A stretch of DNA of 64,000 nucleotides from Lysobacterales bacterium PRO7 (GTDB lineage: Bacteria > Pseudomonadota > Gammaproteobacteria > Xanthomonadales > Rhodanobacteraceae), in contig QWHH01000014.1 of the NCBI GenBank assembly GCA_021404785.1, positions 1 to 64,000 on the forward strand, read 5' to 3'. The stretch's first letter is position 1. Every line of letters starts with the position of its first letter. The notes beneath the pieces were generated by a model that saw nothing but the letters and a program-made list of their open reading frames with translations, made no database searches and was not told the DNA's origin. Shown here piece after piece: positions 1-64,000 of the stretch. Made by a program: the position numbers and the translations under genes.

Positions 1-293
1 ACCGAACAGCCGAACCCGAAAAACAAGCTAAGCTAGACCCCAAACGGGTGGCTCAATTTTCGATGCAAATCCCGGCTCAGGATTCGCTGCAAATCAACAG
101 GTATGCGTTGGATTGGCCTAGTGTTTCGTTGCAAAATCACTGGGCCCAAACAACGATACTTACAACGATACTTTTTGCCGAGATCGGAAGGTACACGACG
201 GATATGGGAAAAACAAGAAGATCTCACAAAACGGCGCAAAATAGCCATTTATGCCGATGCTTCCCGGAGTCTCTAGGCACTTCCAGAAGCATC
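1..293. other. Left flank without a recognisable gene
   Basis: No open reading frame here resembles a known protein, and the two short overlapping frames on opposite strands look random. By eye the stretch is close to half AT, clearly poorer in GC than the genes that follow. It contains a short tandem repeat and stops where recognisable tRNA-Asn sequence begins. The likeliest reading is the end of a mobile or acquired element that lies mostly to the left of the window. Confidence 0.5.
150..173. repeat. Two perfect tandem copies of a 12-bp unit
   Basis: The unit acaacgatactt occurs twice back to back (150-161 and 162-173). It lies in the low-GC flank beside the tRNA fragment. Integrase arm sites are often short direct repeats near an attachment core, but two copies alone do not establish such a role. 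Confidence 0.6.
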
Positions 294-349
294 AGAGCAA
301 GTGACTGTTAATCACTGGGTCGGCGGTTCGATCCCGTCTCGGGGAGCCA
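294..349 (+). tRNA. 3' fragment of tRNA-Asn (anticodon GTT), probable attachment-site scar
   Basis: The sequence carries the 3' side of the D stem (gagc, 295-298), a complete anticodon arm with loop ctgttaa and anticodon gtt at 307-309, a variable loop, a T arm with loop ttcgatc, the 3' acceptor strand tcgggga, a discriminator base and an encoded CCA at 347-349. The matching 5' acceptor strand (tccccga) and a normal D arm are missing. A weak look-alike, tcccgga, lies at 262-268 but at the wrong distance. A tRNA cut on its 5' side is what remains at the far end of an element integrated into the 3' half of a tRNA gene, so the intact copy should lie left of the window. It is unlikely to yield a working tRNA. 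Confidence 0.75.
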
Positions 350-359
350 TATGAATCAA

Positions 360-388
360 GGTCCGCAGATGTCTTGCGGGCCTTTTTT
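360..388 (+). terminator. Rho-independent terminator behind the tRNA fragment
   Basis: Arms ggtccgca (360-367) and tgcgggcc (375-382) form an 8-bp stem with one G-T pair and a 7-base loop, followed by six T. It lies ten bases past the CCA end, as expected for the original tRNA-Asn transcription unit. Confidence 0.75.
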
Positions 389-454
389 CTTTTCCGCAAT
401 TCGATATCCGCGAAGGCCTCGCCGTGACGTGATGGCGCATCGGCATGCGCTTCG

Positions 455-489
455 GAATTCTTTAACGAAATTCTGATACATTATATCGT
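455..489 (+). promoter_or_regulatory. Possible promoter/operator of the metal efflux operon
   Basis: The AT-rich patch 38-72 bases upstream of the first efflux gene holds an imperfect palindrome (gaattc and gaaattc arms, 455-473) followed by an extended -10-like tgatacatt (474-482). No metal-responsive regulator gene is nearby to pair with it. The call rests only on composition and position. Confidence 0.3.
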
Positions 490-526
490 TGCATGACCGG
501 CCACCGCCGGTGGCGGTGGATTCGGC

Positions 527-2017
527 ATGACGGTCTGCAGGGACTCGATGGTTGCGGGCGCGGTCGCGGCGGCGTTGTTGCTTGCCGGCTGCGCGGTCGG
601 TCCGGATTTCCGCAAACCCGCGGCGCCGGATGCGAAAACGTACACGTCCACTGCCTTGCCCGCACAAACGGACAGCACGCCGGTGCCTGGCGGCAACGCA
701 CAACACTTCAATAGCGGTGCCGATATTCCCGGCGACTGGTGGATGCTGTTCCAGTCGCCGGCGCTGAACGCGCTGATCGCGCGCGCGCTGAAGAACAATC
801 CGGATCTCGCCGCCGCGCGCGCGGCACTGACCGTGGCCCGCGAGAACACGCTGGCCCAGCGCGGTGCGTATTTTCCGGCGGTGAATGCGGATTTCTCCGC
901 GAACCGGCAGAAGCAACCCGGTTCGCTGGCGCCGGTGCCGAGCAACAATGCCCTCGAGTACAGCCTGTTCACGCCGCAGTTGAGCGTGTCCTACGCGGCG
1001 GACGTGTTCGGTTTGCACCGGCGTACCGTCGAATCGCTGCAAGCGCAGGCGCAGGCCGCGCGGTTCCAGTTGATCGCGGCGCAGATCGCGTTGACCGCAA
1101 ACGTGGTCACTGCCGCCGTCGGCGAGGCCAGCTTGCGCGAGCAAGTGCAGGCGACCGAACAACTTGTCGCCATCGAAACGCAAGCTGTCGAAATTCTGCG
1201 CTACCAGTTCGACAAGGGTTATGCGAGCCGGCTCGATCTCGCGGCCCAGGAGTCGCAGCTCGCGCAAACCCAGGCCGGTTTGCCGCCGTTGCGCAAACAA
1301 CTGGAGCAACAAAAGCATTTGATCGCGGTGCTCGCCGGCGAGTTTCCGGCGCAGTCGTCCACCGCCGGTTTTGATCTGGCGAGTTTGACCTTGCCGCGGG
1401 ATTTGCCGTTGAGCCTGCCATCGCAACTGGTCGAGCAGCGTCCCGACGTGCGTCAGGCACAGGCGAACTGGCACGCGGCCAGCGCGCAAGTCGGCGTCGC
1501 CATCGCCAATCGCCTGCCGCAGATCACGCTGAGCGCGAACGCGGGCAGCACGGCCTTGGCCATCGGCGACGTGTTCAAGACCGGCACCGGATTCTGGAGC
1601 GTGGGTCTGGATCTCGCTGCGCCGATTTTCCAGGGCGGCACGTTGTTGCACGCCGAGCGCGCGGCGAAGGCACAACTGGTGCAGGCCGCGGCGCAGTACC
1701 GCAGCACGGTGTTGACGGCGTTCCAGAATGTGGCGGACACGCTGACTGCGCTGGATGAAGATGCCAAGGCCTTGCGGGCAGCTGCCGCCGCCGCTGAAGC
1801 GGCCAAGACGACGCTCGGTCTGGCGCAGCGGCAGACGCATTCCGGCTACGCGAACGAGCTGTCGCTGCTCAATGCGCAACAAGCGTGGCAGCAGGCGCGT
1901 ATCGCGCTCATCCAGGCGCAGGCCAATCGCTACACCGACACTGCGGCGCTTTATCTCGCGCTCGGCGGCGGCTGGTGGCATTCCTCGAAAGATTCCGGAA
2001 GCGAACATGAAAATTGA
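527..2017 (+). CDS. Outer-membrane channel of RND efflux system (NodT/OprM type)
   Basis: This is the outer-membrane exit duct (TolC-like trimer) of a tripartite pump. The 496-residue length is normal for the family. The N-terminus has a lipoprotein signal with lipobox LAGC at about residues 19-22, so the mature protein should be lipid-anchored. The repeated family block is visible around residue 300 (VEQRPDVRQAQANWHAASAQ). A start at 548 would also leave a usable signal. The gene overlaps the adaptor gene by 11 bases, and outer-membrane factor, adaptor and permease follow in that order, as in czcCBA. It therefore probably works only with the next two products. Confidence 0.9.
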   Translation: MTVCRDSMVAGAVAAALLLAGCAVGPDFRKPAAPDAKTYTSTALPAQTDSTPVPGGNAQHFNSGADIPGDWWMLFQSPALNALIARALKNNPDLAAARAALTVARENTLAQRGAYFPAVNADFSANRQKQPGSLAPVPSNNALEYSLFTPQLSVSYAADVFGLHRRTVESLQAQAQAARFQLIAAQIALTANVVTAAVGEASLREQVQATEQLVAIETQAVEILRYQFDKGYASRLDLAAQESQLAQTQAGLPPLRKQLEQQKHLIAVLAGEFPAQSSTAGFDLASLTLPRDLPLSLPSQLVEQRPDVRQAQANWHAASAQVGVAIANRLPQITLSANAGSTALAIGDVFKTGTGFWSVGLDLAAPIFQGGTLLHAERAAKAQLVQAAAQYRSTVLTAFQNVADTLTALDEDAKALRAAAAAAEAAKTTLGLAQRQTHSGYANELSLLNAQQAWQQARIALIQAQANRYTDTAALYLALGGGWWHSSKDSGSEHEN

Positions 2018-3140
2018 TTGGTGCATCGGTGCATCTGCGGTTCTCGTGCTGGCGTGCATGGCCGGCTGCGCATCGAAGGCGAGCGACGCGCCGCCCGCGG
2101 CGACGAAAGCCAGCGACGTGAAACTGAGCGCGCAGCAATTGCAGCACGTCACGCTGTACACGGTTGCCGACGAACACTTCCACGAGTCGATCCGCACCAA
2201 TGGCACGGTGGATTTCGACAACGAGCGCGCCACCGGCGTGCTCGCGCCGATGTCCGGGCCGGTGACGAAGTTGCTGGTGGCGCCGGGTGATCGCGTGCAG
2301 AAGGGACAGGCGCTGGCCCTGGTGCATTCGCCCGATTACGCCGCCGCGGTCGACGCCTATCGCAAGGCGCAAGCCGCGGCGAGCAACGCGCGCCGCAACG
2401 CCGATGTGGACAAGGACCTGCTCGCGCACAAGGGCGTGTCGGAACGCGAGGCCGCACAGGCGCAGTCCGACGCGATCGGCGCCGAGGCCGACGCGAGCGC
2501 GGCACTGCAGGCATTGGTCGCGCTCAACATCGATCCGAAAATTCTGGATGCGGTACGAGAAGGCAGGCCCGCGCCGCAGATCGATGGTGTGATCCGCGCG
2601 CCGCTGGCCGGCACCGTGGTTGAACGTCTGATCGCGCCCGGCCAACTTCTTCAAGCCGGAACCACGCCATGTTTCACCATCGCCGACCTCTCGCGTGTGT
2701 GGGTGATGGCGCAGTTGTTTGGCGATGACGCGAATCGAGTGAGCGCGGGCGATACCGCGCAAGTCGATGCTGGCGCCACGACCTTGAACGGCACGGTGAC
2801 GAATGTCGCCGCCGAAGTCGATCCGGCCACGCGTGCGGTGACGGCGCGCGTGACTATCGACAATCCACACGGCGTGTTGAAGAAGCAAATGTACGTGCCG
2901 GTGACGATCGTCTCGCACAAGGACCGCAGTGGCTTGCTGATTCCCGCCGCGGCGATTCTGCGCGACGATGAAAATCTGCCGTTCGTGTATGTCGAGCAAG
3001 CCGATGGCGGCTTCGCGCGTCGGCCGGTCACGCTCGGATACAGCGACGGCGAGCACGACCTCGTCAACGACGGCCTGCACGCCGGCGACAAGATCGTCGC
3101 GCAAGGCGCCATCTTCCTGCGCTTCATCGAAACGCAATGA
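2007..3140 (+). CDS. RND efflux periplasmic adaptor (CzcB/CusB-like, HlyD family)
   Basis: This periplasmic membrane-fusion protein joins the inner-membrane permease to the outer-membrane channel. I chose the ATG at 2007, inside the end of the previous gene, because it gives a lipoprotein signal (lipobox MAGC near residue 20); the longer frame upstream only shadows the channel gene. At 378 residues it has the usual order of barrel-lipoyl-helical hairpin domains. The lipoyl half-motif APMSGPVTKLLVAPGDRVQKG is visible around residues 80-100 and the second half, APLAGTVVERLIAPGQ, near residue 200. It lacks the methionine-rich N-terminal stretch typical of copper-specific CusB. It overlaps the permease gene by 4 bases (ATGA), indicating translational coupling. 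Confidence 0.9.
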   Translation: MKIDWCIGASAVLVLACMAGCASKASDAPPAATKASDVKLSAQQLQHVTLYTVADEHFHESIRTNGTVDFDNERATGVLAPMSGPVTKLLVAPGDRVQKGQALALVHSPDYAAAVDAYRKAQAAASNARRNADVDKDLLAHKGVSEREAAQAQSDAIGAEADASAALQALVALNIDPKILDAVREGRPAPQIDGVIRAPLAGTVVERLIAPGQLLQAGTTPCFTIADLSRVWVMAQLFGDDANRVSAGDTAQVDAGATTLNGTVTNVAAEVDPATRAVTARVTIDNPHGVLKKQMYVPVTIVSHKDRSGLLIPAAAILRDDENLPFVYVEQADGGFARRPVTLGYSDGEHDLVNDGLHAGDKIVAQGAIFLRFIETQ

Positions 3141-6100
3141 GCGACGACAACTTGCCCAGCGGCGCACAACTGCGCACGCCTTCGCTGATCAATCGCATCG
3201 TCGCGACCGCGCTGGAGCAGCGCTTCCTGATCGTGCTGCTCGCGTTGATCCTGGCCGGCGCGGGCTGGTGGTCGCTCGAACGCCTGCCGATGGATGCGTA
3301 TCCGGACTTGTCGCCACCGATGGTCGAGGTCATCACGCAATGGCCGGGACATTCGGCTGAGGAAGTCGAGCGCCTGATTTCGGTGCCAGTCGAGCTCGCC
3401 ATGAACGGCCTGCCGAAACTGGCCACGAAACGTTCGATCTCGCTGTATGGTTTGTCCGATGTCACGCTCACGTTCGACGACGGCACCAACAACGATTTCG
3501 CACGCCAGCATGTGCTCAACCGCTTCGGCGATATCACCCTGCCGAGCGGGGTGACACCGTCGATTTCGCCGCAGTCGTCGCCATCGGGTTTGATCTATCG
3601 CTACGTGCTGCAAAGTTCCGACCGCTCGCCCATGGAGTTGAAAACCATCGACGACTGGATCGTCGCGCCGCAGTATCGATCCGTACCGGGCGTCGCCGAC
3701 GATTCCGGTTTCGGCGGCGGCACCATGCAATATCAGGTGCTGATCGATCCGGTGAAAATCGCCGCGACCGGGTTGTCGATCGCGCAGGTGCAGGCGGCGC
3801 TCGCCGCGAACAACTCCAATGCCGGCGGCGGTTTTTATTCGCAGGGCGGACAGTTCTACTACGTGCGCGGACTCGGCCGCATCGAAACACTGGACGACAT
3901 CGGCAACACCGTGCTGGCCGTGCACAACGGCACGCCGGTGCTGGTGAAAAATGTCGGCCGTGTGCAGATCGGCATTGCGCCGCGCCTCGGCGAATTTGGC
4001 TACATGGATCACAACGACGCCGTCGAAGGCGTGATCCTGATGCGAACCGGCGAGAAAACCCAGAACGTGCTGCAACGGATCGAGGCGAAGACGCAGGAAA
4101 TTAATTCCGCGATCCTGCCGCCGGATGTAAAGGTTCATCCGTTTTACGACCTGAGCAACCTGATCCACGAAACCACGCAAGTGGTGCAGCGCAATTTGCT
4201 GCACGGCATGTTGCTGGTTGTCATCGTGCTGATTTTCTTCCTCTACGATTTGCGCGCAGGGTTGATCGTCGCGGTAACGATTCCGCTGTCGCTGCTGTTC
4301 GCGTTCTGTTGCCTCGACTTGCAGGGCGCGTCGGCGAACCTGTTGTCCATCGGCGCGGTCGATTTCGGCATCCTCGTCGACGGCGCGATCTTCATGGTGG
4401 AAAACATCTTCCGCCAGCTGGCGTTGCGCGAAGGCAAGCCGCTCGATGCAAAAGGTCTGGTCGAAGTGATCAAGGACGCCGCGGCGGAAGTGGATCGCCC
4501 GCTGGTGTACGCCGTCGCCGTGATCGTCGCGAGCTTCCTGCCGATTTACGTGCTCACCGGGCCTTCCGGCACGCTGTTCAAGCCGATGGCCGACACCATG
4601 ATCTTCGCCCTGATCGGTTCGCTCATCGTCACTCTGACGCTGTTGCCGGTGTTATGCGCGTGGTTCATGCGGAACGGCGTGCGCGAGCGCCGCAACCGCG
4701 TGTTTGAGGCCATCAAGTCGGCCTATGCACGCGGACTGGACTTCTGCCTCGCGCGTGCGCGCGCCACGACGCTGGCTTGCGGCGCGATCCTGGCGCTGTC
4801 GCTGCTGCTGGTGCCATCGATCGGCGCCGAGTTCATGCCCAAGCTCGACGAAGGCGCGCTATGGGTGCGCGCGACGATGCCGTATACGATTTCCTACGAC
4901 GAGGCAGCGAAGATCTCGCCGCAGATACGCGCGATCCTGCGCTCGTTCCCGGTCGTGACCACGGTGACCTCGGAACTCGGGCGCCCCGACGATGGCACCG
5001 ACTCGACCGGATTTTTCAACGACGAATTCTTTGTCGGCCTGAAACCGTATGCGCAGTGGAACGGAAAATACCGCGACAAGGCCGACCTGATCGCAGCCAT
5101 CGACAAGCAGTTGCAAGCGTTTCCCGGCATCCAGTTCAATTACACGCAACCGGCCGAAGATGCCGTGGACGAAGCCGAGACGGGCCTCAAGAGCGCGCTC
5201 GCGGTGAAGATCTTCGGCCCCGACCTGCACACCCTGCAGGACAAGGGCAAGGCGATCAAGCAGGTCATGGAACATGTGCGCGGCATCAGCGACGTGACCC
5301 TGGTGCATGAGCTCGGCCAGCCGAGCCTTGCGATCAAGCTCGATCGCGCCAAGCTCGCGCGCTACGGCCTCAACGTCGACGACGTCAACGCGCTGATCGA
5401 AACCGCGATCGGCGGCAATGTGGCCACGCAAGTCGTGCAGGGCGAAAAAGAGTTCGACCTGGTGGTGCGCCTGGATCGCCAGTACCGCGACAATCCGCAG
5501 GAAATCGGCAATATCCCGATGGCCACGCCGGATGGCGCGCAGATTCCGCTCAAGGAACTGGCCGACATCGGCATCGCCAACGGCGCCTCGTTCATCTATC
5601 GCGAAAACAACTCGCGCTACATCGGCGTGCAGTTTTCGGTGGCGGGCCGAGATCTCGCCGGCGCGGTGGAAGACGCGATGGCGCAGGTGGCGAAACAGGT
5701 GAAGATGCCGCCGGGTTACCGGCTCGACTGGGGCGGCGAATACAAGCAATACACCGCCTCGCGCGCGCAGATGAACGTGATCCTGCCGGTAACGCTGTTC
5801 GTGATCTTCCTGCTGCTGTTCGTGCTCTACGGCAACATCAAGTTTCCGTTCATCACCGTGCTCGGCGTGCTGCTCTCGGCGCCGGCCGGCGGCATCCTCG
5901 CGCAGTGGCTCACCGATACGCCGTTCTCGGTATCGTCCGGCATCGGCTACATCGTGCTGTTCGGCGTGTCGGTGCTCACCGCGGTGGTCTACATTTCCTA
6001 TGTCAACGAACTGCGCCGCAGCGGCATGGCAATGAATGAAGCGATTCGCGAAGGTGCGATCCTGCGCCTGCGCCCGATCATGATGACCGCGCTGGTCGCG

Positions 6101-6271
6101 GCGCTCGGCCTTCTGCCCGCCGCGCTCGCCAGCGGCGTCGGCACCGATTCGCAAAGACCCTTTGCGCTGGTCATCGTCGCCGGCATGCTCACACGCTTGG
6201 GCTTGAGCGTGTTCCTGATGCCGGCGCTATATGCGCTGGTGGCGAGGGACGGGGACAGGCTGGAGGTCTAG
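3137..6271 (+). CDS. Heavy-metal RND permease (HME family, CzcA-like)
   Basis: This is the inner-membrane proton/metal-cation antiporter of the pump, 1044 residues, the normal family size, with two halves each carrying six membrane helices and large periplasmic loops. The transmembrane-4 proton-relay motif DFGILVDGAIFMVEN sits at residues 409-423, giving D409, D415 and E422. These match D402, D408 and E415 of CzcA and fit the divalent-cation (Co/Zn/Cd) HME pattern better than the Cu/Ag CusA pattern. Which metal it exports cannot be fixed from sequence alone. A bufferin operon for copper lies 5 kb downstream, but nothing shows that the two are co-regulated. Confidence 0.9.
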   Translation: MSDDNLPSGAQLRTPSLINRIVATALEQRFLIVLLALILAGAGWWSLERLPMDAYPDLSPPMVEVITQWPGHSAEEVERLISVPVELAMNGLPKLATKRSISLYGLSDVTLTFDDGTNNDFARQHVLNRFGDITLPSGVTPSISPQSSPSGLIYRYVLQSSDRSPMELKTIDDWIVAPQYRSVPGVADDSGFGGGTMQYQVLIDPVKIAATGLSIAQVQAALAANNSNAGGGFYSQGGQFYYVRGLGRIETLDDIGNTVLAVHNGTPVLVKNVGRVQIGIAPRLGEFGYMDHNDAVEGVILMRTGEKTQNVLQRIEAKTQEINSAILPPDVKVHPFYDLSNLIHETTQVVQRNLLHGMLLVVIVLIFFLYDLRAGLIVAVTIPLSLLFAFCCLDLQGASANLLSIGAVDFGILVDGAIFMVENIFRQLALREGKPLDAKGLVEVIKDAAAEVDRPLVYAVAVIVASFLPIYVLTGPSGTLFKPMADTMIFALIGSLIVTLTLLPVLCAWFMRNGVRERRNRVFEAIKSAYARGLDFCLARARATTLACGAILALSLLLVPSIGAEFMPKLDEGALWVRATMPYTISYDEAAKISPQIRAILRSFPVVTTVTSELGRPDDGTDSTGFFNDEFFVGLKPYAQWNGKYRDKADLIAAIDKQLQAFPGIQFNYTQPAEDAVDEAETGLKSALAVKIFGPDLHTLQDKGKAIKQVMEHVRGISDVTLVHELGQPSLAIKLDRAKLARYGLNVDDVNALIETAIGGNVATQVVQGEKEFDLVVRLDRQYRDNPQEIGNIPMATPDGAQIPLKELADIGIANGASFIYRENNSRYIGVQFSVAGRDLAGAVEDAMAQVAKQVKMPPGYRLDWGGEYKQYTASRAQMNVILPVTLFVIFLLLFVLYGNIKFPFITVLGVLLSAPAGGILAQWLTDTPFSVSSGIGYIVLFGVSVLTAVVYISYVNELRRSGMAMNEAIREGAILRLRPIMMTALVAALGLLPAALASGVGTDSQRPFALVIVAGMLTRLGLSVFLMPALYALVARDGDRLEV

Positions 6272-6364
6272 CTTCACCCAGTCCGTGACTTTAGTCCTAT
6301 AACAACTTCCGCCCGCGGGAGTAAGCTCGCCGGACTTTCACCATAAAGCGTCGGGGAGATTTCC

Positions 6365-7120
6365 ATGCTCAAGTCTTGGGTGACGATGTTGGGCGCGGCA
6401 GGTTTGTTCGCCGCGGTTTCGGCGCAGGCCATCACGGTAGACGAGTTGATCGCCAAGAACGCCGCCGCGCGCGGCGGACTCGCCAAGATCGAGGCGATCA
6501 AGACGCTGAAGGCGGAAGGCAAAATGCGCTTCATCGGCGGCTTCGGCTCGATCGACCTGAGTTTCGTGCAGTACAAACAGGCGCCGGATTCGGTGCGCAC
6601 CGAGGCGACCGTGCAGGGCCTGACCCAGGTGCAGTCCTGGGATGGCAAGGAGGCCTGGCAGATTTCGCCGTTCCAGGGCCGGCGCGATCCGGAACGCATG
6701 TCCGCCGATGACGCCAAGTCGATGGCTGACGACGCGCCCATCGCCGGTTCGCTGATCGGCTACAAGGAGCGCGGCGACCAGATCGAATACCTCGGCACCG
6801 AGGACGTCGACGGCACCAATGCTTACAAACTCAAGGTTACGTTCAAGAACGGCGACATCGAGTACGTTTATCTTGATCCTGATCACTATGTCGAGATCCG
6901 CACGGTCGGCCAGCGCAAGGTGCGCGGCACGCTGACCGAGGACATCACCGATTACGGCGATTACGAACTCGTGGACGGGGTGTACTTCCCGTTTTCCATC
7001 AATACCAGGACGCGTGGCGACGGCGGCGAGACCGTGTTGACGGTGGACAAGGCGCAGGCCAACGCGCCGCTGGATGCCACGCTGTTCGCCTTCCCATCCA
7101 CGCCGAAGTCCGGCCAATAA
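6365..7120 (+). CDS. Exported LolA/LolB-like protein of unknown function
   Basis: A 251-residue protein with a cleavable signal peptide (AQA site near residue 20). The rest has alternating beta-strand character, with repeats of the type 'track from an earlier quantity to a fitted value' seen in proteins annotated as outer-membrane lipoprotein-sorting-like. The GKMRFIGGFGSIDLSF stretch and the final block DATLFAFPSTPKSGQ are typical of that group. The LolA/B fold forms an open beta-barrel that binds lipid or lipoprotein, but this family has no settled role. It lies 15 bases before the Asp-box protein gene and probably shares its transcript. Confidence 0.6.
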   Translation: MLKSWVTMLGAAGLFAAVSAQAITVDELIAKNAAARGGLAKIEAIKTLKAEGKMRFIGGFGSIDLSFVQYKQAPDSVRTEATVQGLTQVQSWDGKEAWQISPFQGRRDPERMSADDAKSMADDAPIAGSLIGYKERGDQIEYLGTEDVDGTNAYKLKVTFKNGDIEYVYLDPDHYVEIRTVGQRKVRGTLTEDITDYGDYELVDGVYFPFSINTRTRGDGGETVLTVDKAQANAPLDATLFAFPSTPKSGQ

Positions 7121-7135
7121 GCGAGGAGACCGACC

Positions 7136-10100
7136 ATGAAAAACATCCATCGTCATCTCGCCGCGGCCATTGCTACGGCATGTCTTTGCGCCGCCAGCGC
7201 GAACGCGGCGGACAAGACCGACTGGTCACGTTTCGATTCCGGCGCGATTTCCGGATTGAACATGCGCAACATCGGCTCGGCGACGATGAGCGGCCGCATT
7301 GCCGCGCTCGACGCCGTCGACGAAAAGGACGGCAAGACCACGCTGTATGTCGGCGCCGCTTCCGGTGGCGTGTGGAAGTCGACCGACGGCGGCACCACGT
7401 TCAAGCCGGTGTTTGATCGCGAGCCGGTGCAGTCGATCGGCGCGATAACGGTCGATCCGACCAATCACGACACGATCTGGGTTGGCACTGGCGAGGCGTG
7501 GACGCGCAACTCGGTTTCCGTCGGCGACGGCATCTACAAATCGACCGATGGTGGCGACACGTGGAAGAACGTGGGTCTGCCCGATTCCGAGCGCATCGCA
7601 AAAATCATCGTTGACCCGAAGAATGGCAACACCGTTTACGCCTGCGTGCCGGGCAAACTGTGGAGCGATTCGGCCGACCGCGGTCTGTACAAGACCACGG
7701 ACGGTGGTGCGCACTGGAACCTGATCCTCAAGGGCGGCAATCTTTCCACCGGCTGCGCCTCGATCAGCATGGACGCGAACAATCCCGGCGTCCTCTTCGC
7801 CGGCATGTGGGACTTCCGGCGCAAGGGCTGGACATTCCGCTCCGGCGGTGAATCGCCGACGGCGAAGTCCGGCAGCGGCCTGTTCACATCGAGCGACGGC
7901 GGCAAGTCGTGGACGGAAATCAGTTCCACGGCAAACAAGGGCTTTCCGGAAAAACCCTTCGGCCGCATCGCGGTCACCGTGGCGCCTTCGGATTCGAAGA
8001 TCGTTTACGCGTTCGTCGAATCCACCGACTCGGCATTGTTCCGTTCCGATGACGGCGGCAAGACCTGGGACAAACGCGACAAGAGCCAGCTCATGGTCTG
8101 GCGTCCGTTCTATTTCGCCAGCCTGATCGTCGATCCGAAGAATCCGGAGCGCCTGTTCAAGCCCGACCTGAACCTCATCCAGAGCCTGGACGGCGGCAAG
8201 AGCTTCGCCAATGTCGGCGGCGGCACGCATGGCGACTCGCACGTCGTCTGGATCGATCCGCGCGATACGCAACACGTCTATGTCGGCGACGATGGCGGCC
8301 TGTGGCAGTCGTTCGACGGCGGCAACAAGTGGTGGAAGCAGAACAACCTGCCGGTGTCGCAGTTCTATCACGTCAGCGTGGACGGCGACGATCCCTATCA
8401 TGTCTACGGCGGCCTGCAGGACAACGCCTGCTGGGTCGGCGACAGCGCTTATCCGGGCGGTATCGGCAATGCACAGTGGGAAAACATGTGCGGCGGTGAC
8501 GGCTTCTTCATGTTTGCCGATCCGGCCGATCAGGACTACATCTACGCCGAAACCCAGGGCGGCGCGATCATTCGCGTCAACCGCCACACGCACCAGATGC
8601 GCGACATCCAACCGCGCGCCGGCTACAACGAAAAGCTGCGCTGGAACTGGAACACGCCGCTGGAACTGTCCCCGCACGAGAAAGGCACGCTGTACATGGG
8701 CGCGCAGTTCCTGTTCCGCACGCGCGATCATGGCCAGAGCTGGGATCGCATCTCGCCTGATCTGACCACGAACGATCCGCAGAAGCAGAAACAGGAAGAA
8801 TCCGGCGGCGTAACCGTGGACAACTCGGCGGCCGAAACCAACACCACGATCTACTCGATCAGCGAATCGCCGAAGCAGGCCGGCCTGATCTGGGTCGGCA
8901 CCGACGACGGCAACCTGCAGCTTACGCGCGATGACGGCAAGAGCTGGACGAATGTCGTCGGCAACATCCGCGACTTGCCCAAGGGCGAATGGGTCTCATG
9001 GGTCCAAGCTGGCCAATTCGACGCCGGCACCGCGTTCGCGTCGTTCGATCGCCACACCTACGGCGACATGGCGCCGTACATTTACGAGACCCGTGACTAC
9101 GGCAAATCGTGGACGGCCCTGGTCACGCCAAAGGATACGAAGGGCTTGCACGGTTATGTGCACGTGATCAAGCAGGACATCGTCAATCCGCAACTGCTGT
9201 TCGCCGGCACCGAATTCGGCCTGTGGGTTTCCATCGACGGCGGTGGCCACTGGGCGCAGTTCAAGGGCGGCGATTTCCCCGCCGTCGCAGTGCGTGATCT
9301 GGCGATCCAGCCGCGCGACGATTCGCTGGTGCTGGCCACGCACGGTCGTGGCATCTGGATCGTCGATGACATCACGCCGTTGCGTAACCTCAACGCGCAG
9401 GTGTTGAACGAGGAAGCCGGTTTCCTGCCGGTGCAGGCGGCGCAGCAGCGCATCAGCGCGTACGGTGGCTGGTCCGAGGGCGACGCCAGCTTCACCGGGC
9501 CGAACCCGAAAGACGGCGCCCGCATCGCCTACTACCAGAAATCGCGGCATCTGTTCGGCAAGCTCAAGATCGATGTCCTTGACGCGAAAGGCGAAGTGAT
9601 CGATTCGATTCCTGCGAACGTGCGCCGCGGCATCAACCTCGTGTACTGGTCGATGCGGGTCAAACCACCGCGCGTGCCGCCCGCCGCGCAGGTCGCGTTC
9701 AATTCCACGCAAGGTGCGCGCGTGCCACCGGGCACCTACACGGTGCGCATGACCAAGGGCGATGCGACTTTCGACACCAAGGTGCAGGTCAACCTCGATC
9801 GCCGCGCCAACTACACCGTGGCCGACCGCCAGGCGCAATACGATGCGGCGCAACGCGTGAGCGCGTTGTTCGGACGCATGACCGATCTCGTCTACCAGCT
9901 CAGCGCGGTGCGCATGCAGGCGGATGCGGATTCGGCCAAGCTCGGCGAAAAGGACGCGTTGCGCTCGCAGCTCGCGCAACTCGGCGACAAGGCGGACGAG
10001 ATCCGCAAGAAGATCGTCGCGACCAAGCAGGGCGGTGCGATCACCGGCGAGGAACGTCTGCGCGAACACACCGACACGCTGTACGGTGCGATCATGTCCT

Positions 10101-10336
10101 ACGACGGCAAGCCGGCCGATTACCAGCTGGCCCGAATCGACACGCTGACGCGGGAGCTCGACGACGTCGCCAAGCAGTTCTCCGACCTGCAGAAGAACGA
10201 ACTGGCCAAGGCAAACGCGGCCCTGCAATCGGCCAAGCACGCGCCGATCATGGTTCCGCCGGGCGCACCGGCGGACAAGTCCGGCGGCAGCGCGGAAGCG
10301 GCAAAGGCGTATTTCAGCCGCTTCGAGCGGGATTGA
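7136..10336 (+). CDS. Large periplasmic Asp-box (BNR/sortilin-like) beta-propeller protein
   Basis: A 1066-residue exported protein with a signal peptide (ANA site near residue 24). I count eleven Asp-box turns of the form S/T-x-D-x-G-x-x-W/F between about residues 75 and 720, for example STDGGDTW, SSDGGKSW and TRDYGKSW. This fits one or two large sortilin/VPS10-type propellers. A beta-sandwich-like segment and a charged helical C-terminus (about 880-1066) follow. Databases often call such proteins 'glycosyl hydrolase', but no catalytic residues for that activity are apparent. The start has a clear GAGGAGA ribosome site. With its LolA-like partner it may work on cell-surface material, which is only a guess. 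Confidence 0.75.
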   Translation: MKNIHRHLAAAIATACLCAASANAADKTDWSRFDSGAISGLNMRNIGSATMSGRIAALDAVDEKDGKTTLYVGAASGGVWKSTDGGTTFKPVFDREPVQSIGAITVDPTNHDTIWVGTGEAWTRNSVSVGDGIYKSTDGGDTWKNVGLPDSERIAKIIVDPKNGNTVYACVPGKLWSDSADRGLYKTTDGGAHWNLILKGGNLSTGCASISMDANNPGVLFAGMWDFRRKGWTFRSGGESPTAKSGSGLFTSSDGGKSWTEISSTANKGFPEKPFGRIAVTVAPSDSKIVYAFVESTDSALFRSDDGGKTWDKRDKSQLMVWRPFYFASLIVDPKNPERLFKPDLNLIQSLDGGKSFANVGGGTHGDSHVVWIDPRDTQHVYVGDDGGLWQSFDGGNKWWKQNNLPVSQFYHVSVDGDDPYHVYGGLQDNACWVGDSAYPGGIGNAQWENMCGGDGFFMFADPADQDYIYAETQGGAIIRVNRHTHQMRDIQPRAGYNEKLRWNWNTPLELSPHEKGTLYMGAQFLFRTRDHGQSWDRISPDLTTNDPQKQKQEESGGVTVDNSAAETNTTIYSISESPKQAGLIWVGTDDGNLQLTRDDGKSWTNVVGNIRDLPKGEWVSWVQAGQFDAGTAFASFDRHTYGDMAPYIYETRDYGKSWTALVTPKDTKGLHGYVHVIKQDIVNPQLLFAGTEFGLWVSIDGGGHWAQFKGGDFPAVAVRDLAIQPRDDSLVLATHGRGIWIVDDITPLRNLNAQVLNEEAGFLPVQAAQQRISAYGGWSEGDASFTGPNPKDGARIAYYQKSRHLFGKLKIDVLDAKGEVIDSIPANVRRGINLVYWSMRVKPPRVPPAAQVAFNSTQGARVPPGTYTVRMTKGDATFDTKVQVNLDRRANYTVADRQAQYDAAQRVSALFGRMTDLVYQLSAVRMQADADSAKLGEKDALRSQLAQLGDKADEIRKKIVATKQGGAITGEERLREHTDTLYGAIMSYDGKPADYQLARIDTLTRELDDVAKQFSDLQKNELAKANAALQSAKHAPIMVPPGAPADKSGGSAEAAKAYFSRFERD

Positions 10337-10342
10337 AAACGG

Positions 10343-10380
10343 ACGCACACGCTGCGCGGAAAACTCCGCGCAGCGTGCGT
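10343..10380. terminator. Hairpin between convergent genes
   Basis: An 11-bp stem (arms cgctgcgcgga and tccgcgcagcg, loop aaac) is extended by 5 more pairs past a 2-base bulge. It lies between the end of the Asp-box gene and the end of the convergent DoxX gene. There is no T tract on either side, so it is terminator-like but not classical. Confidence 0.5.
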
Positions 10381-10383
10381 TGG

Positions 10384-10848
10384 TCAATTGTGCGGATCGC
10401 GCAAGCCGAGCCGGCGCGCGATGAGATGGTCGAGGCTCGCCTTGCCGGGTCCGGCGAGGAACAGCCAGAAGAAGATCAGGATGTAGAGGAATTCGTCGAG
10501 TTCGACGAATTCGTCGAGGCCGGACACGTTCTTGATTGCCACGAACGCAATGGCGATGACCATGTTGAACGCCATCACCAGCGAGGTGAAGCGTGTCAGC
10601 AATCCCAATATCAGCAACAATCCACCGATGAATTCCGTGCCCGCCGACAATGGCGCGCTCCACATCGGATACGGCAGACCCCAATCGACGAAGCGCGCGA
10701 TGGCGCCGTCGAGGTTGTGCAGTTTGCCCCAGCCGGTTTCCAGCCAGAAATAGCCGAAGCCCAGGCGCAGGACCAGTGGGCCGAGCCAGCGCAGGCGCGC
10801 GCAGGTGTCGAGCAGGCGTTGTTGGCATTGCAGCAGTCGGGTGAACAT
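10384..10848 (-). CDS. DoxX-family membrane protein, possible bufferin partner
   Basis: A 154-residue protein with four predicted membrane helices and the DoxX signature (RLGFGYFWLETGWGKLHN near residues 27-44; EFIGGLLLILGLLTR). The ATG at 10848 follows a good ribosome site (aagggga), so the longer upstream frame is not used. DoxX proteins are small quinone-linked or redox-associated membrane proteins. From memory, a DoxX gene (bufD) belongs to many bufferin operons. Here the gene is divergent from bufABC with a 256-base shared upstream region, so co-function is plausible but not shown. The acidic stretch DEFVELDEFL near the C-terminal third is unusual. Confidence 0.8.
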   Translation of the reverse strand: MFTRLLQCQQRLLDTCARLRWLGPLVLRLGFGYFWLETGWGKLHNLDGAIARFVDWGLPYPMWSAPLSAGTEFIGGLLLILGLLTRFTSLVMAFNMVIAIAFVAIKNVSGLDEFVELDEFLYILIFFWLFLAGPGKASLDHLIARRLGLRDPHN

Positions 10849-11104
10849 GAATTTCCCCTTGTCGAATTTGCGGGTTGCAGGATGGTGCGAGGTGTCGGGC
10901 AGAACTGACCCGCCTTGCAGCCAAAATCTTTCGCGCCGCAACATGGATTTCCACGCCGGGTTAACAGTGTCTGCGTAATATCTGCGTGGGGTGAAAGATG
11001 ACGTTGCCTTCGCGGGTCTTGAATACGTCCGCGGCATGGCTGTCCATTCGGGCCGGCAACGCGCGACATCCACTCCACGACAATTCCCAATCAGAGGACT
11101 TCCC

Positions 11105-11371
11105 ATGAAAGCTTCCGCCATCAAGAGTCTCGCACTCGCCACCGCCGTCGCCGGCTTGTTCGCGGTGACCACCGCCAGCGCGGCCAATGCCACGACCGGC
11201 GATCAAGCGCAGGTGAAATGCATGCATTCGACGTCCTGCAAGGGCTCCGGTGCGTGCAAGACAAAGGCAAATTCGTGCAAGGGCCAGAACTCGTGCAAGG
11301 GCCAGGGCTTCACCATGCAGAAAGACGCAGCCGCCTGCAAGGCAGCACAGGAAGAGGCCAAGGCCAAGTAA
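11105..11371 (+). CDS. bufA: Bufferin precursor peptide, Cys-rich (BufA)
   Basis: An 88-residue precursor with a signal peptide ending at ASA (about residues 24-26) and a mature part with six cysteines at 39, 45, 51, 58, 64 and 78. Spacings are x5, x5, x6, x5 and x13, with repeated CKG units. The start at 11105 has a GAGGA site 6 bases upstream. Bufferins are exported ribosomal peptides whose cysteines are modified by a DUF692 iron enzyme so that they bind copper; modification to thiooxazoles has been reported. The next two genes encode exactly that enzyme and its partner. The Cys pattern matches the non-DUF2282 bufferin class. Which cysteines are modified, and the metal bound, are inferred from the family. 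Confidence 0.85.
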   Translation: MKASAIKSLALATAVAGLFAVTTASAANATTGDQAQVKCMHSTSCKGSGACKTKANSCKGQNSCKGQGFTMQKDAAACKAAQEEAKAK

Positions 11372-11428
11372 GACGATTCACGAAGCGCGGCGGCCGGCGC
11401 GTGTTCGCCGGCCGTTGCCATTTCCGCC

Positions 11429-12274
11429 ATGACGAAAATTTTCGATCCGCGTTATGCCGCGCTGGGCTATGGCTTGGGCCTGCGAGCGGATCATTACGAT
11501 GCCTTGCTCGACGCACCACGCGTCGACTGGCTTGAGGCTGTTGCCGAGAATTATCTCGTGCCGGGCGGCAAGCCGCTGGATTGGTTGCGCCGCATGCGCG
11601 AGCGCTATCCGATTGTGCTGCACGGTGTGTCCCTGTCCATTGGCAGTCAGGACGCGTTGGACCTTCAATATCTTGCCGCGCTGAAGAAGCTCGCCGATTC
11701 GGTCGAACCGGCGTGGATGTCCGATCATCTGTGCTGGACCGGCGCGCATGGCCGCAACCTGCACGACCTGCTGCCCTTGCCCTATACCGAAGAGGCGATC
11801 GCGCACGTGAGCGCGCGCGTGCGCCAGGTGCAGGATTTCCTTGGTCGTCGCATCCTGCTGGAAAACGTTTCCAGCTATGTCGAATTCAAGGCCTCGACGA
11901 TGAGCGAGTGGGAATTCCTCGCCGCCATCGCCGAGCGTGCCGATTGCCTGATCCTGCTCGACGTCAACAACATCCACGTCAGCGCTAACAATCATGGATT
12001 CGATGCGCGCGACTATTTGGCCGGAATCCCGCAACGACGTGTGCAGCAATTCCATCTGGCCGGACACAGCTTTCAGAACAACCTGATCATCGACACCCAC
12101 GACCATCCCGTGCCTGACCCGGTCTGGGATTTATATGCCGATGCGGTGCGCCGCTTCGGGCCGGTGTCGACCATGATCGAGCGCGACGACAACATCCCGC
12201 CGCTGGCGGAACTCATCGCCGAACTCGATCATGCCCGCGCCATCGCCGAGCCCATTTTGCGGGCCGCCGCGTGA
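11429..12274 (+). CDS. bufB: Bufferin-modifying DUF692 iron enzyme (BufB, MNIO family)
   Basis: A 281-residue TIM-barrel protein of the DUF692/MNIO family (multinuclear non-heme iron oxidases). Family blocks are present in order: [12 protein letters not shown] at the start, HGVSLSIGS near residue 70, SDHLCW near 100, [12 protein letters not shown] near 145-156, [18 protein letters not shown] near 180, and QFHLAGH near 205. The His, Glu and Asp residues in these blocks bind the iron ions. Such enzymes oxidise cysteines in a peptide held by a partner protein. The gene follows bufA by 57 bases and overlaps bufC by 4 (ATGA at 12271). It should act in the cytoplasm before BufA is exported. Confidence 0.9.
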
Positions 12275-13065
12275 ACGCCTTCGCGTCGCTGCAGGATGTT
12301 TTCCAGCGCCGCATTCTCGATGGCGGCATCGACATGGCCATTCTCGATGGCGTGGTCGGCAATGCGATTTCGACTGCCGACGAGCGCGTCGGCGTATATG
12401 TGTACGCCTACGCCGCGCGCCTCGTCGAGGCGCTGGGCAACGATTACCTGACCTTGCGCTTTGCCGCCGGTGACGAAACCTTCGAGCAACTCTGTCACGA
12501 CTATGTGATGGCGACGCCGTCGATCCATCGCAACGTGCGCTGGTACGGGCGCGGTCTTGCGGAATTTCTTCGCACCAATGCGCCATGGACCGACACGCCG
12601 GCATTTGCGGAACTCGCTGCACTGGATTGGGCGATCGGCCTGTCGTTCGACGCGGCGGACGAAACCGGCATCTCCGAGGCGGACATCGCCACAATCCCGT
12701 TCGAGCGCTGGGGCGAAATGATCCTGGGCCTGCCAAAACACGTGCAACGCCAGACCTTCGCCTGGAACGTCGGCCAAGTGCGTCACGCCTGCGACCATGC
12801 GCAGCCGTGTCCGCAGCTGCAGCGGCTGGAGTTTCCGCAAACCTGGATCTTTTCGCGCAAGGACCTCGAGGTGCATTACCGCGCACTGGAACCCGACGAA
12901 GCGACGGCGCTGGACGCCATCGCCAATGGACGGCCGTTCGAAGCGATGTGCGAAGCGCTGTGCGACTGGCACCCGCAGGAAGCAGTCGCGCTGCGCGCCG
13001 CCGGCCTGCTCAAGGCCTGGGTCGGCAACGGGTGGATCGCGGGGGTCGAATTGCCGGCGAATTGA
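12271..13065 (+). CDS. bufC: DUF2063 partner of the bufferin modifier (BufC)
   Basis: A 264-residue protein with the DUF2063 helical N-terminal domain ([33 protein letters not shown] near residues 75-95) and the C-terminal domain that recognises precursor peptide in characterised MNIO systems. It is thought to deliver BufA to BufB. The 4-base overlap with bufB makes a one-to-one complex likely. The region after about residue 190 ([20 protein letters not shown]) fits the family's winged-helix-like end. A damaged, unrelated FAD dehydrogenase begins 30 bases after its stop codon. Confidence 0.85.
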
Positions 13066-13095
13066 CAAGCTCGTTCGCGCGGTCAGAATCGCCTG

Positions 13096-14108
13096 ATGGC
13101 GACAACCCAATCGGACGTTCTGGTCATTGGTGGCGGCCTTGCCGGGATCGTGACCGCGCTGGAATTGCTGCGTGCCGGCAAGCGCGTGACGCTGGTCGAC
13201 CGCGATACGCCCGAGCGCTTCGGCGGACTCGCGCTATGGGCGTTCGGCGGCATGGCCCTGGTCGGCACGCCGCTGCAGGCACGCATGAAGATTCCCGACA
13301 CGCCGAGGCCGCGCTGCGCGACTGGATCCGCTTCGGCGAACTCGATCCTGGCGACACGTATCCCATGCAATGGGCGCGCCATTACGTTGAGCATTCCCGC
13401 GCCCGCGTGCACGACTGGTTGCTTGGCGAAGGCGTGCGCTTCATGCCCGCGGTGAACTGGGTGGAGCGCGGCCTGTACGGCGACGGCAACAGCCTGCCGC
13501 GCTACCACATCGTCTGGGGCACTTCGCGCGAACTCACGCGACGCATGATTGCGGCGATGCGCGTGGCCGATTGCGGACGCCTGACGCTGTTGCATCGCCA
13601 TCGCGTCACGCAACTGGATTACCGCGCCGGCAAGATGGCCGGTGCCATGGCAATCGACGAGGATTCCGGCGCCGAGGTGCGCATCGATGCGCCGGTCGTG
13701 GTGCTGGCGATGGGCGGCATCAACGGCAGCCATGACCAAGTGCGTGCGAACTGGCCCAAGGACAGGCCCATGCCCGCGACGATGCTCAACGGCGCCCATC
13801 CCTTTGCCGATGGCAAGCTGCATCATCTGGCCGCCGGGCTCGGCGCGTGCATCACGCACGCTGGCGAGATGTGGAATTACGCAGCCGGTTTCCCGCATCC
13901 GTATCCGCATTTCGAAGGCCACGGATTGTCGGCGATTCCGTGCAAGTCGGCGCTGTGGCTGGACCATCGCGGCCCGCACCTGATCGAGGCGCTGGTCCCC
14001 GAATCGCTTGGCGGCGCCAAGCGGCGCGTCCTGCCGTGGATGCTGCGTGCATTGCCGAGCCTGCCACCGGCGCTGGCGCGTGCAATCAAACGCAAGATTT
14101 CACCCTGA
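13096..14108 (+). pseudogene. Frameshifted, shortened FAD-dependent dehydrogenase
   Basis: The first 69 codons encode a dinucleotide-binding start (DVLVIGGGLAGIVTALELL, then VTLVDRD) ending in ARMKIPDTP. The same protein continues in another frame as EAALRDWIRFGELDPGDTY from about 13305. Restoring one base, probably a G near 13303-13306, joins the halves. Even then the product is about 337 residues, against roughly 550 for KstD-like FAD-binding dehydrogenases, and the C-terminal FAD/substrate segment is missing after about residue 310. Truncation plus frameshift suggests a decaying gene. The frameshift alone could be a sequencing error, but the truncation could not. Whether it once belonged to the buf operon is unknown. 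Confidence 0.75.
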
Positions 14109-14289
14109 CGCGCGAAATTCCGTCGATTGGATCGGCCCTTTTCATGCGCCGCGCGGCTAACGGAAAGCAACCCCGATGCGGCGGGGTGAACACATCTCGT
14201 CTCGTCAGGGCCAAGGTCTTGTCTCTCGGTTCGTGACAACACCGGCAAGCATGCAGATCCTTCTGCTGACGCTGGCCTGGCGCCGGGTT
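14109..14289. other. Spacer between pseudogene and lysR
   Basis: I see no gene, hairpin or repeat of note in this stretch between the broken dehydrogenase and the convergent lysR gene. Confidence 0.4.
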
Positions 14290-15177
14290 CTAGCGGCGCT
14301 TTCTTTTGCGGGAAAGCAGGTCCTGCAGGAGTGGCAGCGGCCTGCGGCGAACCGCCGTGATCGCATAGAAATTCTCGTATACGCCTGGAATCGCGCAGTA
14401 ACGTTTCAAGCGACCCTCGCGCAATTCGTCCTGGACGACGACTTCTGGCAGCACGGTGACTGCGCCCGCGTCGCGCACGAGCAGTCGCAGCATGGCCATG
14501 TCGTCGACTTCGGCGGCTATTGCCGGCCGCACGTCATGGCGTTCGCACCAGGCGTCGAATTGGCTGCGAATATCGCTGCTTGAACCGGGTACCACGAGTC
14601 GGGAAGTCGCCAGGTCCTGCACGGGTCGAAATCGCCGACCACGCGCCAATGGGGGACCGAGAAAGCAGACGGACTGCCGGTCGATGCGGGTGCAACGCCA
14701 TGGCTTGCCGGCTTCGGCAATGACAGGACGATTGGCGAACACGACATCGAGGTTGTGCACCCTGAGGCGACCGAGCAGTTCTTCCAGCGTGCCGGAAACC
14801 ACGGACAGCCGAATCCCGGGCTTGCTGATGACGGGGCAGAGCAGGTTGTCCAGAAAGTTTCGCGACAAGGTCGCGACCGCGCCGACGCGAAGCTGCTGAA
14901 AGCGTTGCCCGCCACCACCACGGGTGGTGGCCATCAATTCCTGGCCCAGACCGAAAATCTGGTCGGCGTAATCGAGCACCGTTGCGCCGAAGTCGGTCAA
15001 TGCCAGGCTTTTGCCACTGCGATCGAAGAGGGCGTTGCCCAGGTATCCCTCAAGACGGCGGATCTGCGCCGACAGCGCCGATTGCGACACATGCAAACGG
15101 TGCGCCGCGCGCGTCAAGTGTCCCTCTTTCGCGACTTGCCAGAAGTAAAGCAGGTGCCTGAAATTCAGATTCCGCAT
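14290..15177 (-). CDS. LysR-type regulator, divergent from the dab operon
   Basis: A 295-residue LysR-family activator/repressor. The N-terminal winged helix-turn-helix is clear (FRHLLYFWQVAKEGHLTRAA, then LHVSQSALSAQIRRLE, about residues 6-43). An effector-binding domain of two alpha/beta lobes follows (LRVGAVATLSRNFL onward). The N-terminus resembles NhaR-like members. LysR genes are commonly found next to dab operons. The 95-base gap to dabB holds a perfect inverted repeat just before this gene's own start, so it probably controls both itself and the dab operon. The effector is unknown; a signal of inorganic-carbon shortage would fit. Confidence 0.88.
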   Translation of the reverse strand: MRNLNFRHLLYFWQVAKEGHLTRAAHRLHVSQSALSAQIRRLEGYLGNALFDRSGKSLALTDFGATVLDYADQIFGLGQELMATTRGGGGQRFQQLRVGAVATLSRNFLDNLLCPVISKPGIRLSVVSGTLEELLGRLRVHNLDVVFANRPVIAEAGKPWRCTRIDRQSVCFLGPPLARGRRFRPVQDLATSRLVVPGSSSDIRSQFDAWCERHDVRPAIAAEVDDMAMLRLLVRDAGAVTVLPEVVVQDELREGRLKRYCAIPGVYENFYAITAVRRRPLPLLQDLLSRKRKRR

Positions 15178-15184
15178 GTTCGCA

Positions 15185-15218
15185 AAAATAGAACAAATCG
15201 TTCACATTGTTCTATTTT
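15185..15218. promoter_or_regulatory. Perfect 12-bp inverted repeat, likely LysR operator
   Basis: Arms aaaatagaacaa (15185-15196) and ttgttctatttt (15207-15218) are exact reverse complements around a 10-base spacer. The element begins 8 bases upstream of the lysR start codon and ends 54 bases before the dabB start. A perfect AT-rich dyad in GC-rich DNA between a LysR gene and its divergent target is the expected geometry for the regulator's binding site. Confidence 0.75.
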
Positions 15219-15272
15219 ACATGCATCCTCACCATGTCGATACTGCGTGTCAATTTGCATGACAGGTGGCCG

Positions 15273-16847
15273 ATGACTCCAAATCCTGAATGGCTTGCCT
15301 GGCTTCCGGCAGGCATCTACCTCTGCGCCGCGCTGGTCGCGGCCTTCGCGCGGGCGCGCTGTTGGCACGTACTTGCCATCGCGACGCGCCTCGGCCTGGC
15401 AATGGCACTGCTGAATGTCCTGTCGTGCATGCGGGGCGCGATACAGGCGCCGCAGGGATTCGGCCTTGCCGCCGAGTCGATCGTGGCAATGCTGGTGGCA
15501 TTCCTCGGATGGATCATTGGGCGTTACGCGCAGCAGTATCTCGAGGGCGAGCCCGGACAACCGCGCTTCGCCGTCGCCTTTCTCGTCACGCTCGGGGCCG
15601 TCAGCACCGTCATTGTCAGCAGCCACCTCGCCGTCCTGATCTCGGCCTGGATCCTGAGCAGCGCCGGCCTCCACCATCTGTTGACGTTCTACCGCGAGCG
15701 CGCGGCGGCGGTCATCGTTGCGCACAAGAAATTCCTGGCCAGTCGTTTCGCCGAAGTGTTCCTCGTCGCCGCCGCCGTCCTGCTGTTCCGCCAATGGGGC
15801 ACGTTCGACATCGCGGCGATCGACATGCATGCGCAGACGGTCGCGCGCCTGCCACCGTTCGCCGCCGCGGCCGCGTTCCTGATTGCCGCGGCAGTCATCC
15901 TGAAATGCGCGCAATTGCCGCTGCATGGCTGGCTCATCCAGGTCATGGAGGCGCCGACGCCCGTGTCGGCCCTGCTGCATGCCGGCGTGGTCAACCTGGG
16001 CGGCTATGTCCTGATCCGGCTGGGGCCATTGGTCTCCGCATCGCGCGCGGCCCAGGGCCTGCTCGTCGTGGTCGGCGCCTTGACCGCTGCGCTGGCGGGA
16101 CTTGTCATGCTGACGCGCATCACGGTCAAGGTTCGACTCGCGTGGTCGACCTGTTCGCAGATGGGATTCATGGTGATGGAGTGCGGACTGGGTCTTTACG
16201 ATCTCGCGCTTTTGCACCTGGTGGCCCACGCCCTCTACAAGGCATATGCCTTCCTCGCGGCGGGGGACGCGGTGCGTGACAGCCTTGAGCGCGCGCTCGT
16301 CGCGAATTCGACTGGCGATCGCCGCAAGCCGTCATTGGCCTGGGCTCTTCTCGCCTTGCCCGCTACGGCAGTGATCGCTGCCGGATCGGCCATTGCATGG
16401 CAGTGTGCCTTCCATTTGCAGCCCCTGCCCTGGATCGCGGTGATGTGCCTCGCGTGCGGCCTGGCGACATTGTTGTGGCCGTCGTCCCCCCACCGGTCGA
16501 GGCTATCCGCAAGCGGGATGCTGGCTGCCTTGTTGGCCGCACAACTTTACTTTGCCTGGCAGTGGTTGCTGAGCGAGGGCGTCGGACTTGTTCCACCTCC
16601 GCCACGCACGGCGCTTGCCCTGTTCGCCGGCGTTGTCCTCGTGGCGCTGTACGTGGCCCAGTCCATCGTCGCACTGCGGCCGACCGGCAGTCTGGCCGTC
16701 GGATTGTACGACTGGGCCTATTCCGGGCTGTACCTGGACGAGCGCTTCACGCGACTGACGTTCCGGCTCTGGCCTGCGCGCGTGCCCGCATGCAATACCG
16801 GACACCATGTTGACCGCGAACTTGAAACCCGCCGGAGCCTCGCATGA
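15273..16847 (+). CDS. dabB: DabB, membrane subunit of DAB inorganic-carbon transporter
   Basis: A 524-residue integral membrane protein of the proton-conducting antiporter family (related to NuoL/MrpA). DabB couples cation flow to CO2 hydration by DabA. The family motif LPLHGWLIQVMEAPTPVSAL lies near residues 215-235, within about twelve to fourteen hydrophobic segments. I chose the ATG at 15273, which has aggtgg close upstream; earlier ATGs in the same frame (for example 15234) lack a site and run into the operator region. The 4-base overlap with dabA (ATGA) indicates coupled translation. Confidence 0.9.
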   Translation: MTPNPEWLAWLPAGIYLCAALVAAFARARCWHVLAIATRLGLAMALLNVLSCMRGAIQAPQGFGLAAESIVAMLVAFLGWIIGRYAQQYLEGEPGQPRFAVAFLVTLGAVSTVIVSSHLAVLISAWILSSAGLHHLLTFYRERAAAVIVAHKKFLASRFAEVFLVAAAVLLFRQWGTFDIAAIDMHAQTVARLPPFAAAAAFLIAAAVILKCAQLPLHGWLIQVMEAPTPVSALLHAGVVNLGGYVLIRLGPLVSASRAAQGLLVVVGALTAALAGLVMLTRITVKVRLAWSTCSQMGFMVMECGLGLYDLALLHLVAHALYKAYAFLAAGDAVRDSLERALVANSTGDRRKPSLAWALLALPATAVIAAGSAIAWQCAFHLQPLPWIAVMCLACGLATLLWPSSPHRSRLSASGMLAALLAAQLYFAWQWLLSEGVGLVPPPPRTALALFAGVVLVALYVAQSIVALRPTGSLAVGLYDWAYSGLYLDERFTRLTFRLWPARVPACNTGHHVDRELETRRSLA

Positions 16848-19321
16848 ACGCGTTCACCGCCGCCCAGGCTGCAATCGCGCCCTCATTTGATGCCGACATC
16901 GACGCTGCCTGCAAGACCATCGCGCCGAGCTGGCCTTTGGACCGGCAGATTGCCGTGAACCCGTACTGGGGTTTCATCGACCAACCGTTTGCGCAGGCAG
17001 CCGCCAGTCTGGGGCACCGGGTCGGGACGCCGTTCGCGCTGGATTCCGACGAATACCTGCGCGCCTGGCGCTCCGGTGAGATCGACGAGTCGTCCTTGAT
17101 GCGCGCGACCGCCGAGCACGAAATCCCGGCAACGGCCGATGACGCCGTCGATGCACTGAAATCTCCGCGGCGCAGGCTCTCCGGTCTGTCCCTGCTGTCG
17201 GATTGGATCGACCAGCAGTCCACGATGGCTGCGGGTCCCAAATGGCGTGACGTGATCACGCAGCAGGTGAGCCAATACTGCGCTTCCTATTTCGACGACC
17301 TTCAGGCCGACTGGCACCGCGACCGGCGGACCGGGCTTTTCGTTGGTTGGCGGAACGGGCTTCGCGCGGATCATGCGATAGAGCCGCTCATGCATGTCGA
17401 CGAAATACGATCGCGCGCCGGATCCGTGCCGGACACGGCAGACGCCGCCATGCGCTGGTCGCTTGCCCGGCTGGGAGTTCCACGCGCGGAGGCAGCCGAC
17501 TTCATGCAGCTCTGCCTTTGGCGGATCAACGGCTGGGCGTCGTGGTGCGCCGGTCTGGAATGGGAAGCAAGGCTGGCCGGCAAGCACGACGCGCATCTTC
17601 GCGAGCTGCTTGCGATCCGGGTTTGCTGGGAGGCGCTGCTACACGATGGCGGCGCCGCCGCCGAATCCGCCGGAGGCCTGTGGCACGAGGCATGGTCGCA
17701 AGCACGCCGCAACAACACCGTGACCTCGGGTGCATGGGACCGGGTCTGGCAACGCGCCCACGAAATCGCCTACCAGGATCGCCTCATCCATCTCCTCGAC
17801 ACGGCCGGTGCGGGGCCGGATCGCCAGGCGCTTCCGCCGCGGCCCGCAGCGCAGGTCACGTTCTGCATCGACGTCCGCTCGGAGCGCTTCCGTCGCGCGC
17901 TGGAGCACGTCGATGACGAAATCGAGACGCTCGGATTTGCCGGATTCTTCGGTTTGCCGATACGCTTCACGTCGATCGGCACCCGCCTGCCACGCCCGCT
18001 GCTTCCGGGGCTGCTGGCACCATCGATCGAAGCGATCGAATCGACCGGCAGCGCATCCGGCGATGCGGCTCTAGTCCGGCAGCGCAGCGGAAATCTCAGC
18101 GCAAGAAGCGCATGGCAACCATTCCTGCGCACCCCATCCGGTGCGTTTTCGCTGGTGGAAACCATCGGGCTGGGCTATGCCGCATCGATCCTTCGCCGTC
18201 ACTTTGGCGCGGAAACGTCGCCGCTCCGGTGGTTTGGCCTGGACGCGAAACGGGCCGGCGGATTGCGACCGCGGCTCTGCATGGAAGGCAACGATGCCGT
18301 CGCGCGCAAGGCGGATCTGGTCGCCGGCATCCTGCGCGCGATGAGTCTGACTCGCCGGTTCGCGCGCCTTCTCGTGTTCGTGGGACACGGCAGCCAGAGC
18401 GCCAACAATCCGCAGGCGGCCGCGCTCGATTGCGGCGCCTGCGGCGGACAAACCGGCGAGATCAACGCGCGCATCCTCGCCGAACTCATCAACGATACTT
18501 CCGTTCGCAAGGCGCTGGCCGATCGCGGCATCGAAGTGCCGGACGATACGGTGGCCGTCGGCGCCCTGCACAACACGACGACCGATGAAGTGCGACTGTT
18601 CGATGTCGAACGGGTGCCGGAGAGCCACAGACGCGAGTTGCAGCATTTGCAACGCCGTTTCGAAGACGCGGGCCACCGCACACGCGCGGAGCGCGCGCCG
18701 AGTCTCGGTCTGGATGCAAACTGCAGCCGGCCCGAGCGCCTGCTCAAGCGAATCCGGCGACGCGCCTCGGACTGGGCGCAGACGCGGCCCGAATGGGGGT
18801 TGGCCGGCAATGCCGCGCTCATCGTCGCGCCGCGCTCGCGCACGCGCGGGCTCGCGTTGGACGGACGCAGCTTCCTGCACGACTACGCCTGGGCACACGA
18901 TCGCGATGGCAAGGTGCTTGAACTCATCATGACCGCGCCGATGGTGGTCGCCCACTGGATCAACATGCAGTACTACGCCTCGACCGTCGATCCCGAACGC
19001 CTAGGCAGCGGCAACAAGGTCCTGCACAACGTGGTCTGCGGACGGATCGGCGTCTTCGAGGGCAATACCGGAGACTTGCGGATCGGGTTGGCGCGCCAGT
19101 CCGTCCATGACGGCTCGCGGTGGATGCACGCGCCATTGCGGCTTTCCGTGTTCATCGACGCGCCGGCAGGGATGATCGAGCGCGTGCTCGAGGCGCACTC
19201 GACGGTTCGGAACCTTGTCGTCAACCAATGGCTGTACCTGTTCCGATTCGCCGATCGCGGAATCGAATGGTTCCGCCGTGGGCGCTGGCAGGCGTGGGCG
19301 CCGGGAAACAGCTGCGCATGA
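16844..19321 (+). CDS. dabA: DabA, zinc carbonic-anhydrase-like subunit of DAB complex (DUF2309)
   Basis: An 825-residue soluble or peripheral protein resembling a beta-carbonic anhydrase, which hydrates CO2 to bicarbonate in the cytoplasm in a vectorial manner with DabB. The zinc-site residues are all present: C341 and D343 in FCIDVRSE, H515 in FVGHGSQSANN and C530 in ALDCGACGG. They correspond to C351, D353, H524 and C539 of the Halothiobacillus protein, and the 15-residue H-to-C spacing is identical. Length is typical. It overlaps dabB and the following cysD by 4 bases each. A functional pump is expected. Confidence 0.93.
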   Translation: MNAFTAAQAAIAPSFDADIDAACKTIAPSWPLDRQIAVNPYWGFIDQPFAQAAASLGHRVGTPFALDSDEYLRAWRSGEIDESSLMRATAEHEIPATADDAVDALKSPRRRLSGLSLLSDWIDQQSTMAAGPKWRDVITQQVSQYCASYFDDLQADWHRDRRTGLFVGWRNGLRADHAIEPLMHVDEIRSRAGSVPDTADAAMRWSLARLGVPRAEAADFMQLCLWRINGWASWCAGLEWEARLAGKHDAHLRELLAIRVCWEALLHDGGAAAESAGGLWHEAWSQARRNNTVTSGAWDRVWQRAHEIAYQDRLIHLLDTAGAGPDRQALPPRPAAQVTFCIDVRSERFRRALEHVDDEIETLGFAGFFGLPIRFTSIGTRLPRPLLPGLLAPSIEAIESTGSASGDAALVRQRSGNLSARSAWQPFLRTPSGAFSLVETIGLGYAASILRRHFGAETSPLRWFGLDAKRAGGLRPRLCMEGNDAVARKADLVAGILRAMSLTRRFARLLVFVGHGSQSANNPQAAALDCGACGGQTGEINARILAELINDTSVRKALADRGIEVPDDTVAVGALHNTTTDEVRLFDVERVPESHRRELQHLQRRFEDAGHRTRAERAPSLGLDANCSRPERLLKRIRRRASDWAQTRPEWGLAGNAALIVAPRSRTRGLALDGRSFLHDYAWAHDRDGKVLELIMTAPMVVAHWINMQYYASTVDPERLGSGNKVLHNVVCGRIGVFEGNTGDLRIGLARQSVHDGSRWMHAPLRLSVFIDAPAGMIERVLEAHSTVRNLVVNQWLYLFRFADRGIEWFRRGRWQAWAPGNSCA

Positions 19322-20268
19322 GCATCGAACGCATCGGTGACCGCGTCCCTGGCAGCACGCAGGACGCGGCTGCGCTGTCCAACCTGGAGCGACTGGAAGC
19401 CGAGGCCATCCACATTCTCCGCGAAGCGATCGTGCAATCGAAAAAGCCCGTGCTGCTGTTTTCCGGCGGCAAGGACTCGACGATCCTGGCGCACCTGGTG
19501 CGCCGGGCGTTTGCCCCGGCGTCGCCGCCATTGCCGCTGCTGCACATCGATTCCAGCTGGGAATTCCGCTCTTTGCTCGAGTTTCGCGACCGGCTCGCCC
19601 GGCAGCTCGGGTTCGAACTGATCGTTCGCTGCAATGATGCCGGCCGCGCCGCCGGCATCAATCCCTTCGAACACGGCGACCATTACACCACGGTCATGCG
19701 CACGGAGCCCTTGAAATCGGCGCTTGACGAGGGCGGGTTCGACGTGATCGTCGGCGGGGCGCGGCGCGACGAAGAGCGTTCCCGCGCCAAGGAACGCATC
19801 GTTTCGGTCCGCGGCGCGAATCACGGCTGGGATCCACGACGGCAGCGACCCGAATTGTGGAGCGTGTACAACCTGCGCCTGCGAAGGGGGGAGACCGCCC
19901 GGGTCTTTCCGATCTCGAACTGGACCGAACTCAACGTGCTGCACTACGCACTGTGGCGGCGCATCGATCTCGCGCCGTTGTACTTCGCCCATCGTCGCGC
20001 GACGGTGGAACGCGACGGTGCGCTCATCGTGGTCGATGATCCGAAGCGCATGCGTTTTCGCCCGGGAGAATCCGTCGCCGAGAAGACCGTCCGGTTTCGA
20101 ACGCTGGGTTGCTGGCCCGTCACCGGCGCGATCGAGTCCGGCGCGACGGATCTGGCCCAGGTGCTGCGCGAGACGCAATCGGCTTCGCGATCCGAGCGGC
20201 AAGGCCGGATCGCCGACCAGGACGCCGGCGGATCGCTCGAACGGCAAAAACGCGAGGGCTATTTCTGA
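19318..20268 (+). CDS. cysD: CysD-type sulfate adenylyltransferase subunit 2 in the dab operon
   Basis: A 316-residue PP-loop ATP pyrophosphatase with the full CysD pattern: SGGKDS at residues 49-54, INPFEHGDHYTTVMRTEPLK, GGARRDEERSRAKERI, WDPRRQRPELW, FPISNWTE, RFRTLGCWPVTGAIES and the usual YF end. CysD transfers AMP from ATP to sulfate, making APS, normally with the GTPase CysN. The PP-loop reads SGGKDS where typical CysD has SIGKDS. No cysN, cysC or cysH is in the window, so this copy either uses a CysN encoded elsewhere or has been recruited to another job. The start at 19318 overlaps dabA by 4 bases; the longer frame upstream shadows dabA. Confidence 0.9.
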   Translation: MSIERIGDRVPGSTQDAAALSNLERLEAEAIHILREAIVQSKKPVLLFSGGKDSTILAHLVRRAFAPASPPLPLLHIDSSWEFRSLLEFRDRLARQLGFELIVRCNDAGRAAGINPFEHGDHYTTVMRTEPLKSALDEGGFDVIVGGARRDEERSRAKERIVSVRGANHGWDPRRQRPELWSVYNLRLRRGETARVFPISNWTELNVLHYALWRRIDLAPLYFAHRRATVERDGALIVVDDPKRMRFRPGESVAEKTVRFRTLGCWPVTGAIESGATDLAQVLRETQSASRSERQGRIADQDAGGSLERQKREGYF

Positions 20269-20550
20269 ATGAGCGATTCCAGCATGAAAACAGAACTCGC
20301 CACTTGTGAGGCCAGGGTCCGCCTGGCAGAAGAAAACATTGCCTGGATACTGGATCGTCCCGCGTTCAGCGGGTGGCTCAAGGACGCGTTGGGCGGTGCG
20401 ATCGTGCGCGATCCCGAGCGCGTGGCCAACGATCTGGAGATTCTTGCCCACGTGCTTCGCGGCTGGACCACGGCGCGCATCGACCGGGACCTGCTGCAGC
20501 CGCGCGACGCGAATGAAAGGGCTTGCGCGAATTCCGGCTCGGGAGGATAG
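20269..20550 (+). CDS. Small unknown protein, last gene of the dabBA-cysD operon
   Basis: A 93-residue, mostly helical, charged protein that I do not recognise. Residues 7-80 read as two or three amphipathic helices (CEARVRLAEENIAWILDRPA; RVANDLEILAHVLRGW), followed by a short disordered tail. There is no signal peptide, membrane helix or metal motif. The ATG directly follows the cysD stop codon (tgaatg), so it is almost certainly co-translated with cysD. An adaptor for CysD or for the DAB complex is an attractive idea with no direct evidence. Confidence 0.65.
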   Translation: MSDSSMKTELATCEARVRLAEENIAWILDRPAFSGWLKDALGGAIVRDPERVANDLEILAHVLRGWTTARIDRDLLQPRDANERACANSGSGG

Positions 20551-20683
20551 CGGGATTGGGCATGCTGAGCGTTTGCGCCGCCGCATGCCTTCTCGGTGCT
20601 TGTCGGTTCGCCGTGCCGGCATGTGCCGCCTGCCAAGCAGTCCATCTGCGGCTAGGGGTGTCGGCATCCATCGGCTGCGGGCG

Positions 20684-21667
20684 TCAGGATTGCGGCTGAA
20701 CCTCTTCCGCGGCAGCTCGCCGGAGTCGATCGGCGATCGCGCTGCCCAAGCCGCGCTCGTCCGGCAAGGTCGCGAATATGAGATCACAGCGTGCGTTGTC
20801 GAAATCCCGGAACCACCGGTACAGCCGATGCGCGTACTCCTCTAGCGCGGACGGCGCCGTAACCGCCAGCATTCGAGCGTCGGCCTTCAGCACGATTCCC
20901 TGTGGCGCGATCACTCCGACCGTCAATCCCCGGGCCAGCGCGGCTTCGACCGACGCAGCGAGGTCTGCAGGTTGCGACAGCGTGACCTTCGCCCGAGGGG
21001 AATAATGCCGCGGGTGCTGGCCCGGAACGCGCGGTGCATCCGGGCGTTCGCCGCCGAGCTCGCATCCGGTCAGGCTCTCGAGCGCCTCGCGGGTGATTCC
21101 GCCAGGACGCAGCAACGCGGGTCGAGGTCCGGAAAGATCCAGGATCGTCGACTCGACTCCTACCGTGCAGTCGCCGCCGTCGAGGACGTAATCGACGCCG
21201 CCGGATGCGGCGAACATCTCGCGAACATCGTCGGCACGGGTCGGACTGACGGCGCCAAAGGGATTCGCCGACGGCGCGGCGATCCCGCCGTCAAACGCTT
21301 CGAGCAAGTCCAAGGTGACCGGGTGCCGCGGAACGCGGACGGCAACCGTATCCTGGCCGCCAGTGATCAAAGGAGACACGTCGGCAGCGCGGCGCAGCAC
21401 CAGGGTGAGCGGACCCGGCCAGAATCGGCGCGCCAGATCCCATGCGATCGGCGGCACATCGCGCGCCCAGCCTTCGAGGCTGGCAGCGCTGGCAATGTGC
21501 ACGATCAGGGGATGCCGGGCTGGCCGGCCCTTGACCTCGAAGATGCGCCTTATCGCCGCTTCGTTCCGCGCATCGGCAGCCAATCCGTAAACGGTTTCCG
21601 TCGGCACCGCCACCAGTCCGCCATTGCGCAGCACGCGTGCGGCATGCGCCACTGCTTCGTCGCGCAT
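20684..21667 (-). CDS. sua5: L-threonylcarbamoyladenylate synthase (Sua5, long form)
   Basis: The enzyme makes threonylcarbamoyl-AMP from threonine, bicarbonate and ATP for the t6A37 modification of ANN-decoding tRNAs. At 327 residues it has an N-terminal YrdC domain (VPTETVYGLAADA, FEVKGRPARHPLIVHI, FWPGPLTLVL, APSANPFG) and the C-terminal Sua5 domain after a linker (PGQHPRHYSP near residue 215). It starts 1 base after the folE stop, so the two are one transcription unit. Bicarbonate is a substrate, and a DAB carbon pump lies just upstream on the other strand; a functional link is possible but unproved. Confidence 0.9.
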   Translation of the reverse strand: MRDEAVAHAARVLRNGGLVAVPTETVYGLAADARNEAAIRRIFEVKGRPARHPLIVHIASAASLEGWARDVPPIAWDLARRFWPGPLTLVLRRAADVSPLITGGQDTVAVRVPRHPVTLDLLEAFDGGIAAPSANPFGAVSPTRADDVREMFAASGGVDYVLDGGDCTVGVESTILDLSGPRPALLRPGGITREALESLTGCELGGERPDAPRVPGQHPRHYSPRAKVTLSQPADLAASVEAALARGLTVGVIAPQGIVLKADARMLAVTAPSALEEYAHRLYRWFRDFDNARCDLIFATLPDERGLGSAIADRLRRAAAEEVQPQS

Positions 21668-21668
21668 G

Positions 21669-22394
21669 TCAGGTTGCGTTCCGCGGCAGCAATGACAGGA
21701 ATTCGCCGCGCAGCGACGAATCGGTCAGGAATCTGCCGCGCATGACGCTGTTCACCATCCTGGACTGATCGTCCTTCACGCCTCGCCAGCGCATGCAGTA
21801 GTGGTCGGCTTCCAGCACCACCGCAATCCCGTCCGGTTCGAGGCGCTGCTCCAGCAAATTGGCGACTTGGCTGACCGCCTCCTCCTGGATCTGCGGGCGA
21901 CTCATGATCCAGTTGACCAGCCGGGCGTACTTCGACAAGCCGATCAGGTTCGACCCGGCGCTCGGAATCACGCCGATCCAAATGCGCCCGATGATCGGGC
22001 ACAGGTGATGCGAGCAAGCACTGCGTACGCTCAGGGGGCCGACGATCATCAGTTCGTTCAGCCGCTCGACGTTCGGGAACTCGGTGACGGCGGGTGCATG
22101 CTCGTAGCGTCCGCAGAACAGCTCGCGCACGAACATCTTGGCCAAGCGTTTGGCGGTATCCCGCGAGTTGTGGTCGCTGTCCACATCGATGACGAGTGCG
22201 CGCAGCATTTCCCGTGCCCTGGCCTCGACTTCGCGCTCGATTTCCTCTATGTCACCGAGTTCAAGGTGGTCCGCGATGTTGTCGTTGGCGTGAAAGCGTG
22301 CGCCCGAAGCTTTCAGGCGCTCGCGAATTCGCTCTGACGCGGGCATCGAGCCGAATTGCCTGAGGCAGGGTGCTTCGCGCATGGTTTGGAGCAT
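21669..22394 (-). CDS. folE: GTP cyclohydrolase I (FolE)
   Basis: Converts GTP to dihydroneopterin triphosphate, the first step of folate and pterin synthesis. The 241-residue protein shows the type I signature: MIVGPLSVRSACSHHLCPIIG, with the zinc ligands in CSHH, then NLIGLSKYARLVNW and QIQEEAVSQVANLLEQRLEP. Another ligand Cys lies near the C-terminus in DHYCM. It is therefore the zinc-dependent form. The start is uncertain: 22394 is used, but 22382 and 22346 are alternatives, and no strong ribosome site marks any of them. It is co-transcribed with sua5. Confidence 0.9.
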   Translation of the reverse strand: MLQTMREAPCLRQFGSMPASERIRERLKASGARFHANDNIADHLELGDIEEIEREVEARAREMLRALVIDVDSDHNSRDTAKRLAKMFVRELFCGRYEHAPAVTEFPNVERLNELMIVGPLSVRSACSHHLCPIIGRIWIGVIPSAGSNLIGLSKYARLVNWIMSRPQIQEEAVSQVANLLEQRLEPDGIAVVLEADHYCMRWRGVKDDQSRMVNSVMRGRFLTDSSLRGEFLSLLPRNAT

Positions 22395-22818
22395 GATATT
22401 TCCAATTCAATTGCCGAAGTTAAGCTCGGATCCGGCCGTCGCACCGGGAGGCGGATTCTCGCGCGGGCACGGCGCGGATCAATCGATACGCGCATCAACT
22501 GCGGTACTTTGACCCGGGCGCGATGAAGAAACCGTCAAATTCGCCGGATCACGACCGGAAGAATCACCGCTCGGCTATGCCAACGCGAGAAGCTTGCGTG
22601 CGCTCGCGATTGAGTGGCGCATCTCGGCGATATCGCAACGATGGGAAAAGCCGCCACGCAAGAAGGGTTGAAGACTGGCTACGAGCTTCATCCAATCTTC
22701 ACGTGAAATCGCGGATCGTTGCAAATAAATGCATTTTGAGCCGGTCGCCGCGGTGGCTGTCAAGACGCCGGGCCGTTTGCGTCGCCCTGCAGCAACATCG
22801 ACGTCCGGAGGCCCAATC
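22395..22818. other. 424-base region with no convincing gene
   Basis: It separates folE from the divergent SDR gene. Several short frames exist on both strands, but none looks like a real protein. The left part (near 22395-22440) is AT-richer and probably holds the folE promoter on the minus strand. I could not identify a Zur or other operator. Confidence 0.4.
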
Positions 22819-23487
22819 ATGGTCAAAAGCGTCCTGCTCGTCGGCGCCAGCGGATTGGTCGGTCAAGGCGTGTTCCGATCGCTTCGGCGATCTGCTGGCA
22901 TTGGCGAGATCGTTTTGCTCGTGCGCAGGCCGATTGCCATCGCTGATGATCGGGTGCGGGTTCTCCAGGTCGATGCGTTCTCCGGCGACAACCTGAACAA
23001 ATTCGATTTAAGCGGACTGGCTGCCTGCGTCCATTGCGCGGGACCGCTGCCTTTGGGAATGAGCGCGCGGGCTTATCGCGAAGCGACGGTCGAACTTACG
23101 CGTTGCGTGGCGACCGCGTATGCTGCCGCGAATCCGCATGGACGCCTGATCTATGTCTCCGGCATGGGCGCCGATGCGCGAAGCCGGTTGGCGCCTTTCA
23201 AGATCAAGGGCGAGGCCGAACTAATGCTCCGTGGGCTAGGCATTCCCTCGACAAGCCTGCGGCCAGGAGTGATACGCCCGGTGCAGGGCGAGATCTCGCC
23301 GCATCGCTTCCGTCGCTTTGCGTATCGACTCGGCGATCCGCTTCTCGCGCTTGGCTGCGCCATTTGCCCCTCTGTATTCACGACGACGCGCGCCGTCGGC
23401 GAGGCGGTGGCGCAACTTGTATTGGCCACGTCCCCGCCGCACTTTCTAGGGAACGCCGCCATCAACTCAATGGATTCAGCGGATTAG
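22819..23487 (+). CDS. Short NAD(P)-dependent epimerase/dehydratase-like protein (SDR)
   Basis: A 222-residue atypical short-chain dehydrogenase with a nucleotide-binding start VLLVGASGLVGQGVFRSL (GxxGxxG, about residues 5-22), a later LIYVSGMGADARSR strand and K-x-x-A/G-E positions (FKIKGEAELMLRGLGI). In this subgroup (YbjT/HTATIP2-like) the catalytic Tyr is often absent, and no clear YxxxK is visible here. It may be a redox or NADPH sensor rather than an enzyme. The ATG at 22819 directly precedes the glycine motif; upstream codons in the same frame lack homology. Confidence 0.75.
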   Translation: MVKSVLLVGASGLVGQGVFRSLRRSAGIGEIVLLVRRPIAIADDRVRVLQVDAFSGDNLNKFDLSGLAACVHCAGPLPLGMSARAYREATVELTRCVATAYAAANPHGRLIYVSGMGADARSRLAPFKIKGEAELMLRGLGIPSTSLRPGVIRPVQGEISPHRFRRFAYRLGDPLLALGCAICPSVFTTTRAVGEAVAQLVLATSPPHFLGNAAINSMDSAD

Positions 23488-23555
23488 TCCGGTCGCCACG
23501 AGCTGGTAAGGCGACAACCGTCGTTCCATGACGATCGAAATCGCATCCTGTGGGC

Positions 23556-23573
23556 CTGTCACATTCCCGTAAT
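23556..23573 (+). promoter_or_regulatory. Possible Pho box upstream of the porin gene
   Basis: ctgtcac, 4 bases, then ccgtaat: two 7-base half-sites with the 11-base periodicity of PhoB sites, matching the ctgtcat consensus at 6/7 and 5/7 positions. It lies about 130 bases before the porin start. It is suggestive only, because short matches arise by chance. Confidence 0.35.
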
Positions 23574-23701
23574 CGGATTAGCGCGGGTCTGTAGCAATCG
23601 GCGGGGATACTGCGCACCTGCGTGGACCGGGGCCATGGGTTGTCGCCGCGGTGCGCGCGAGGTCATCCATCCACGCAATCACACGCCGGAGTCATACAAA
23701 A

Positions 23702-24730
23702 ATGCGCCATACCCCGATTGCCGCCGCGCTCGCCGCGGTCCTGCTTGCCTCTGCGGCGGCCGCCCACGCGGACGCCATGACCGACACCACGTTGAGCGGC
23801 AAGACCTACATCGATTTCACCAACCTCGACCAGACCAAGAACGGCAGCGACACCGCCAATGCCGGCACCGGCCTGGACGTGAAGCGTTTTTACCTGACCG
23901 TCGACCACAAGTTCGACGATTTCTGGTCCGCCAGCATCACCACCGACTTCAACTACACCGCGAGCAGCGGCGAAACCCAGCTGTTCGTGAAGAAAGCATG
24001 GGTGCAGGCGAACTTCAGCGACGCGTTCAAGGTGCGCGCCGGTGCCGACGACATGCCGTGGATTCCCTTCGTCGAAGGCCTGTACAACCTGCGCTACGTC
24101 GAGAACACCCTGACCGACCGCCTGAAATACGGCACCTCGTCCGACTGGGGCCTGCACGCGTTCGGCAGCGGCGACAACCTGTGGAACTACAACGTCGCCG
24201 TGGTCAACGGCGCCGGTTACAAGAATCCGACGCGCAGCAACAGCGTCGACGTCGAAGGCCGCTTCGGCGTGACCCCGCTGCCGGGCCTGACCTTCGCGGT
24301 CGGCGGCTACAGCGGCGAACTGGGCAAGGACACGGCGAATCTTCCGTCGGGATCCACGCGCACGGCGAACCGCCTGGACTTCGTCGCCGCCTATGTCAAT
24401 CCGCAATTGCGCCTCGGTGCCGAATATTTCCGTCAGGACAACTGGAACAACGTGCTGACCACGGGACCGAAGGATTCGGCCGACGGCTATTCGGTCTGGG
24501 GCCAGTACAAGTTCGCACCGGAATACTCCGTCTTCGCGCGTTACGATCACGCCAACCAGAGCAAGGACATCAATCCGCAACTCAAGGACACCTACTACAA
24601 CGCCGGCGTGGAATGGAATGCGCGCAAGGGCGTACGTCTCGCAGCGGTGTTCAAGCATGAAAAGCTTGCCGACGCCGTCAATACGACCAAGAGCAACGAA
24701 ATCGGCGTGTGGGCGGAAATCGCATTCTGA
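23702..24730 (+). CDS. Outer-membrane porin (OprO/OprP-like family)
   Basis: A 342-residue beta-barrel porin with a signal peptide (AHA site near residues 21-23) and many alternating amphipathic strands ending in aromatic residues (SGKTYIDFTNLDQ, RFYLTVDHKFDDFW, WVQANFSDAFKVRAG). It ends in phenylalanine (WAEIAF), the usual outer-membrane assembly signal. The pattern resembles the phosphate-selective porin O/P family, but phosphate selectivity cannot be read from the sequence. The ATG at 23702 gives the signal peptide; the longer frame adds only charged residues. A strong terminator follows. Confidence 0.85.
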   Translation: MRHTPIAAALAAVLLASAAAAHADAMTDTTLSGKTYIDFTNLDQTKNGSDTANAGTGLDVKRFYLTVDHKFDDFWSASITTDFNYTASSGETQLFVKKAWVQANFSDAFKVRAGADDMPWIPFVEGLYNLRYVENTLTDRLKYGTSSDWGLHAFGSGDNLWNYNVAVVNGAGYKNPTRSNSVDVEGRFGVTPLPGLTFAVGGYSGELGKDTANLPSGSTRTANRLDFVAAYVNPQLRLGAEYFRQDNWNNVLTTGPKDSADGYSVWGQYKFAPEYSVFARYDHANQSKDINPQLKDTYYNAGVEWNARKGVRLAAVFKHEKLADAVNTTKSNEIGVWAEIAF

Positions 24731-24760
24731 CGATCGGGTCACTCTCCTCGATCGGGGTTG

Positions 24761-24789
24761 ACGGGCGCTACGGCGCCCGTATTTTTTTT
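24761..24789 (+). terminator. Rho-independent terminator of the porin gene
   Basis: Arms acgggcgc (24761-24768) and gcgcccgt (24773-24780) form an 8-bp stem with a 4-base loop, followed by a run of T from 24782. It lies 31 bases after the porin stop codon. Confidence 0.85.
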
Positions 24790-24802
24790 GCCGCGATTTT
24801 TT

Positions 24803-25285
24803 TTAATGGCGCTCGGCCGGAAGCACGTGCGCGAGTTCGCCGACGCCTTCGACCGAGAGCGTCCAGCCATTGAGCAGGCCCGGCTCGATGATGACTTTCG
24901 GCGAATGCAGGCGCGCACTCACCGGCTCCTCGTCGCGCACTTCCCAGCGCTGGCCGTTTTCAAGGACCAGCACCGTGCCGTGGCGCCAACCGTCGAATTC
25001 GCCGGCGATGCGGCTTTCGATGCGCTTGGCTTCAGGCTTCGCGAAGGAATTGGCAGCGGCAGTCGGTGCGGACGCAGGCGCCGCGGCCACGGCGCAGGTG
25101 GCGCCGTGCGCGCGAACCCAGGCATCCAGCCCATGCCGCTGTTCCGGCGTGAGCTTGTCCAGGCCGAGGCCGACGAAATCCTTGTAGGACATGCATTCGT
25201 CGAGCGATGAAAACGACGTGTCTGCGTGGGCATTGATGCCGAGTGCGCACAGGGTGAGCGCAAAAAGGGTGGTGCGGCTCTGCAT
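24803..25285 (-). CDS. Small exported protein of unknown function
   Basis: A 160-residue protein with a signal peptide (AHA near residues 18-20), two cysteines (CMSY near 31 and ATCAV near 63) that could form a disulfide, an Ala-rich linker and a C-terminal beta domain (GTVLVLENGQRWEV, HSPKVIIEPGLLNGWTLSV). The second half resembles a small SH3-like or OB-like beta-barrel seen in unannotated xanthomonad exported proteins. It lies 68 bases downstream of nth on the same strand. No function can be assigned. Confidence 0.7.
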   Translation of the reverse strand: MQSRTTLFALTLCALGINAHADTSFSSLDECMSYKDFVGLGLDKLTPEQRHGLDAWVRAHGATCAVAAAPASAPTAAANSFAKPEAKRIESRIAGEFDGWRHGTVLVLENGQRWEVRDEEPVSARLHSPKVIIEPGLLNGWTLSVEGVGELAHVLPAERH

Positions 25286-25353
25286 GGTCTGTCTCGCGAA
25301 TATGGAGGTTTCGTGACGATAGTCCCCCCGCATGACAGTGGCGTGACGAATGC

Positions 25354-25992
25354 TTATCCCGCCGGCGTCTTGTGCCGGTATTCGCACAGGTCGCGGATGA
25401 TGCAGTTCGGGCAATCCGGCTTGCGCGCCTTGCACACGTAACGCCCATGCAGGATCAGCCAGTGGTGCGCGTCGCGCTTGAATTCGGCCGGTACGGTTTT
25501 CTCGAGCTTGTCCTCGACCGCGCGCACGGTCTTGCCCGGCGCAAGTCCGGTGCGATTGGCGACGCGGAAGATGTGCGTGTCCACCGCAATGGTCGGCTCG
25601 CCGAAAGCTGTATTCAAGATCACGTTCGCGGTCTTGCGGCCGACGCCGGGCAGGGCTTCGAGTGCTTCGCGCGAACACGGCACTTCGCCGCCATGTTGAT
25701 CGACGAGAATCGCGCAGGTGGCGATCACGTTCTTCGCCTTGGTGTTGAAAAGCCCGATCGTGGCAATGTGCGTCTTCAGCTTTTCCTCGCCGAGAGCGAG
25801 GATCGCGTGCGCCGTGCCGGCCACGTGGAAAAGTCTGCGCGTGGCCTTGTTCACGCCCACGTCGGTGGCCTGCGCCGACAGCATCACCGCGACCAGCAAC
25901 TGGAACGGCGTGGCGTATTCGAGTTCCGTCGTCGGATTCGGATTCGCCTCGCGCAGACGGCGGAAGATTTCGGCGCGCTTTTGCGCGTTCAT
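25354..25992 (-). CDS. nth: Endonuclease III (Nth)
   Basis: DNA glycosylase/AP lyase for oxidised pyrimidines in base-excision repair. The 212-residue length is standard. The helix-hairpin-helix with catalytic Lys is present ([16 protein letters not shown], near residues 110-126), as is the catalytic Asp in VDTHIFRV. The C-terminal 4Fe-4S ligands follow the exact C-x6-C-x2-C-x5-C spacing in the [17 protein letters not shown] stretch. It overlaps rsxB by 4 bases, a pairing common in xanthomonads. Confidence 0.95.
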
Positions 25993-26582
25993 GCGTCGCC
26001 GGTCTTCTTCGCCCGCACACGCGCCAGCGCCGCGGCGACAGCGTCGCCGGTATCGACACGGCTCTTGCGCGCGGCCAGTTCCGCCGCGTGTTCGGCAATC
26101 CAACGCGCGCGGCGTTCGTTGTGTGTCATGTAACGCGCGCGATATTTATCCGCGTCAGCCGGAACAGTCGCTGGAATCATGGCGATGCAGTCGACCGGAC
26201 ACGGCGCGATGCACAGCTCGCAGCCGCTGCATTCGTCGGCGAGGATCGTGTGCATGAGTTTAGACGCGCCGACGATGGCGTCGACCGGGCATGCCTGTAT
26301 GCATTTGGTGCAACCGATGCAGACCGCCTCGTCGATGTATGCGATCTCGCGCGGCTTCTCCACGCCGTTGGCGGGATTCAGTGGTTTGGCGGCACGTCCG
26401 AGCAGCGCGGCCAGTGCGGCAATGCCTACCGCGCCGCCGGGCGGGCATTGGTTGATGTCGGCCTCATCGTTTGCGATTGCGTGCGCGTAGTCCATGCACG
26501 CCGGATAGCCGCAACGCGTGCATTGCGTCTGCGGCAGCAGGGCGTCGATGTGTTCGGCGAGATTCATGCCGAGTTGATCCAC
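25989..26582 (-). CDS. rsxB: RsxB/RnfB-like iron-sulfur protein, solitary and without membrane anchor
   Basis: A 197-residue ferredoxin-type electron carrier. It has the RnfB 4Fe-4S domain ([13 protein letters not shown] followed by a Cys in DINQCPPGG) near residues 21-48 and two bacterial ferredoxin clusters ([12 protein letters not shown] and [12 protein letters not shown], about residues 87-130). Canonical RnfB begins with a membrane helix; this one starts almost directly at the cluster domain and should be soluble. No rnfA, C, D, G or E lies nearby, so it may pass electrons to some other acceptor. It lies 3 bases from metG and overlaps nth. Confidence 0.85.
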
Positions 26583-26585
26583 CCG

Positions 26586-28652
26586 CTACTTCACCGGCAT
26601 GCCCGACTTCGCGCCAGCGTCGGCATCGAGCAGGTGCAGATCGCTGCCGCCGGAGCCCGCAGAAAGGATCATGCCTTCGGAGACGCCGAAGCGCATCTTG
26701 CGCGGCGCGAGGTTGGCAATGAACACGACTTTGCGGCCGACAAGTTTTTCGGGCTCGCCGTAACTGGCGCGAATACCGGAAAAAATCTGGCGCTGGCCAA
26801 GATCGCCGGCGTCGAGGAGAAAGCGCAGCAGCTTGTCCGAGCCTTCAACGAAACCGCATTCGAGCACGGTGCCGATGCGCAGGTCGAGCTTGGCGAAGTC
26901 ATCGATCGAGATGGTTGCGACCGTGGCTTGCGGAGCTGGCGTGGGGGCGGCGGGCGTCGCCGGAGCGACGGCTTGCAGATTTTCCTTCGAGGCTTCGATC
27001 ATGGCTTCGATCTTGTTGGTGTCGATGCGCGTTGCGAGCGCGGAAAATTCGCGGATGGATGCGCCAAGGCGGGGCTGGATCGCCGCGTCGAAACGCGTGG
27101 GAGATTCGCCGAGGAAGGCAAACGCGCGTGCGGCGGTGGCCGGCACAACCGGTGCAAGCCAGACCGTGAGCAGGCGAAAATAATTGATCGCCAGCGTGCA
27201 GACGACATGCAGCGCATCGCGTTTGGATTCGTCCTTCGCCATCGTCCACGGCGCGTTCGTGGCGACGTAGGCATTGGCCTCGTCGGCGACTTCGATGATC
27301 GCACGCATCGCGGCGGCGTAGTCGCGAGCCTCATACAGCGCGGCGCACGTCGACAATTTCTGCGCGGCGGCGGCGTAGGCGGCGGATTCGCTCGCGGGCA
27401 TTTGCGCGGCGAGCTTGCCGCCGAAAAATTTGTGCACGAATCCCGCGCAGCGGCTGGCGATGTTCACCCACTTGCCGACGAGGTGCGAATTGACGCGATC
27501 CTCGAATGCCTTCATGTCGAGGTCGACGTCGGCCAGGGAGGGAACAAGTTGCGTGGCGAAAAAGTAGCGCAAGTAATCCGGATCCAGGTGATCCAGGTAC
27601 GTGCGCGCCTCGATGAAAGTGCCGCGCGACTTGGACATCTTCGCGCCGTTCACGGTGAGGAAGCCGTGAACGTTCACGGCGCTCGGCGTGCGCAAGCCGG
27701 CGCCGTGCAGCATTGCCGGCCAGAACAGGGTATGGAAGTAGATGATGTCCTTGCCGATGAAGTGGACCATCTCCGTTTTCGAATCGGCGCGGATGAAGCG
27801 TTCCAGATCGTCGGGCCTCAGTCCATTGCGACCGCTGTCGCACAATTCCTTGAACGCGGCGAGGTAGCCGACCGGTGCGTCGACCCAGACGTAGAAAAAC
27901 TTGCCCGGCGCGTCGGGAATCTCGAATCCGAAATACGGTGCGTCGCGCGACACGTCCCAACTGCGCAGACCGTCGGCGAACCATTCCTGCAACTTGTTGA
28001 CGACTTCTGCCTGCAAGCCGCCGGCATCGCGGCGCTGCGCGAGCCAGCCTTTGAGCATCACCTCGAAATCGGCCAGCTTGACGAAGAAGTGCGTGGATTC
28101 CTTCAGTTCCGGCGTCGCGCCCGACACCACCGAATACGGATTGATCAGATCCGCCGGCGTGTAGGCCGTGCCGCAGACCTCGCAGCCGTCGCCGTACTGA
28201 TCCTTCGAATGGCACTTCGGACATTCGCCCTTGATGTAGCGATCCGGCAGGAACATGGCCTTGACCGGATCGTACAGCTGCTTCACCGGCCGCGATTGCG
28301 TGTGGCCGGCGGCCTTGAGCGCCAGCCAGATGCGCGCAGTCAGTTCGCGGTTCGCGTCGGTGTGCGTGGACGAGTAATGATCGTAGGCGACGCCGAAATC
28401 GCGAAATGCCGAGCTGTGTTCCTTCCACACGGCATCGATCAGCGCCTGCGGCGTAATCCCTTCCTTCTCCGCGCGCAACATGATCGCGCTGCCGTGGGCG
28501 TCGTCGGCGCAAACGTAGTGCACGGTGTGCCCGGCCATCCGCATCGCGCGCACCCAGATATCCGACTGGATGTGCTCGAGCATGTGGCCCAGGTGAATCG
28601 CGCCATTGGCGTAAGGCAGGGCGGAAGTAACGAGGATTTCGCGCGTGGTCAT
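26586..28652 (-). CDS. metG: Methionyl-tRNA synthetase (MetG)
   Basis: Charges tRNA-Met. The 688-residue protein has the class I motifs HLGH (GAIHLGHML near residues 17-25) and KMSKS (NGAKMSKSRGT). It also has the zinc knuckle CPKC...CEVC near residues 140-160, the anticodon-binding helical domain and the C-terminal EMAP/Trbp111 dimerisation domain (DDFAKLDLRIGTVLECGFVE onward, final 105 residues). The ATG at 28652 gives the standard MTTREILVTSALPYANG start. It heads a metG-rsxB-nth run on the minus strand. Confidence 0.95.
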   Translation of the reverse strand: MTTREILVTSALPYANGAIHLGHMLEHIQSDIWVRAMRMAGHTVHYVCADDAHGSAIMLRAEKEGITPQALIDAVWKEHSSAFRDFGVAYDHYSSTHTDANRELTARIWLALKAAGHTQSRPVKQLYDPVKAMFLPDRYIKGECPKCHSKDQYGDGCEVCGTAYTPADLINPYSVVSGATPELKESTHFFVKLADFEVMLKGWLAQRRDAGGLQAEVVNKLQEWFADGLRSWDVSRDAPYFGFEIPDAPGKFFYVWVDAPVGYLAAFKELCDSGRNGLRPDDLERFIRADSKTEMVHFIGKDIIYFHTLFWPAMLHGAGLRTPSAVNVHGFLTVNGAKMSKSRGTFIEARTYLDHLDPDYLRYFFATQLVPSLADVDLDMKAFEDRVNSHLVGKWVNIASRCAGFVHKFFGGKLAAQMPASESAAYAAAAQKLSTCAALYEARDYAAAMRAIIEVADEANAYVATNAPWTMAKDESKRDALHVVCTLAINYFRLLTVWLAPVVPATAARAFAFLGESPTRFDAAIQPRLGASIREFSALATRIDTNKIEAMIEASKENLQAVAPATPAAPTPAPQATVATISIDDFAKLDLRIGTVLECGFVEGSDKLLRFLLDAGDLGQRQIFSGIRASYGEPEKLVGRKVVFIANLAPRKMRFGVSEGMILSAGSGGSDLHLLDADAGAKSGMPVK

Positions 28653-28659
28653 GCCGCGA

Positions 28660-30048
28660 TTATCGCATGGCACGGCGCTTTGCCAGCCAATACAGCACGA
28701 ATCCGGCGACCACGAATCCGATCGCGCCGCCGATGACCTTGAAGAAGAAGTCGGCCTTGTCGCTCGTATCCGATGGTGGTACGAGCGCCAGCGCGATGGC
28801 GCCAACGGTGGTGAGAAAACCGATGCCGTTGGCGAATACGCTACCGGCCGCACCGCCGGGTACGACGATCGCTTCGGGCGTATGCGCGATGCGACGGCGC
28901 AATTTAATTGCCGCAGCAAACAGGTAAAGGTAGGGAATGAACGTCAATATCGCGGTGGCATCCACGAGGATCAGGTAGGCCGTGTGCACCGACGTCCCCT
29001 GGTTTGCCGCGACGATGAACAGCGCGCCGAGTGCGCCCTGCACCAGCAGCGCGACATAGGGCGTGTTCCAGCGCGGATGCACGCGCGCGAGCGCGGGCGG
29101 CAGCAGGCGATCCATGCCGCCGACGAACAGCAGGCGCGCGGTGCCGATCATCCACGCGCCGAGTCCGCCGATGCCGGCCAGTGTCATCAGCAGCGCGACT
29201 GGCGACCCCAGCCACGGCATGCCGTGCGCGGCACCCGCTGTGGCAATGGCCTGGTTGATGCCGGCAATGATCGAGATCTTTTCCGGCGGCAGCGCCCACA
29301 TCAGGGCCAGCGTGTTGAGGATGTAGATGCCGGCGATGACCAGTCCCGAGATCAGCAGCGCGCGCGGAATCGTGCGCCGCGGTTCGCGGATTTCGCCGGC
29401 GAGGATCAGGGCCAGCTCCAGCCCGGCGAACGCGAAACAGATTTGCGCGAAGAAGATGATCGTGTCGAAGTTCGAAAACGAGGGCGCAAACGATTCTGCC
29501 GGCATCGGCGTGGCCGATCCGTCCGCAAGCAATGCGACCGTGCCGATGAACACCACCACCAGCGAAGGCAGCCATTGCGCGAGGCCGCCCAGGTTTTGCA
29601 GCCAGCGCCCCGCATTGGTGCCGACGGTGTTGCACGCCAACGCAATGGCGAGCAGCAGAAGTGACGCACCGGTGGCGTAGGCGCTGGAATGTTCCAGTTC
29701 CACGAAGCGTCCGTTGAAGATGTACAAGGCAAAGATGGCGGTGCTGAGCGCCAGCGTCGGGAAATACAGCAGGGTTGACGCCCAGTAGACCCAGCCGGCG
29801 ATGAAACCCTGGCGTTCGCCGAAGGCCTCGCTGATCCACACATACAGGCCGCCGTCTTTCGGCAATGCGGACGACAGTGTCATCACGCACAGGCCCTGCG
29901 GAATGAAGAAGATCAGCGCTGCCAGCAGCCACAGCGTCAGCGATGACGGACCGGAATGCCCGGCCAGTGCGACCCAGCGCAGGCCGACGACGGCGACGGT
30001 GTTGAACAGCACCAGGTCGAGCAGGCCCAATGATTTTCCCTGTGCCAT
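28660..30048 (-). CDS. Amino-acid permease, APC superfamily
   Basis: An inner-membrane transporter of 462 residues with about twelve helices. The APC-type first helix (LGLLDLVLFNTVAVVGLRWV) and the GGLYVWISEAFGE motif, typical of amino acid/polyamine antiporters and GABA or glutamate permeases, are visible. The ATG at 30048 is preferred because aggggatgg lies about 6 bases upstream; ATGs at 30054 and 30090 are also in frame. Substrate is undetermined. It ends 7 bases upstream of metG on the same strand, so read-through is possible. Confidence 0.85.
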   Translation of the reverse strand: MAQGKSLGLLDLVLFNTVAVVGLRWVALAGHSGPSSLTLWLLAALIFFIPQGLCVMTLSSALPKDGGLYVWISEAFGERQGFIAGWVYWASTLLYFPTLALSTAIFALYIFNGRFVELEHSSAYATGASLLLLAIALACNTVGTNAGRWLQNLGGLAQWLPSLVVVFIGTVALLADGSATPMPAESFAPSFSNFDTIIFFAQICFAFAGLELALILAGEIREPRRTIPRALLISGLVIAGIYILNTLALMWALPPEKISIIAGINQAIATAGAAHGMPWLGSPVALLMTLAGIGGLGAWMIGTARLLFVGGMDRLLPPALARVHPRWNTPYVALLVQGALGALFIVAANQGTSVHTAYLILVDATAILTFIPYLYLFAAAIKLRRRIAHTPEAIVVPGGAAGSVFANGIGFLTTVGAIALALVPPSDTSDKADFFFKVIGGAIGFVVAGFVLYWLAKRRAMR

Positions 30049-30099
30049 CGCCATCCCCTGTGCCCGCAACGAATTCGCGCAGCCTAGCACAGGGGGTGT

Positions 30100-30540
30100 T
30101 CAATGGGATTGTCGTTCCCAGGTCTGGCTGCGCCCGAGCAGGGGAATGCCGATGTAGCCGTGCACGACGAGCGTGGCGTCGTCGCGCAAGTGCAGGGTCG
30201 CGCGATAGATGTCGCCACTTTCCGGATCCAGCACTTCGCCGCCGCCCCAGGCGTCGCCGTCGCGATGGAAATTCCAAAGGATTGTCATGCCGACCACCCG
30301 CTGATTGTGGCGAGCACCTGCGCATTGCGTGCAACGTGGATCGGCGTCGTCATCCGGTGCCGGAAAAAGCTTGACGATACGTCCGCTCAGCGTGCCGGCG
30401 CGTTCGACAATTTCGACCAGAGCTTTTGGCGCGCGCGTATCGTCGTCGAAGGTTTGCCACAGCCCGGCGGGAGAAGCATTTGGCGCTTGCGCGAACGCGT
30501 GCGCGGCGAATCCGAGCAGGACGATGGCGGCAATGCGCAT
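30100..30540 (-). CDS. Exported DUF2147 protein
   Basis: A 146-residue protein with a signal peptide (AFA site near residues 15-17) and the DUF2147 domain: GLWQTFDDDT, ALVEIVERAGTLSGRIVKLF, GMTILWNFHRDGDAWGGGEVLDPESGDIY and a GRSQTWER end. It also carries a CTQC pair. DUF2147 proteins are periplasmic lipocalin-like beta-barrels of unknown function. It follows the sulfotransferase gene by 64 bases. Confidence 0.8.
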   Translation of the reverse strand: MRIAAIVLLGFAAHAFAQAPNASPAGLWQTFDDDTRAPKALVEIVERAGTLSGRIVKLFPAPDDDADPRCTQCAGARHNQRVVGMTILWNFHRDGDAWGGGEVLDPESGDIYRATLHLRDDATLVVHGYIGIPLLGRSQTWERQSH

Positions 30541-30604
30541 GCGGGCATCATAAACGATCGAGCCGATGTTCCAGTGGGAGGTGGTGGCGGGTCGAGATCC
30601 CCGG

Positions 30605-31477
30605 TCATCTCGGCAATGACGGTCGTTTCCACCAGTCGGAGGATTCTTCATAGCCGAAGTGCAGCAGGAATGGCGTCCCGCCCTGATCGTGGAAATAGCG
30701 CTTCGAAGCCGCATCGAACAGATAGCGCCAGTAATCCCCGGTGCGATGGCGCACGAGCAAGTCGTAGATGGAGTCCGGCGATGGTCGGTACAAATAGCCG
30801 TTGTACGGATTCCTCATGTAGGCATCGGATTGCTTTTCCAGGCGCACGCATTCGCCGAGCAGCGAAGGCGGCACCGGCGTGCCGGCGAATTCCAGCAACT
30901 GCCGCAGGAACCATTCCGGTCGCCGGATGAGGTCTTCGTATTTCAGGAACGACACGCGCCGCCCGTTGCCCAGCGTCAGGCCTGCCTGCACATGGCGAGC
31001 CCAGGAACCCTCGTCCACATCGATGTACTGCAACGCGTCGTACAATTCCCGCCGTTCGGAAAAGCGGTGATTCCCGAACAGGAATTTCATGTAAAGAAAG
31101 GAGAGGGTGGCGTTTCTTCCGTCGCGCACCAGATAAACGACGTCGTCGTGTCCGCCCGGCATCTGGTGGCTCTTGATCAGGTCGAGGCCATCCAGGGCGT
31201 TCGTCAGCGGGCCGCCGGATGCGTCGACGACGTCGTCTTTGTACACGCTTGGCTGCGGTCGCCCTTGCAGTAGCGAGAAATATTTACGCACCAGGGTGCT
31301 GCCCGAGCGCGGGTAGGAGACAAGAAAGATTCGTTTCCGGGAGAGCAACAGCGGGTACCGGCGCGAGAGACTGGGACGGTCCACCGAGCTTAGCGAGCGG
31401 GCCGTCACCTCGCAAATCGTGTTTCTTGCCTTATGCGGGGCGGTGTTGCCGGACGCACGCATTTGCATGCGGCGCAT
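30605..31477 (-). CDS. Sulfotransferase-domain protein
   Basis: A PAPS-dependent sulfotransferase fold. The 5'-phosphosulfate loop is VSYPRSGSTLVR and the 3'-phosphate site is YLVRDGRNATLSFLYMKFL, about 50 residues later. The frame gives up to 290 residues, but homology begins only around residue 46 and no ribosome site supports the ATGs at 31477, 31468 or 31462, so the true start may be internal. The acceptor substrate is unknown; lipids, glycans and peptides are all possible for bacterial members. The only sulfate-activation gene in the window is the distant orphan cysD. Confidence 0.75.
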   Translation of the reverse strand: MRRMQMRASGNTAPHKARNTICEVTARSLSSVDRPSLSRRYPLLLSRKRIFLVSYPRSGSTLVRKYFSLLQGRPQPSVYKDDVVDASGGPLTNALDGLDLIKSHQMPGGHDDVVYLVRDGRNATLSFLYMKFLFGNHRFSERRELYDALQYIDVDEGSWARHVQAGLTLGNGRRVSFLKYEDLIRRPEWFLRQLLEFAGTPVPPSLLGECVRLEKQSDAYMRNPYNGYLYRPSPDSIYDLLVRHRTGDYWRYLFDAASKRYFHDQGGTPFLLHFGYEESSDWWKRPSLPR

Positions 31478-31526
31478 TGCGTGCTCGGATACAATAGATG
31501 GTCATCATTTCGCGCCAACCCCCACA

Positions 31527-32615
31527 ATGATCCAGCCGACCAAAGAACAGGTCGAGCGCCTGCTCGCCGAAATTGTCGATCCGCATACCGGCCAGGACCT
31601 CATGGCTTCCGGCGCGGTCAAGGGCGTGGGCGTGGACGGCGGCAAGGTCGCGGTCGACATCGTGCTCGGTTATCCGGCACAGATTTTCGTCGATGCTTTG
31701 GCGCAAACCGTGCGCGCGAAGCTGGCCGCGGCTGGCATTGCAGATGCGACAGTCGGCGTGAGTTGGCGCGTGTTTGCGCACAAGGTGCAGAAAGACCTCA
31801 CGCCGATGCCGGCCGTGAAGAACATCATCGCGGTCGCTTCGGGCAAAGGCGGCGTGGGCAAGTCCACGACCGCGGCGAACCTCGCGCTTGCGCTCGCCGC
31901 CGAAGGCGCGCACGTGGGCGTGCTCGATGCGGACATCTATGGCCCGTCGATGCCGCGCATGCTCGGCGTTTCCGGAAAACCCGATACGAAAGACGGCCAG
32001 CGCATCGAGCCGAAGCTCGCGCACGGCATCCAGGCCATGTCGATCGGCTTCATGATCGACGAGGACACGCCGATGATCTGGCGCGGCCCAATGGTGACGC
32101 AGGCGCTGACGCAACTGCTCAACGAAACGAACTGGGTGGACCTGGATTACCTCGTCATCGACCTGCCGCCCGGCACCGGCGACATCCAGTTGACGCTGTG
32201 CCAGCGCGTGCCGGTATCCGGCGCGGTGATCGTGACCACGCCGCAGGACATCGCCCTGCTCGATGCGAAGAAAGGCCTGAAGATGTTCGAGAAAGTCGAC
32301 GTGCCGGTGCTCGGCATCGTCGAGAACATGGCGCTGCACACCTGCTCGAACTGCGGCCACACCGAACACATTTTCGGCGAAGGTGGCGGCGCGCGCATGT
32401 CCGTGCAGTATGGCGTGCCGTTGCTGGGATCGTTGCCGCTGGACATTCATATCCGCGAACAGGCCGATGGCGGCACGCCGACGGTCGCGGCCGATCCTGC
32501 CGGAACGATAGCGGCGATGTATCGCGAGATCGCGCGCAAGACTGCGGCGCAACTGGCGCTGCACGCACGCAGCAAGAGCATTCAATTCCCCAAAATCGTC
32601 ATCCAGAATACATGA
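31527..32615 (+). CDS. apbC: Iron-sulfur cluster carrier ApbC/Mrp
   Basis: A P-loop ATPase that carries and transfers 4Fe-4S clusters. Of its 362 residues the first ~90 form a MIP18-type domain. The deviant Walker [10 protein letters not shown] (about residues 109-117), [24 protein letters not shown] and the cluster-binding CSNCGH follow. The ATG at 31527 replaces a longer frame whose first 36 codons overlap the divergent sulfotransferase gene. It lies 10 bases before dcd. Confidence 0.95.
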
Positions 32616-32625
32616 GCATCAATTC

Positions 32626-33195
32626 GTGACCATTAAATCGGACCACTGGATCCGCCGTATGGCGGAAAAACACGGCATGATCGAACCGTTCGAGCCCGCC
32701 CAGGTGCGCGTCAACGCCAACGGCGGCAAGCTGATTTCCTACGGCACGTCGAGTTACGGCTATGACGTGCGCTGCGCGAATGAGTTCAAGGTCTTCACCA
32801 ACATCAACTCGACCATCGTCGATCCGAAGGAATTCGACGCGCGCAGCTTCGTCGACGTCAAGGGCGACGAGTGCATCATCCCGCCCAATTCGTTTGCGCT
32901 GGCGCGCACGGTGGAGTACTTTCGCATTCCGCGCAGCGTGCTCACGGTGTGCCTTGGCAAGAGCACATACGCGCGCTGCGGCATCATCGTCAACGTGACG
33001 CCGCTGGAGCCGGAATGGGAAGGCCACGTGACGCTGGAATTTTCCAACACGACGCCGCTGCCGGCGCGGATCTACGCGAACGAAGGCGTGGCGCAGATGC
33101 TGTTTTTCGAATCCGACGAGGTTTGCGGCACCAGTTACCGCGATCGCGGCGGAAAATACCAGGGCCAGAAGGGTGTCACGCTGCCGAAAGCGTGA
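32626..33195 (+). CDS. dcd: dCTP deaminase (Dcd)
   Basis: Deaminates dCTP to dUTP for thymidylate synthesis; works as a trimer. The 189-residue protein shows [13 protein letters not shown], the long [17 protein letters not shown] block, [24 protein letters not shown] with the catalytic Glu, and the [18 protein letters not shown] block. It closely follows the xanthomonad form. The start codon is GTG at 32626; an ATG at 32612 reads into a stop after five codons. Confidence 0.95.
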
Positions 33196-33212
33196 GTATT
33201 CAGGAGTATACA

Positions 33213-33614
33213 ATGCGTAAAAGTTCCATTTTCCGTGGCGCGCAGGCGCTGATCCTGTTGCTGCTGGTTGCGCTGCTCGGCGCGTGTGGCGGACGCGACG
33301 CCATCAATGAAGGCACGTCCGACATCGCGAGCGCGAACCGGCCGGCGGCGTTCGATTTGACCGTGGCGGCGGACAAGGACAACCAGTTCGAATACGACGG
33401 CGCCACGCTGACGCGCGAAGACCTGGCCGGGCACCTTCGCTACCTTGCCGAAGTCGGCAAGCCGGTGCATACGATCCTGCTCACGCCCGGCGAAAAGGAA
33501 AAGATCAAAAATGGGCAGGTGGCCGCGCTCGCCGGTATTTGCCGCGACCTGAAGATCACCGGCTATGTGCGCGACAACGACGGACACCTCAAGGTGATCC
33601 AGGTCGTCGAATGA
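33213..33614 (+). CDS. Small lipoprotein, paralogue of the next gene
   Basis: A 133-residue protein with a lipoprotein signal (lipobox LGAC at about residues 22-25). The body (FDLTVAADKDNQFEYDGATL, then LAGHLRYLAEV and a long helix) lines up with the neighbouring exported protein, so the two look like an old tandem duplication. This one is membrane-anchored and the next is free. The fold resembles ExbD/TolR-like periplasmic domains (short strand, helix, strand I-L-L-T-P, helix, final strand), which I note only as a structural guess. Start codon 33213 has aggag 9 bases upstream. Confidence 0.7.
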   Translation: MRKSSIFRGAQALILLLLVALLGACGGRDAINEGTSDIASANRPAAFDLTVAADKDNQFEYDGATLTREDLAGHLRYLAEVGKPVHTILLTPGEKEKIKNGQVAALAGICRDLKITGYVRDNDGHLKVIQVVE

Positions 33615-33647
33615 CCCCGCGCAAGCGGATTTCCCCAGGAGCCAATC

Positions 33648-34019
33648 ATGTACAAATCGCTAGTTGCGGCAATGGCCGCCTCGTTGCTCGTTGCCGGCGC
33701 CGCATTTGCGCGCGATGCCATCGATGATGGACATCTGCAGGTGAGGCCTGCGAAGAACAACATGTTCTCCACCGGCGAATTCATCATGGGCAAGGCCGAG
33801 CTGTACGGTTACCTTGGCGATTTGAAGGACAGCAAGAAGATCACCGGCATCGTGTTGCAGGATGCCGACCGCGCGACGCCGGAACAAAAGCACCTGCTCG
33901 TGATCGCCGCGCAGGCGCAGAAGCTCGATGCTCTGGTGGAAGACCATGGCAAGCTTGAGCCGCTCGTCGATCCGACGGTGCCAACGCCGGTTGTCGCTCC
34001 GTCCGCTCCCGCGCAATAA
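33648..34019 (+). CDS. Small exported protein, paralogue of preceding lipoprotein
   Basis: A 123-residue protein with a cleavable signal peptide (AFA site near residues 19-21) and a body parallel to the previous gene: LQVRPAKNNMFSTGEFIMGK, LYGYLGDLKDSKKITGIVLQ, then a helix and LDALVEDHGK. It ends in a Pro/Val-rich tail (LVDPTVPTPVVAPSAPAQ). It lies 33 bases behind its paralogue and 7 bases from the convergent pcp gene. Function unknown. Confidence 0.65.
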   Translation: MYKSLVAAMAASLLVAGAAFARDAIDDGHLQVRPAKNNMFSTGEFIMGKAELYGYLGDLKDSKKITGIVLQDADRATPEQKHLLVIAAQAQKLDALVEDHGKLEPLVDPTVPTPVVAPSAPAQ

Positions 34020-34026
34020 ACGCCGA

Positions 34027-34683
34027 TCAATCCAGCGCGCCGGCGGCGTAATGTGCGTCGCTGGTTGTCGTCAGCGCGACCTCAAGACATAGCCGGATCG
34101 CGGTGATCATCGTTTCCAGCGGCATGCCTGGCGCGCCTGTGTGTCGTGCTGCCTGTTCCGGCAGGTACGGCACATGCACAAAGCCGCCGCGAACGCCGCG
34201 GCGCCGCCGCAGCGCGTGCTGAAGGCCGAAAAAAACCTGGTTGCACACGAATGTGCCAGCGCTTTGCGATAGCGCCGCGGGGATGTTGGCTGCATGCAAT
34301 CGTTGCAGTATGGCCTTGATCGGCAATGTGGAAAAATACGCATTTGCCGCTTTGTCCACGATGCGTACATCGACTGGCTGCGATCCCGTGTTGTCCGGGA
34401 TGCGCGCATCGATCAGGTTGATGGCGACTCGCTCCAGCGAGATGCCTTCGCGACCTCCGGCCTGGCCAAGCGCAAGCACCAGGGCAGGGCGATGGCGGCG
34501 AAGCAGCGGTTGCAGTGCGGACAGCGATGCGCCGAATTCGGTTGGCAAGACTGCACCGACGACGCGATGCGCGGCGATGGTCTGCCCGTGCAGCGCCACG
34601 GCGATTTGCTGCGAAGGATTGACCGGCTCGCCGCCGAACGGGTCGAATCCGGTCACCAATGCGACGGGCGTGCGCTTGCTCAT
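34027..34683 (-). CDS. pcp: Pyroglutamyl-peptidase I (Pcp)
   Basis: A cysteine peptidase (C15) that removes N-terminal pyroglutamate from peptides, releasing 5-oxoproline. The 218-residue protein has the fold-defining VALVTGFDPFGGEPVNPS start and a full catalytic triad: Glu in GISLERVAIN, Cys in AGTFVCNQVFFG and His in FVHVPYLPEQ. The DUF979 stop codon overlaps its ATG by 1 base (tgatg). With the DUF969/DUF979 permease pair and the nearby pxp genes it supplies pyroglutamate for salvage. Confidence 0.93.
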   Translation of the reverse strand: MSKRTPVALVTGFDPFGGEPVNPSQQIAVALHGQTIAAHRVVGAVLPTEFGASLSALQPLLRRHRPALVLALGQAGGREGISLERVAINLIDARIPDNTGSQPVDVRIVDKAANAYFSTLPIKAILQRLHAANIPAALSQSAGTFVCNQVFFGLQHALRRRRGVRGGFVHVPYLPEQAARHTGAPGMPLETMITAIRLCLEVALTTTSDAHYAAGALD

Positions 34684-35657
34684 CAGAATGCAAAAAACCA
34701 GATCAGCAACAGGTTGATTGCCAGCAACCACAGCGCCGTCGGCACCTGCGCGCGGATCACTCCGTTGGGATCACGCAATTCCAGAAGTGCGGCCGGCACG
34801 ATGTTGAAATTCGCGGCCATCGGTGTGAGCAGGGTACCGCAGTAGCCGGTAAGCATGCCGAGTGCACCGAGCGCGGCGGCGTGTGCGTGATGCTGGCCGA
34901 TCAGCAGCGGCAGGCCGACGCCGGCCATCATCACCGGAAACGCGGCGAAGGCATTGCCCATGATCACCGTAAACGCGACCATGCCGGCGGCGAAGGCGAG
35001 CACGCAGGCCAGGCGCGACTGCACGGGAATAGCTGCGGCGGTGAGATGTGCGATCGCCTCGCCGACGCCGGTCGCCGCGAACACCGCGCCGAGCATGGCC
35101 AGCAGCATCGGCAGCAGCGCCGCCCACGACAACGCATCGAGCAGGCGTCCGGTTTCGGCTATAGCGTCGTGCGCGCGTGCGCGCGTGAGCGCGAGCGCCG
35201 CGAACGTGGCGAGCACGCAGGCGAGTCCGAGCGCGAGCAAGGTCGCGTCCGCGCGGCCGAGTTCGCCGATGCCGCCGACATGCACGAACGGTTGCAGCAG
35301 CGTGAAAACCAGGGTGCCGAACGGGATGATCAATGCCGGCACGAACAGGCGGCGGCCGAGGCGCGCGGCGCTGGCGGCGCGGCGTTCGCGATCCGGCACC
35401 GAGTCTGCGACCGGCGCGCGGCGCAGGAAGCCGGCGATCAGTCCCAGAGCGATGACGCCGATGCCGGCAAGTTGCTGCGGCAGTACGCTGCCATGCGTGG
35501 CGGCGGATTTCACCGCATCGCCGAGCAGGAAGATCGCGGCGAGGATTCCCCAGAACGTGGCGTGCGCGAATCGCTTCGCGCGCAATTCGCGCAGAGCGCA
35601 GGCGACGAGCACTAGACCGCATAGCCAGTAGACGTATTCGACGCGAAGGAACGTCAT
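34683..35657 (-). CDS. DUF979 membrane protein, half of a putative 5-oxoproline permease
   Basis: A 324-residue protein with eight to ten hydrophobic segments and DUF979 blocks (MTFLRVEYVYWLCGLVL; VIMGNAFAAFPVMMAGVGLP; MLTGYCGTLLTPMAANFNIV). DUF979 and DUF969 always travel as a pair and cluster with pcp or pxp genes, so they are the best candidates for a pyroglutamate or short-peptide transporter. That role is inferred from context. The ATG at 35657 overlaps the end of DUF969 by 4 bases. Confidence 0.85.
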   Translation of the reverse strand: MTFLRVEYVYWLCGLVLVACALRELRAKRFAHATFWGILAAIFLLGDAVKSAATHGSVLPQQLAGIGVIALGLIAGFLRRAPVADSVPDRERRAASAARLGRRLFVPALIIPFGTLVFTLLQPFVHVGGIGELGRADATLLALGLACVLATFAALALTRARAHDAIAETGRLLDALSWAALLPMLLAMLGAVFAATGVGEAIAHLTAAAIPVQSRLACVLAFAAGMVAFTVIMGNAFAAFPVMMAGVGLPLLIGQHHAHAAALGALGMLTGYCGTLLTPMAANFNIVPAALLELRDPNGVIRAQVPTALWLLAINLLLIWFFAF

Positions 35658-36343
35658 TCTCGTGATCGTCCTTGATCGCGCTGCGTGTGCAGCCGCCGCT
35701 GGAATTTGATCGCGCGAATGCTCTGCACCACGAATGCCGCGATCGCCGTCGGCGCTGCCCACAGCGCGATGCGGCGCGGATCGAGCACCATGCCGTTCTG
35801 TTCGTAGAAACCGTAGATCAGCAGCACCGCACCGAAGGCAATGAAGATGTCCTCGCCGAAGAACAGGCCGGTGTTGTCGGTCGCCGCGGCGAACGCGCGG
35901 ATGCGCACGCGCTCGTCGAGATCAAGGTCCGGATCGATCTTTTCCGCTGCCGCTTCCGCCATCGGCGCGAGCAGCGGACGCACCGTCTGCGCATGTCCGG
36001 CGATGCCGGTCAGGCCGAACATGGAAAGAATCTGGCGTACCGCGAGATAGCCGATCAGCAGGTGCGCGAACGTGAAGTTGCGCATGCGCGCAATCCAGTT
36101 TGCGGCGTGCTCGCGCAAACCCGCGTGTTCGAGCAGGCCAATCGTTGGCAGCGTGAGCAGCAGCACCAGCAGGTTGCGGCTGTCGATGAACTTGGCGCCG
36201 AGCAGGGCCAGCAGATCGGGGATCGACAGGCCGGACAGCAGCGCCGACACGATTGCCGCGACCACGACCACCAGCGCAGGATTGGCGCGCAGCGCGAATC
36301 CCGCGACGACCACGGCGACGCCGAGCAACGGCCAGTAGTTCAT
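35654..36343 (-). CDS. DUF969 membrane protein, partner of DUF979
   Basis: A 229-residue protein with about seven membrane segments and the DUF969 blocks MNYWPLLGVAVVVAGFALR, IDSRNLLVLLLTLPTIGLLE and MFGLTGIAGHAQTVRPLLAP. It is the first gene of the three-gene unit DUF969-DUF979-pcp on the minus strand. The ATG at 36343 was chosen because it begins the conserved block; the upstream extension overlaps the divergent GFA gene region. Confidence 0.85.
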   Translation of the reverse strand: MNYWPLLGVAVVVAGFALRANPALVVVVAAIVSALLSGLSIPDLLALLGAKFIDSRNLLVLLLTLPTIGLLEHAGLREHAANWIARMRNFTFAHLLIGYLAVRQILSMFGLTGIAGHAQTVRPLLAPMAEAAAEKIDPDLDLDERVRIRAFAAATDNTGLFFGEDIFIAFGAVLLIYGFYEQNGMVLDPRRIALWAAPTAIAAFVVQSIRAIKFQRRLHTQRDQGRSRE

Positions 36344-36399
36344 GCGCGGCAGTATGGCATAGACTGGTGGCGCTTCAGAGCAGCGCAGGAGACGCATCC

Positions 36400-36750
36400 A
36401 TGAAGTACCAAGGCAGTTGCCATTGCGGCAAGGTGGCGTTCGAGGTTGAAGGCGAAATCAAGGGTGCGATGGACTGCAACTGTTCCATCTGCCAGCGCGT
36501 AGGCGCGCTGCGCTGGTTCGTGCCGCGCAGCGATATGCGCCTGCTCACGCCGGATGAGGCGGCCGGCACCTACACGTTCAACAAGCACGCGATCAAGCAC
36601 CGCTTCTGTCCGGCCTGCGGCATCCACGCCTATGGCGAGGGCAAGAACCCGAAGACCGGCGACATGATGGCCGCGATCAACATCCGCTGTCTCGAAGGCG
36701 TCGATCTGGCATCGATTCCGGTGCAGCACTTTGACGGGCGCTCGCTTTGA
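36400..36750 (+). CDS. GFA-family zinc-binding protein
   Basis: A 116-residue protein of the glutathione-dependent formaldehyde-activating (GFA/CENP-V) fold. The cysteine pairs are in place: CHCGKVAFEVEG near residues 8-19, CNCSICQRVG near 28-37 and FCPACGIHAYGEG near 70-82. They bind structural and active-site zinc. Most members are not formaldehyde-activating enzymes, so no reaction is assigned. The ATG at 36400 follows a ribosome site (caggagac). It opens a plus-strand block inside the pyroglutamate region. Confidence 0.85.
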   Translation: MKYQGSCHCGKVAFEVEGEIKGAMDCNCSICQRVGALRWFVPRSDMRLLTPDEAAGTYTFNKHAIKHRFCPACGIHAYGEGKNPKTGDMMAAINIRCLEGVDLASIPVQHFDGRSL

Positions 36751-36783
36751 ATGGTGGCTTACAGCGCGTTCCTAAATTATTGA

Positions 36784-36871
36784 CGTCATGCCGGCATGGA
36801 TTGCCGGCATCCAGATTGCAGGGATGCCATCCGTGGCGACTGGATTCCGGCATTCCCTGCCGGAATGACGA
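36784..36871. repeat. REP/BIME-like repeat of two palindromes
   Basis: Two palindromes lie within 88 bases: atgccggca/tgccggcat around tggat (near 36788-36810), and attccggca/tgccggaat around ttccc (near 36844-36866). The outer ends gtcatgccggc and gccggaatgac are near-inverted repeats of each other. This resembles the short dispersed repeats with a gtcat...atgac frame found in xanthomonad genomes. It lies between the GFA and RibD-like genes, and I see no second copy in the window. Confidence 0.7.
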
Positions 36872-36898
36872 GCAACGAAGATCGTCTGGAGGCAGGTG

Positions 36899-37546
36899 AT
36901 GTCCAAATTGTGCGTGCGAAGTTTCGCGGTTTCCCTCGACGGTTTTGCCGCGGGGCCGGGCCAGAGCCTTGAAAATCCGCTCGGCGTGCGCGGGCCGGAA
37001 TTGATGGAATGGTTTTTCCATTCGCGATTCTGGAACGCGATGCACGGCAAGGATGGCGGCGAGACCGGCACCGACAATTCCATCGCCGAACACGGCTTCG
37101 ACAACCTCGGCGCGTGGATTCTCGGGCGCAACATGTTCGGGCCGGTGCGCGGGCCGTGGCCGGACGACAACTGGAAAGGCTGGTGGGGCGAAGAGCCGCC
37201 GTACCACGTGCCGGTGTTCGTGCTCACGCATCACGCGCGCAAGCCGCTGGCGATGAAAGGCGGCACCACGTTTTATTTCGTCACCGACGGCATCGCGTCC
37301 GCGCTCGCGCAGGCGCGCGAGGCCGCGAACGGACGCGACGTGCGCCTCGGCGGCGGCGTGGCGACGGTGCGCGAATACCTGCGCGCACGCCTGGTCGACG
37401 AATTGCACCTCGCCGTGCGACCCGTGCTGCTCGGCAGTGGCGAGGCGCTGTTTCATGGCCTCGACTGGCGCGCGCTGGGTTACGAGTGCACCCAGAGTGT
37501 CGCTGGAGAACGCGCGACGCATGTGTTTTTGCAAAGGCGCGGGTGA
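36899..37546 (+). CDS. Dihydrofolate-reductase-family protein (RibD C-terminal domain)
   Basis: A 215-residue protein with the RibD_C/DHFR-like fold: LCVRSFAVSLDGFAAGP at the start, GAWILGRNMFGPVRG near residue 75, PVFVLTHHARKPL near 105, FYFVTDGIASALAQA and VRLGGGVATVREYLRARLVDELHL near 145-170, where NADPH would bind. Members of this stand-alone group are NADPH-dependent reductases of unknown substrate. The ATG at 36899 has ggaggcag upstream; a GTG at 36896 is also in frame. Confidence 0.85.
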   Translation: MSKLCVRSFAVSLDGFAAGPGQSLENPLGVRGPELMEWFFHSRFWNAMHGKDGGETGTDNSIAEHGFDNLGAWILGRNMFGPVRGPWPDDNWKGWWGEEPPYHVPVFVLTHHARKPLAMKGGTTFYFVTDGIASALAQAREAANGRDVRLGGGVATVREYLRARLVDELHLAVRPVLLGSGEALFHGLDWRALGYECTQSVAGERATHVFLQRRG

Positions 37547-37594
37547 GGTTGAAGAGAGTGGCGATTGTTCGTCGCAGGCATGGAGAATCGGACC

Positions 37595-37987
37595 ATGAAC
37601 GGCATCCCGATCGGAACAGAACGAATTCGACCCTTCCTGCCCACGCGCGACTTCGAACTTTCGAAGCGGTTCTACGAGGCGCTCGGTTTCGAGAAGGTGC
37701 TGGACGGCGATGTGGCGATCTTCAATGCCGGCTCTGGCGGCTTCGTTCTGCAGCGGCGTTTCGACGAAGACTGGGCAGGCAATGCCATGATGCAATTGAT
37801 GGTCGACGATCTCAACGCTTGGTGGGAGCATATTCGGTCGCTGCGGTTAGACGATCGTTTCGGCGTGCCTGCGCCGCGCGCACCAGCGATGCAGCCCTGG
37901 GGGTTGCGGATCGCATATGTCGTGGACCCATCCGGGGTGCTCTGGCATGTCGCGCAACGCCGGGACCGCACCGCGCAGGATCGGTAG
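37595..37987 (+). CDS. VOC-family protein (glyoxalase/bleomycin-resistance fold)
   Basis: A 130-residue single VOC domain: PFLPTRDFELSKRFYEALGF, a QRRFDEDWAGNAMMQLMVDD middle section and a final AYVVDPSGVLWHVAQR strand. Such domains bind metal or small hydrophobic ligands; the usual metal residues are not obviously complete. The ATG at 37595 is favoured by ggag 11 bases before it; the ATG at 37580 and a TTG at 37565 are in frame but lack a site. Confidence 0.8.
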   Translation: MNGIPIGTERIRPFLPTRDFELSKRFYEALGFEKVLDGDVAIFNAGSGGFVLQRRFDEDWAGNAMMQLMVDDLNAWWEHIRSLRLDDRFGVPAPRAPAMQPWGLRIAYVVDPSGVLWHVAQRRDRTAQDR

Positions 37988-38053
37988 GAACGAGTCACTC
38001 ATCGCTATCGGGAAACTGCCTCTTCAATCACCCCAATTTCTTGGCACGCGCCG

Positions 38054-38428
38054 ATGAGCAAACCCCGCGACGAGTTCAAACACTTCGTTCTCGATCAGCT
38101 CGCGCGCGTGCCGGCGCTGTCGTCGGCGCCGTTTTTCGGCGGAATCGGGCTGCGTTCGGGCGCGATTTTCTTCGGCGTGATCTTTGGCGGCACGCTGTAT
38201 TTCTCGACCAGTCCGGCCACACGCGAGGAGTATCAAAACCTCGGCAGCCGCTGTTTTTCCTACATGAAGGAAGACGGCGAGGTACAGGACACCAAGCTGT
38301 TCGAGGTTCCGGCCGAAGTGCTCGACGATGCGGAAACGCTGCTCGTCTGGGCGAACCGGGCCATTGCGGCATCGGGTCAAAAGCGCAAGGCCGGTTCCGG
38401 CCGGAAAAGGCCCGCGCCGAAAGCGTAA
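38054..38428 (+). CDS. TfoX N-terminal-domain protein
   Basis: A 124-residue protein with the TfoX N-terminal domain (FVLDQLARVPALSSAPFFGGIGL, YFSTSPATREEYQNLGS, YMKEDGEVQDTKLFEVPAEV) and a basic tail (QKRKAGSGRKRPAPKA). Full-length TfoX/Sxy regulates competence, but this short form lacks the C-terminal domain and is common as a stand-alone protein of unknown role. It starts about 66 bases after the VOC gene. Confidence 0.85.
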   Translation: MSKPRDEFKHFVLDQLARVPALSSAPFFGGIGLRSGAIFFGVIFGGTLYFSTSPATREEYQNLGSRCFSYMKEDGEVQDTKLFEVPAEVLDDAETLLVWANRAIAASGQKRKAGSGRKRPAPKA

Positions 38429-38510
38429 ACGCACGCGGCGTGTTTCGCGCGCGGTTCGTGCCCGCCTGGGCTAAACTGTGGACAGCGCAACACGCGCATC
38501 GAAACCCGGG

Positions 38511-38933
38511 ATGATGAAGATGCTCAAGAAACCCAAGCTGATCATTTCGTCGCTGGACGCCGAGCGGCTGGAAAAGCTGATCGACGCGCTGCCCGATGCG
38601 GCGTTTCCCGGCAAGAAGGACCTGGAAGGCGAGCTCGCGCGTGCGCAAATCGTGCAGCCGAAGGACGTCCCGCCCACGGTGGTGACGATGAATTCGACCG
38701 TGCGCTTTGCCGTCGAATCCTCGCAGGATGAGTTCCAATTGACCTTGGTCTACCCGAAGGACATCGATACGTCGGGCGAGAAGATTTCGATCCTCGCGCC
38801 GGTCGGCAGCGCCTTGCTCGGGTTGTCGCAGGGCGACGAGATCGAATGGCCAAGGCCCGGCGGCGGCGTGCTGCGCGTGCGCATCAAGGAAGTCACGTAT
38901 CAGCCTGAACGCGCCGGCGAGCACTATCGCTAG
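38511..38933 (+). CDS. rnk: Nucleoside diphosphate kinase regulator (Rnk)
   Basis: A 140-residue protein with an N-terminal coiled-coil-like segment (SLDAERLEKLIDALPD) and a C-terminal GreA/GreB-type domain (ISILAPVGSALLGLSQGDEI, VLRVRIKEVTYQPE). Rnk binds RNA polymerase and was described as a regulator of nucleoside diphosphate kinase. Several ATGs are clustered at the start (38511, 38514, 38520). Its stop codon overlaps that of the convergent pxpA gene. Confidence 0.85.
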   Translation: MMKMLKKPKLIISSLDAERLEKLIDALPDAAFPGKKDLEGELARAQIVQPKDVPPTVVTMNSTVRFAVESSQDEFQLTLVYPKDIDTSGEKISILAPVGSALLGLSQGDEIEWPRPGGGVLRVRIKEVTYQPERAGEHYR

Positions 38934-39694
38934 ACGCGTGCGTTGTTCGCAATCGCGATTCCTGCCGCTTCCAGTCCTTCATGCAACGCCTGCGCGAACC
39001 GCGCGGCATCGGGGCGGTCGCCGTGCACGCAGATGGTGTCCGCGCGCAGGGCGAGCGTGCCGCCGCTGCGCATGTCGACGTTTCCCTGTGTGGCGATTTT
39101 CACGGCCTGCGCAACGGCGACAGCTACGTCTTCGATCACTGCGCCTTGCGTGCCGCGCGGCGTGAGCGATCCGTCGGCTTCGTAGCTGCGATCGGCGAAG
39201 GCTTCGTGCGCGATGGACAGGCCAAGTGCAGCTCCGGCTTTCGGCAGTTCGCTGCCGGCGAGTCCGACCAGGATCAACTTCGCATCGAAATCACGCACCG
39301 CGCGCGCGATGGCGTCGGCTAGCTTCGCGTCCTTCGCGGCCATGTTGTACAGCGCACCGTGCGGCTTGACGTGTACGACCCGCGTGTCCGCCGCGCGCGC
39401 GAAGGCGGCGAGTGCGCCGATCTGGTACAGCGTCATCGCATGGATTTCATTGGGTGAAACCTTCATCTTGCGGCGGCCGAATCCCTGCAAATCCTGCAGT
39501 GACACATGCGCGCCGATGGCGACGCCGTGCTGTTTCGCCAACAGTACCGTCTTGTGCATTGTGGAAAAATCGCCGGCATGAAAGCCGCAGGCGATGTTCG
39601 CCGACGTGATCCACGGCATCACGCCGGCATCGTCGCCCATGCGCCAGGCGCCGAAGGATTCGCCCATGTCGCAGTTGAGGTCGATGCGGTTCAT
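38930..39694 (-). CDS. pxpA: 5-oxoprolinase subunit A (PxpA, LamB/YcsF family)
   Basis: With PxpB and PxpC it hydrolyses 5-oxoproline (pyroglutamate) to glutamate using ATP. The 254-residue TIM-barrel protein has the N-terminal IDLNCDMGESFGAW motif, ANIACGFHAGDF, GAHVSLQDLQGFGRR, HVKPHGALYN and EAFADRSYEADGSLTPR, all family signatures. It overlaps pxpC by 4 bases on the minus strand and is the last gene of the pxpB-pxpC-pxpA order. Confidence 0.93.
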   Translation of the reverse strand: MNRIDLNCDMGESFGAWRMGDDAGVMPWITSANIACGFHAGDFSTMHKTVLLAKQHGVAIGAHVSLQDLQGFGRRKMKVSPNEIHAMTLYQIGALAAFARAADTRVVHVKPHGALYNMAAKDAKLADAIARAVRDFDAKLILVGLAGSELPKAGAALGLSIAHEAFADRSYEADGSLTPRGTQGAVIEDVAVAVAQAVKIATQGNVDMRSGGTLALRADTICVHGDRPDAARFAQALHEGLEAAGIAIANNARV

Positions 39695-40683
39695 TGCAGG
39701 CGGTCCTTGATGGTTCGCGCCAGTGCAAGCAGCGCGCGTTCGCGTTCAAGATAGCGCGTTTGCGCTTCATCCAGTGAGATCGGCGTGAAGCGCACGCTGT
39801 CGCCGGGCCGGCGCTGGGCGAGACGTGGCAAGTCGACGGCAATCACATGCCCGATGCGCGGATAGCCACCGCAGGTCGGCGCCTCGGCCATCAGCACGAT
39901 CGGGTCGCCGCTGGGCGGCAGTTGCAGGGTGCCGGGGACGACGCCGGAGGAGACGAGTTCCATTGCTTCGCGCAAGTCCAGGTGGGCGCTGTGCAGGCGC
40001 AGGCCCATGCGGCTGGAATCGCCACCGACGCGGAAAGTCGAATCGAACAGCGCTCGCCGCGCGGCGTCGTTGAGTTGTGCGAAGTGCGCCCCTTCGATCA
40101 CGCCGATCGGGTTGTGCAGATCGAGGTCGAACCACGAACGCGGATTGAGGGACCAATTCGCTGGAAAGACATCCCGATTTCCGGAATCCCCTGTGAGCGG
40201 GCGTGCATGAAACCTGCGCCACAAATCCCGATGTTGAATATGCGACGATTCCAAGATCGGCAACACATCGCCCGCCGCAAGCGCCGCATTGAATCCCGCG
40301 ACGATGTCGGTGCTGCGGCTGCCAAGCACCGTCTCGCTTTCGATGCCGCCAGCAACAGCGAGATACGCATACGCGCCACGCTGCATCGTGCCGAACGCTA
40401 TGTCAGTCCCCGCGCGCACGGCTACGGGACGCCACATCGGCAGGCCGTCCAGCGCAGCGCCGGTCAGCGCGACCACGCAGTCGGCATCGAAGCGCAGGCG
40501 CGGCCCGCGCAAGGTGATTTCCAGCGCCGCCGCATTTTCCCCATTGCCTACAAGTATGTTCGCAAGCCGGCGCGAGACGACGTCCATTGCACCGGAGGCG
40601 CCAACGCCGAGCGCGGCGAGTCCGCGGCGGCCGCCGTCCTGCACGCTGGTCTGCCAGCCGGCGGCGAGAACACGAATACTCAT
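39691..40683 (-). CDS. pxpC: 5-oxoprolinase subunit C (PxpC, KipA family)
   Basis: A 330-residue protein of the biotin-dependent-carboxyltransferase-like family. Landmarks are VLAAGWQTSVQDGGRRGLAALGV at the start, SRRLANILVGNGENAAALEIT near residue 40, SSRMGLRLHSAHLDLREAME near 225 and PTCGGYPRIGHVIAVDLP near 285. In Bacillus the homologue KipA antagonises KipI; in most bacteria it forms the 5-oxoprolinase with PxpA and PxpB. A gap of 63 bases separates it from pxpB. Confidence 0.92.
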   Translation of the reverse strand: MSIRVLAAGWQTSVQDGGRRGLAALGVGASGAMDVVSRRLANILVGNGENAAALEITLRGPRLRFDADCVVALTGAALDGLPMWRPVAVRAGTDIAFGTMQRGAYAYLAVAGGIESETVLGSRSTDIVAGFNAALAAGDVLPILESSHIQHRDLWRRFHARPLTGDSGNRDVFPANWSLNPRSWFDLDLHNPIGVIEGAHFAQLNDAARRALFDSTFRVGGDSSRMGLRLHSAHLDLREAMELVSSGVVPGTLQLPPSGDPIVLMAEAPTCGGYPRIGHVIAVDLPRLAQRRPGDSVRFTPISLDEAQTRYLERERALLALARTIKDRLQ

Positions 40684-40746
40684 AAATTGAGAAGTGCGGC
40701 CAAGGATGGTCGCTTTTTGATTTTCGTATTCATGGACGAATACATT

Positions 40747-41418
40747 TCATATGGCCATGAATCTCACGCGCATGCCCGGAGCGAGCAATGCCGGCGGGTC
40801 GCGGCCTGGATCGAACAGGTTGAATTCGGTGCGCCCGATCAGGTGCCAGCCGCCCGGGGTTTCGCGCGGATACACGCCGGTCTGCGCACCGCCGATGGCG
40901 ACCGATCCGGCGGGCACACGCGTGCGCGGCGTCGCGCGACGCGGCATGCGCAGAACCTCCGGCAGGCCAAGCAGGTAGGCAAATCCCGGCGTAAAGCCGA
41001 GCATGGCAACGCGGTATTCCGTGCCGCAGTGCAGGTCGATCACGGCCTCGCGCATCAGGCCCGCTTGCGTGGCGACGTCGTCCAGATCCGGCCCTGATTC
41101 ACCGCCGTAGGACACCGGGATTTCGATGAGTCCTGCGTCGATCGGCGCGACGGGCTGCGCGTTTTCGACGAGTGCACCCAGGCGCGCCGCGAGCCGCGCG
41201 AATGGCGATTGCGCGTCCGCACCGATCCATGCGCACGGGTCGTAGCGCACGCACACGCTGGCATACGCGGGCGCAATGTCGGTGATGCCGGGAAGATTCG
41301 CGTCGATCAATGCACGAGCGATCGCCAGCGCCTGTGCATTGACGTCCGCGTCGATGGCATCGCCGCAGTGGATCAGCGCAGCGCAGTCGCCAAGCGCTTC
41401 GATGCGTGGCGCACTCAT
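40747..41418 (-). CDS. pxpB: 5-oxoprolinase subunit B (PxpB, KipI family)
   Basis: A 223-residue protein with the KipI pattern: VSYGGESGPDLDDVATQAGL near residue 105, LGFTPGFAYLLGLPEVLRMPR near 142 and GGAQTGVYPRETPGGWHLIGRT near 178. It forms the ATP-using 5-oxoprolinase with PxpA and PxpC. The ATG at 41418 overlaps the end of the HIT gene by 4 bases, so pxpB is translated behind it. The longer reading frame upstream is a shadow. Confidence 0.92.
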   Translation of the reverse strand: MSAPRIEALGDCAALIHCGDAIDADVNAQALAIARALIDANLPGITDIAPAYASVCVRYDPCAWIGADAQSPFARLAARLGALVENAQPVAPIDAGLIEIPVSYGGESGPDLDDVATQAGLMREAVIDLHCGTEYRVAMLGFTPGFAYLLGLPEVLRMPRRATPRTRVPAGSVAIGGAQTGVYPRETPGGWHLIGRTEFNLFDPGRDPPALLAPGMRVRFMAI

Positions 41419-41843
41419 GCGGTGGGAATATCCAGTGCGCGGCGCAGGGCATCCAGAAGCGCAGCGCGCGCATCCGGCGCGTACGACTCGCGTTCGCCGA
41501 AACCCCAGACCGGACGCGGCCACGCAGCGTCTTGTGTGCGGCGTGCGATGATGTGGACGTGCAGCTGCGCGACCACATTGCCAAGCGCCGCGATGTTGAG
41601 CTTGTCCGGCGTGAACAACGATTGCATGGCGTGTGCGCAGCGATTGATCTCGGATAGCAGGCGCTGTTGTGTGGCGATGTCGAGATCGGTCAGCTCGCGC
41701 AGGTTCGCGTGGCGCGGCACGAGAATCAGCCACGCAAAGCGTGTGTCGTCCATCAGAAGCACGCGCGACAATTCCAGATCGCCGACGAAGTGCGTGTCTC
41801 CTGCCAGGCGCGGATCAAGCGCGAAGTCCTTTCCGTCGTGCAT
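41415..41843 (-). CDS. HIT-family nucleotide-binding hydrolase
   Basis: A 142-residue histidine-triad protein. The active-site motif reads QLHVHIIAR, with Gln in place of the first His of HxHxHxx; this is seen in one HIT subgroup that hydrolyses nucleoside phosphates. The rest of the fold (RFAWLILVPRHANLRELTDL; LNIAALGNVVAQLH) is intact. It lies 2 bases downstream of the dienelactone hydrolase gene and overlaps pxpB by 4 bases, so it may share their transcript. Confidence 0.85.
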   Translation of the reverse strand: MHDGKDFALDPRLAGDTHFVGDLELSRVLLMDDTRFAWLILVPRHANLRELTDLDIATQQRLLSEINRCAHAMQSLFTPDKLNIAALGNVVAQLHVHIIARRTQDAAWPRPVWGFGERESYAPDARAALLDALRRALDIPTA

Positions 41844-41845
41844 TT

Positions 41846-42514
41846 TCAAGTCAGATTCTTGGCAAACAGATCGAGCGTGCGTTGCAGCGCGAGCTTCGCT
41901 GCCGCCGCGTTGTAGGCGTGCGCGTCCGCATCGCGGTTGAAGGCATGGCCGCAATGTTCGTAGACATGGATTGGTGCACCGGGCCAAGCGGCGCGCTGCT
42001 TGGCGATCGCTTCGGGCGGAATCGAAGGATCGTTCGCGCCGAAGTGGAAGATCGTCGGCGCCTTCAGTGGCTGGTCGAGAAAACCGACATTGCGGGCGCC
42101 GTAGTAACTGGATGCCGGCAGCGCCAGTACCTGCGCCGCGCGTAGCGCGACCGTACCGCCCCAACAATAGCCGACCACGCCGCACTTGCCGCTGGAACGA
42201 ATCGATTCCGCCGCACTGGCCACGGCTTCGACCGCGCGATCCAGACCGACCTCCATCGCCAGGTCGCGGCCCTTGTCGATGCCGGCCTTGTCGTAGACGA
42301 GTTCCACGTCGTTCTCGACGAAATCGAAGAACGCCGGTGCGATCGCGGTGTAGCCGTGCGCGGCATAGGTGTCGGCGACGCTGCGGATGTGCGCATTCAC
42401 GCCGAAGATTTCCTGCACGACGACCACGCCGCCCTGCGGTTTGCCGGCAGGTTTGGCCAGGTACGCGCCGATGCAGTGCATGCCGGCGGTGTTGAGCTTG
42501 ATGCGTTCGCCCAT
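41846..42514 (-). CDS. Dienelactone hydrolase-family protein
   Basis: A 222-residue alpha/beta hydrolase. The nucleophile is Cys in VVGYCWGGTVALRAAQ (near residue 118), and the Asp (FHFGANDPSIPPE) and His (EHCGHAFN) complete the triad. Many such proteins hydrolyse lactones or esters other than dienelactone, so the substrate is open. The ATG at 42514 begins the homologous region. It leads the HIT-pxpB unit by 2 bases. Confidence 0.88.
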   Translation of the reverse strand: MGERIKLNTAGMHCIGAYLAKPAGKPQGGVVVVQEIFGVNAHIRSVADTYAAHGYTAIAPAFFDFVENDVELVYDKAGIDKGRDLAMEVGLDRAVEAVASAAESIRSSGKCGVVGYCWGGTVALRAAQVLALPASSYYGARNVGFLDQPLKAPTIFHFGANDPSIPPEAIAKQRAAWPGAPIHVYEHCGHAFNRDADAHAYNAAAAKLALQRTLDLFAKNLT

Positions 42515-42583
42515 GATCGTGTCCGTGCGGAGGTTCGCGTCCAGCGTATCCCCGCGGGTCGGGTTGTCAACCACGCGTCGCGC

Positions 42584-42604
42584 CCGCAATCTTCAGGCGG
42601 CGTG
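42584..42604. repeat. Duplicated junction sequence at the end of the first cyclase gene
   Basis: A 21-base sequence containing cgcaatcttcaggcggcgtg and the cyclase stop codon recurs exactly at 44782-44802, at the end of the second cyclase gene. It shows that the tandem duplication reaches past the coding end. Confidence 0.8.
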
Positions 42605-44692
42605 AACGACGACGCGGTTGCGGCCTGCACTCTTGGCCGCGTAAACGGCCTTGTCGGCAGCTTCGATCAGGTCTTCCAGCCGTGCCGGTGCCGGCATGCG
42701 CGACAGCAACGCGATGCCGATGCTGATGGTCGTTGCATCCGGCTCGTCGGGCAGGAGCCCGGCAAGCGCAGCGGCGACGCGCGTGCGTAGACGCTCGGCC
42801 AACTGTCGCACTTCGGCGACGTCGCGCACGCCGGTGGCCACGATGAATTCCTCGCCGCCGTAGCGACCGACGATGTCGTCGACGCTTAGCTGGTCGCACA
42901 GGGCATTCGCACCGGCAACGAGTACGCGGTCGCCGAACTGGTGGCCATGTCTGTCGTTGATCTGCTTGAAGTGATCGAAATCGATCAGCAACGCCGCCAG
43001 TTCGCAGTTGTCGCGTGTGCGCTCGGCAATTCGCGCATCGAGCTGGCGCAACAGATGGCCGCGGTTCGATATGCCGGTGAGCGGATCGCGGATTGCGGCC
43101 TGGAACAGCTCAGTCGCCTGTTGTTGCAGTCGCGTATTGGCGTTGCTCAGGGCGGTACGCTGGGATTCGACTTCCGCGTTGCGCACGGCAAGTTCGCCAT
43201 TGAGCTTGCGTACGCTCGCAAACCGCCATGCGAGCAATCCCAATACCATCGTCAGCATGGCGATCAGCGCAAGGCCGCGGTTGCGCTGTGCTTGCCGCTG
43301 CGCAAGCTGCGCGGCCTGTTGCTGGTTGTCCAGGGTCATCTGCGCGAGCTTGTGCTCGGCTTCCGCGCGCTCGTACTGGCTTTCCAGCAGGGCCAGTGCG
43401 CGGCTCGATCGGGTGTTCAGCAGTTCGTCGCGCAAGGCCGAGCGTTTGTGCGCGTAGTCGAGCGCCTGGGCCAGGTTGCCCTGCGCAACGGCGAGCTTGT
43501 CGGCCAGCGCATAGACGGCTACCAGCGTCGGCTTGAATTGCATGGCGCTCGAATCGGCCGATATCTCGTCGAGCAGTGCCCGACTCTGCGCGATGTCCCC
43601 TGCGGCGTACGCGTTTTCGGCAAGCGCGAGCTGGCTGCGCGTGATGATCTCATGCTGCTTGAGCGCTCGCCCGATCGCCAGCGCCTCGACGAGGCGATCG
43701 CGCGCTTCGTCGGGCCGCTTCAGGCCGGTCAGCGCGCGGCCGCTGTCGAACAGGTCGAAGCCGATGGCCGGTTGGTTGTCGAGGGCGCGCGCCAGCAGCA
43801 ATGCCTCGTCCGCGGCGTCGAGCGCAGCCTGATACTCGCCGATGTCGGCGAGCCAGCTCGAATACGTGCCGAGCGCGGACGAGTAGTCGAGGCTGTCGCC
43901 GCGGCTGGCGGCGGTTTCGATCGCACGCGTGAAGTATTTACGCGTCAGTTTGTCGTCGCCGAGGTCGAGGCAGATCAGGGCGAGGTTGCGCAAGGTGCCG
44001 GCCAGATCCACGCCAAGGCGCTCGCGGATTGCCAGCGTGCGCATTTCCAGGTCGAATGCGCTCGAGTAGTCGCCGCGGTCGCGCGCGATCAAGCCCAGGA
44101 ACGACAATGCGCGGGCCATGTCGCGCTCGTCGCCGAGCGCGGTCGCCGCCTCCAGCGCACGTTGGGTATGCGCGGTGGCGCTGTCGAGGCGGCCGTGGCG
44201 GCGGTCGACGATGCCGAGAAAATACTCCGCATCGGCGTGTGCGTTCGGCAACCTGGCGCGTTCGGCCAGTTGCGACAATTCGTTGGCTATCCGTTCCGTG
44301 CGGGCGTAGTCGCTGACCGCGGCCTGTTCGCCGCGCTGTTCCAGGATATCCGCTGCCGTACCGGCGTCGCCGTACGCCAGTGCGAGCCGTTGTGCTTGCA
44401 GCCAGTGCGCTTCGGCCAGATCGTAATTGCCGAGCGCGTGTTCGGCGCCTCCGAGCAGACGCTGCCAGACGATTTCGCCGCGCGTGCCGAACAGTGCCGG
44501 AATGGCCGGCGTCAGCGGATCCAGGCCGTGTTCAATCGCGACGCCCAATTGCAGCGCGCGGATCGCCGCCTGTGCGCGTGGATAGGTTTCGGGCATCGTG
44601 GCGCCATTGGCGCACGCACACGCCAACACGGCGGCGAATCCGAAGCGGCATCGTTGCCGCCAGTTTGCATCCGTCTTGCTGGAATGCTCCAC
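42593..44692 (-). CDS. Membrane diguanylate cyclase with periplasmic TPR sensor (copy 1)
   Basis: A 699-residue protein. A signal-like start is followed by about 440 residues of TPR helices, a membrane helix (about residues 472-492, ALIAMLTMVLGLLAWRFAS), a coiled linker (ESQRTALSNANTRLQQQATE) and a GGDEF domain. The active-site signature is RYGGEEF near residue 611, so it should make cyclic di-GMP in the cytoplasm in response to a periplasmic signal. The position where an RxxD product-inhibition site would sit (five residues before GGEEF) reads SVDD, so that control is lost. The start is GTG at 44692 with gaggac upstream. Its paralogue follows upstream on the same strand. Confidence 0.88.
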   Translation of the reverse strand: MEHSSKTDANWRQRCRFGFAAVLACACANGATMPETYPRAQAAIRALQLGVAIEHGLDPLTPAIPALFGTRGEIVWQRLLGGAEHALGNYDLAEAHWLQAQRLALAYGDAGTAADILEQRGEQAAVSDYARTERIANELSQLAERARLPNAHADAEYFLGIVDRRHGRLDSATAHTQRALEAATALGDERDMARALSFLGLIARDRGDYSSAFDLEMRTLAIRERLGVDLAGTLRNLALICLDLGDDKLTRKYFTRAIETAASRGDSLDYSSALGTYSSWLADIGEYQAALDAADEALLLARALDNQPAIGFDLFDSGRALTGLKRPDEARDRLVEALAIGRALKQHEIITRSQLALAENAYAAGDIAQSRALLDEISADSSAMQFKPTLVAVYALADKLAVAQGNLAQALDYAHKRSALRDELLNTRSSRALALLESQYERAEAEHKLAQMTLDNQQQAAQLAQRQAQRNRGLALIAMLTMVLGLLAWRFASVRKLNGELAVRNAEVESQRTALSNANTRLQQQATELFQAAIRDPLTGISNRGHLLRQLDARIAERTRDNCELAALLIDFDHFKQINDRHGHQFGDRVLVAGANALCDQLSVDDIVGRYGGEEFIVATGVRDVAEVRQLAERLRTRVAAALAGLLPDEPDATTISIGIALLSRMPAPARLEDLIEAADKAVYAAKSAGRNRVVVHAA

Positions 44693-44731
44693 GTGCTGTC
44701 CTCGTCGATTCCCCTGCGAACCGCGAACGGA

Positions 44732-44751
44732 ACAAGTGTAATCTACGTGGC
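44732..44751. promoter_or_regulatory. Shared 20-base upstream element of cyclase copy 1
   Basis: acaagtgtaatctacgtggc lies about 40 bases before the first cyclase start. An 18/20 match lies at 46938-46957 before the second, so the upstream region was duplicated with the gene. Its -10-like core suggests a promoter, but its direction is not certain. Confidence 0.4.
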
Positions 44752-44790
44752 TTGTCAGCAACACCCCGTAGCGTGGCGCATCCGCAATCT

Positions 44791-46884
44791 TCAGGCGGCG
44801 TGGACGACGACGCGGTTGCGCCCGGCCGACTTCGCCGCGTACACCGCCCTGTCCGCGGCTTCGATCAGCGATTCCAGCCGCGCCGGTTTCGGCAAACGTG
44901 AAAGCAGGGCGATGCCGATACTTATCGTCACCGCGCCATTCGCCTCGGGAAGAAAGCCGGTCATCGCCTCGGCGACCCGTTCGCGCAGACGCTCGGCCAC
45001 CCGGATGGCGTTTGCCGCGTCGCCGCTGACCACCGCGATGAATTCCTCGCCGCCATAGCGTCCGAGCAGATCGCCGGGTTCCAGCCATTGGCGCAGGGTC
45101 TGCACGCCGGCGACCAGCACGCGGTCGCCGTACAGATGTCCATGCGCATCGTTGATCCGCTTGAAGTGATCGAAATCGATCAGCAGCGCCGCCAGTTCGC
45201 CGCCGTTGCGCGCGCAGTCGGCGATGCGTGCGTCAATCTGTCGCATCAGATGCCCGCGGTTGGAAACCCCGGTGAGCGGATCGCTGATCGCAGCCTGGTA
45301 CAGTTCGTCGGCTTGTTGTTGCAGGCGGTCGTTGGCGTGACTCAATGCCGCGCGCTGCGATTCGATCTCGGCATTGCGCGTGGCCAGCGCGTTGTTCAGC
45401 CTGCGTACGCCGATGAAACGCCAGCCCAGCAGGAGCAGGATCGCGCCGAGGCCACAGGCGGCGACGATGACGTAGTTGCGCTGCAAGTGCTGTTGCGCGA
45501 GGCGCGTGGCTTGCAACTGGTTTTCCTTGCCGGCCAGCGCGAGCTGCTGGTCGGCCGCCGCGCGCGCGTACTGGCTTTCTTGGGCAGCGAGGCGGCGGCT
45601 TGCACGCGTACCAAGCAATTCCTCACGCAAGGCGGCAGCGGCATGCGCGTAGCCCAGCGCCTGCGCGGGCTTGCCGATTGCAGTGGCGATCTTTTCGCGC
45701 ACTTCGTTGACCTCGGCCATCAGCGGCTTGTAGCGCGCAGCTTGCGGGTCGGCGAAAGCGGCTTGCAGCAGGCGGTTCGCCTGGGCAGGATCGCCGCGAG
45801 CCAGCGCCACTTCCGCGAGCGAAACCTGGGCGTGCGCAAGAATCTCGTGCTGGTTGAGTTCGCGTCCGATTGCAAGCGCGCCACGCAGTTGCGAATCCGC
45901 TTCTTCAAGTCGCTCCATGCCGAGCAATGCGCGGCCGCTGTTGAGCAGGTCGAAACCGACCGACGGGCGGTCGCCGATTGCGGTACTCACAGCGAGCGAT
46001 TCCTGTGCGGCCGCCAGGGCCGGTGCGAATTCGCCGGCGTCGACCAGGTATCCCGCCCAGGTGCCGAGAATGGCGGCGTAATTGGCACTGTCACCGTGTC
46101 GCAGCGCGACGTCGAGCGCGCGCTTGAAATAGTCGCGCGCCGCGGCATCGTCGCCGAGGTCGCGATAGACCAGGGCCATGTTGCGCAAAGTCAGTTCGAG
46201 CTGGTCGTCGTTGCGCTCGCGGATCGCCAGCGCCTGGCGAAACAGATCCAGCGCGGCGGCGTAGTCGCCGCGGTCGCGCGCCAGGGTGCCGAGATTGGAT
46301 AGCGCCGTGGCGGTGCCGGCTTCCTGTCCCAGTGCGCGTTGCAATGCCAGTGCCCGCTGCGCATGCGCCTGCGCATCATCGAGACGGCCGCGACGTCGGG
46401 CAACGACGCCCAGGTATTCCTCGGCCTTCGCCTGCGCCCACGGCAGGTCGGCGCGCACGCCCAGAAGCATGAGTTCGTTTGACAGTTTTTCGGCGCGATC
46501 ATAGTCGCCGATCAGGATGGCGATCTCGCCGCGACTGATCGCACTGGCGGCGGCATCGGCGGGCTTGTTGAAAGCTGTCGCCATTGCTTGTGCACGACGA
46601 TAGTGGATATCGGCGTTGATATACGAATCCAGCGCGAGGAACACGCCGCCGAGCAGGCGCTCGAACCGGATGCCGCCAAGCGGTCCGATCAGCGCGGGTA
46701 CGGCGGGTGCCAGCGGCGATAGATTGCGTTCAATCGCAGACGCTAGCTTCTGTGAATCGGCCGCGGCCAGCGCACGCGGGTACGTCGCGGAACCGGCCGG
46801 GGTTTCGGCAAGCGCACTGACGCACAGGACCGACGCCGTGAACAACAGCCAATGCGCGCGACCGGTGGTGACGCCAGCCTTCAT
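44791..46884 (-). CDS. Membrane diguanylate cyclase with periplasmic TPR sensor (copy 2)
   Basis: A 697-residue protein with the same architecture as copy 1: signal peptide, long TPR region, membrane helix (about residues 469-491), coiled linker and GGDEF domain with RYGGEEF near residue 609. The I-site position reads EPGD, again lacking Arg. The C-terminal ~20 residues (AVYAAKSAGRNRVVVHAA) are identical to copy 1. The ATG at 46884 gives a signal sequence (TASVLCVSALA). The TPR sensors have diverged more than the catalytic parts, suggesting different input signals. Confidence 0.88.
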   Translation of the reverse strand: MKAGVTTGRAHWLLFTASVLCVSALAETPAGSATYPRALAAADSQKLASAIERNLSPLAPAVPALIGPLGGIRFERLLGGVFLALDSYINADIHYRRAQAMATAFNKPADAAASAISRGEIAILIGDYDRAEKLSNELMLLGVRADLPWAQAKAEEYLGVVARRRGRLDDAQAHAQRALALQRALGQEAGTATALSNLGTLARDRGDYAAALDLFRQALAIRERNDDQLELTLRNMALVYRDLGDDAAARDYFKRALDVALRHGDSANYAAILGTWAGYLVDAGEFAPALAAAQESLAVSTAIGDRPSVGFDLLNSGRALLGMERLEEADSQLRGALAIGRELNQHEILAHAQVSLAEVALARGDPAQANRLLQAAFADPQAARYKPLMAEVNEVREKIATAIGKPAQALGYAHAAAALREELLGTRASRRLAAQESQYARAAADQQLALAGKENQLQATRLAQQHLQRNYVIVAACGLGAILLLLGWRFIGVRRLNNALATRNAEIESQRAALSHANDRLQQQADELYQAAISDPLTGVSNRGHLMRQIDARIADCARNGGELAALLIDFDHFKRINDAHGHLYGDRVLVAGVQTLRQWLEPGDLLGRYGGEEFIAVVSGDAANAIRVAERLRERVAEAMTGFLPEANGAVTISIGIALLSRLPKPARLESLIEAADRAVYAAKSAGRNRVVVHAA

Positions 46885-46937
46885 CGGATCAGCCCCGTAT
46901 GCTCCGACCGCGGTCCCCCAGCGAAACCGCCAACCGC

Positions 46938-46957
46938 ACAAGTGTAAACTACGCGGC
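46938..46957. promoter_or_regulatory. Shared 20-base element between cyclase copy 2 and rimO
   Basis: acaagtgtaaactacgcggc matches the element before copy 1 at 18 of 20 positions. Here it also lies 26 bases upstream of rimO on the other strand, so it may be a rimO promoter -10 region (gtgtaaact), a cyclase promoter, or both. Confidence 0.35.
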
Positions 46958-46982
46958 CGATTCGCGGCAAAGCGGCTCCTGA

Positions 46983-48302
46983 ATGTCCAAGACTTCACCC
47001 AAGGTCGGTTTCGTCAGCCTCGGCTGCCCAAAGGCGCTGGTCGATTCCGAACGCATCCTCACCCAGTTGCGCGTGGAAGGCTACGAAATCGTACCCAGCT
47101 ACGGCGCCGCGGACGTGGTCGTGGTCAACACCTGCGGCTTCATCGACGCAGCGGTAAAAGAGTCATTGGACGCGATCGGCGAGGCGCTGGCCGAGAACGG
47201 CAAGGTCATCGTCACCGGTTGTCTGGGCAAACGTGCCGACGTCATCCGCGAAGCGCATCCCGACGTGCTCGCCATCACCGGTCCGCAGGATTACGCCAGC
47301 GTGATGACGGCAGTGCACAAGCAGGTACCGCACAAGCACGATCCGCATCTGGATCTTGTGCCGGCGCAAGGCATCAAATTGACGCCAAAGCACTACGCCT
47401 ATCTGAAGATTTCCGAAGGCTGCAATCACCGCTGTACTTTTTGCATCATTCCATCGATGCGTGGCGATCTCGTGTCGCGGCCGGTCGACGAAGTGCTGGT
47501 TGAGGCGGAAAAGCTGGTCAAATCCGGCGTGCGCGAATTGCTCGTGATCTCGCAGGACACCAGCGCCTATGGCGTGGATGTGAAGTACGCGGCGCGCGAA
47601 TGGCGCGGCAAAAGCTATCGCACGCGCATGACGCAACTGTGCGAAGGACTTGCGGAGTTGGGCGCTTGGGTACGCCTGCACTACGTGTATCCGTATCCGC
47701 ACGTGGACGAGGTGATACCGCTGATGGCCGAAGGCAGGATCCTTGCGTATCTGGACATTCCATTCCAGCATGCCAGTCCGCGTATCCTGAAACTGATGAA
47801 GCGCCCCGGCGCGGTCGACAAGGTGCTCGCGCGCGTAGCCGCGTGGCGCAAGGCGTGTCCCGACATCACGATTCGCAGCACCTTCATCGTCGGCTTTCCC
47901 GGCGAGACCGAAGCCGAGTTCGAGGAATTGCTCGCGTTCCTGGACGAGGCCCAGCTCGATCGCGTCGGTGCGTTCGCCTATTCGCCGGTCGATGGCGCGA
48001 AAGCGAACGAATTGCCCGCTCCGGTCGACGAGGAAATCAAGCAGGAACGTCTCGAACGTTTCATGGCCAAGCAGGCGGCGATCAGCGCGGCCAAGCTCAA
48101 ACGCAAGGTCGGCAAGACGCTCAAGGCCCTGGTCGATCATGCCGATGGCGAAGGCGCGATCGCGCGCACCAGCGCCGATGCGCCGGAAATCGACGGCGTG
48201 CTGCGTATCCGCGACGGGCAGAAACTCAAGCCAGGGCAGTTCGTCGATGCAGTCGTCGAAGCGGCGGATGAACATGATTTGACCGGCCGCGTCGCGGCCT
48301 GA
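46983..48302 (+). CDS. rimO: Ribosomal protein S12 methylthiotransferase (RimO)
   Basis: A radical-SAM enzyme that adds a methylthio group to Asp of ribosomal protein S12. The 439-residue protein carries the N-terminal UPF0004 cysteines ([29 protein letters not shown]). The radical-SAM motif CNHRCTFC lies near residues 147-154 and a TRAM domain at the end ([20 protein letters not shown]). It is divergent from the cyclase pair and lies 5 bases from DUF3025. Confidence 0.94.
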
Positions 48303-48307
48303 TCGCC

Positions 48308-49117
48308 ATGCGTTTCGTCGCGCCCGCGCGTGAGGCGGTCGATGCGGACGTCTTCGCCCGCCCGCCGCTGTCGCACTGGAGCAAATTCGAAGATCTGCTG
48401 CGCGGCGGCTGGCCGGACGTTGCGCTGTTGAATGCGTGCCGACCGGATACGTCATTTCGCTTCGTCGCACAAACTCCAGAATTGCTTGCCGACGGCAAGC
48501 ACTACGAACAGCGCATCTTCGAGCGTAGTGAGATCGCCACGCGCGAGCGCAATTGGCATGACCTGCTCAATGCGCTGGTCTGGCTGCGCTTTCCCGAAAT
48601 CAAGCGCGCGCTCAATGCGCGGCAAGTCGCGGAGATCGCGAAAGCCGGGCCGAAGCAGCGCACGCGTGCGCAATGCGCGTTGACGCATTTCGACGAGGGC
48701 GGCGTTGTCGTGGTCGTGCGCGACCCGCAATTGCTGACGTCATGGGATGCGCACGACTGGCACGGCCTGTTCTGGCGCGAGCGTGGAGCGTGGTCGGATG
48801 GTCGCATCGAAATCGTGGTATTCGGGCACGCCTTGCTCGAGCATGCGCTCGAACCCGCGCAACTGTTGGTCGGCAAGTGTATCGCCGTGATGCATCAAAG
48901 TGGAAATGTGGAAAGTGCAATGCAGGCGGTCGCCGCCGCGATCGGGCGGAGCGAAATCCTGAACGACCCGCAGGAACTGCGCCCTTTGCCATTGTCCGGT
49001 ATTCCAGGCTGGCACCCGGACAATGGCCATGAGGATTTTTATCGTTCGGCAGCGTGTTTCCGACCGTTACGTGCGGGACGTGTTTATGCGCCGCCTTTGT
49101 CTGTTGCCTGGTCGTAA
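48308..49117 (+). CDS. DUF3025 protein
   Basis: A 269-residue cytoplasmic protein of the DUF3025 family: [20 protein letters not shown], then [20 protein letters not shown], a [20 protein letters not shown] strand, [12 protein letters not shown] and a [12 protein letters not shown] end. No function is known for the family. It overlaps the end of the convergent greB by 34 bases, an unusually long convergent overlap. Confidence 0.85.
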
Positions 49118-49605
49118 TTGACGTCGATTACGATAAAGCGCTGCACACCTCCCGGCAATTGCGCTTCGAACTCGTCATCGACGCGTTTTTTCAACGCCGC
49201 GCGCGCCAGCGGCGAATCGATGCTGATGTAGCCCAACGCGGCGTCGGTTTCGTCCGGGCCGACGATGCGGTAGCGGTGCGCGTTGCCGTCGTCGTCTTCG
49301 ATCTCGAACCAGGCGCCGAAGAAGATCGCTTCGCGATCGGTGGGCGCACCTTGTGCGACCTTCAACACGGGAATGCGTTTGGACAAATAGCGCACGCGGC
49401 GGTCGATCTCGCTCAGTTGTTTCTTGCGATAGGTGTACTCGGCATTTTCGGAGCGATCACCCTCGGCCGCGGCCGCGGCCAACGCCTTGACGACTTCGGG
49501 ACGGCGCACACGCCACAGTTCGTCGAGTTCGGCCTTGAGCCGCTGATGGCCGTCCACGGTGATGATTGCGGTGGAAGCTGCTTGCGGTGGACGCCAGCGG
49601 CTCAC
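49084..49605 (-). CDS. greB: Transcription elongation factor GreB
   Basis: Rescues backtracked RNA polymerase by stimulating transcript cleavage. The 173-residue protein has an N-terminal coiled coil ([20 protein letters not shown], then [20 protein letters not shown] with the acidic tip) and the C-terminal FKBP-like domain ([20 protein letters not shown]). Longer than GreA and with the GreB-type end, so GreB rather than GreA. The start is GTG at 49605, in a GTGA overlap with the preceding TPR protein gene. Confidence 0.9.
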
Positions 49606-50912
49606 GGTGCGCTGGGCGGCGTGGTCTTCGCCGGCGTCGCGGAAATCTTGTCGAGGAAGGCGAGATAAGCGTCGACTTGCGGAATCACCGGATCGTTCGG
49701 CATCGTCACCTTGATCTGGTTGAGCATGGCGCGCGCCTGCATTTCCTTGTTCATGCGCTCGGCCCACAGCTTTGCGGCGAGCAGGTAATTGCGGGCGATG
49801 TCCGGATGGTTGCGAAAGCGTTTGTGAAAACCCGCGAGCAGGGCGAGCGTGATCTGGGTATGGCCCGCGTCGGCGGCGGCATGGGCGAGGCGAGTGATGT
49901 CCTCGGGCTTGTCCAGTCTGAACGCGGGGTCGGCGACCTGGCATTCGCGCGCCACGTCGATCGCGCGACGATCCTGGTTTTGCGCCAGAAGTACAGGAAT
50001 ATACTTTTTCCCGTGCGCGGCGAGTTCAGCCTTGTCGCCGTCCTGGCGCAGCCAGTGCCGGTATTCGTCATGCACCGGCAGCAAGTCCGCATGCGCAGAA
50101 AGTTCGTCGCGCAGCAGCGCCACGGCGCCACGCACGTCGCCGCTGGCGGCGCGTGCGCGCGCGGCGTCCAGGATTGCGCGCGAGGCGTCGGTATGCGGCA
50201 CTTCGTCCTGCAATTCCAGGTGCCCGGCATAACCGAGTTCATCGCGATGCTCGTGGATCACGCCGCCGATCAGGTGGAAATTCGCGATCATCAGGTAGTT
50301 GACGATCAGCCACACGAGCAGCGGCCCGACCGGCCAGGGGATGTCGCGCACGATCGCGGCGGCCAGCGCACTTTGCACGATCAGGGCGGCGCAGAAGAAT
50401 CCGGCCAGCACGAAATAGTGCCAGCCGAGGCGCGAGGCCAGCATCAGCCACACCAGCGGATTGAGCGCGCGCGCCATGCCTTCTTCCAGTGCGAGGATCG
50501 TCACCATCGCCGGCATCGCAAACATCAACACGATGCCGATGAGCAGCGCCGACAAGGCTCCCCACCACATCGCAACCAGGATCAGTGCGACTTCAATCAG
50601 GAGCAAAAGCAGCACCGCGTAGCGGCCGAGATCGTCGCTCACCGTGAGGCTGATTTCCGGAGGTTCGCCGCGGCCGTTCGCGCTCCAGCGCAGTACTTCG
50701 AAGGCGTACTTGAAGAAGGCCGCCCAGACAATGAGATCGAAAAACCAGCCGACGATGCCCGGAAGCAGGCGCACGACGACGTGCGCAACGGCCAAGGCGA
50801 CAATCGTCGACAACGCGGCCATCTGCATCGGATAGCCCAATGCCTGCGGCCAGCGTTCGTGCAGGGGCTTGGGCTCGTTGGCTAGCTGTGGATTGGCGTC
50901 CTGGAAAGTCAT
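49602..50912 (-). CDS. Multi-span membrane protein with C-terminal TPR region
   Basis: A 436-residue protein: about six membrane helices in the first 240 residues ([40 protein letters not shown]), then a soluble helical region of TPR-like repeats (about 250-420). It resembles a conserved unannotated xanthomonad family of DUF4013-like membrane proteins. The ATG at 50912 starts the hydrophobic-domain-containing part. It overlaps greB by 4 bases and is transcribed first. Confidence 0.75.
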
Positions 50913-51028
50913 CGTTGATCGAACTGGTGGCCGTGCGTTGCCGCGCATTGTATCGACACGCCGCGCGCGGGGTTGTCGCGGCGCGTCATGCCGGGTAACG
51001 TGCATGCAAATTTTCCGGAGTATCCGTT

Positions 51029-52465
51029 ATGCGCCGCCCGTGCCTAGCTTCCGTTCCATTTCTGCTGCTTGCTGCCTGCGCCGGCCAGCCACCGCATCCG
51101 CAGGCGAACGCGCCGGATACAGCGGTGACTGCGTTGTATGCGCGACTGGATGCGGATACCGGCAATTATCTGGCGGCGCGCGAAGCGGGTGATGCAGCGG
51201 ACAAGGCCAATGCGGCGCTGGATGACTTGCAGGCGGCGGCCGGACAATGCGCAACGACGCACGGTTGCGACAGCGCGCGCTTCTTCGCCGCCTTCGACAA
51301 ACTGCTGCGCGCGCCAGCGAATGCCGCGCCCGGCGCGGCGGACAACGCCGACGAATCGCCGGATGCCGGCGCGGAAGCCGGCGAATCCTCGCCGGTCGTG
51401 GCTGCGTTGCCGCAAGCCGGGCGTTCTGTCGCCTTGCTCAAGGGCCACAAATTGGCCGACATCATCGCGATGAACGATCCGATGAAGGTGGCCATCGAAC
51501 AATGGCTGACCCAGTATCGGCCCAACCTGATGCGGGCCTGGGAGAACTATCAGTACCTGCGCCACGAAATGTGGCCGCAGTACGAAAAGGCCGGACTGCC
51601 CGAGGCGCTGCTGTTCGGCATGCTGGCGCAGGAATCCGGCGGCAAGGTGCACGCGGTGTCGCGCTCCGGCGCCAGCGGTCCGCTGCAATTCATGTCCGCG
51701 ACCGGCGCGCGCTTTGGCCTCGGCGTGGTCGATGGATTCGACCAGCGTTTCGATCCGGCGCAGGCGGCACGCGCGAACGCGGCTTACATCAATGAACAAC
51801 TTGGCGTGTTCAACGACAATCTGGAACTGGCGATCGCCGCGTACAACGGCGGCGAAGGCGCGATGCAGCGGCTCGCCCAGCGCAATCCGAATGCGGCGTT
51901 CTGGGATCCGAAAGTCTATTTTTCGGTATCGCAGGAAACGCGCGATTACGTGCCGATGGTGCTGGCGGCGGCGTGGCTGTTCCTGCACCCGGAACGCTAC
52001 AACCTGCAATTTCCCCGAATCGACACCGTGCCCGCGCAACTCGTGCTGGCGCGGCCCGCGTCGATTGACGAACTGACCGTGTGCCTGGGCCAGGATGGCA
52101 ACGGCGATGGCTGGTTCCGCACCTTGCGCAACCTGAATCCGGCCTGGGATCCACGCCAGAAACTCGCTGCCGGCACGCGCCTTGACGTGCCCTCACCGCT
52201 CGCCGCCGATTATGCAAAATTGTGCACAAGTGGAAAATGGGTCGAGCTTGCCGCCGACCTGCATGGCGCCGCGCAGCCTACGGCGCCGGCGCGCCCCGCG
52301 CAGGCCACGCCACGCCGCTATGTGGTGCGCCGAGGCGATACCCTTGGCGGAATCGCGCGCCGGCATGGCTGCTCGAGCGGTGACCTAGCGCAGATCAATC
52401 ACTTGAAATCGCCGCATTTTCTGCTGCAGGTGGGTCAGGAGCTTCGGATTTGTTCACAGAGGTGA
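51029..52465 (+). CDS. Membrane-bound lytic transglycosylase with LysM (MltD-like)
   Basis: A 478-residue lipoprotein (lipobox LAAC) that should cleave peptidoglycan glycan strands. The transglycosylase domain carries the catalytic Glu at residue 202 in GMLAQESGGKVHAVSRSGAS, then GPLQFM, RFDPAQAARANAAYI and AIAAYNGGEG. A LysM domain ends the protein (YVVRRGDTLGGIARRHGCSS). Classical MltD has two or more LysM repeats; one is visible here. Confidence 0.9.
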   Translation: MRRPCLASVPFLLLAACAGQPPHPQANAPDTAVTALYARLDADTGNYLAAREAGDAADKANAALDDLQAAAGQCATTHGCDSARFFAAFDKLLRAPANAAPGAADNADESPDAGAEAGESSPVVAALPQAGRSVALLKGHKLADIIAMNDPMKVAIEQWLTQYRPNLMRAWENYQYLRHEMWPQYEKAGLPEALLFGMLAQESGGKVHAVSRSGASGPLQFMSATGARFGLGVVDGFDQRFDPAQAARANAAYINEQLGVFNDNLELAIAAYNGGEGAMQRLAQRNPNAAFWDPKVYFSVSQETRDYVPMVLAAAWLFLHPERYNLQFPRIDTVPAQLVLARPASIDELTVCLGQDGNGDGWFRTLRNLNPAWDPRQKLAAGTRLDVPSPLAADYAKLCTSGKWVELAADLHGAAQPTAPARPAQATPRRYVVRRGDTLGGIARRHGCSSGDLAQINHLKSPHFLLQVGQELRICSQR

Positions 52466-52524
52466 CTTCACTATGTAATCGCGTATACGATTTCCTGAAT
52501 GACTCTGTAGCCAGCCCATGTCGC

Positions 52525-52533
52525 GGGGGGGGG
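52525..52533. repeat. Nine-G homopolymer upstream of a secreted protein gene
   Basis: An uninterrupted run of nine G lies 39 bases before the start codon of the next gene, within the likely promoter to ribosome-site interval. Homopolymers of this length slip during replication and can switch surface genes on and off. Sequencing error is the other explanation. Confidence 0.7.
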
Positions 52534-52572
52534 CGGGGTCGGACAGACATTCTGGTTGCTGGGGAGTAGCTT

Positions 52573-53532
52573 ATGTCACGTATCCGGTCTATTGATCGCT
52601 CGCGCCCTCTGCTGGTTCTCATGCTTCTCTCCCCAGCAGTTCATGCCAGCAACTTTCAGCGCAACTACATCATCGACAGCGTGTTCTTGCCTGTCAGCAA
52701 CAGTGAAGCGACCACGTATGCCATCGACTTGAATGGCGACGGTCATGTGGACAACAATCTTGGATCCGTGTTTGCTGTGCTCGCAGCTCAGGGCATTGAT
52801 CTGAACGGCTCGACGAATGCTGCGGTTGACAATGGCAGCGTCGTTCATCGAATCGATTTGCAAAGCACGGATGCAAGCTTTACGAGCGATCCCGCCGCCC
52901 AGGCAAGCTGGTGCGTGGGTAGTGCGTTGCCGCAGCCGCCGCTGTTCGACGGCACGGATCAAGCGGCGTGCGATAGTAGCTATGTGCCCGGAACTTTTGT
53001 GGCTGCGCTGTCCGGCGGCAACTTCACATCGGCCAATCCGGTGACCACGACCACACCGGTTACCCTGAACATTTTGATAGCGCTTGGCTCGCAAACGGTT
53101 GCGTTGCCGTTGAACGGTGCGCGCCTGTCCTTCACCAGCGACAATAGCGGCCCGGGGCATTTGCAGGGTCAACTCAACGGGTCCATCCTCCATGCCGATG
53201 TCAACACCGAGGTATTGCCTGCATTGGCGGCCGCATTCAATTCTCTGATTCAGAACGATCCGACCTCACCCACTGCCAACAGTATCAAGTCACTATTCGA
53301 CACCGGTTGCAGTGGCAATCCGGAGTTTGCGCATGATGGCCAAATCGAAGCTTGCGAATTGTTTGAGAGTAGCCTCATTACCGCTTTGCTGGCGCCGGAT
53401 GTGCAGATCTACGATGCGCTAGGCCACTACGCTCCCAATCCGGCCAACACGACTCCCGATTCCAATTCGTTGGGTATTCGATTCACGGCAGTACGTCGTG
53501 ACAGAGTGTTCGCAAACGGATTCGAACCATAG
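52573..53532 (+). CDS. Secreted protein with Ca-binding-like loop and NGFEP tail
   Basis: A 319-residue exported protein (signal near residues 1-25). It has a dockerin- or EF-hand-like loop DLNGDGHVDNN near residues 50-60, several Cys residues in the middle part and a C-terminal RDRVFANGFEP end. Short tails of the form F-x-N-G-F-E recur at the ends of secreted proteins in Rhodanobacteraceae as far as I recall, and may act as a sorting signal. The body is beta-rich and not recognised. Start codon 52573 has ggggag 8 bases upstream. Confidence 0.7.
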   Translation: MSRIRSIDRSRPLLVLMLLSPAVHASNFQRNYIIDSVFLPVSNSEATTYAIDLNGDGHVDNNLGSVFAVLAAQGIDLNGSTNAAVDNGSVVHRIDLQSTDASFTSDPAAQASWCVGSALPQPPLFDGTDQAACDSSYVPGTFVAALSGGNFTSANPVTTTTPVTLNILIALGSQTVALPLNGARLSFTSDNSGPGHLQGQLNGSILHADVNTEVLPALAAAFNSLIQNDPTSPTANSIKSLFDTGCSGNPEFAHDGQIEACELFESSLITALLAPDVQIYDALGHYAPNPANTTPDSNSLGIRFTAVRRDRVFANGFEP

Positions 53533-53560
53533 CCTGGCGATCCATTCGGATCGGCGGACA

Positions 53561-53586
53561 AAAAAACGCCGGGTCAAGCCCGGCGT
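53561..53586 (-). terminator. Rho-independent terminator of the minus-strand unknown gene
   Basis: Arms acgccggg (53566-53573) and cccggcgt (53579-53586), an 8-bp stem with loop tcaag, flanked on the left by a run of A that is a T tract on the minus strand. It ends the gene at 53617-54066 and may also stop the secreted-protein transcript. Confidence 0.8.
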
Positions 53587-53616
53587 GTTGAATGTTACGA
53601 CGTTGGAAAGCGTTGC

Positions 53617-54066
53617 TCAGGCGGCGACTTGGCCGTTCTGCTGCGTCGTCCACAACGAATCGGCGGGGTTTGCCGGCATGGATTCCTTGAGCAGGCGCAG
53701 GGTGCGCATCAGGTGGCGATGCAGTTCCTGCATGTCGGTGTAGGTCGATTCCTTGGTTTCGTAGTAGGCGACGGTCAGCCACAACGCAATGCCGCGCAGT
53801 TGCAGGTGCGGGTTGTCGGCCTTCACGCGTGCATAGCCGATATCGGTGCCGTTGCCCCAGGGCTGATAGCGCTGGCCCTGGTCGACCGTCCCGTACAGAT
53901 GCGGGAATTCGCATTTGGCCGCGCTGGCGAACTCGCGCATGGCGATGGCAGCCAATTGGCGGCGCGTGGCCAGCGGCAAATCCGAGATGGTTCTTTCGAT
54001 CTCGCGGAACTGGCGGTTGAGCTGGATCGAACGTGTCAAAGCGATGATGCGGGTAACTATGCGCAT
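53617..54066 (-). CDS. Small conserved-looking protein of unknown function
   Basis: A 149-residue soluble, mainly helical protein: a basic N-terminus (RIIALTRSIQLNRQFREIER), a middle DLPLATRRQLAAIAMREFAS, then YGYARVKADNPHLQLRGIAL-type and LHRHLMRTLRLLKES helices and a polar tail. I do not recognise the family. The ATG at 54066 follows aggggc about 6 bases away; frames starting at 54108 or 54114 lack a site. It is followed by a clear terminator, so it is likely a real single-gene unit. Confidence 0.65.
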   Translation of the reverse strand: MRIVTRIIALTRSIQLNRQFREIERTISDLPLATRRQLAAIAMREFASAAKCEFPHLYGTVDQGQRYQPWGNGTDIGYARVKADNPHLQLRGIALWLTVAYYETKESTYTDMQELHRHLMRTLRLLKESMPANPADSLWTTQQNGQVAA

Positions 54067-54258
54067 GTGAAGCCCCTGTGGTTTTACGTATGCGGTGTTC
54101 TTGGCCATCGTCAAACTGTATCAGACAGATGCGGTAATACTTGCAAAGTACGTCACATTTAGACGTGGCGCGTCACATTGTGGGGCAAGTCAGGAAATTT
54201 TGCACGGGGTTTTTCCACATTTGAGCCGACAGGAACAAAAACATTTTCATTCAATGAT

Positions 54259-55104
54259 TTAGTGTGCAATCCGACCGACGGATTGGCCCATGAGCACAGG
54301 AAGTTGTGCGGACAAACCACTATCCAAGGTCGCGGTTCCGGCGGGCAGCAAGACGATCACCGTGGACCCCATGTTGAAGCGCCCGAGTTCCGCGCCGCGT
54401 TCGAGATGGATGCCCTTGCCGCGCCAATCCTTGCGCACGATCGAACTTGAATACGGCGGGATTTCGATCCCGCTCCAGGTGGTTTCCACGCCCGAAACGA
54501 GCATGGCGCCGACCATGACCACGGCAAAGGGATCAGCCGTGCTGTCGAAGTGGCAGACCAGGCGTTCGTTGCGGGCGAACAGGCGTGGTACGGCTTCCAC
54601 CGCGAATGGCGCGACGCTGAACAGGCGCCCGGGGATATGCAGCGTTTCGCGCAATGTTCCCGCCAGCGGCATGTGCACGCGGTGGTAGTCGCGCGGCGAC
54701 AGATAAATGGTGATGAATCGGCCATCTTGGTAAGGCGCCGCCGCAGTCGCGTCACCGAGCAGTTCGGCCACGGAAAAATCCTGGCCCTTGGCCTGGAAAA
54801 TCCGACCGTCCCGGATTGCGCCAAACTGACTGATGCGGCCATCCGCAGGGCAGGCGATGGCGGTCGCGTCGGCGGGCAACGGTCGCGCACCGGATTTCAG
54901 CGCACGGGTAAAAAAGGCATTGAAGCTGGCGAATGCAAAAGGGTCGGATTGCTCGGCCTGCGCCATGTCGACCGCATAGGCTTTCACGACGCGTCCGATC
55001 AGGAAGTTCTTCCACGGTCGCCACGTCCAGCGCGTCGCCCAGTACACCAGGCGCGACAGCGCGCGGTGCGGCAGCAGGTACTGCATGAGTACGGCGAACC
55101 GCAT
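54259..55104 (-). CDS. psd: Phosphatidylserine decarboxylase proenzyme (Psd)
   Basis: Inner-membrane pyruvoyl enzyme that makes phosphatidylethanolamine. The 281-residue precursor self-cleaves at Gly246-Ser247 in NMGSTVIVLLP; the family usually has LGST, with Met here instead of Leu. Other blocks are SFNAFFTRALKSGARPL, YLSPRDYHRVHMPLAG and VGAMLVSGVETTW. The ATG at 55104 is preferred over a TTG at 55110. It lies 2 bases after the SCO protein gene. Confidence 0.93.
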   Translation of the reverse strand: MRFAVLMQYLLPHRALSRLVYWATRWTWRPWKNFLIGRVVKAYAVDMAQAEQSDPFAFASFNAFFTRALKSGARPLPADATAIACPADGRISQFGAIRDGRIFQAKGQDFSVAELLGDATAAAPYQDGRFITIYLSPRDYHRVHMPLAGTLRETLHIPGRLFSVAPFAVEAVPRLFARNERLVCHFDSTADPFAVVMVGAMLVSGVETTWSGIEIPPYSSSIVRKDWRGKGIHLERGAELGRFNMGSTVIVLLPAGTATLDSGLSAQLPVLMGQSVGRIAH

Positions 55105-55106
55105 GG

Positions 55107-55745
55107 TCAATGGTTGGCCGTGAGCATGGCAAGATCGTCCGCGATCGCTTGTGCGGCAAACGGAGGGCGGAAAATGCCGGCCTCGCGACCTTGCGGATCC
55201 ACGATCACGGCCGCGCCGCTGTGTTCGACGGAGATTGCGCCGTTCGCGTCCGTGTTGCGCGCGTACATCAGGCCCAGCGCGCGCGTCAGCGCGGTGAGCT
55301 GGTCGTCGGCGCCCGTCGCGGCGACGAAATCCGGATCGAAGTAACTCACGTATTTGTGCAACACGTCCAGCGTATCACGCTGCGGATCCACCGATATGAA
55401 ATCGAAGCGGGCCTTGTCGGCGATGCCGCGCGCGCGCAAATCCTTCCAGGCCTGCTTGAACGTGGCGAGCGTGGTCGGGCACACGTCCGGGCAAGTCGTA
55501 TAGCCGAAATAGACGACGGTCCAACGGCCGCGCCAGTCGGCGAGGGTCAGCGCTTGGCCGTTGGCTTGCGTCAAATGAAATTCCGGAATGACGCGTGGCG
55601 CTGGATACAGCACGGCGTTTTCCAGTTGCGGCGGCGCAGGCGCGGCAAAAAAACGCTGGCCCAGCCACAAGCCGAGCGCCACTGCGAATGCGGCGGCGAC
55701 GACCAACCAGATCGGAATCGAGGATGAACTGCGTGGCGTAGTCAT
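55107..55745 (-). CDS. SCO-family copper chaperone (SCO1/SenC)
   Basis: A 212-residue inner-membrane-anchored thioredoxin-like protein for copper delivery to cytochrome oxidase or thiol redox. One N-terminal helix (IPIWLVVAAAFAVALGLWLG) is followed by the CxxxC copper motif TTCPDVCPTT near residue 85 and the distal His in SVEHSGAAVIV. The ATG at 55745 gives the membrane helix. It is upstream of psd in the same unit. Confidence 0.9.
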   Translation of the reverse strand: MTTPRSSSSIPIWLVVAAAFAVALGLWLGQRFFAAPAPPQLENAVLYPAPRVIPEFHLTQANGQALTLADWRGRWTVVYFGYTTCPDVCPTTLATFKQAWKDLRARGIADKARFDFISVDPQRDTLDVLHKYVSYFDPDFVAATGADDQLTALTRALGLMYARNTDANGAISVEHSGAAVIVDPQGREAGIFRPPFAAQAIADDLAMLTANH

Positions 55746-55806
55746 CCGCGCATTATAGCGGGCGGGTTCGCCTATACTGGCGGCCTTGTTTGGAGCGGCA
55801 CAGATA

Positions 55807-56727
55807 GTGACTTCAGAACTTTCCACCATCATCGACTTCATCCGCTACGGCGCCAGCCGATTTTCCGGCGCGGAACTCACGTTCGGGCACAGCTACGACA
55901 ACGCGCTGGACGAGGCCACGCATCTGGTCCTGCACACGCTGCACCTTCCGCACGATTTGTCGCCTGCCTACGGTTCGGCCAGATTGACTGCTGTCGAGAA
56001 AAAAGCCGTGCTCAAGCTGATCGAGCGCCGCGTGAAGGAACACAAACCGGTTGCGTATCTCACCGGCGAGGCGTGGTTCGCCGGGCTCAAGTTCAAGTCC
56101 GACGAACGCGCCCTGGTGCCTCGGTCGCCGATCGCCGAGACGATCCAGAATGGATTTTCGCCCTGGCTCGACGGCACCGTGGTGCAGCGTGCGCTGGATC
56201 TGTGCACGGGCTCCGGTTGCATCGGCATCGCCATGGCCGCGCACAATCCGGATTGGCATGTCGATCTCGTCGACATCAGCGACAAGGCGTTGTCGCTGGC
56301 ACGCGAAAACATCCATTTCCAGAACGTCGAAGACCGCGTACGCGCGATCAAATCTGATTTGTTCGCTGGACTGAAAGACGAGGTTTACGACCTGATCGTG
56401 ACCAATCCGCCGTATGTCACCGAGCAGGAATTTGCCGCGCTGCCGCCCGAATACGACCATGAGCCCGCTCTAGGCTTGAAGGCGGGCGCGGACGGACTGG
56501 ATTTCGCGTTGCGTATCCTGGACGAAGCCCCGCGACACTTGAGCGCGAATGGCTGGCTGATCTGCGAAGTGGGCGAAGCCGAACGCGCGCTGGGCGCGTT
56601 GTTGCCGTGTCTGCCGCTGAACTGGATCGAATTCGCGGTCGGGCAGATGGGCGTGTTCGCGATTCCTCGCGCGGACATCGTCAAGCACGCGAAGGCGATC
56701 AAGGCGGCGTTGGCGAAGCGAAAATAA
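55807..56727 (+). CDS. prmB: 50S protein L3 N5-glutamine methyltransferase (PrmB)
   Basis: Methylates a glutamine of ribosomal protein L3. The 306-residue protein has the AdoMet-binding block [16 protein letters not shown] near residue 140 and the catalytic NPPY in [18 protein letters not shown] near residue 205, with the PrmB-type spacing ([10 protein letters not shown]) that separates it from PrmC. GTG at 55807 is the start, with ggag upstream; a TTG at 55786 is in frame. Its stop overlaps the aroC start. Confidence 0.9.
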
Positions 56728-57842
56728 TGTCGAGCAATTCCTTCGGAAAACTTTTCACGGTAACCACTTTCGGCGAAAGCCATGGGCCCGCAATTGGTTG
56801 CGTGATCGACGGCTGCCCGCCCGGGCTTGCGATTGTGCCGGAGGAATTTCGCCGCGATCTGACGCGGCGCGCCACAGGCACCTCGAAATACACCTCGCAG
56901 CGCCACGAGACCGATGACGTGGAAATCCTCTCCGGCGTGTTTGAAGGCCAGACGACCGGTACGCCGATCGCATTGCTGATCCGCAACACCGACGCACGCT
57001 CGAAGGATTACTACGAAATCCACGACGTGTTCCGGCCCGGCCACGCCGATTACACTTACTGGCAGAAATATGGCATCCGCGACCATCGCGGCGGCGGGCG
57101 CGCTTCCGCGCGCGAGACGACCATGCGCGTGGCTGCCGGCGTGATCGCGAAAAAATGGCTGGCGCAGAAATTCGGCATCACGGTACGCGGCTGGCTCGCG
57201 CAGCTCGGGCCGCTGATGCCAAAGGCGTTCGACTGGAATTCCGTGGATGCCAATCCGTTTTTCTGGCCGGACGCAGGCTCGGTTCCGGAACTGGAAAACT
57301 ACATCGACGCGTTGCGCAAGGCCGGCGATTCGATCGGTGCGCGCGTGAATGTCGTTGCAGACAACGTGCCGCCGGGTTGGGGCGAACCGATCTACGGCAA
57401 GCTCGATGGCGAACTCGCCGCCGCGTTGATGTCGATCAACGCGGTCAAGGGCGTGGAAATCGGCGCCGGTTTCGAAGCGGTGGTTCAGCGCGGCAGCGAA
57501 CATCGCGACGAAATGCGTTTGGACGGCTTTACGTCCAATCACGCAGGCGGTATTCTGGGCGGAATCTCGACCGGGCAAGCCGTGGTTGCCTCGGTCGCGC
57601 TGAAGCCCGCCTCGAGCATCCTGATTCCGGGCCGTACCGTGAACGTGCGCGGCCAAGAAACGGAGGTGCGCACCAAGGGTCGCCATGATCCCTGTGTCGG
57701 CATCCGTGCCACGCCGATTGCCGAGGCGATGGTCGCGCTGGTACTGATGGATCAGGCCCTGCGTCATCGCGCGCAATGCAGCGACGTCGGTGAGGTGGCC
57801 CCGAGAATTCCTGCGCAGAAAAGTACTGGACACAGGCAGTGA
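56727..57842 (+). CDS. aroC: Chorismate synthase (AroC)
   Basis: Final step of the shikimate pathway, FMN-dependent. The 371-residue protein shows [59 protein letters not shown] and [14 protein letters not shown]. The ATG is in a taatg overlap with prmB. It overlaps asd by 1 base. Confidence 0.95.
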
Positions 57843-58867
57843 TGACGAACAAGACGTACAAAGTGGCGATGGCCGGCGCGACCGGCGCCGTGGGCGAAAC
57901 CGTCTTGTCGATCCTGGCCGAGCGCAAATTTCCGGTGTCGGAACTGGTGCCGTTGGCGAGCGAACGATCCGCCGGCGGCAAGGTCGACTTCGCCGGCAAA
58001 TCACTGGCTGTGAAAAATCTGGCCGATTACGATTTTTCCGGCGTGGATATCGCGTTTTTTTCCGCCGGTGGCAAGGTCTCGCGCGAGCACGCCCCACGCG
58101 CGGCCGCGGCGGGCGCGGTCGTCATAGACAACACGTCGGAGTTCCGCTACCAGGACGATATCCCGCTGGTCGTGAGCGAGGTCAATCCCGAAGCGATTCG
58201 GGGTTATTCCGCGCGAGGTATCATCGCCAATCCGAATTGTTCGACCATGCAGATGCTGGTTGCGCTGGCGCCGATCCATCGCGCGGTTGGCATCACCCGC
58301 ATCAATGTGGCGACCTATCAGTCCGTTTCCGGCGCCGGGCGTTCAGGCATGGAAGAACTCGCCAAACAGACCGCGGCCCTGCTCGGCTTCCAGGAAATCT
58401 CGCCATCGAAGTTCAGCAAGCAGATCGCGTTCAACGTGATCCCGCACATCGACGACTTCCAGGACAATGGCTACACGAAAGAAGAAATGAAAATGGTCTG
58501 GGAGACGCGAAAGATCCTCGGCGATGCGAGCATCGAAGTGAATCCGACCGCGGTGCGCGTGCCGGTGTTCTACGGCCACGCCGAAGCGGTACACATCGAA
58601 ACGCGCGAGAAGATCAGCGCGGCGCAGGCGCGCGCCTTGCTCGAAAAGGCCCCGGGCCTAAGCGTGGTCGACCGCCGCGAGGCGGGCGGGTATCCGACGC
58701 CGGTGAGCGATGCCGCCGGCAAGGACGCGGTGTGCGTTGGCCGCATCCGCGAGGACATCTCGCACCCGCGCGGCCTGGACCTTTGGATCGTTGCCGACAA
58801 TATCCGCAAGGGCGCGGCGCTCAATGCCGTGCAGATCGGCGAGATCCTGACCCGCGATTATCTGTAA
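57842..58867 (+). CDS. asd: Aspartate-semialdehyde dehydrogenase (Asd)
   Basis: Reduces aspartyl phosphate to aspartate semialdehyde for lysine, threonine, methionine and diaminopimelate synthesis. The 341-residue protein has VAMAGATGAVGETVLSILAE at the start and catalytic Cys133 in NPNCSTMQM. ATG at 57842 is preferred; a GTG at 57839 would add one residue. It precedes fimV, the standard gammaproteobacterial order. Confidence 0.95.
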   Translation: MTNKTYKVAMAGATGAVGETVLSILAERKFPVSELVPLASERSAGGKVDFAGKSLAVKNLADYDFSGVDIAFFSAGGKVSREHAPRAAAAGAVVIDNTSEFRYQDDIPLVVSEVNPEAIRGYSARGIIANPNCSTMQMLVALAPIHRAVGITRINVATYQSVSGAGRSGMEELAKQTAALLGFQEISPSKFSKQIAFNVIPHIDDFQDNGYTKEEMKMVWETRKILGDASIEVNPTAVRVPVFYGHAEAVHIETREKISAAQARALLEKAPGLSVVDRREAGGYPTPVSDAAGKDAVCVGRIREDISHPRGLDLWIVADNIRKGAALNAVQIGEILTRDYL

Positions 58868-58941
58868 AACACGCCAAATCAAACGCTTGTACAATCCGAT
58901 CTCGACTCTCGGAAAATCTGGAAATTGTGAACTTGTCCAAA

Positions 58942-58970
58942 GTTTCCCAATAGTTACGTTTGTGTTATAA
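58942..58970 (+). promoter_or_regulatory. Possible fimV promoter
   Basis: tttccc, a 17-base spacer and tataag lie about 75 bases before fimV. The -35 match is weak. An aaggag just after it has no start codon nearby. Confidence 0.25.
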
Positions 58971-59042
58971 GGAGTTTTCGAGGTTCGGGTCGAGGCAGGC
59001 CATCGTGCCAGCCGCGTTCAAATGGCGTAGGGGAAATACGTT

Positions 59043-61505
59043 ATGAAAGGATCTGCAAAACTGTCGCTGGCGATCACGCTGGCCCTTGCGGGCGGCAATG
59101 TGTTCGCACTTGGCCTCGGAACGATCCAGGTCAGATCCAAACTCAACCAGCCACTGGACGCGGTCATTCCGGTCATCACCGACTCGCCGGCCGAAGCCAG
59201 CGGGCTGGAAGTCGCGCTGGCCAGCGCGGAGGATTTCCAGCGCGTAGGCCTGGACAAATCGCGCGTCGACGTGCCGCTGGAATTCTCTGTTGGCACCGAT
59301 CGCGGCCAGACCGTGGTGCATGTCACGACCAAGGATATCGTGCGTGAGCCGCTGGTCGATTTCCTCATCGTCGCGAACTGGCCCAAGGGCAAATTGTTGC
59401 GCGAATACACGGTGCTGCTCGATCCGCCGATGACCGCTCCCGCCGCCGGCGCAGCTACGTTGAGTCCGGCGCACGAAGCGCCGCGCGCGAAACCGCAACC
59501 GCTCCCGCCGGAACGCGAACATGCTGCGGCAAAGCCCGCGCACGTAAAGACGCCGCGTACGGAATCGGCTGCGCAAGCCAAGCCCGCAGCGGCCAAGCCC
59601 GCGCCCGCCGCCACACGCAGCGCCGGGTCCGGCGAGTATGGGCCGGTCGCGGCCGGTGAAACGCTGTCGGAGATCGCCGGCGCGACGCGTCCGGACGACA
59701 AGACCAATCTCGACGCGATGATGTTGGCCTTGCTCAAGGCCAACCCCAACGCGTTCTATCGCGACAACATCAACGCGCTCAAGCGCGGGGCGATCCTGCG
59801 CATTCCATCGGCCGACGAGATCAAGGCTGGCGGCAATGCGGCCGCGGTTGCCGCTGCCGTGCGTGAACAAAACCAGGCGTGGGCGTCCAACGCACCCGTC
59901 GCCAAGCCGACCCTCGTCGCCAAGACGGGCGCGCCAAAGGCCGAGCCGGCGGCTACCAAGCCGACCAAGCCGCCGGCGGCGAGCGCCGAGTCTCATCTGG
60001 CCCTGGTGCCTCCGGGCGCCGGCAAGGGCAAGCAGAATTCCAGTGATCATCCAGGCGCAGCCTCCGGCAGCGGCAATGCGCAAACCGCCGCGGACCTGGC
60101 GCGCACCCGGGAAGCCCTGACCAGTCGCGAGCAGGAGGTCACCGACCTCAAGTCGCGGGTCAAGGATCTGGAGAAGATGAACGATGACGGCAAGCGCCTG
60201 CTCAGCCTGAAGCAGAACGAAATCGCCGAGTTGCAGAACAAGCTCAAGCAACTCGAGGCCGCGGAGGCGGCCAAACCCGCCGCAGTGGCGGCGGCGACGC
60301 CGGCCGCAAAGCCTGCGGAAGTCAAGCCCGAGGCAGCGAAACCGGCGCCAGCTGCCGCCGCCAAGCCGGGCGAGGCGGCGGCGTCCAAGGAAAACGCAAA
60401 ACTCACCGCCAAGGACATCTGGGGCGACATCAACGCTGGCGAGAAGCCTGCCGAAAACAAGGCGGCAGCGCCAGGCGCAACGGCACCTGCCGCGACGCCG
60501 CCCCCGCAGGCCGAGTCGAAGCCAGCAGAAGCCACGCCCGCGGCAACCGCCGCCGCGGTACCTCCTGCCATTGAGCCGCCCAAGCCGGCCGAAGCCACGC
60601 CCGCCGAACACAAGCCCGTATCCACGCCGGCAGCGGTCAAACCGCCTGTGCCAACCAAGGTCGAGCCGATCAAGGCGCCGGGATTGCCGTGGTGGCAGGA
60701 CAACAACGTCCTGATGGCGGGCGGCGCCGCACTGCTCATCATCGGCCTGCTTGCACTCATGCGTTTCATGCGCAAACCCAAGATGCCGGCCGCCGTTGCC
60801 ACCGCCGGAGCGGTGACCGACGAACACTTCGACGCGACGCATGAAGACGAACACCATCTGCTGGATCAGTTGGCCCAGCATCCGGGCGATGCCGCGCTGT
60901 CGTTGCAATTGCTCGATCTGTATTACGCGCAGGGCGACGCATCCAAGTTCGAGGCTGCGGCCGAGGCCATGTACGCGCACATCGCCGACCCGACCTCGGC
61001 CGAGTGGCAGCAGGTGCGCGCGATGGGCGAGCACCTGTGCCCGCATAACCCGCTGTTCGGCGGTGATGAGGATATTGCGACGGCCTTGCACGATGCGCAT
61101 AGCGCGACCGAACATGCCGAGCATGATCATCTGCACGCGGATGATCAGCACTCCGCGCATTTCGACGGCGGAGACTTCCACACCCAGCAGATGCCGCTGC
61201 CGGCCGAAGAACACTTCGACTTCGATCTCGCCGATCACACCGCCTCCGTGCATTCCGAGCCCGCGCACGCAGAACCGGCTCCGGCGTATGCGCCAGCACC
61301 CATTCATGCCGAAACGCCGGCGGCCAAGCCGACCGAGGATTTCTTCTCCGGCGAAGACGCCATCGGCACCAAACTCGATCTGGCCAAGGCCTACCTCGAC
61401 ATGGGCGACCCGGAAGGCGCGCGCTCGATGCTCGACGAAGTCATGGCCGAAGGCAACGACGCGCAGAAAGGCGAAGCGCGCAAACTGCTGGCGGAAATCG
61501 GATAA
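59043..61505 (+). CDS. fimV: FimV/HubP-like polar scaffold protein
   Basis: An 820-residue inner-membrane protein. Signal peptide (about 1-22), FimV core domain (LGTIQVRSKLNQPLDAVIPV), a periplasmic LysM-like peptidoglycan-binding domain (about 199-250), a coiled coil (about 350-410), a Pro/Ala/Lys-rich linker, one membrane helix (about 556-577) and an acidic cytoplasmic tail ending in the FimV C-terminal motif (TKLDLAKAYLDMGDPEGARS near 775). FimV supports type IV pilus assembly, twitching and polar localisation of signalling proteins. Ribosome site aggggaaa. Confidence 0.9.
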   Translation: MKGSAKLSLAITLALAGGNVFALGLGTIQVRSKLNQPLDAVIPVITDSPAEASGLEVALASAEDFQRVGLDKSRVDVPLEFSVGTDRGQTVVHVTTKDIVREPLVDFLIVANWPKGKLLREYTVLLDPPMTAPAAGAATLSPAHEAPRAKPQPLPPEREHAAAKPAHVKTPRTESAAQAKPAAAKPAPAATRSAGSGEYGPVAAGETLSEIAGATRPDDKTNLDAMMLALLKANPNAFYRDNINALKRGAILRIPSADEIKAGGNAAAVAAAVREQNQAWASNAPVAKPTLVAKTGAPKAEPAATKPTKPPAASAESHLALVPPGAGKGKQNSSDHPGAASGSGNAQTAADLARTREALTSREQEVTDLKSRVKDLEKMNDDGKRLLSLKQNEIAELQNKLKQLEAAEAAKPAAVAAATPAAKPAEVKPEAAKPAPAAAAKPGEAAASKENAKLTAKDIWGDINAGEKPAENKAAAPGATAPAATPPPQAESKPAEATPAATAAAVPPAIEPPKPAEATPAEHKPVSTPAAVKPPVPTKVEPIKAPGLPWWQDNNVLMAGGAALLIIGLLALMRFMRKPKMPAAVATAGAVTDEHFDATHEDEHHLLDQLAQHPGDAALSLQLLDLYYAQGDASKFEAAAEAMYAHIADPTSAEWQQVRAMGEHLCPHNPLFGGDEDIATALHDAHSATEHAEHDHLHADDQHSAHFDGGDFHTQQMPLPAEEHFDFDLADHTASVHSEPAHAEPAPAYAPAPIHAETPAAKPTEDFFSGEDAIGTKLDLAKAYLDMGDPEGARSMLDEVMAEGNDAQKGEARKLLAEIG

Positions 61506-61532
61506 CGGCGTACTCTCTCCAACGTGTGTGAC

Positions 61533-61559
61533 AGGCCGGGCTTGTCCCGGCCTTTTTTT
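61533..61559 (+). terminator. Rho-independent terminator of fimV
   Basis: Arms aggccggg (61533-61540) and cccggcct (61546-61553), an 8-bp stem with a 5-base loop, followed by a seven-T run. Confidence 0.85.
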
Positions 61560-61573
61560 CGGACCTGACTCGG

Positions 61574-62347
61574 ATGCGCATTGCGCTCGGCATCGAATAC
61601 GACGGCACCGACTTCCTCGGTTGGCAGCGCCTGACCCACGGGCCGACCGTACAGGGTGCAGTCGAAGCGGCAGTATCGGATATCGCCGCCGAACCCGTGC
61701 AGGTGATCTGCGCCGGACGCACCGATGCCGGCGTGCATGCGCGCTGCCAGGTGATCCATTTCGACACGCAGGCGCAGCGCACGATGCGCGGCTGGACGCT
61801 TGGCCCCAATTCACGCTTGCCCGCCAGCGTCGCGGTGCGTTGGGCACGCGCGGTGCGCGAGGATTTCCATGCGCGTTTCTCGGCGTGCGCGCGACGCTAT
61901 CGCTACACCATCCTCAATCGCTCGGCGCGTCCGGCGCTGGAAGCGCGTTACGTGTGCTGGGAACGCGCGCCGCTGGACGCCGAGGCGATGCACGCTGCCG
62001 CGCAGATGCTGCTTGGCGAAAATGATTTTTCCGCGTTTCGCACCGCAGCCTGCCAGGCGCGTTCACCCCAGCGCTGCGTTCAGGCGATCTCCGTCATGCG
62101 CGAGGGTGACCGCGTCGTACTCGACATCCAGGCGAACGCGTTCCTGCATCACATGGTGCGCAACATCGCCGGCAGCCTGCGCGTGGTCGGTCGCCGCGAG
62201 CAGCCCCCGGAATGGATCGCGCAGCTACTCGCCGGGCGCGACCGCAGCGTGGCCGGCCCGACATCCGCAGCGCAGGGCCTGGTCTTCCTCGGGCCGTTGT
62301 ATCCTGCCGAATTCGGACTGCCTGCTGACGTCAGCCTGCCATCGTGA
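61574..62347 (+). CDS. truA: tRNA pseudouridine38-40 synthase (TruA)
   Basis: Modifies U38-U40 of the anticodon arm. The 257-residue protein has [12 protein letters not shown], the catalytic Asp in [15 protein letters not shown] near residue 52 and [18 protein letters not shown] near the end. It starts 15 bases after the fimV terminator T run and its stop overlaps the trpF start. Confidence 0.93.
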
Positions 62348-62979
62348 TGCATCGCACGCGCATCAAGTTTTGCGGCATTACCCGCGCCGAAGACGCGCTG
62401 GCCGCGGTTGCGCTCGGCGTCGACGCGATCGGCCTGGTGTTGACGCGCAAGAGTCCGCGCAGCATCGCGCCGCTGCAGGCACGCGAAATCCGGCGCACGT
62501 TGCCGCCATTCGTAACGACGGTTGCTTTGCTCATGGACGACGAACCCGGGTTTATCGCCGATGCGATCGCCACCGTGCAGCCGGACCTGCTCCAGTTTCA
62601 CGGCAGGGAAACGCAGGACGAATGCCTGCGCTTCGAGATGCCTTACCTGAAAGCCATTGCGATGAATGGCGACAATGCACCCGCGCAGATGCACGAACAC
62701 ACGGCTGCCGTCGGATTCGTGTTCGATGCGCATGCGCCGGGCGGGCAGGGCGGTAGTGGTCGCGTTTTCGACTGGTCGCGAATCCCCCGAGATTTGATGC
62801 GTCCACTCATCCTGGCGGGCGGCTTGAATCTGGCCAATGTGGCCGAAGCGATCGCGACGGTCGCGCCATACGCGATGGATGTATCCAGCGGCATCGAAGC
62901 GGCACCGGGCATCAAGGATGCCGCAAGAATGCGCGCGTTCGTCGATGCCGTTCGTGCCGCCGACGCCGCGCGTGGATGA
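62347..62979 (+). CDS. trpF: Phosphoribosylanthranilate isomerase (TrpF)
   Basis: Third enzymatic step of tryptophan synthesis. The 210-residue TIM barrel has the catalytic Cys in IKFCGITRAEDA and the Asp in AYAMDVSSGIEAAPGIKD. ATG at 62347 lies in a 1-base overlap with truA; a GTG at 62344 would add one residue. trpB follows after 205 bases. Confidence 0.93.
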   Translation: MHRTRIKFCGITRAEDALAAVALGVDAIGLVLTRKSPRSIAPLQAREIRRTLPPFVTTVALLMDDEPGFIADAIATVQPDLLQFHGRETQDECLRFEMPYLKAIAMNGDNAPAQMHEHTAAVGFVFDAHAPGGQGGSGRVFDWSRIPRDLMRPLILAGGLNLANVAEAIATVAPYAMDVSSGIEAAPGIKDAARMRAFVDAVRAADAARG

Positions 62980-63184
62980 GCGGAGTGGCTGCGCAATGCC
63001 GCGCGATTGTGTACGCTAGTCCGCAGCCATGAGTCCCTCGCGCCGCGCCAAATCGCCTTTCGGCCGCTCCCTGCGGCGCTGGCGGCGCGTGCCCGCTGCC
63101 GCAGTGCGGTAACGCGCGGCGCGTTGCTTCGTCGCCGCGCATGATCGCGCAGGCATCCCTCGTCGAACTTTTTGGCAGATTTCC
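62980..63184. other. Spacer before trpB
   Basis: No gene seen. The stretch is GC-rich and I can pick out no classic attenuator or hairpin with a T tract, so trpB may have its own promoter or be read from trpF. Confidence 0.35.
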
Positions 63185-64000
63185 ATGACAATCGATTATT
63201 CGCACTATCCTGATTCGCACGGGCGATTCGGGGATTACGGCGGCATCTACGTCGCCGAAACCCTGATCGAGCCGCTGGCTGAATTGACCGCCGCCTACAC
63301 GCGCCTGCGTGATGACCCCGCGTTCATCGCCGAGCTCGACCACGATCTGAAACACTACGTTGGCCGGCCGAGTCCGATCTACCACGCGCAGCGTCTGTCG
63401 AAGAAGATCGGCGGTGCGCAGATCCTGCTCAAGCGCGAGGATTTGAACCACACCGGCGCGCACAAGATCAACAACACGGTCGGACAGGCTCTGGTCGCGC
63501 GACACATGGGCAAGACCCGCATCATCGCCGAGACCGGTGCCGGCCAGCATGGCGTCGCCAGTGCCACCGTCGCCGCGCGCCTGGGTCTCGAATGCGTCGT
63601 CTACATGGGCGCAACCGATATCGAGCGCCAAAAGATCAACGTCTATCGCATGAAACTGCTCGGCGCGCAGGTCGTGCCCGTGACGTCTGGATCGAAAACC
63701 CTGAAGGACGCGCTCAACGAGGCGATGCGCGATTGGGTGACGAATGTCGCCGACACGTTCTACATCATCGGCACCGTGGCCGGGCCGCATCCGTATCCGA
63801 TGATGGTGCGCGATTTCAACGCCGTGGTCGGACGCGAAGCGCGCGCGCAGATGCAATCCGAATACGGCCGCTTGCCGGATGCGCTGGTCGCCTGCGTCGG
63901 CGGCGGTTCGAATGCGATCGGTCTGTTCCACGCGTTTCTCAACGACGCCGACGTGCGCATCGTGGGCGCGGAAGCGGCAGGGGAGGGTATTGCGACCGGC
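63185..64000 (+). CDS. trpB: Tryptophan synthase beta subunit (TrpB), 3' end outside window
   Basis: Makes tryptophan from indole and serine using PLP. The first 272 codons are present, with [19 protein letters not shown], the PLP lysine in [45 protein letters not shown] and the glycine loop [12 protein letters not shown]. Full-length TrpB has about 400 residues, so roughly a third lies past position 64000. The ATG at 63185 matches the normal start. Confidence 0.95.

Follow-up and report, generated by a model that had tools for sequence, protein, structure and literature searches.

Why is a cysD gene, a relative of the small subunit of the CysDN ATP sulfurylase, joined without a gap to the genes of an inorganic-carbon pump, and why does no cysN adjoin it? 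The genes concerned lie as follows in the window, by which we mean the whole stretch of 64,000 nucleotides that was analysed; the cysD copy behind dabA is called cysD2.

14290..15177, minus strand: LysR-type regulator gene, divergent from dabB
15273..16847, plus strand: dabB, antiporter-like membrane subunit; Pfam PF00361 (Proton_antipo_M), E 2.9e-37
16844..19321, plus strand: dabA, inorganic-carbon pump subunit; Pfam PF10070, E 2e-261
19318..20268, plus strand: cysD2, CysN-free CysD paralogue, 316 aa; SGGKDS PP-loop, E82/R128
20269..20550, plus strand: orf93, small protein family of DAB operons, predicted to be helical
20684..21667, minus strand: sua5 (threonylcarbamoyl-AMP synthase), convergent with the operon
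21669-22394, minus strand: folE (GTP cyclohydrolase I, PF01227), adjoining sua5 near the dab operon

A dab operon with two extra coupled genes

A sequence-only reading had described dabB-dabA-cysD-orf93 as coupled at every junction, and the gene coordinates together with the shared stop and start bases bear this out: an ATGA is common to dabB and dabA, a second ATGA at 19318-19321 is common to dabA and cysD2, and the TGA of cysD2 is followed by the ATG of orf93 with zero gap. The pump is recognised by DabA (PF10070) adjoining DabB (Proton_antipo_M), and the DabA translation contains the motifs CIDVRSE and GHG...DCGACGG, which we take to be the zinc site. The adjacent subunits and the divergent LysR gene are shared with the known DAB pump (DabA/DabB; MpsAB), from which the operon differs by the extra coupled genes cysD2 and orf93. 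The top NCBIfam model for the LysR protein is NhaR, below its cut-off (139 of 219 bits), and a lysR homologue lies near dabB also in the 23 DabA regions from other genomes of the order. A scan for promoters and terminators gave a single weak promoter-like site at 15216-15244, with 0.7 expected by chance. The product of the convergent sua5 is a bicarbonate user, and sua5 adjoins dab in several relatives too. Although DAB pumps are widespread, little is known, to our knowledge, about their partners; our literature search found no paper joining dabA/dabB (DUF2309) with cysD or sulfate adenylyltransferase.

A complete ATP sulfurylase elsewhere in the genome

The absence of CysN that had been noted for this locus is true of the 64-kb window but not of the genome (2.81 Mb, 99.5% complete). 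The suggested check for cysN and cysC led to a second cysD on contig C4 (C4:241803-242699), 54% identical to the window CysD and directly before cysN (C4:242729-243913, 578.9 bits), the host CysN being a 604-residue fusion with APS kinase. Loss of cysN from the whole genome is thus ruled out by this cysD-cysNC pair. The same genome has one copy of orf93 and two YrdC-domain genes, one of them the window sua5, and a search for DUF6671 (PF20376) gave no matches in it. As a search for RuBisCO likewise yielded zero matches, the host is without sign of RuBisCO autotrophy, and the DAB pump most likely feeds biosynthetic carboxylations. One beta-carbonic anhydrase gene is present, so that DAB is not the host's sole candidate for CO2 hydration.

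A CysD type without adjoining cysN, mostly with dabA

DabA is encoded by at least 24 of 399 genomes of the order (the contig of one, L061, ends inside dabA), and among the matches listed cysD lies directly behind dabA in 5 of the 24, window included. The other four were found among the 23 DabA regions from other genomes, three in one genus (L050-L052) and one in another (L054), and their CysDs are 65-66% identical to that of the window. A scan for CysD with one genome per species, from which the best 80 loci were analysed as a sample, divided these into 58 with cysN adjoining, none of which has dabA, and 22 that lack it; among the latter, dabA lies upstream in 18, SbtA is present in one (L079) and three have neither. 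In a search of the phylum (398 genomes, E 1e-105), three of the best 29 new loci among the matches examined were of the CysD2 type: L215 with dabA, L214 after icd and L213 after ccrA, the crotonyl-CoA carboxylase gene; icd and ccrA encode enzymes releasing or using CO2. On plasmids, CysD at more than 60% identity occurs in three of at least 355 records with a CysD match, all three with dabA, and thus in 3 of the DabA plasmid records, of which there are at least 123. An arrangement peculiar to one genome is therefore ruled out by the loci from the order, from named genomes and from Mesorhizobium and Methylocystis plasmids.

The 33 CysD2 loci collected in this way (the window, four from the order, 22 from named genomes, three from plasmids and three from the phylum) belong to Alpha- and Gammaproteobacteria. 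They carry dabA in 27 cases, sbtA in one and neither in five, and cysN adjoins in none, whereas cysN adjoins in 59 of 60 ordinary CysD loci, the remaining one (L116) being cut by a contig end, and dabA or sbtA is found in none of the 60. The contrast in context gives a Fisher value of 5e-19, but the relatives are not independent of each other and the loci were picked by CysD similarity. Further carbon genes are seen in a minority of the 33 loci, namely ccrA in five, sua5 in four, bioD in three (all Methylocystis) and icd in one; in three loci (L067, L075, L090) the search for carbon-related genes came out empty. A gamma-carbonic-anhydrase-like gene was present in 4 of the 60 ordinary cysDN loci versus 0 of the 33 CysD2 loci.

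The conservation of cysD behind dabA, to be looked for according to the earlier reading, is thus found for the CysD2 type. A complete cysDN operon elsewhere, combined with rare linkage to dabA, had been named as evidence against a special role; the operon is there, and the linkage is mixed, being the rule when counted from CysD2 (27/33) but the exception when counted from dabA in the order (the 5 of at least 24 given above).

A tree of 86 CysDs (27 CysN-free and 59 CysN-adjacent; quick search, no bootstrap) placed the 59 CysN-adjacent proteins on one side of a branch with SH-aLRT 96. The dab-linked L103 branches basally on the CysN side, with a long branch, and the tree thus does not show that the CysN-free proteins arose once.

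CysN over the family cut-off was found in 23 of 26 CysD2 genomes among the matches listed (in G401 only just), whereas no match reaches the cut-off in three metagenome-assembled genomes, which are incomplete. As CysN is encoded elsewhere in most CysD2 genomes and in that of the window, pairing of CysD2 with CysN is possible, and CysD2 might be a spare ATP sulfurylase subunit that joins the chromosomal CysNC and boosts sulfate activation whenever the dab genes are switched on. Its separate place in the tree, the lack of cysN in all 33 loci and the three genomes without a CysN match, incomplete as these are, argue against such a role, and the residues described below make us regard it as unlikely.

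Residues that set CysD2 apart

By its full-length profile the window protein is a CysD, scoring over the cut-off on three NCBIfam models: TIGR02039 (402.6 bits, cut-off 396.6), PRK12563 (429.2, cut-off 413) and PRK05253 (393.4, cut-off 195). Some relatives fall just under cut-offs (L077 on two models, L079 on one). On the two stricter models five CysD2s reach 396-450 bits, two of them just below a cut-off, two ordinary CysDs reach 475-514 bits, and L103 lies between at 458-474. With CysD of the CysDN ATP sulfurylase (1ZUN) CysD2 shares full-length homology, the SxGKDS PP-loop, GGARRDEE, RFRTLGC and the C-terminal GYF; it differs in lacking an adjoining cysN and in standing apart in the tree.

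Alignment of 27 CysN-free with 59 CysN-adjacent proteins showed the same catalytic motifs and a switch at several positions. SxGKDS, GGARRDE and RFR.LGC are kept in at least 96% of both sets, which would suit a spare subunit. Residues were counted over 119 proteins (32 CysN-free and 87 others), the window being left out. Residues 82 and 128 are E and R in the window and in all 32 comparison CysD2s, but K and K in 86 of the 87 others, and residue 79 is S in 32/32 versus T in 83/87. This fixed exchange of two lysines speaks against a spare subunit. The K82/K128 signature, which the window CysD2 lacks, was derived here and is not a published criterion. The lone exception among the 87 (L205) has D82/L128 with cysN adjoining, indicating that these two residues alone do not decide CysN pairing.

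The PP-loop SGGKDS of the window protein (residues 49-54), singled out earlier from the letters, proved to be a remark to the point: residue 50 is A in 23, G in 8 and I in one (L103) of the 32 comparison CysD2s, whereas it is V in 48, I in 38 and C in one of the 87 other CysDs. L103 has the S79/E82/R128/L218 set, yet reads like an ordinary CysD at most of the other switch positions, a mosaic which suggests that these four changes were the earliest. In an alignment with a PAPS reductase chain (6vpu), residue 128 falls on the lysine of the KVEP motif, presumably an active-site residue of APS reductase. Judged from the alignment, CysD2 is probably an adenylyl-transferase whose acceptor site has been remodelled, residues 82 and 128 being putative parts of that site.

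Gene order behind dabA and the orf93 family

The adjacency of dabA and cysD in the window is more than chance. An order of dabA directly followed by cysD2 recurs in other families, and 13 of the 27 dabA-linked loci, the window among them, offer cysD2 an in-frame start with a four-base overlap at the dabA stop. The plasmids of Mesorhizobium sp. INR15 and M. terrae are annotated with this very overlap. A four-base overlap also joins the SbtA stop of L079 to the GTG start of cysD2. Other genes may intervene between dabA and cysD2: sua5 in L070 and L072, bioD-ccrA in L071, L091 and L160, and a DUF6671 gene in L103.

Orf93 has no match over a cut-off in Pfam, NCBIfam or PHROGs. A profile iterated on 104 loci (18,581 frames) gathered eight members (E 2.5e-31 or below, the profile being built from those members), each of which follows dabA within a dab cluster, while the ordinary CysD loci have none; the members share the core RIxWVLxHPxMSxWLKDALRxAxxRDPxxLxNDLExLxHLL; a ninth match, at E 0.004, was taken as chance. 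Over 299 genomes of the order the search returned, among the matches listed, the window and a dab-linked copy in G184 (E 2e-7), and two further matches near E 0.005 were taken as chance. Three plasmid loci (L159, L161, L163) bring the orf93 loci to 11, which have dabA in 11, cysD2 in 8 and DUF6671 in 8; the loci were fetched via dabA, cysD or DUF6671 and the counts are biased accordingly. In six of the eight loci with both, a DUF6671 protein of about 290 residues is encoded between cysD2 and orf93, the window and L077 being the two without it, and the order dabA-cysD2-DUF6671-orf93 is repeated across loci.

The 93-residue protein that had been called unknown and coupled to cysD thus belongs, as judged from its conservation, to a real small protein family downstream of dabA, but its tie to dabA is somewhat closer than that to cysD, and Orf93 as an obligate CysD partner is unsupported by the same, biased, counts. 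The predicted model of Orf93 consists of helices only (mean pLDDT 75.5, pTM 0.49), and a fold search with it against the PDB gave no match at E 0.001. In Halothiobacillus, DAB1 is made of three subunits and includes a small transmembrane protein, according to the accessible part of its description (PMC13144422).

DUF6671, SbtA and islands of metabolic genes

Our literature search found no paper on DUF6671. Its predicted model (mean pLDDT 83.3) resembles YjjX (1u14; Foldseek E 1e-4, TM 0.36 by query and 0.57 by target) and more weakly ITPases and CinA; the likeness to YjjX is modest, and in the model a region like YjjX/ITPase is combined with an end that is rich in Cys and resembles a zinc ribbon. 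DUF6671 occurs in at least 11 of 399 genomes of the order, seven of these with DabA versus 24 of 399 with DabA overall, among the matches listed. It lies beside icd in four genomes without a DabA match among those listed and in G344, there in a copy away from dabA, and four of these five loci (L154-L158) have sua5 or pyrC. All 12 plasmid records with DUF6671 were examined, and within about 12 kb eight have dabA and four have sbtA.

SbtA is encoded in at least 72 of 385 genomes. We examined 70 loci from 70 genomes, 30 with flanks of 1.5 kb and 40 with flanks reaching 2.5 kb at most, contig ends having shortened some; six rows were left out, four of them for a second copy in a genome and two, G919 and G839, for a partial match. 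None of the 70 loci carries cysD2, and two, from one genus, carry DUF6671. With L079 as the single SbtA-cysD2 case, SbtA as a general partner of cysD2 is unsupported.

The families that recur around DAB or SbtA are sua5, ilvD, pyrC, icd, bioD, ccrA and TerC. Zinc starvation or alkaline pH was considered as a possible theme for neighbouring spare genes such as pyrC, TerC and folE. A Methylocystis rosea plasmid (L160, 3306-12403) has dabB-dabA-bioD-ccrA-cysD2 followed by a biotin-synthesis aminotransferase gene, a Fuscovulum plasmid has dabB-dabA-DUF6671-ilvD, a Nocardia plasmid has dab, sua5 and DUF6671, and a Mycolicibacterium plasmid has dab, carbonic anhydrase, DUF6671 and TerC; two plasmids of Arthrobacter sp. 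U41 have SbtA, DUF6671 and ilvD. Three further DAB plasmids examined have none of cysD2, DUF6671 and orf93. Such islands raise the thought that cysD2 and orf93 are bystanders that ride with dabA among spare metabolic genes and do not act on carbon uptake. The linked genes do vary, several islands are on plasmids, and cysD2 is carried by a minority of dabA loci; yet its place directly after dabA in several families, with the four-base overlap available in 13 of 27 loci, the repeated gene order and the substitutions fixed throughout the CysD2 type make mere travelling together improbable.

On the conjugative Pseudomonas plasmid pSDM007 (L169, 15698-29721) an island combines housekeeping-type gene copies, among them an ordinary cysD-cysN pair, raiA, TerC, pyrC, ilvD and sua5, with nhaR, DUF6671 and the bicarbonate transporter gene sbtA.

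The genes ilvD and sua5 recur beside DAB, SbtA or DUF6671, and they appear also in Leptospirillum sp. CF-1, where, in the part of the report available (PMC9080137), the 'och' operon consists of dabB, dabA, a hypothetical gene and ilvD, the four being co-transcribed, with sua5 adjoining and not co-transcribed. The gene order resembles that of the window, in that dabB-dabA is followed by a hypothetical and a metabolic gene, and differs from it in having ilvD, with no cysD described in that part of the report. Since the och operon is induced 7.8-23.5 fold after 30 min of chromate (PMC9080137, as far as available), CysD2 could be a CysN-free ATP sulfurylase proper for oxyanion or oxidative stress, for example chromate versus sulfate, with DAB in the same response. 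The lack of cysD in the described operon and the alteration in CysD2 of two lysines fixed in ordinary CysD weaken this reading, and the redox view of DabA (PMC9080137) differs from the carbonic-anhydrase-like structure of DAB2 (PMC13144422), both sources being taken from their accessible parts; we hold it for somewhat less likely than a spare subunit.

A proposed accessory of inorganic-carbon operons

The separation in the tree, the missing cysN neighbour, the linkage to dab, the intact ATP-handling motifs and the K82E/K128R exchange are direct observations. Based on these we propose, with a probability of about 0.55, that the gene behind dabA encodes a CysD paralogue, CysD2, which works independently of CysN and is dedicated to inorganic-carbon operons, above all DAB, as their accessory. 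As the same arrangement occurs in unrelated bacteria, CysD2 probably assists the uptake of inorganic carbon as an accessory enzyme that has gone unrecognised. The strongest counterpoints are that most sampled DabA genomes are without cysD2, that CysN is found, among the matches listed, in most CysD2 genomes and that one island has ordinary cysDN. Further points against it are the single SbtA-cysD2 case, the three CysD2 loci without carbon-related genes, the gamma-carbonic-anhydrase-like gene seen in ordinary loci alone, the D82/L128 pair of L205 and the place of L103 in the tree.

In the mechanism that we envisage, CysD2 would have left the CysDN ATP sulfurylase and become dedicated to inorganic-carbon operons. 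It would bind ATP and transfer AMP without the GTP drive from CysN, at an acceptor site that, to judge from residues 82 and 128, may carry less positive charge than the one in CysD; candidate acceptors are sulfate, (bi)carbonate and other small anions. The LysR gene would control the operon, turning it on at inorganic-carbon shortage, and translational coupling would let CysD2 be made together with the pump, close to which it may work with Orf93, and DUF6671 where present, replacing CysN as partner.

Of the two proposals made for this locus at the outset, a new enzyme on the CysD fold fits better, as CysD2 has no adjoining cysN and carries the fixed double lysine change. The link between bicarbonate status and sulfate activation is less likely; the ordinary cysDN near DUF6671, pyrC, ilvD, sua5 and sbtA on the Pseudomonas plasmid speaks for it, as for the spare subunit.

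The boldest reading is that CysD2 adenylylates not sulfate but (bi)carbonate, or a carbonate-derived small anion, from the pump. An acceptor of lower charge would agree with the change of K82/K128 to E/R, bicarbonate is what the operon supplies, and enzymes making or using CO2 are encoded in a minority of CysD2 loci; with context and the lysine exchange as its sole basis, we give this reading little chance. Orf93 and DUF6671 would then hold or use the activated intermediate, and the cell would have a new route to trap inorganic carbon.

CysD2 genes are annotated as 'sulfate adenylyltransferase subunit CysD', for example in three plasmid records including those of Mesorhizobium and Methylocystis rosea, a name that may mislead, since no cysN adjoins cysD2 and two lysines are altered in its product. 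Should CysD2 act in carbon uptake, DAB would gain an enzyme and one or two uncharacterised proteins, and whether DAB operons do more than pump in hosts without RuBisCO would become directly testable.

Other genes upstream of the operon

Two further observations concern the plus strand of the window ahead of the LysR gene. At 10991-13065 the gene of a Cys-rich small protein precedes those of an MbnB/TglH/ChrH-family enzyme (PF05114) and of a DUF2063 protein, an order that looks like a metal-binding RiPP locus, presumably bufferin-like. At 13096-14108 an FAD-binding dehydrogenase-like gene is seemingly split over two frames, with stops in the first frame, and the split seems to be a frameshift or a sequencing error.
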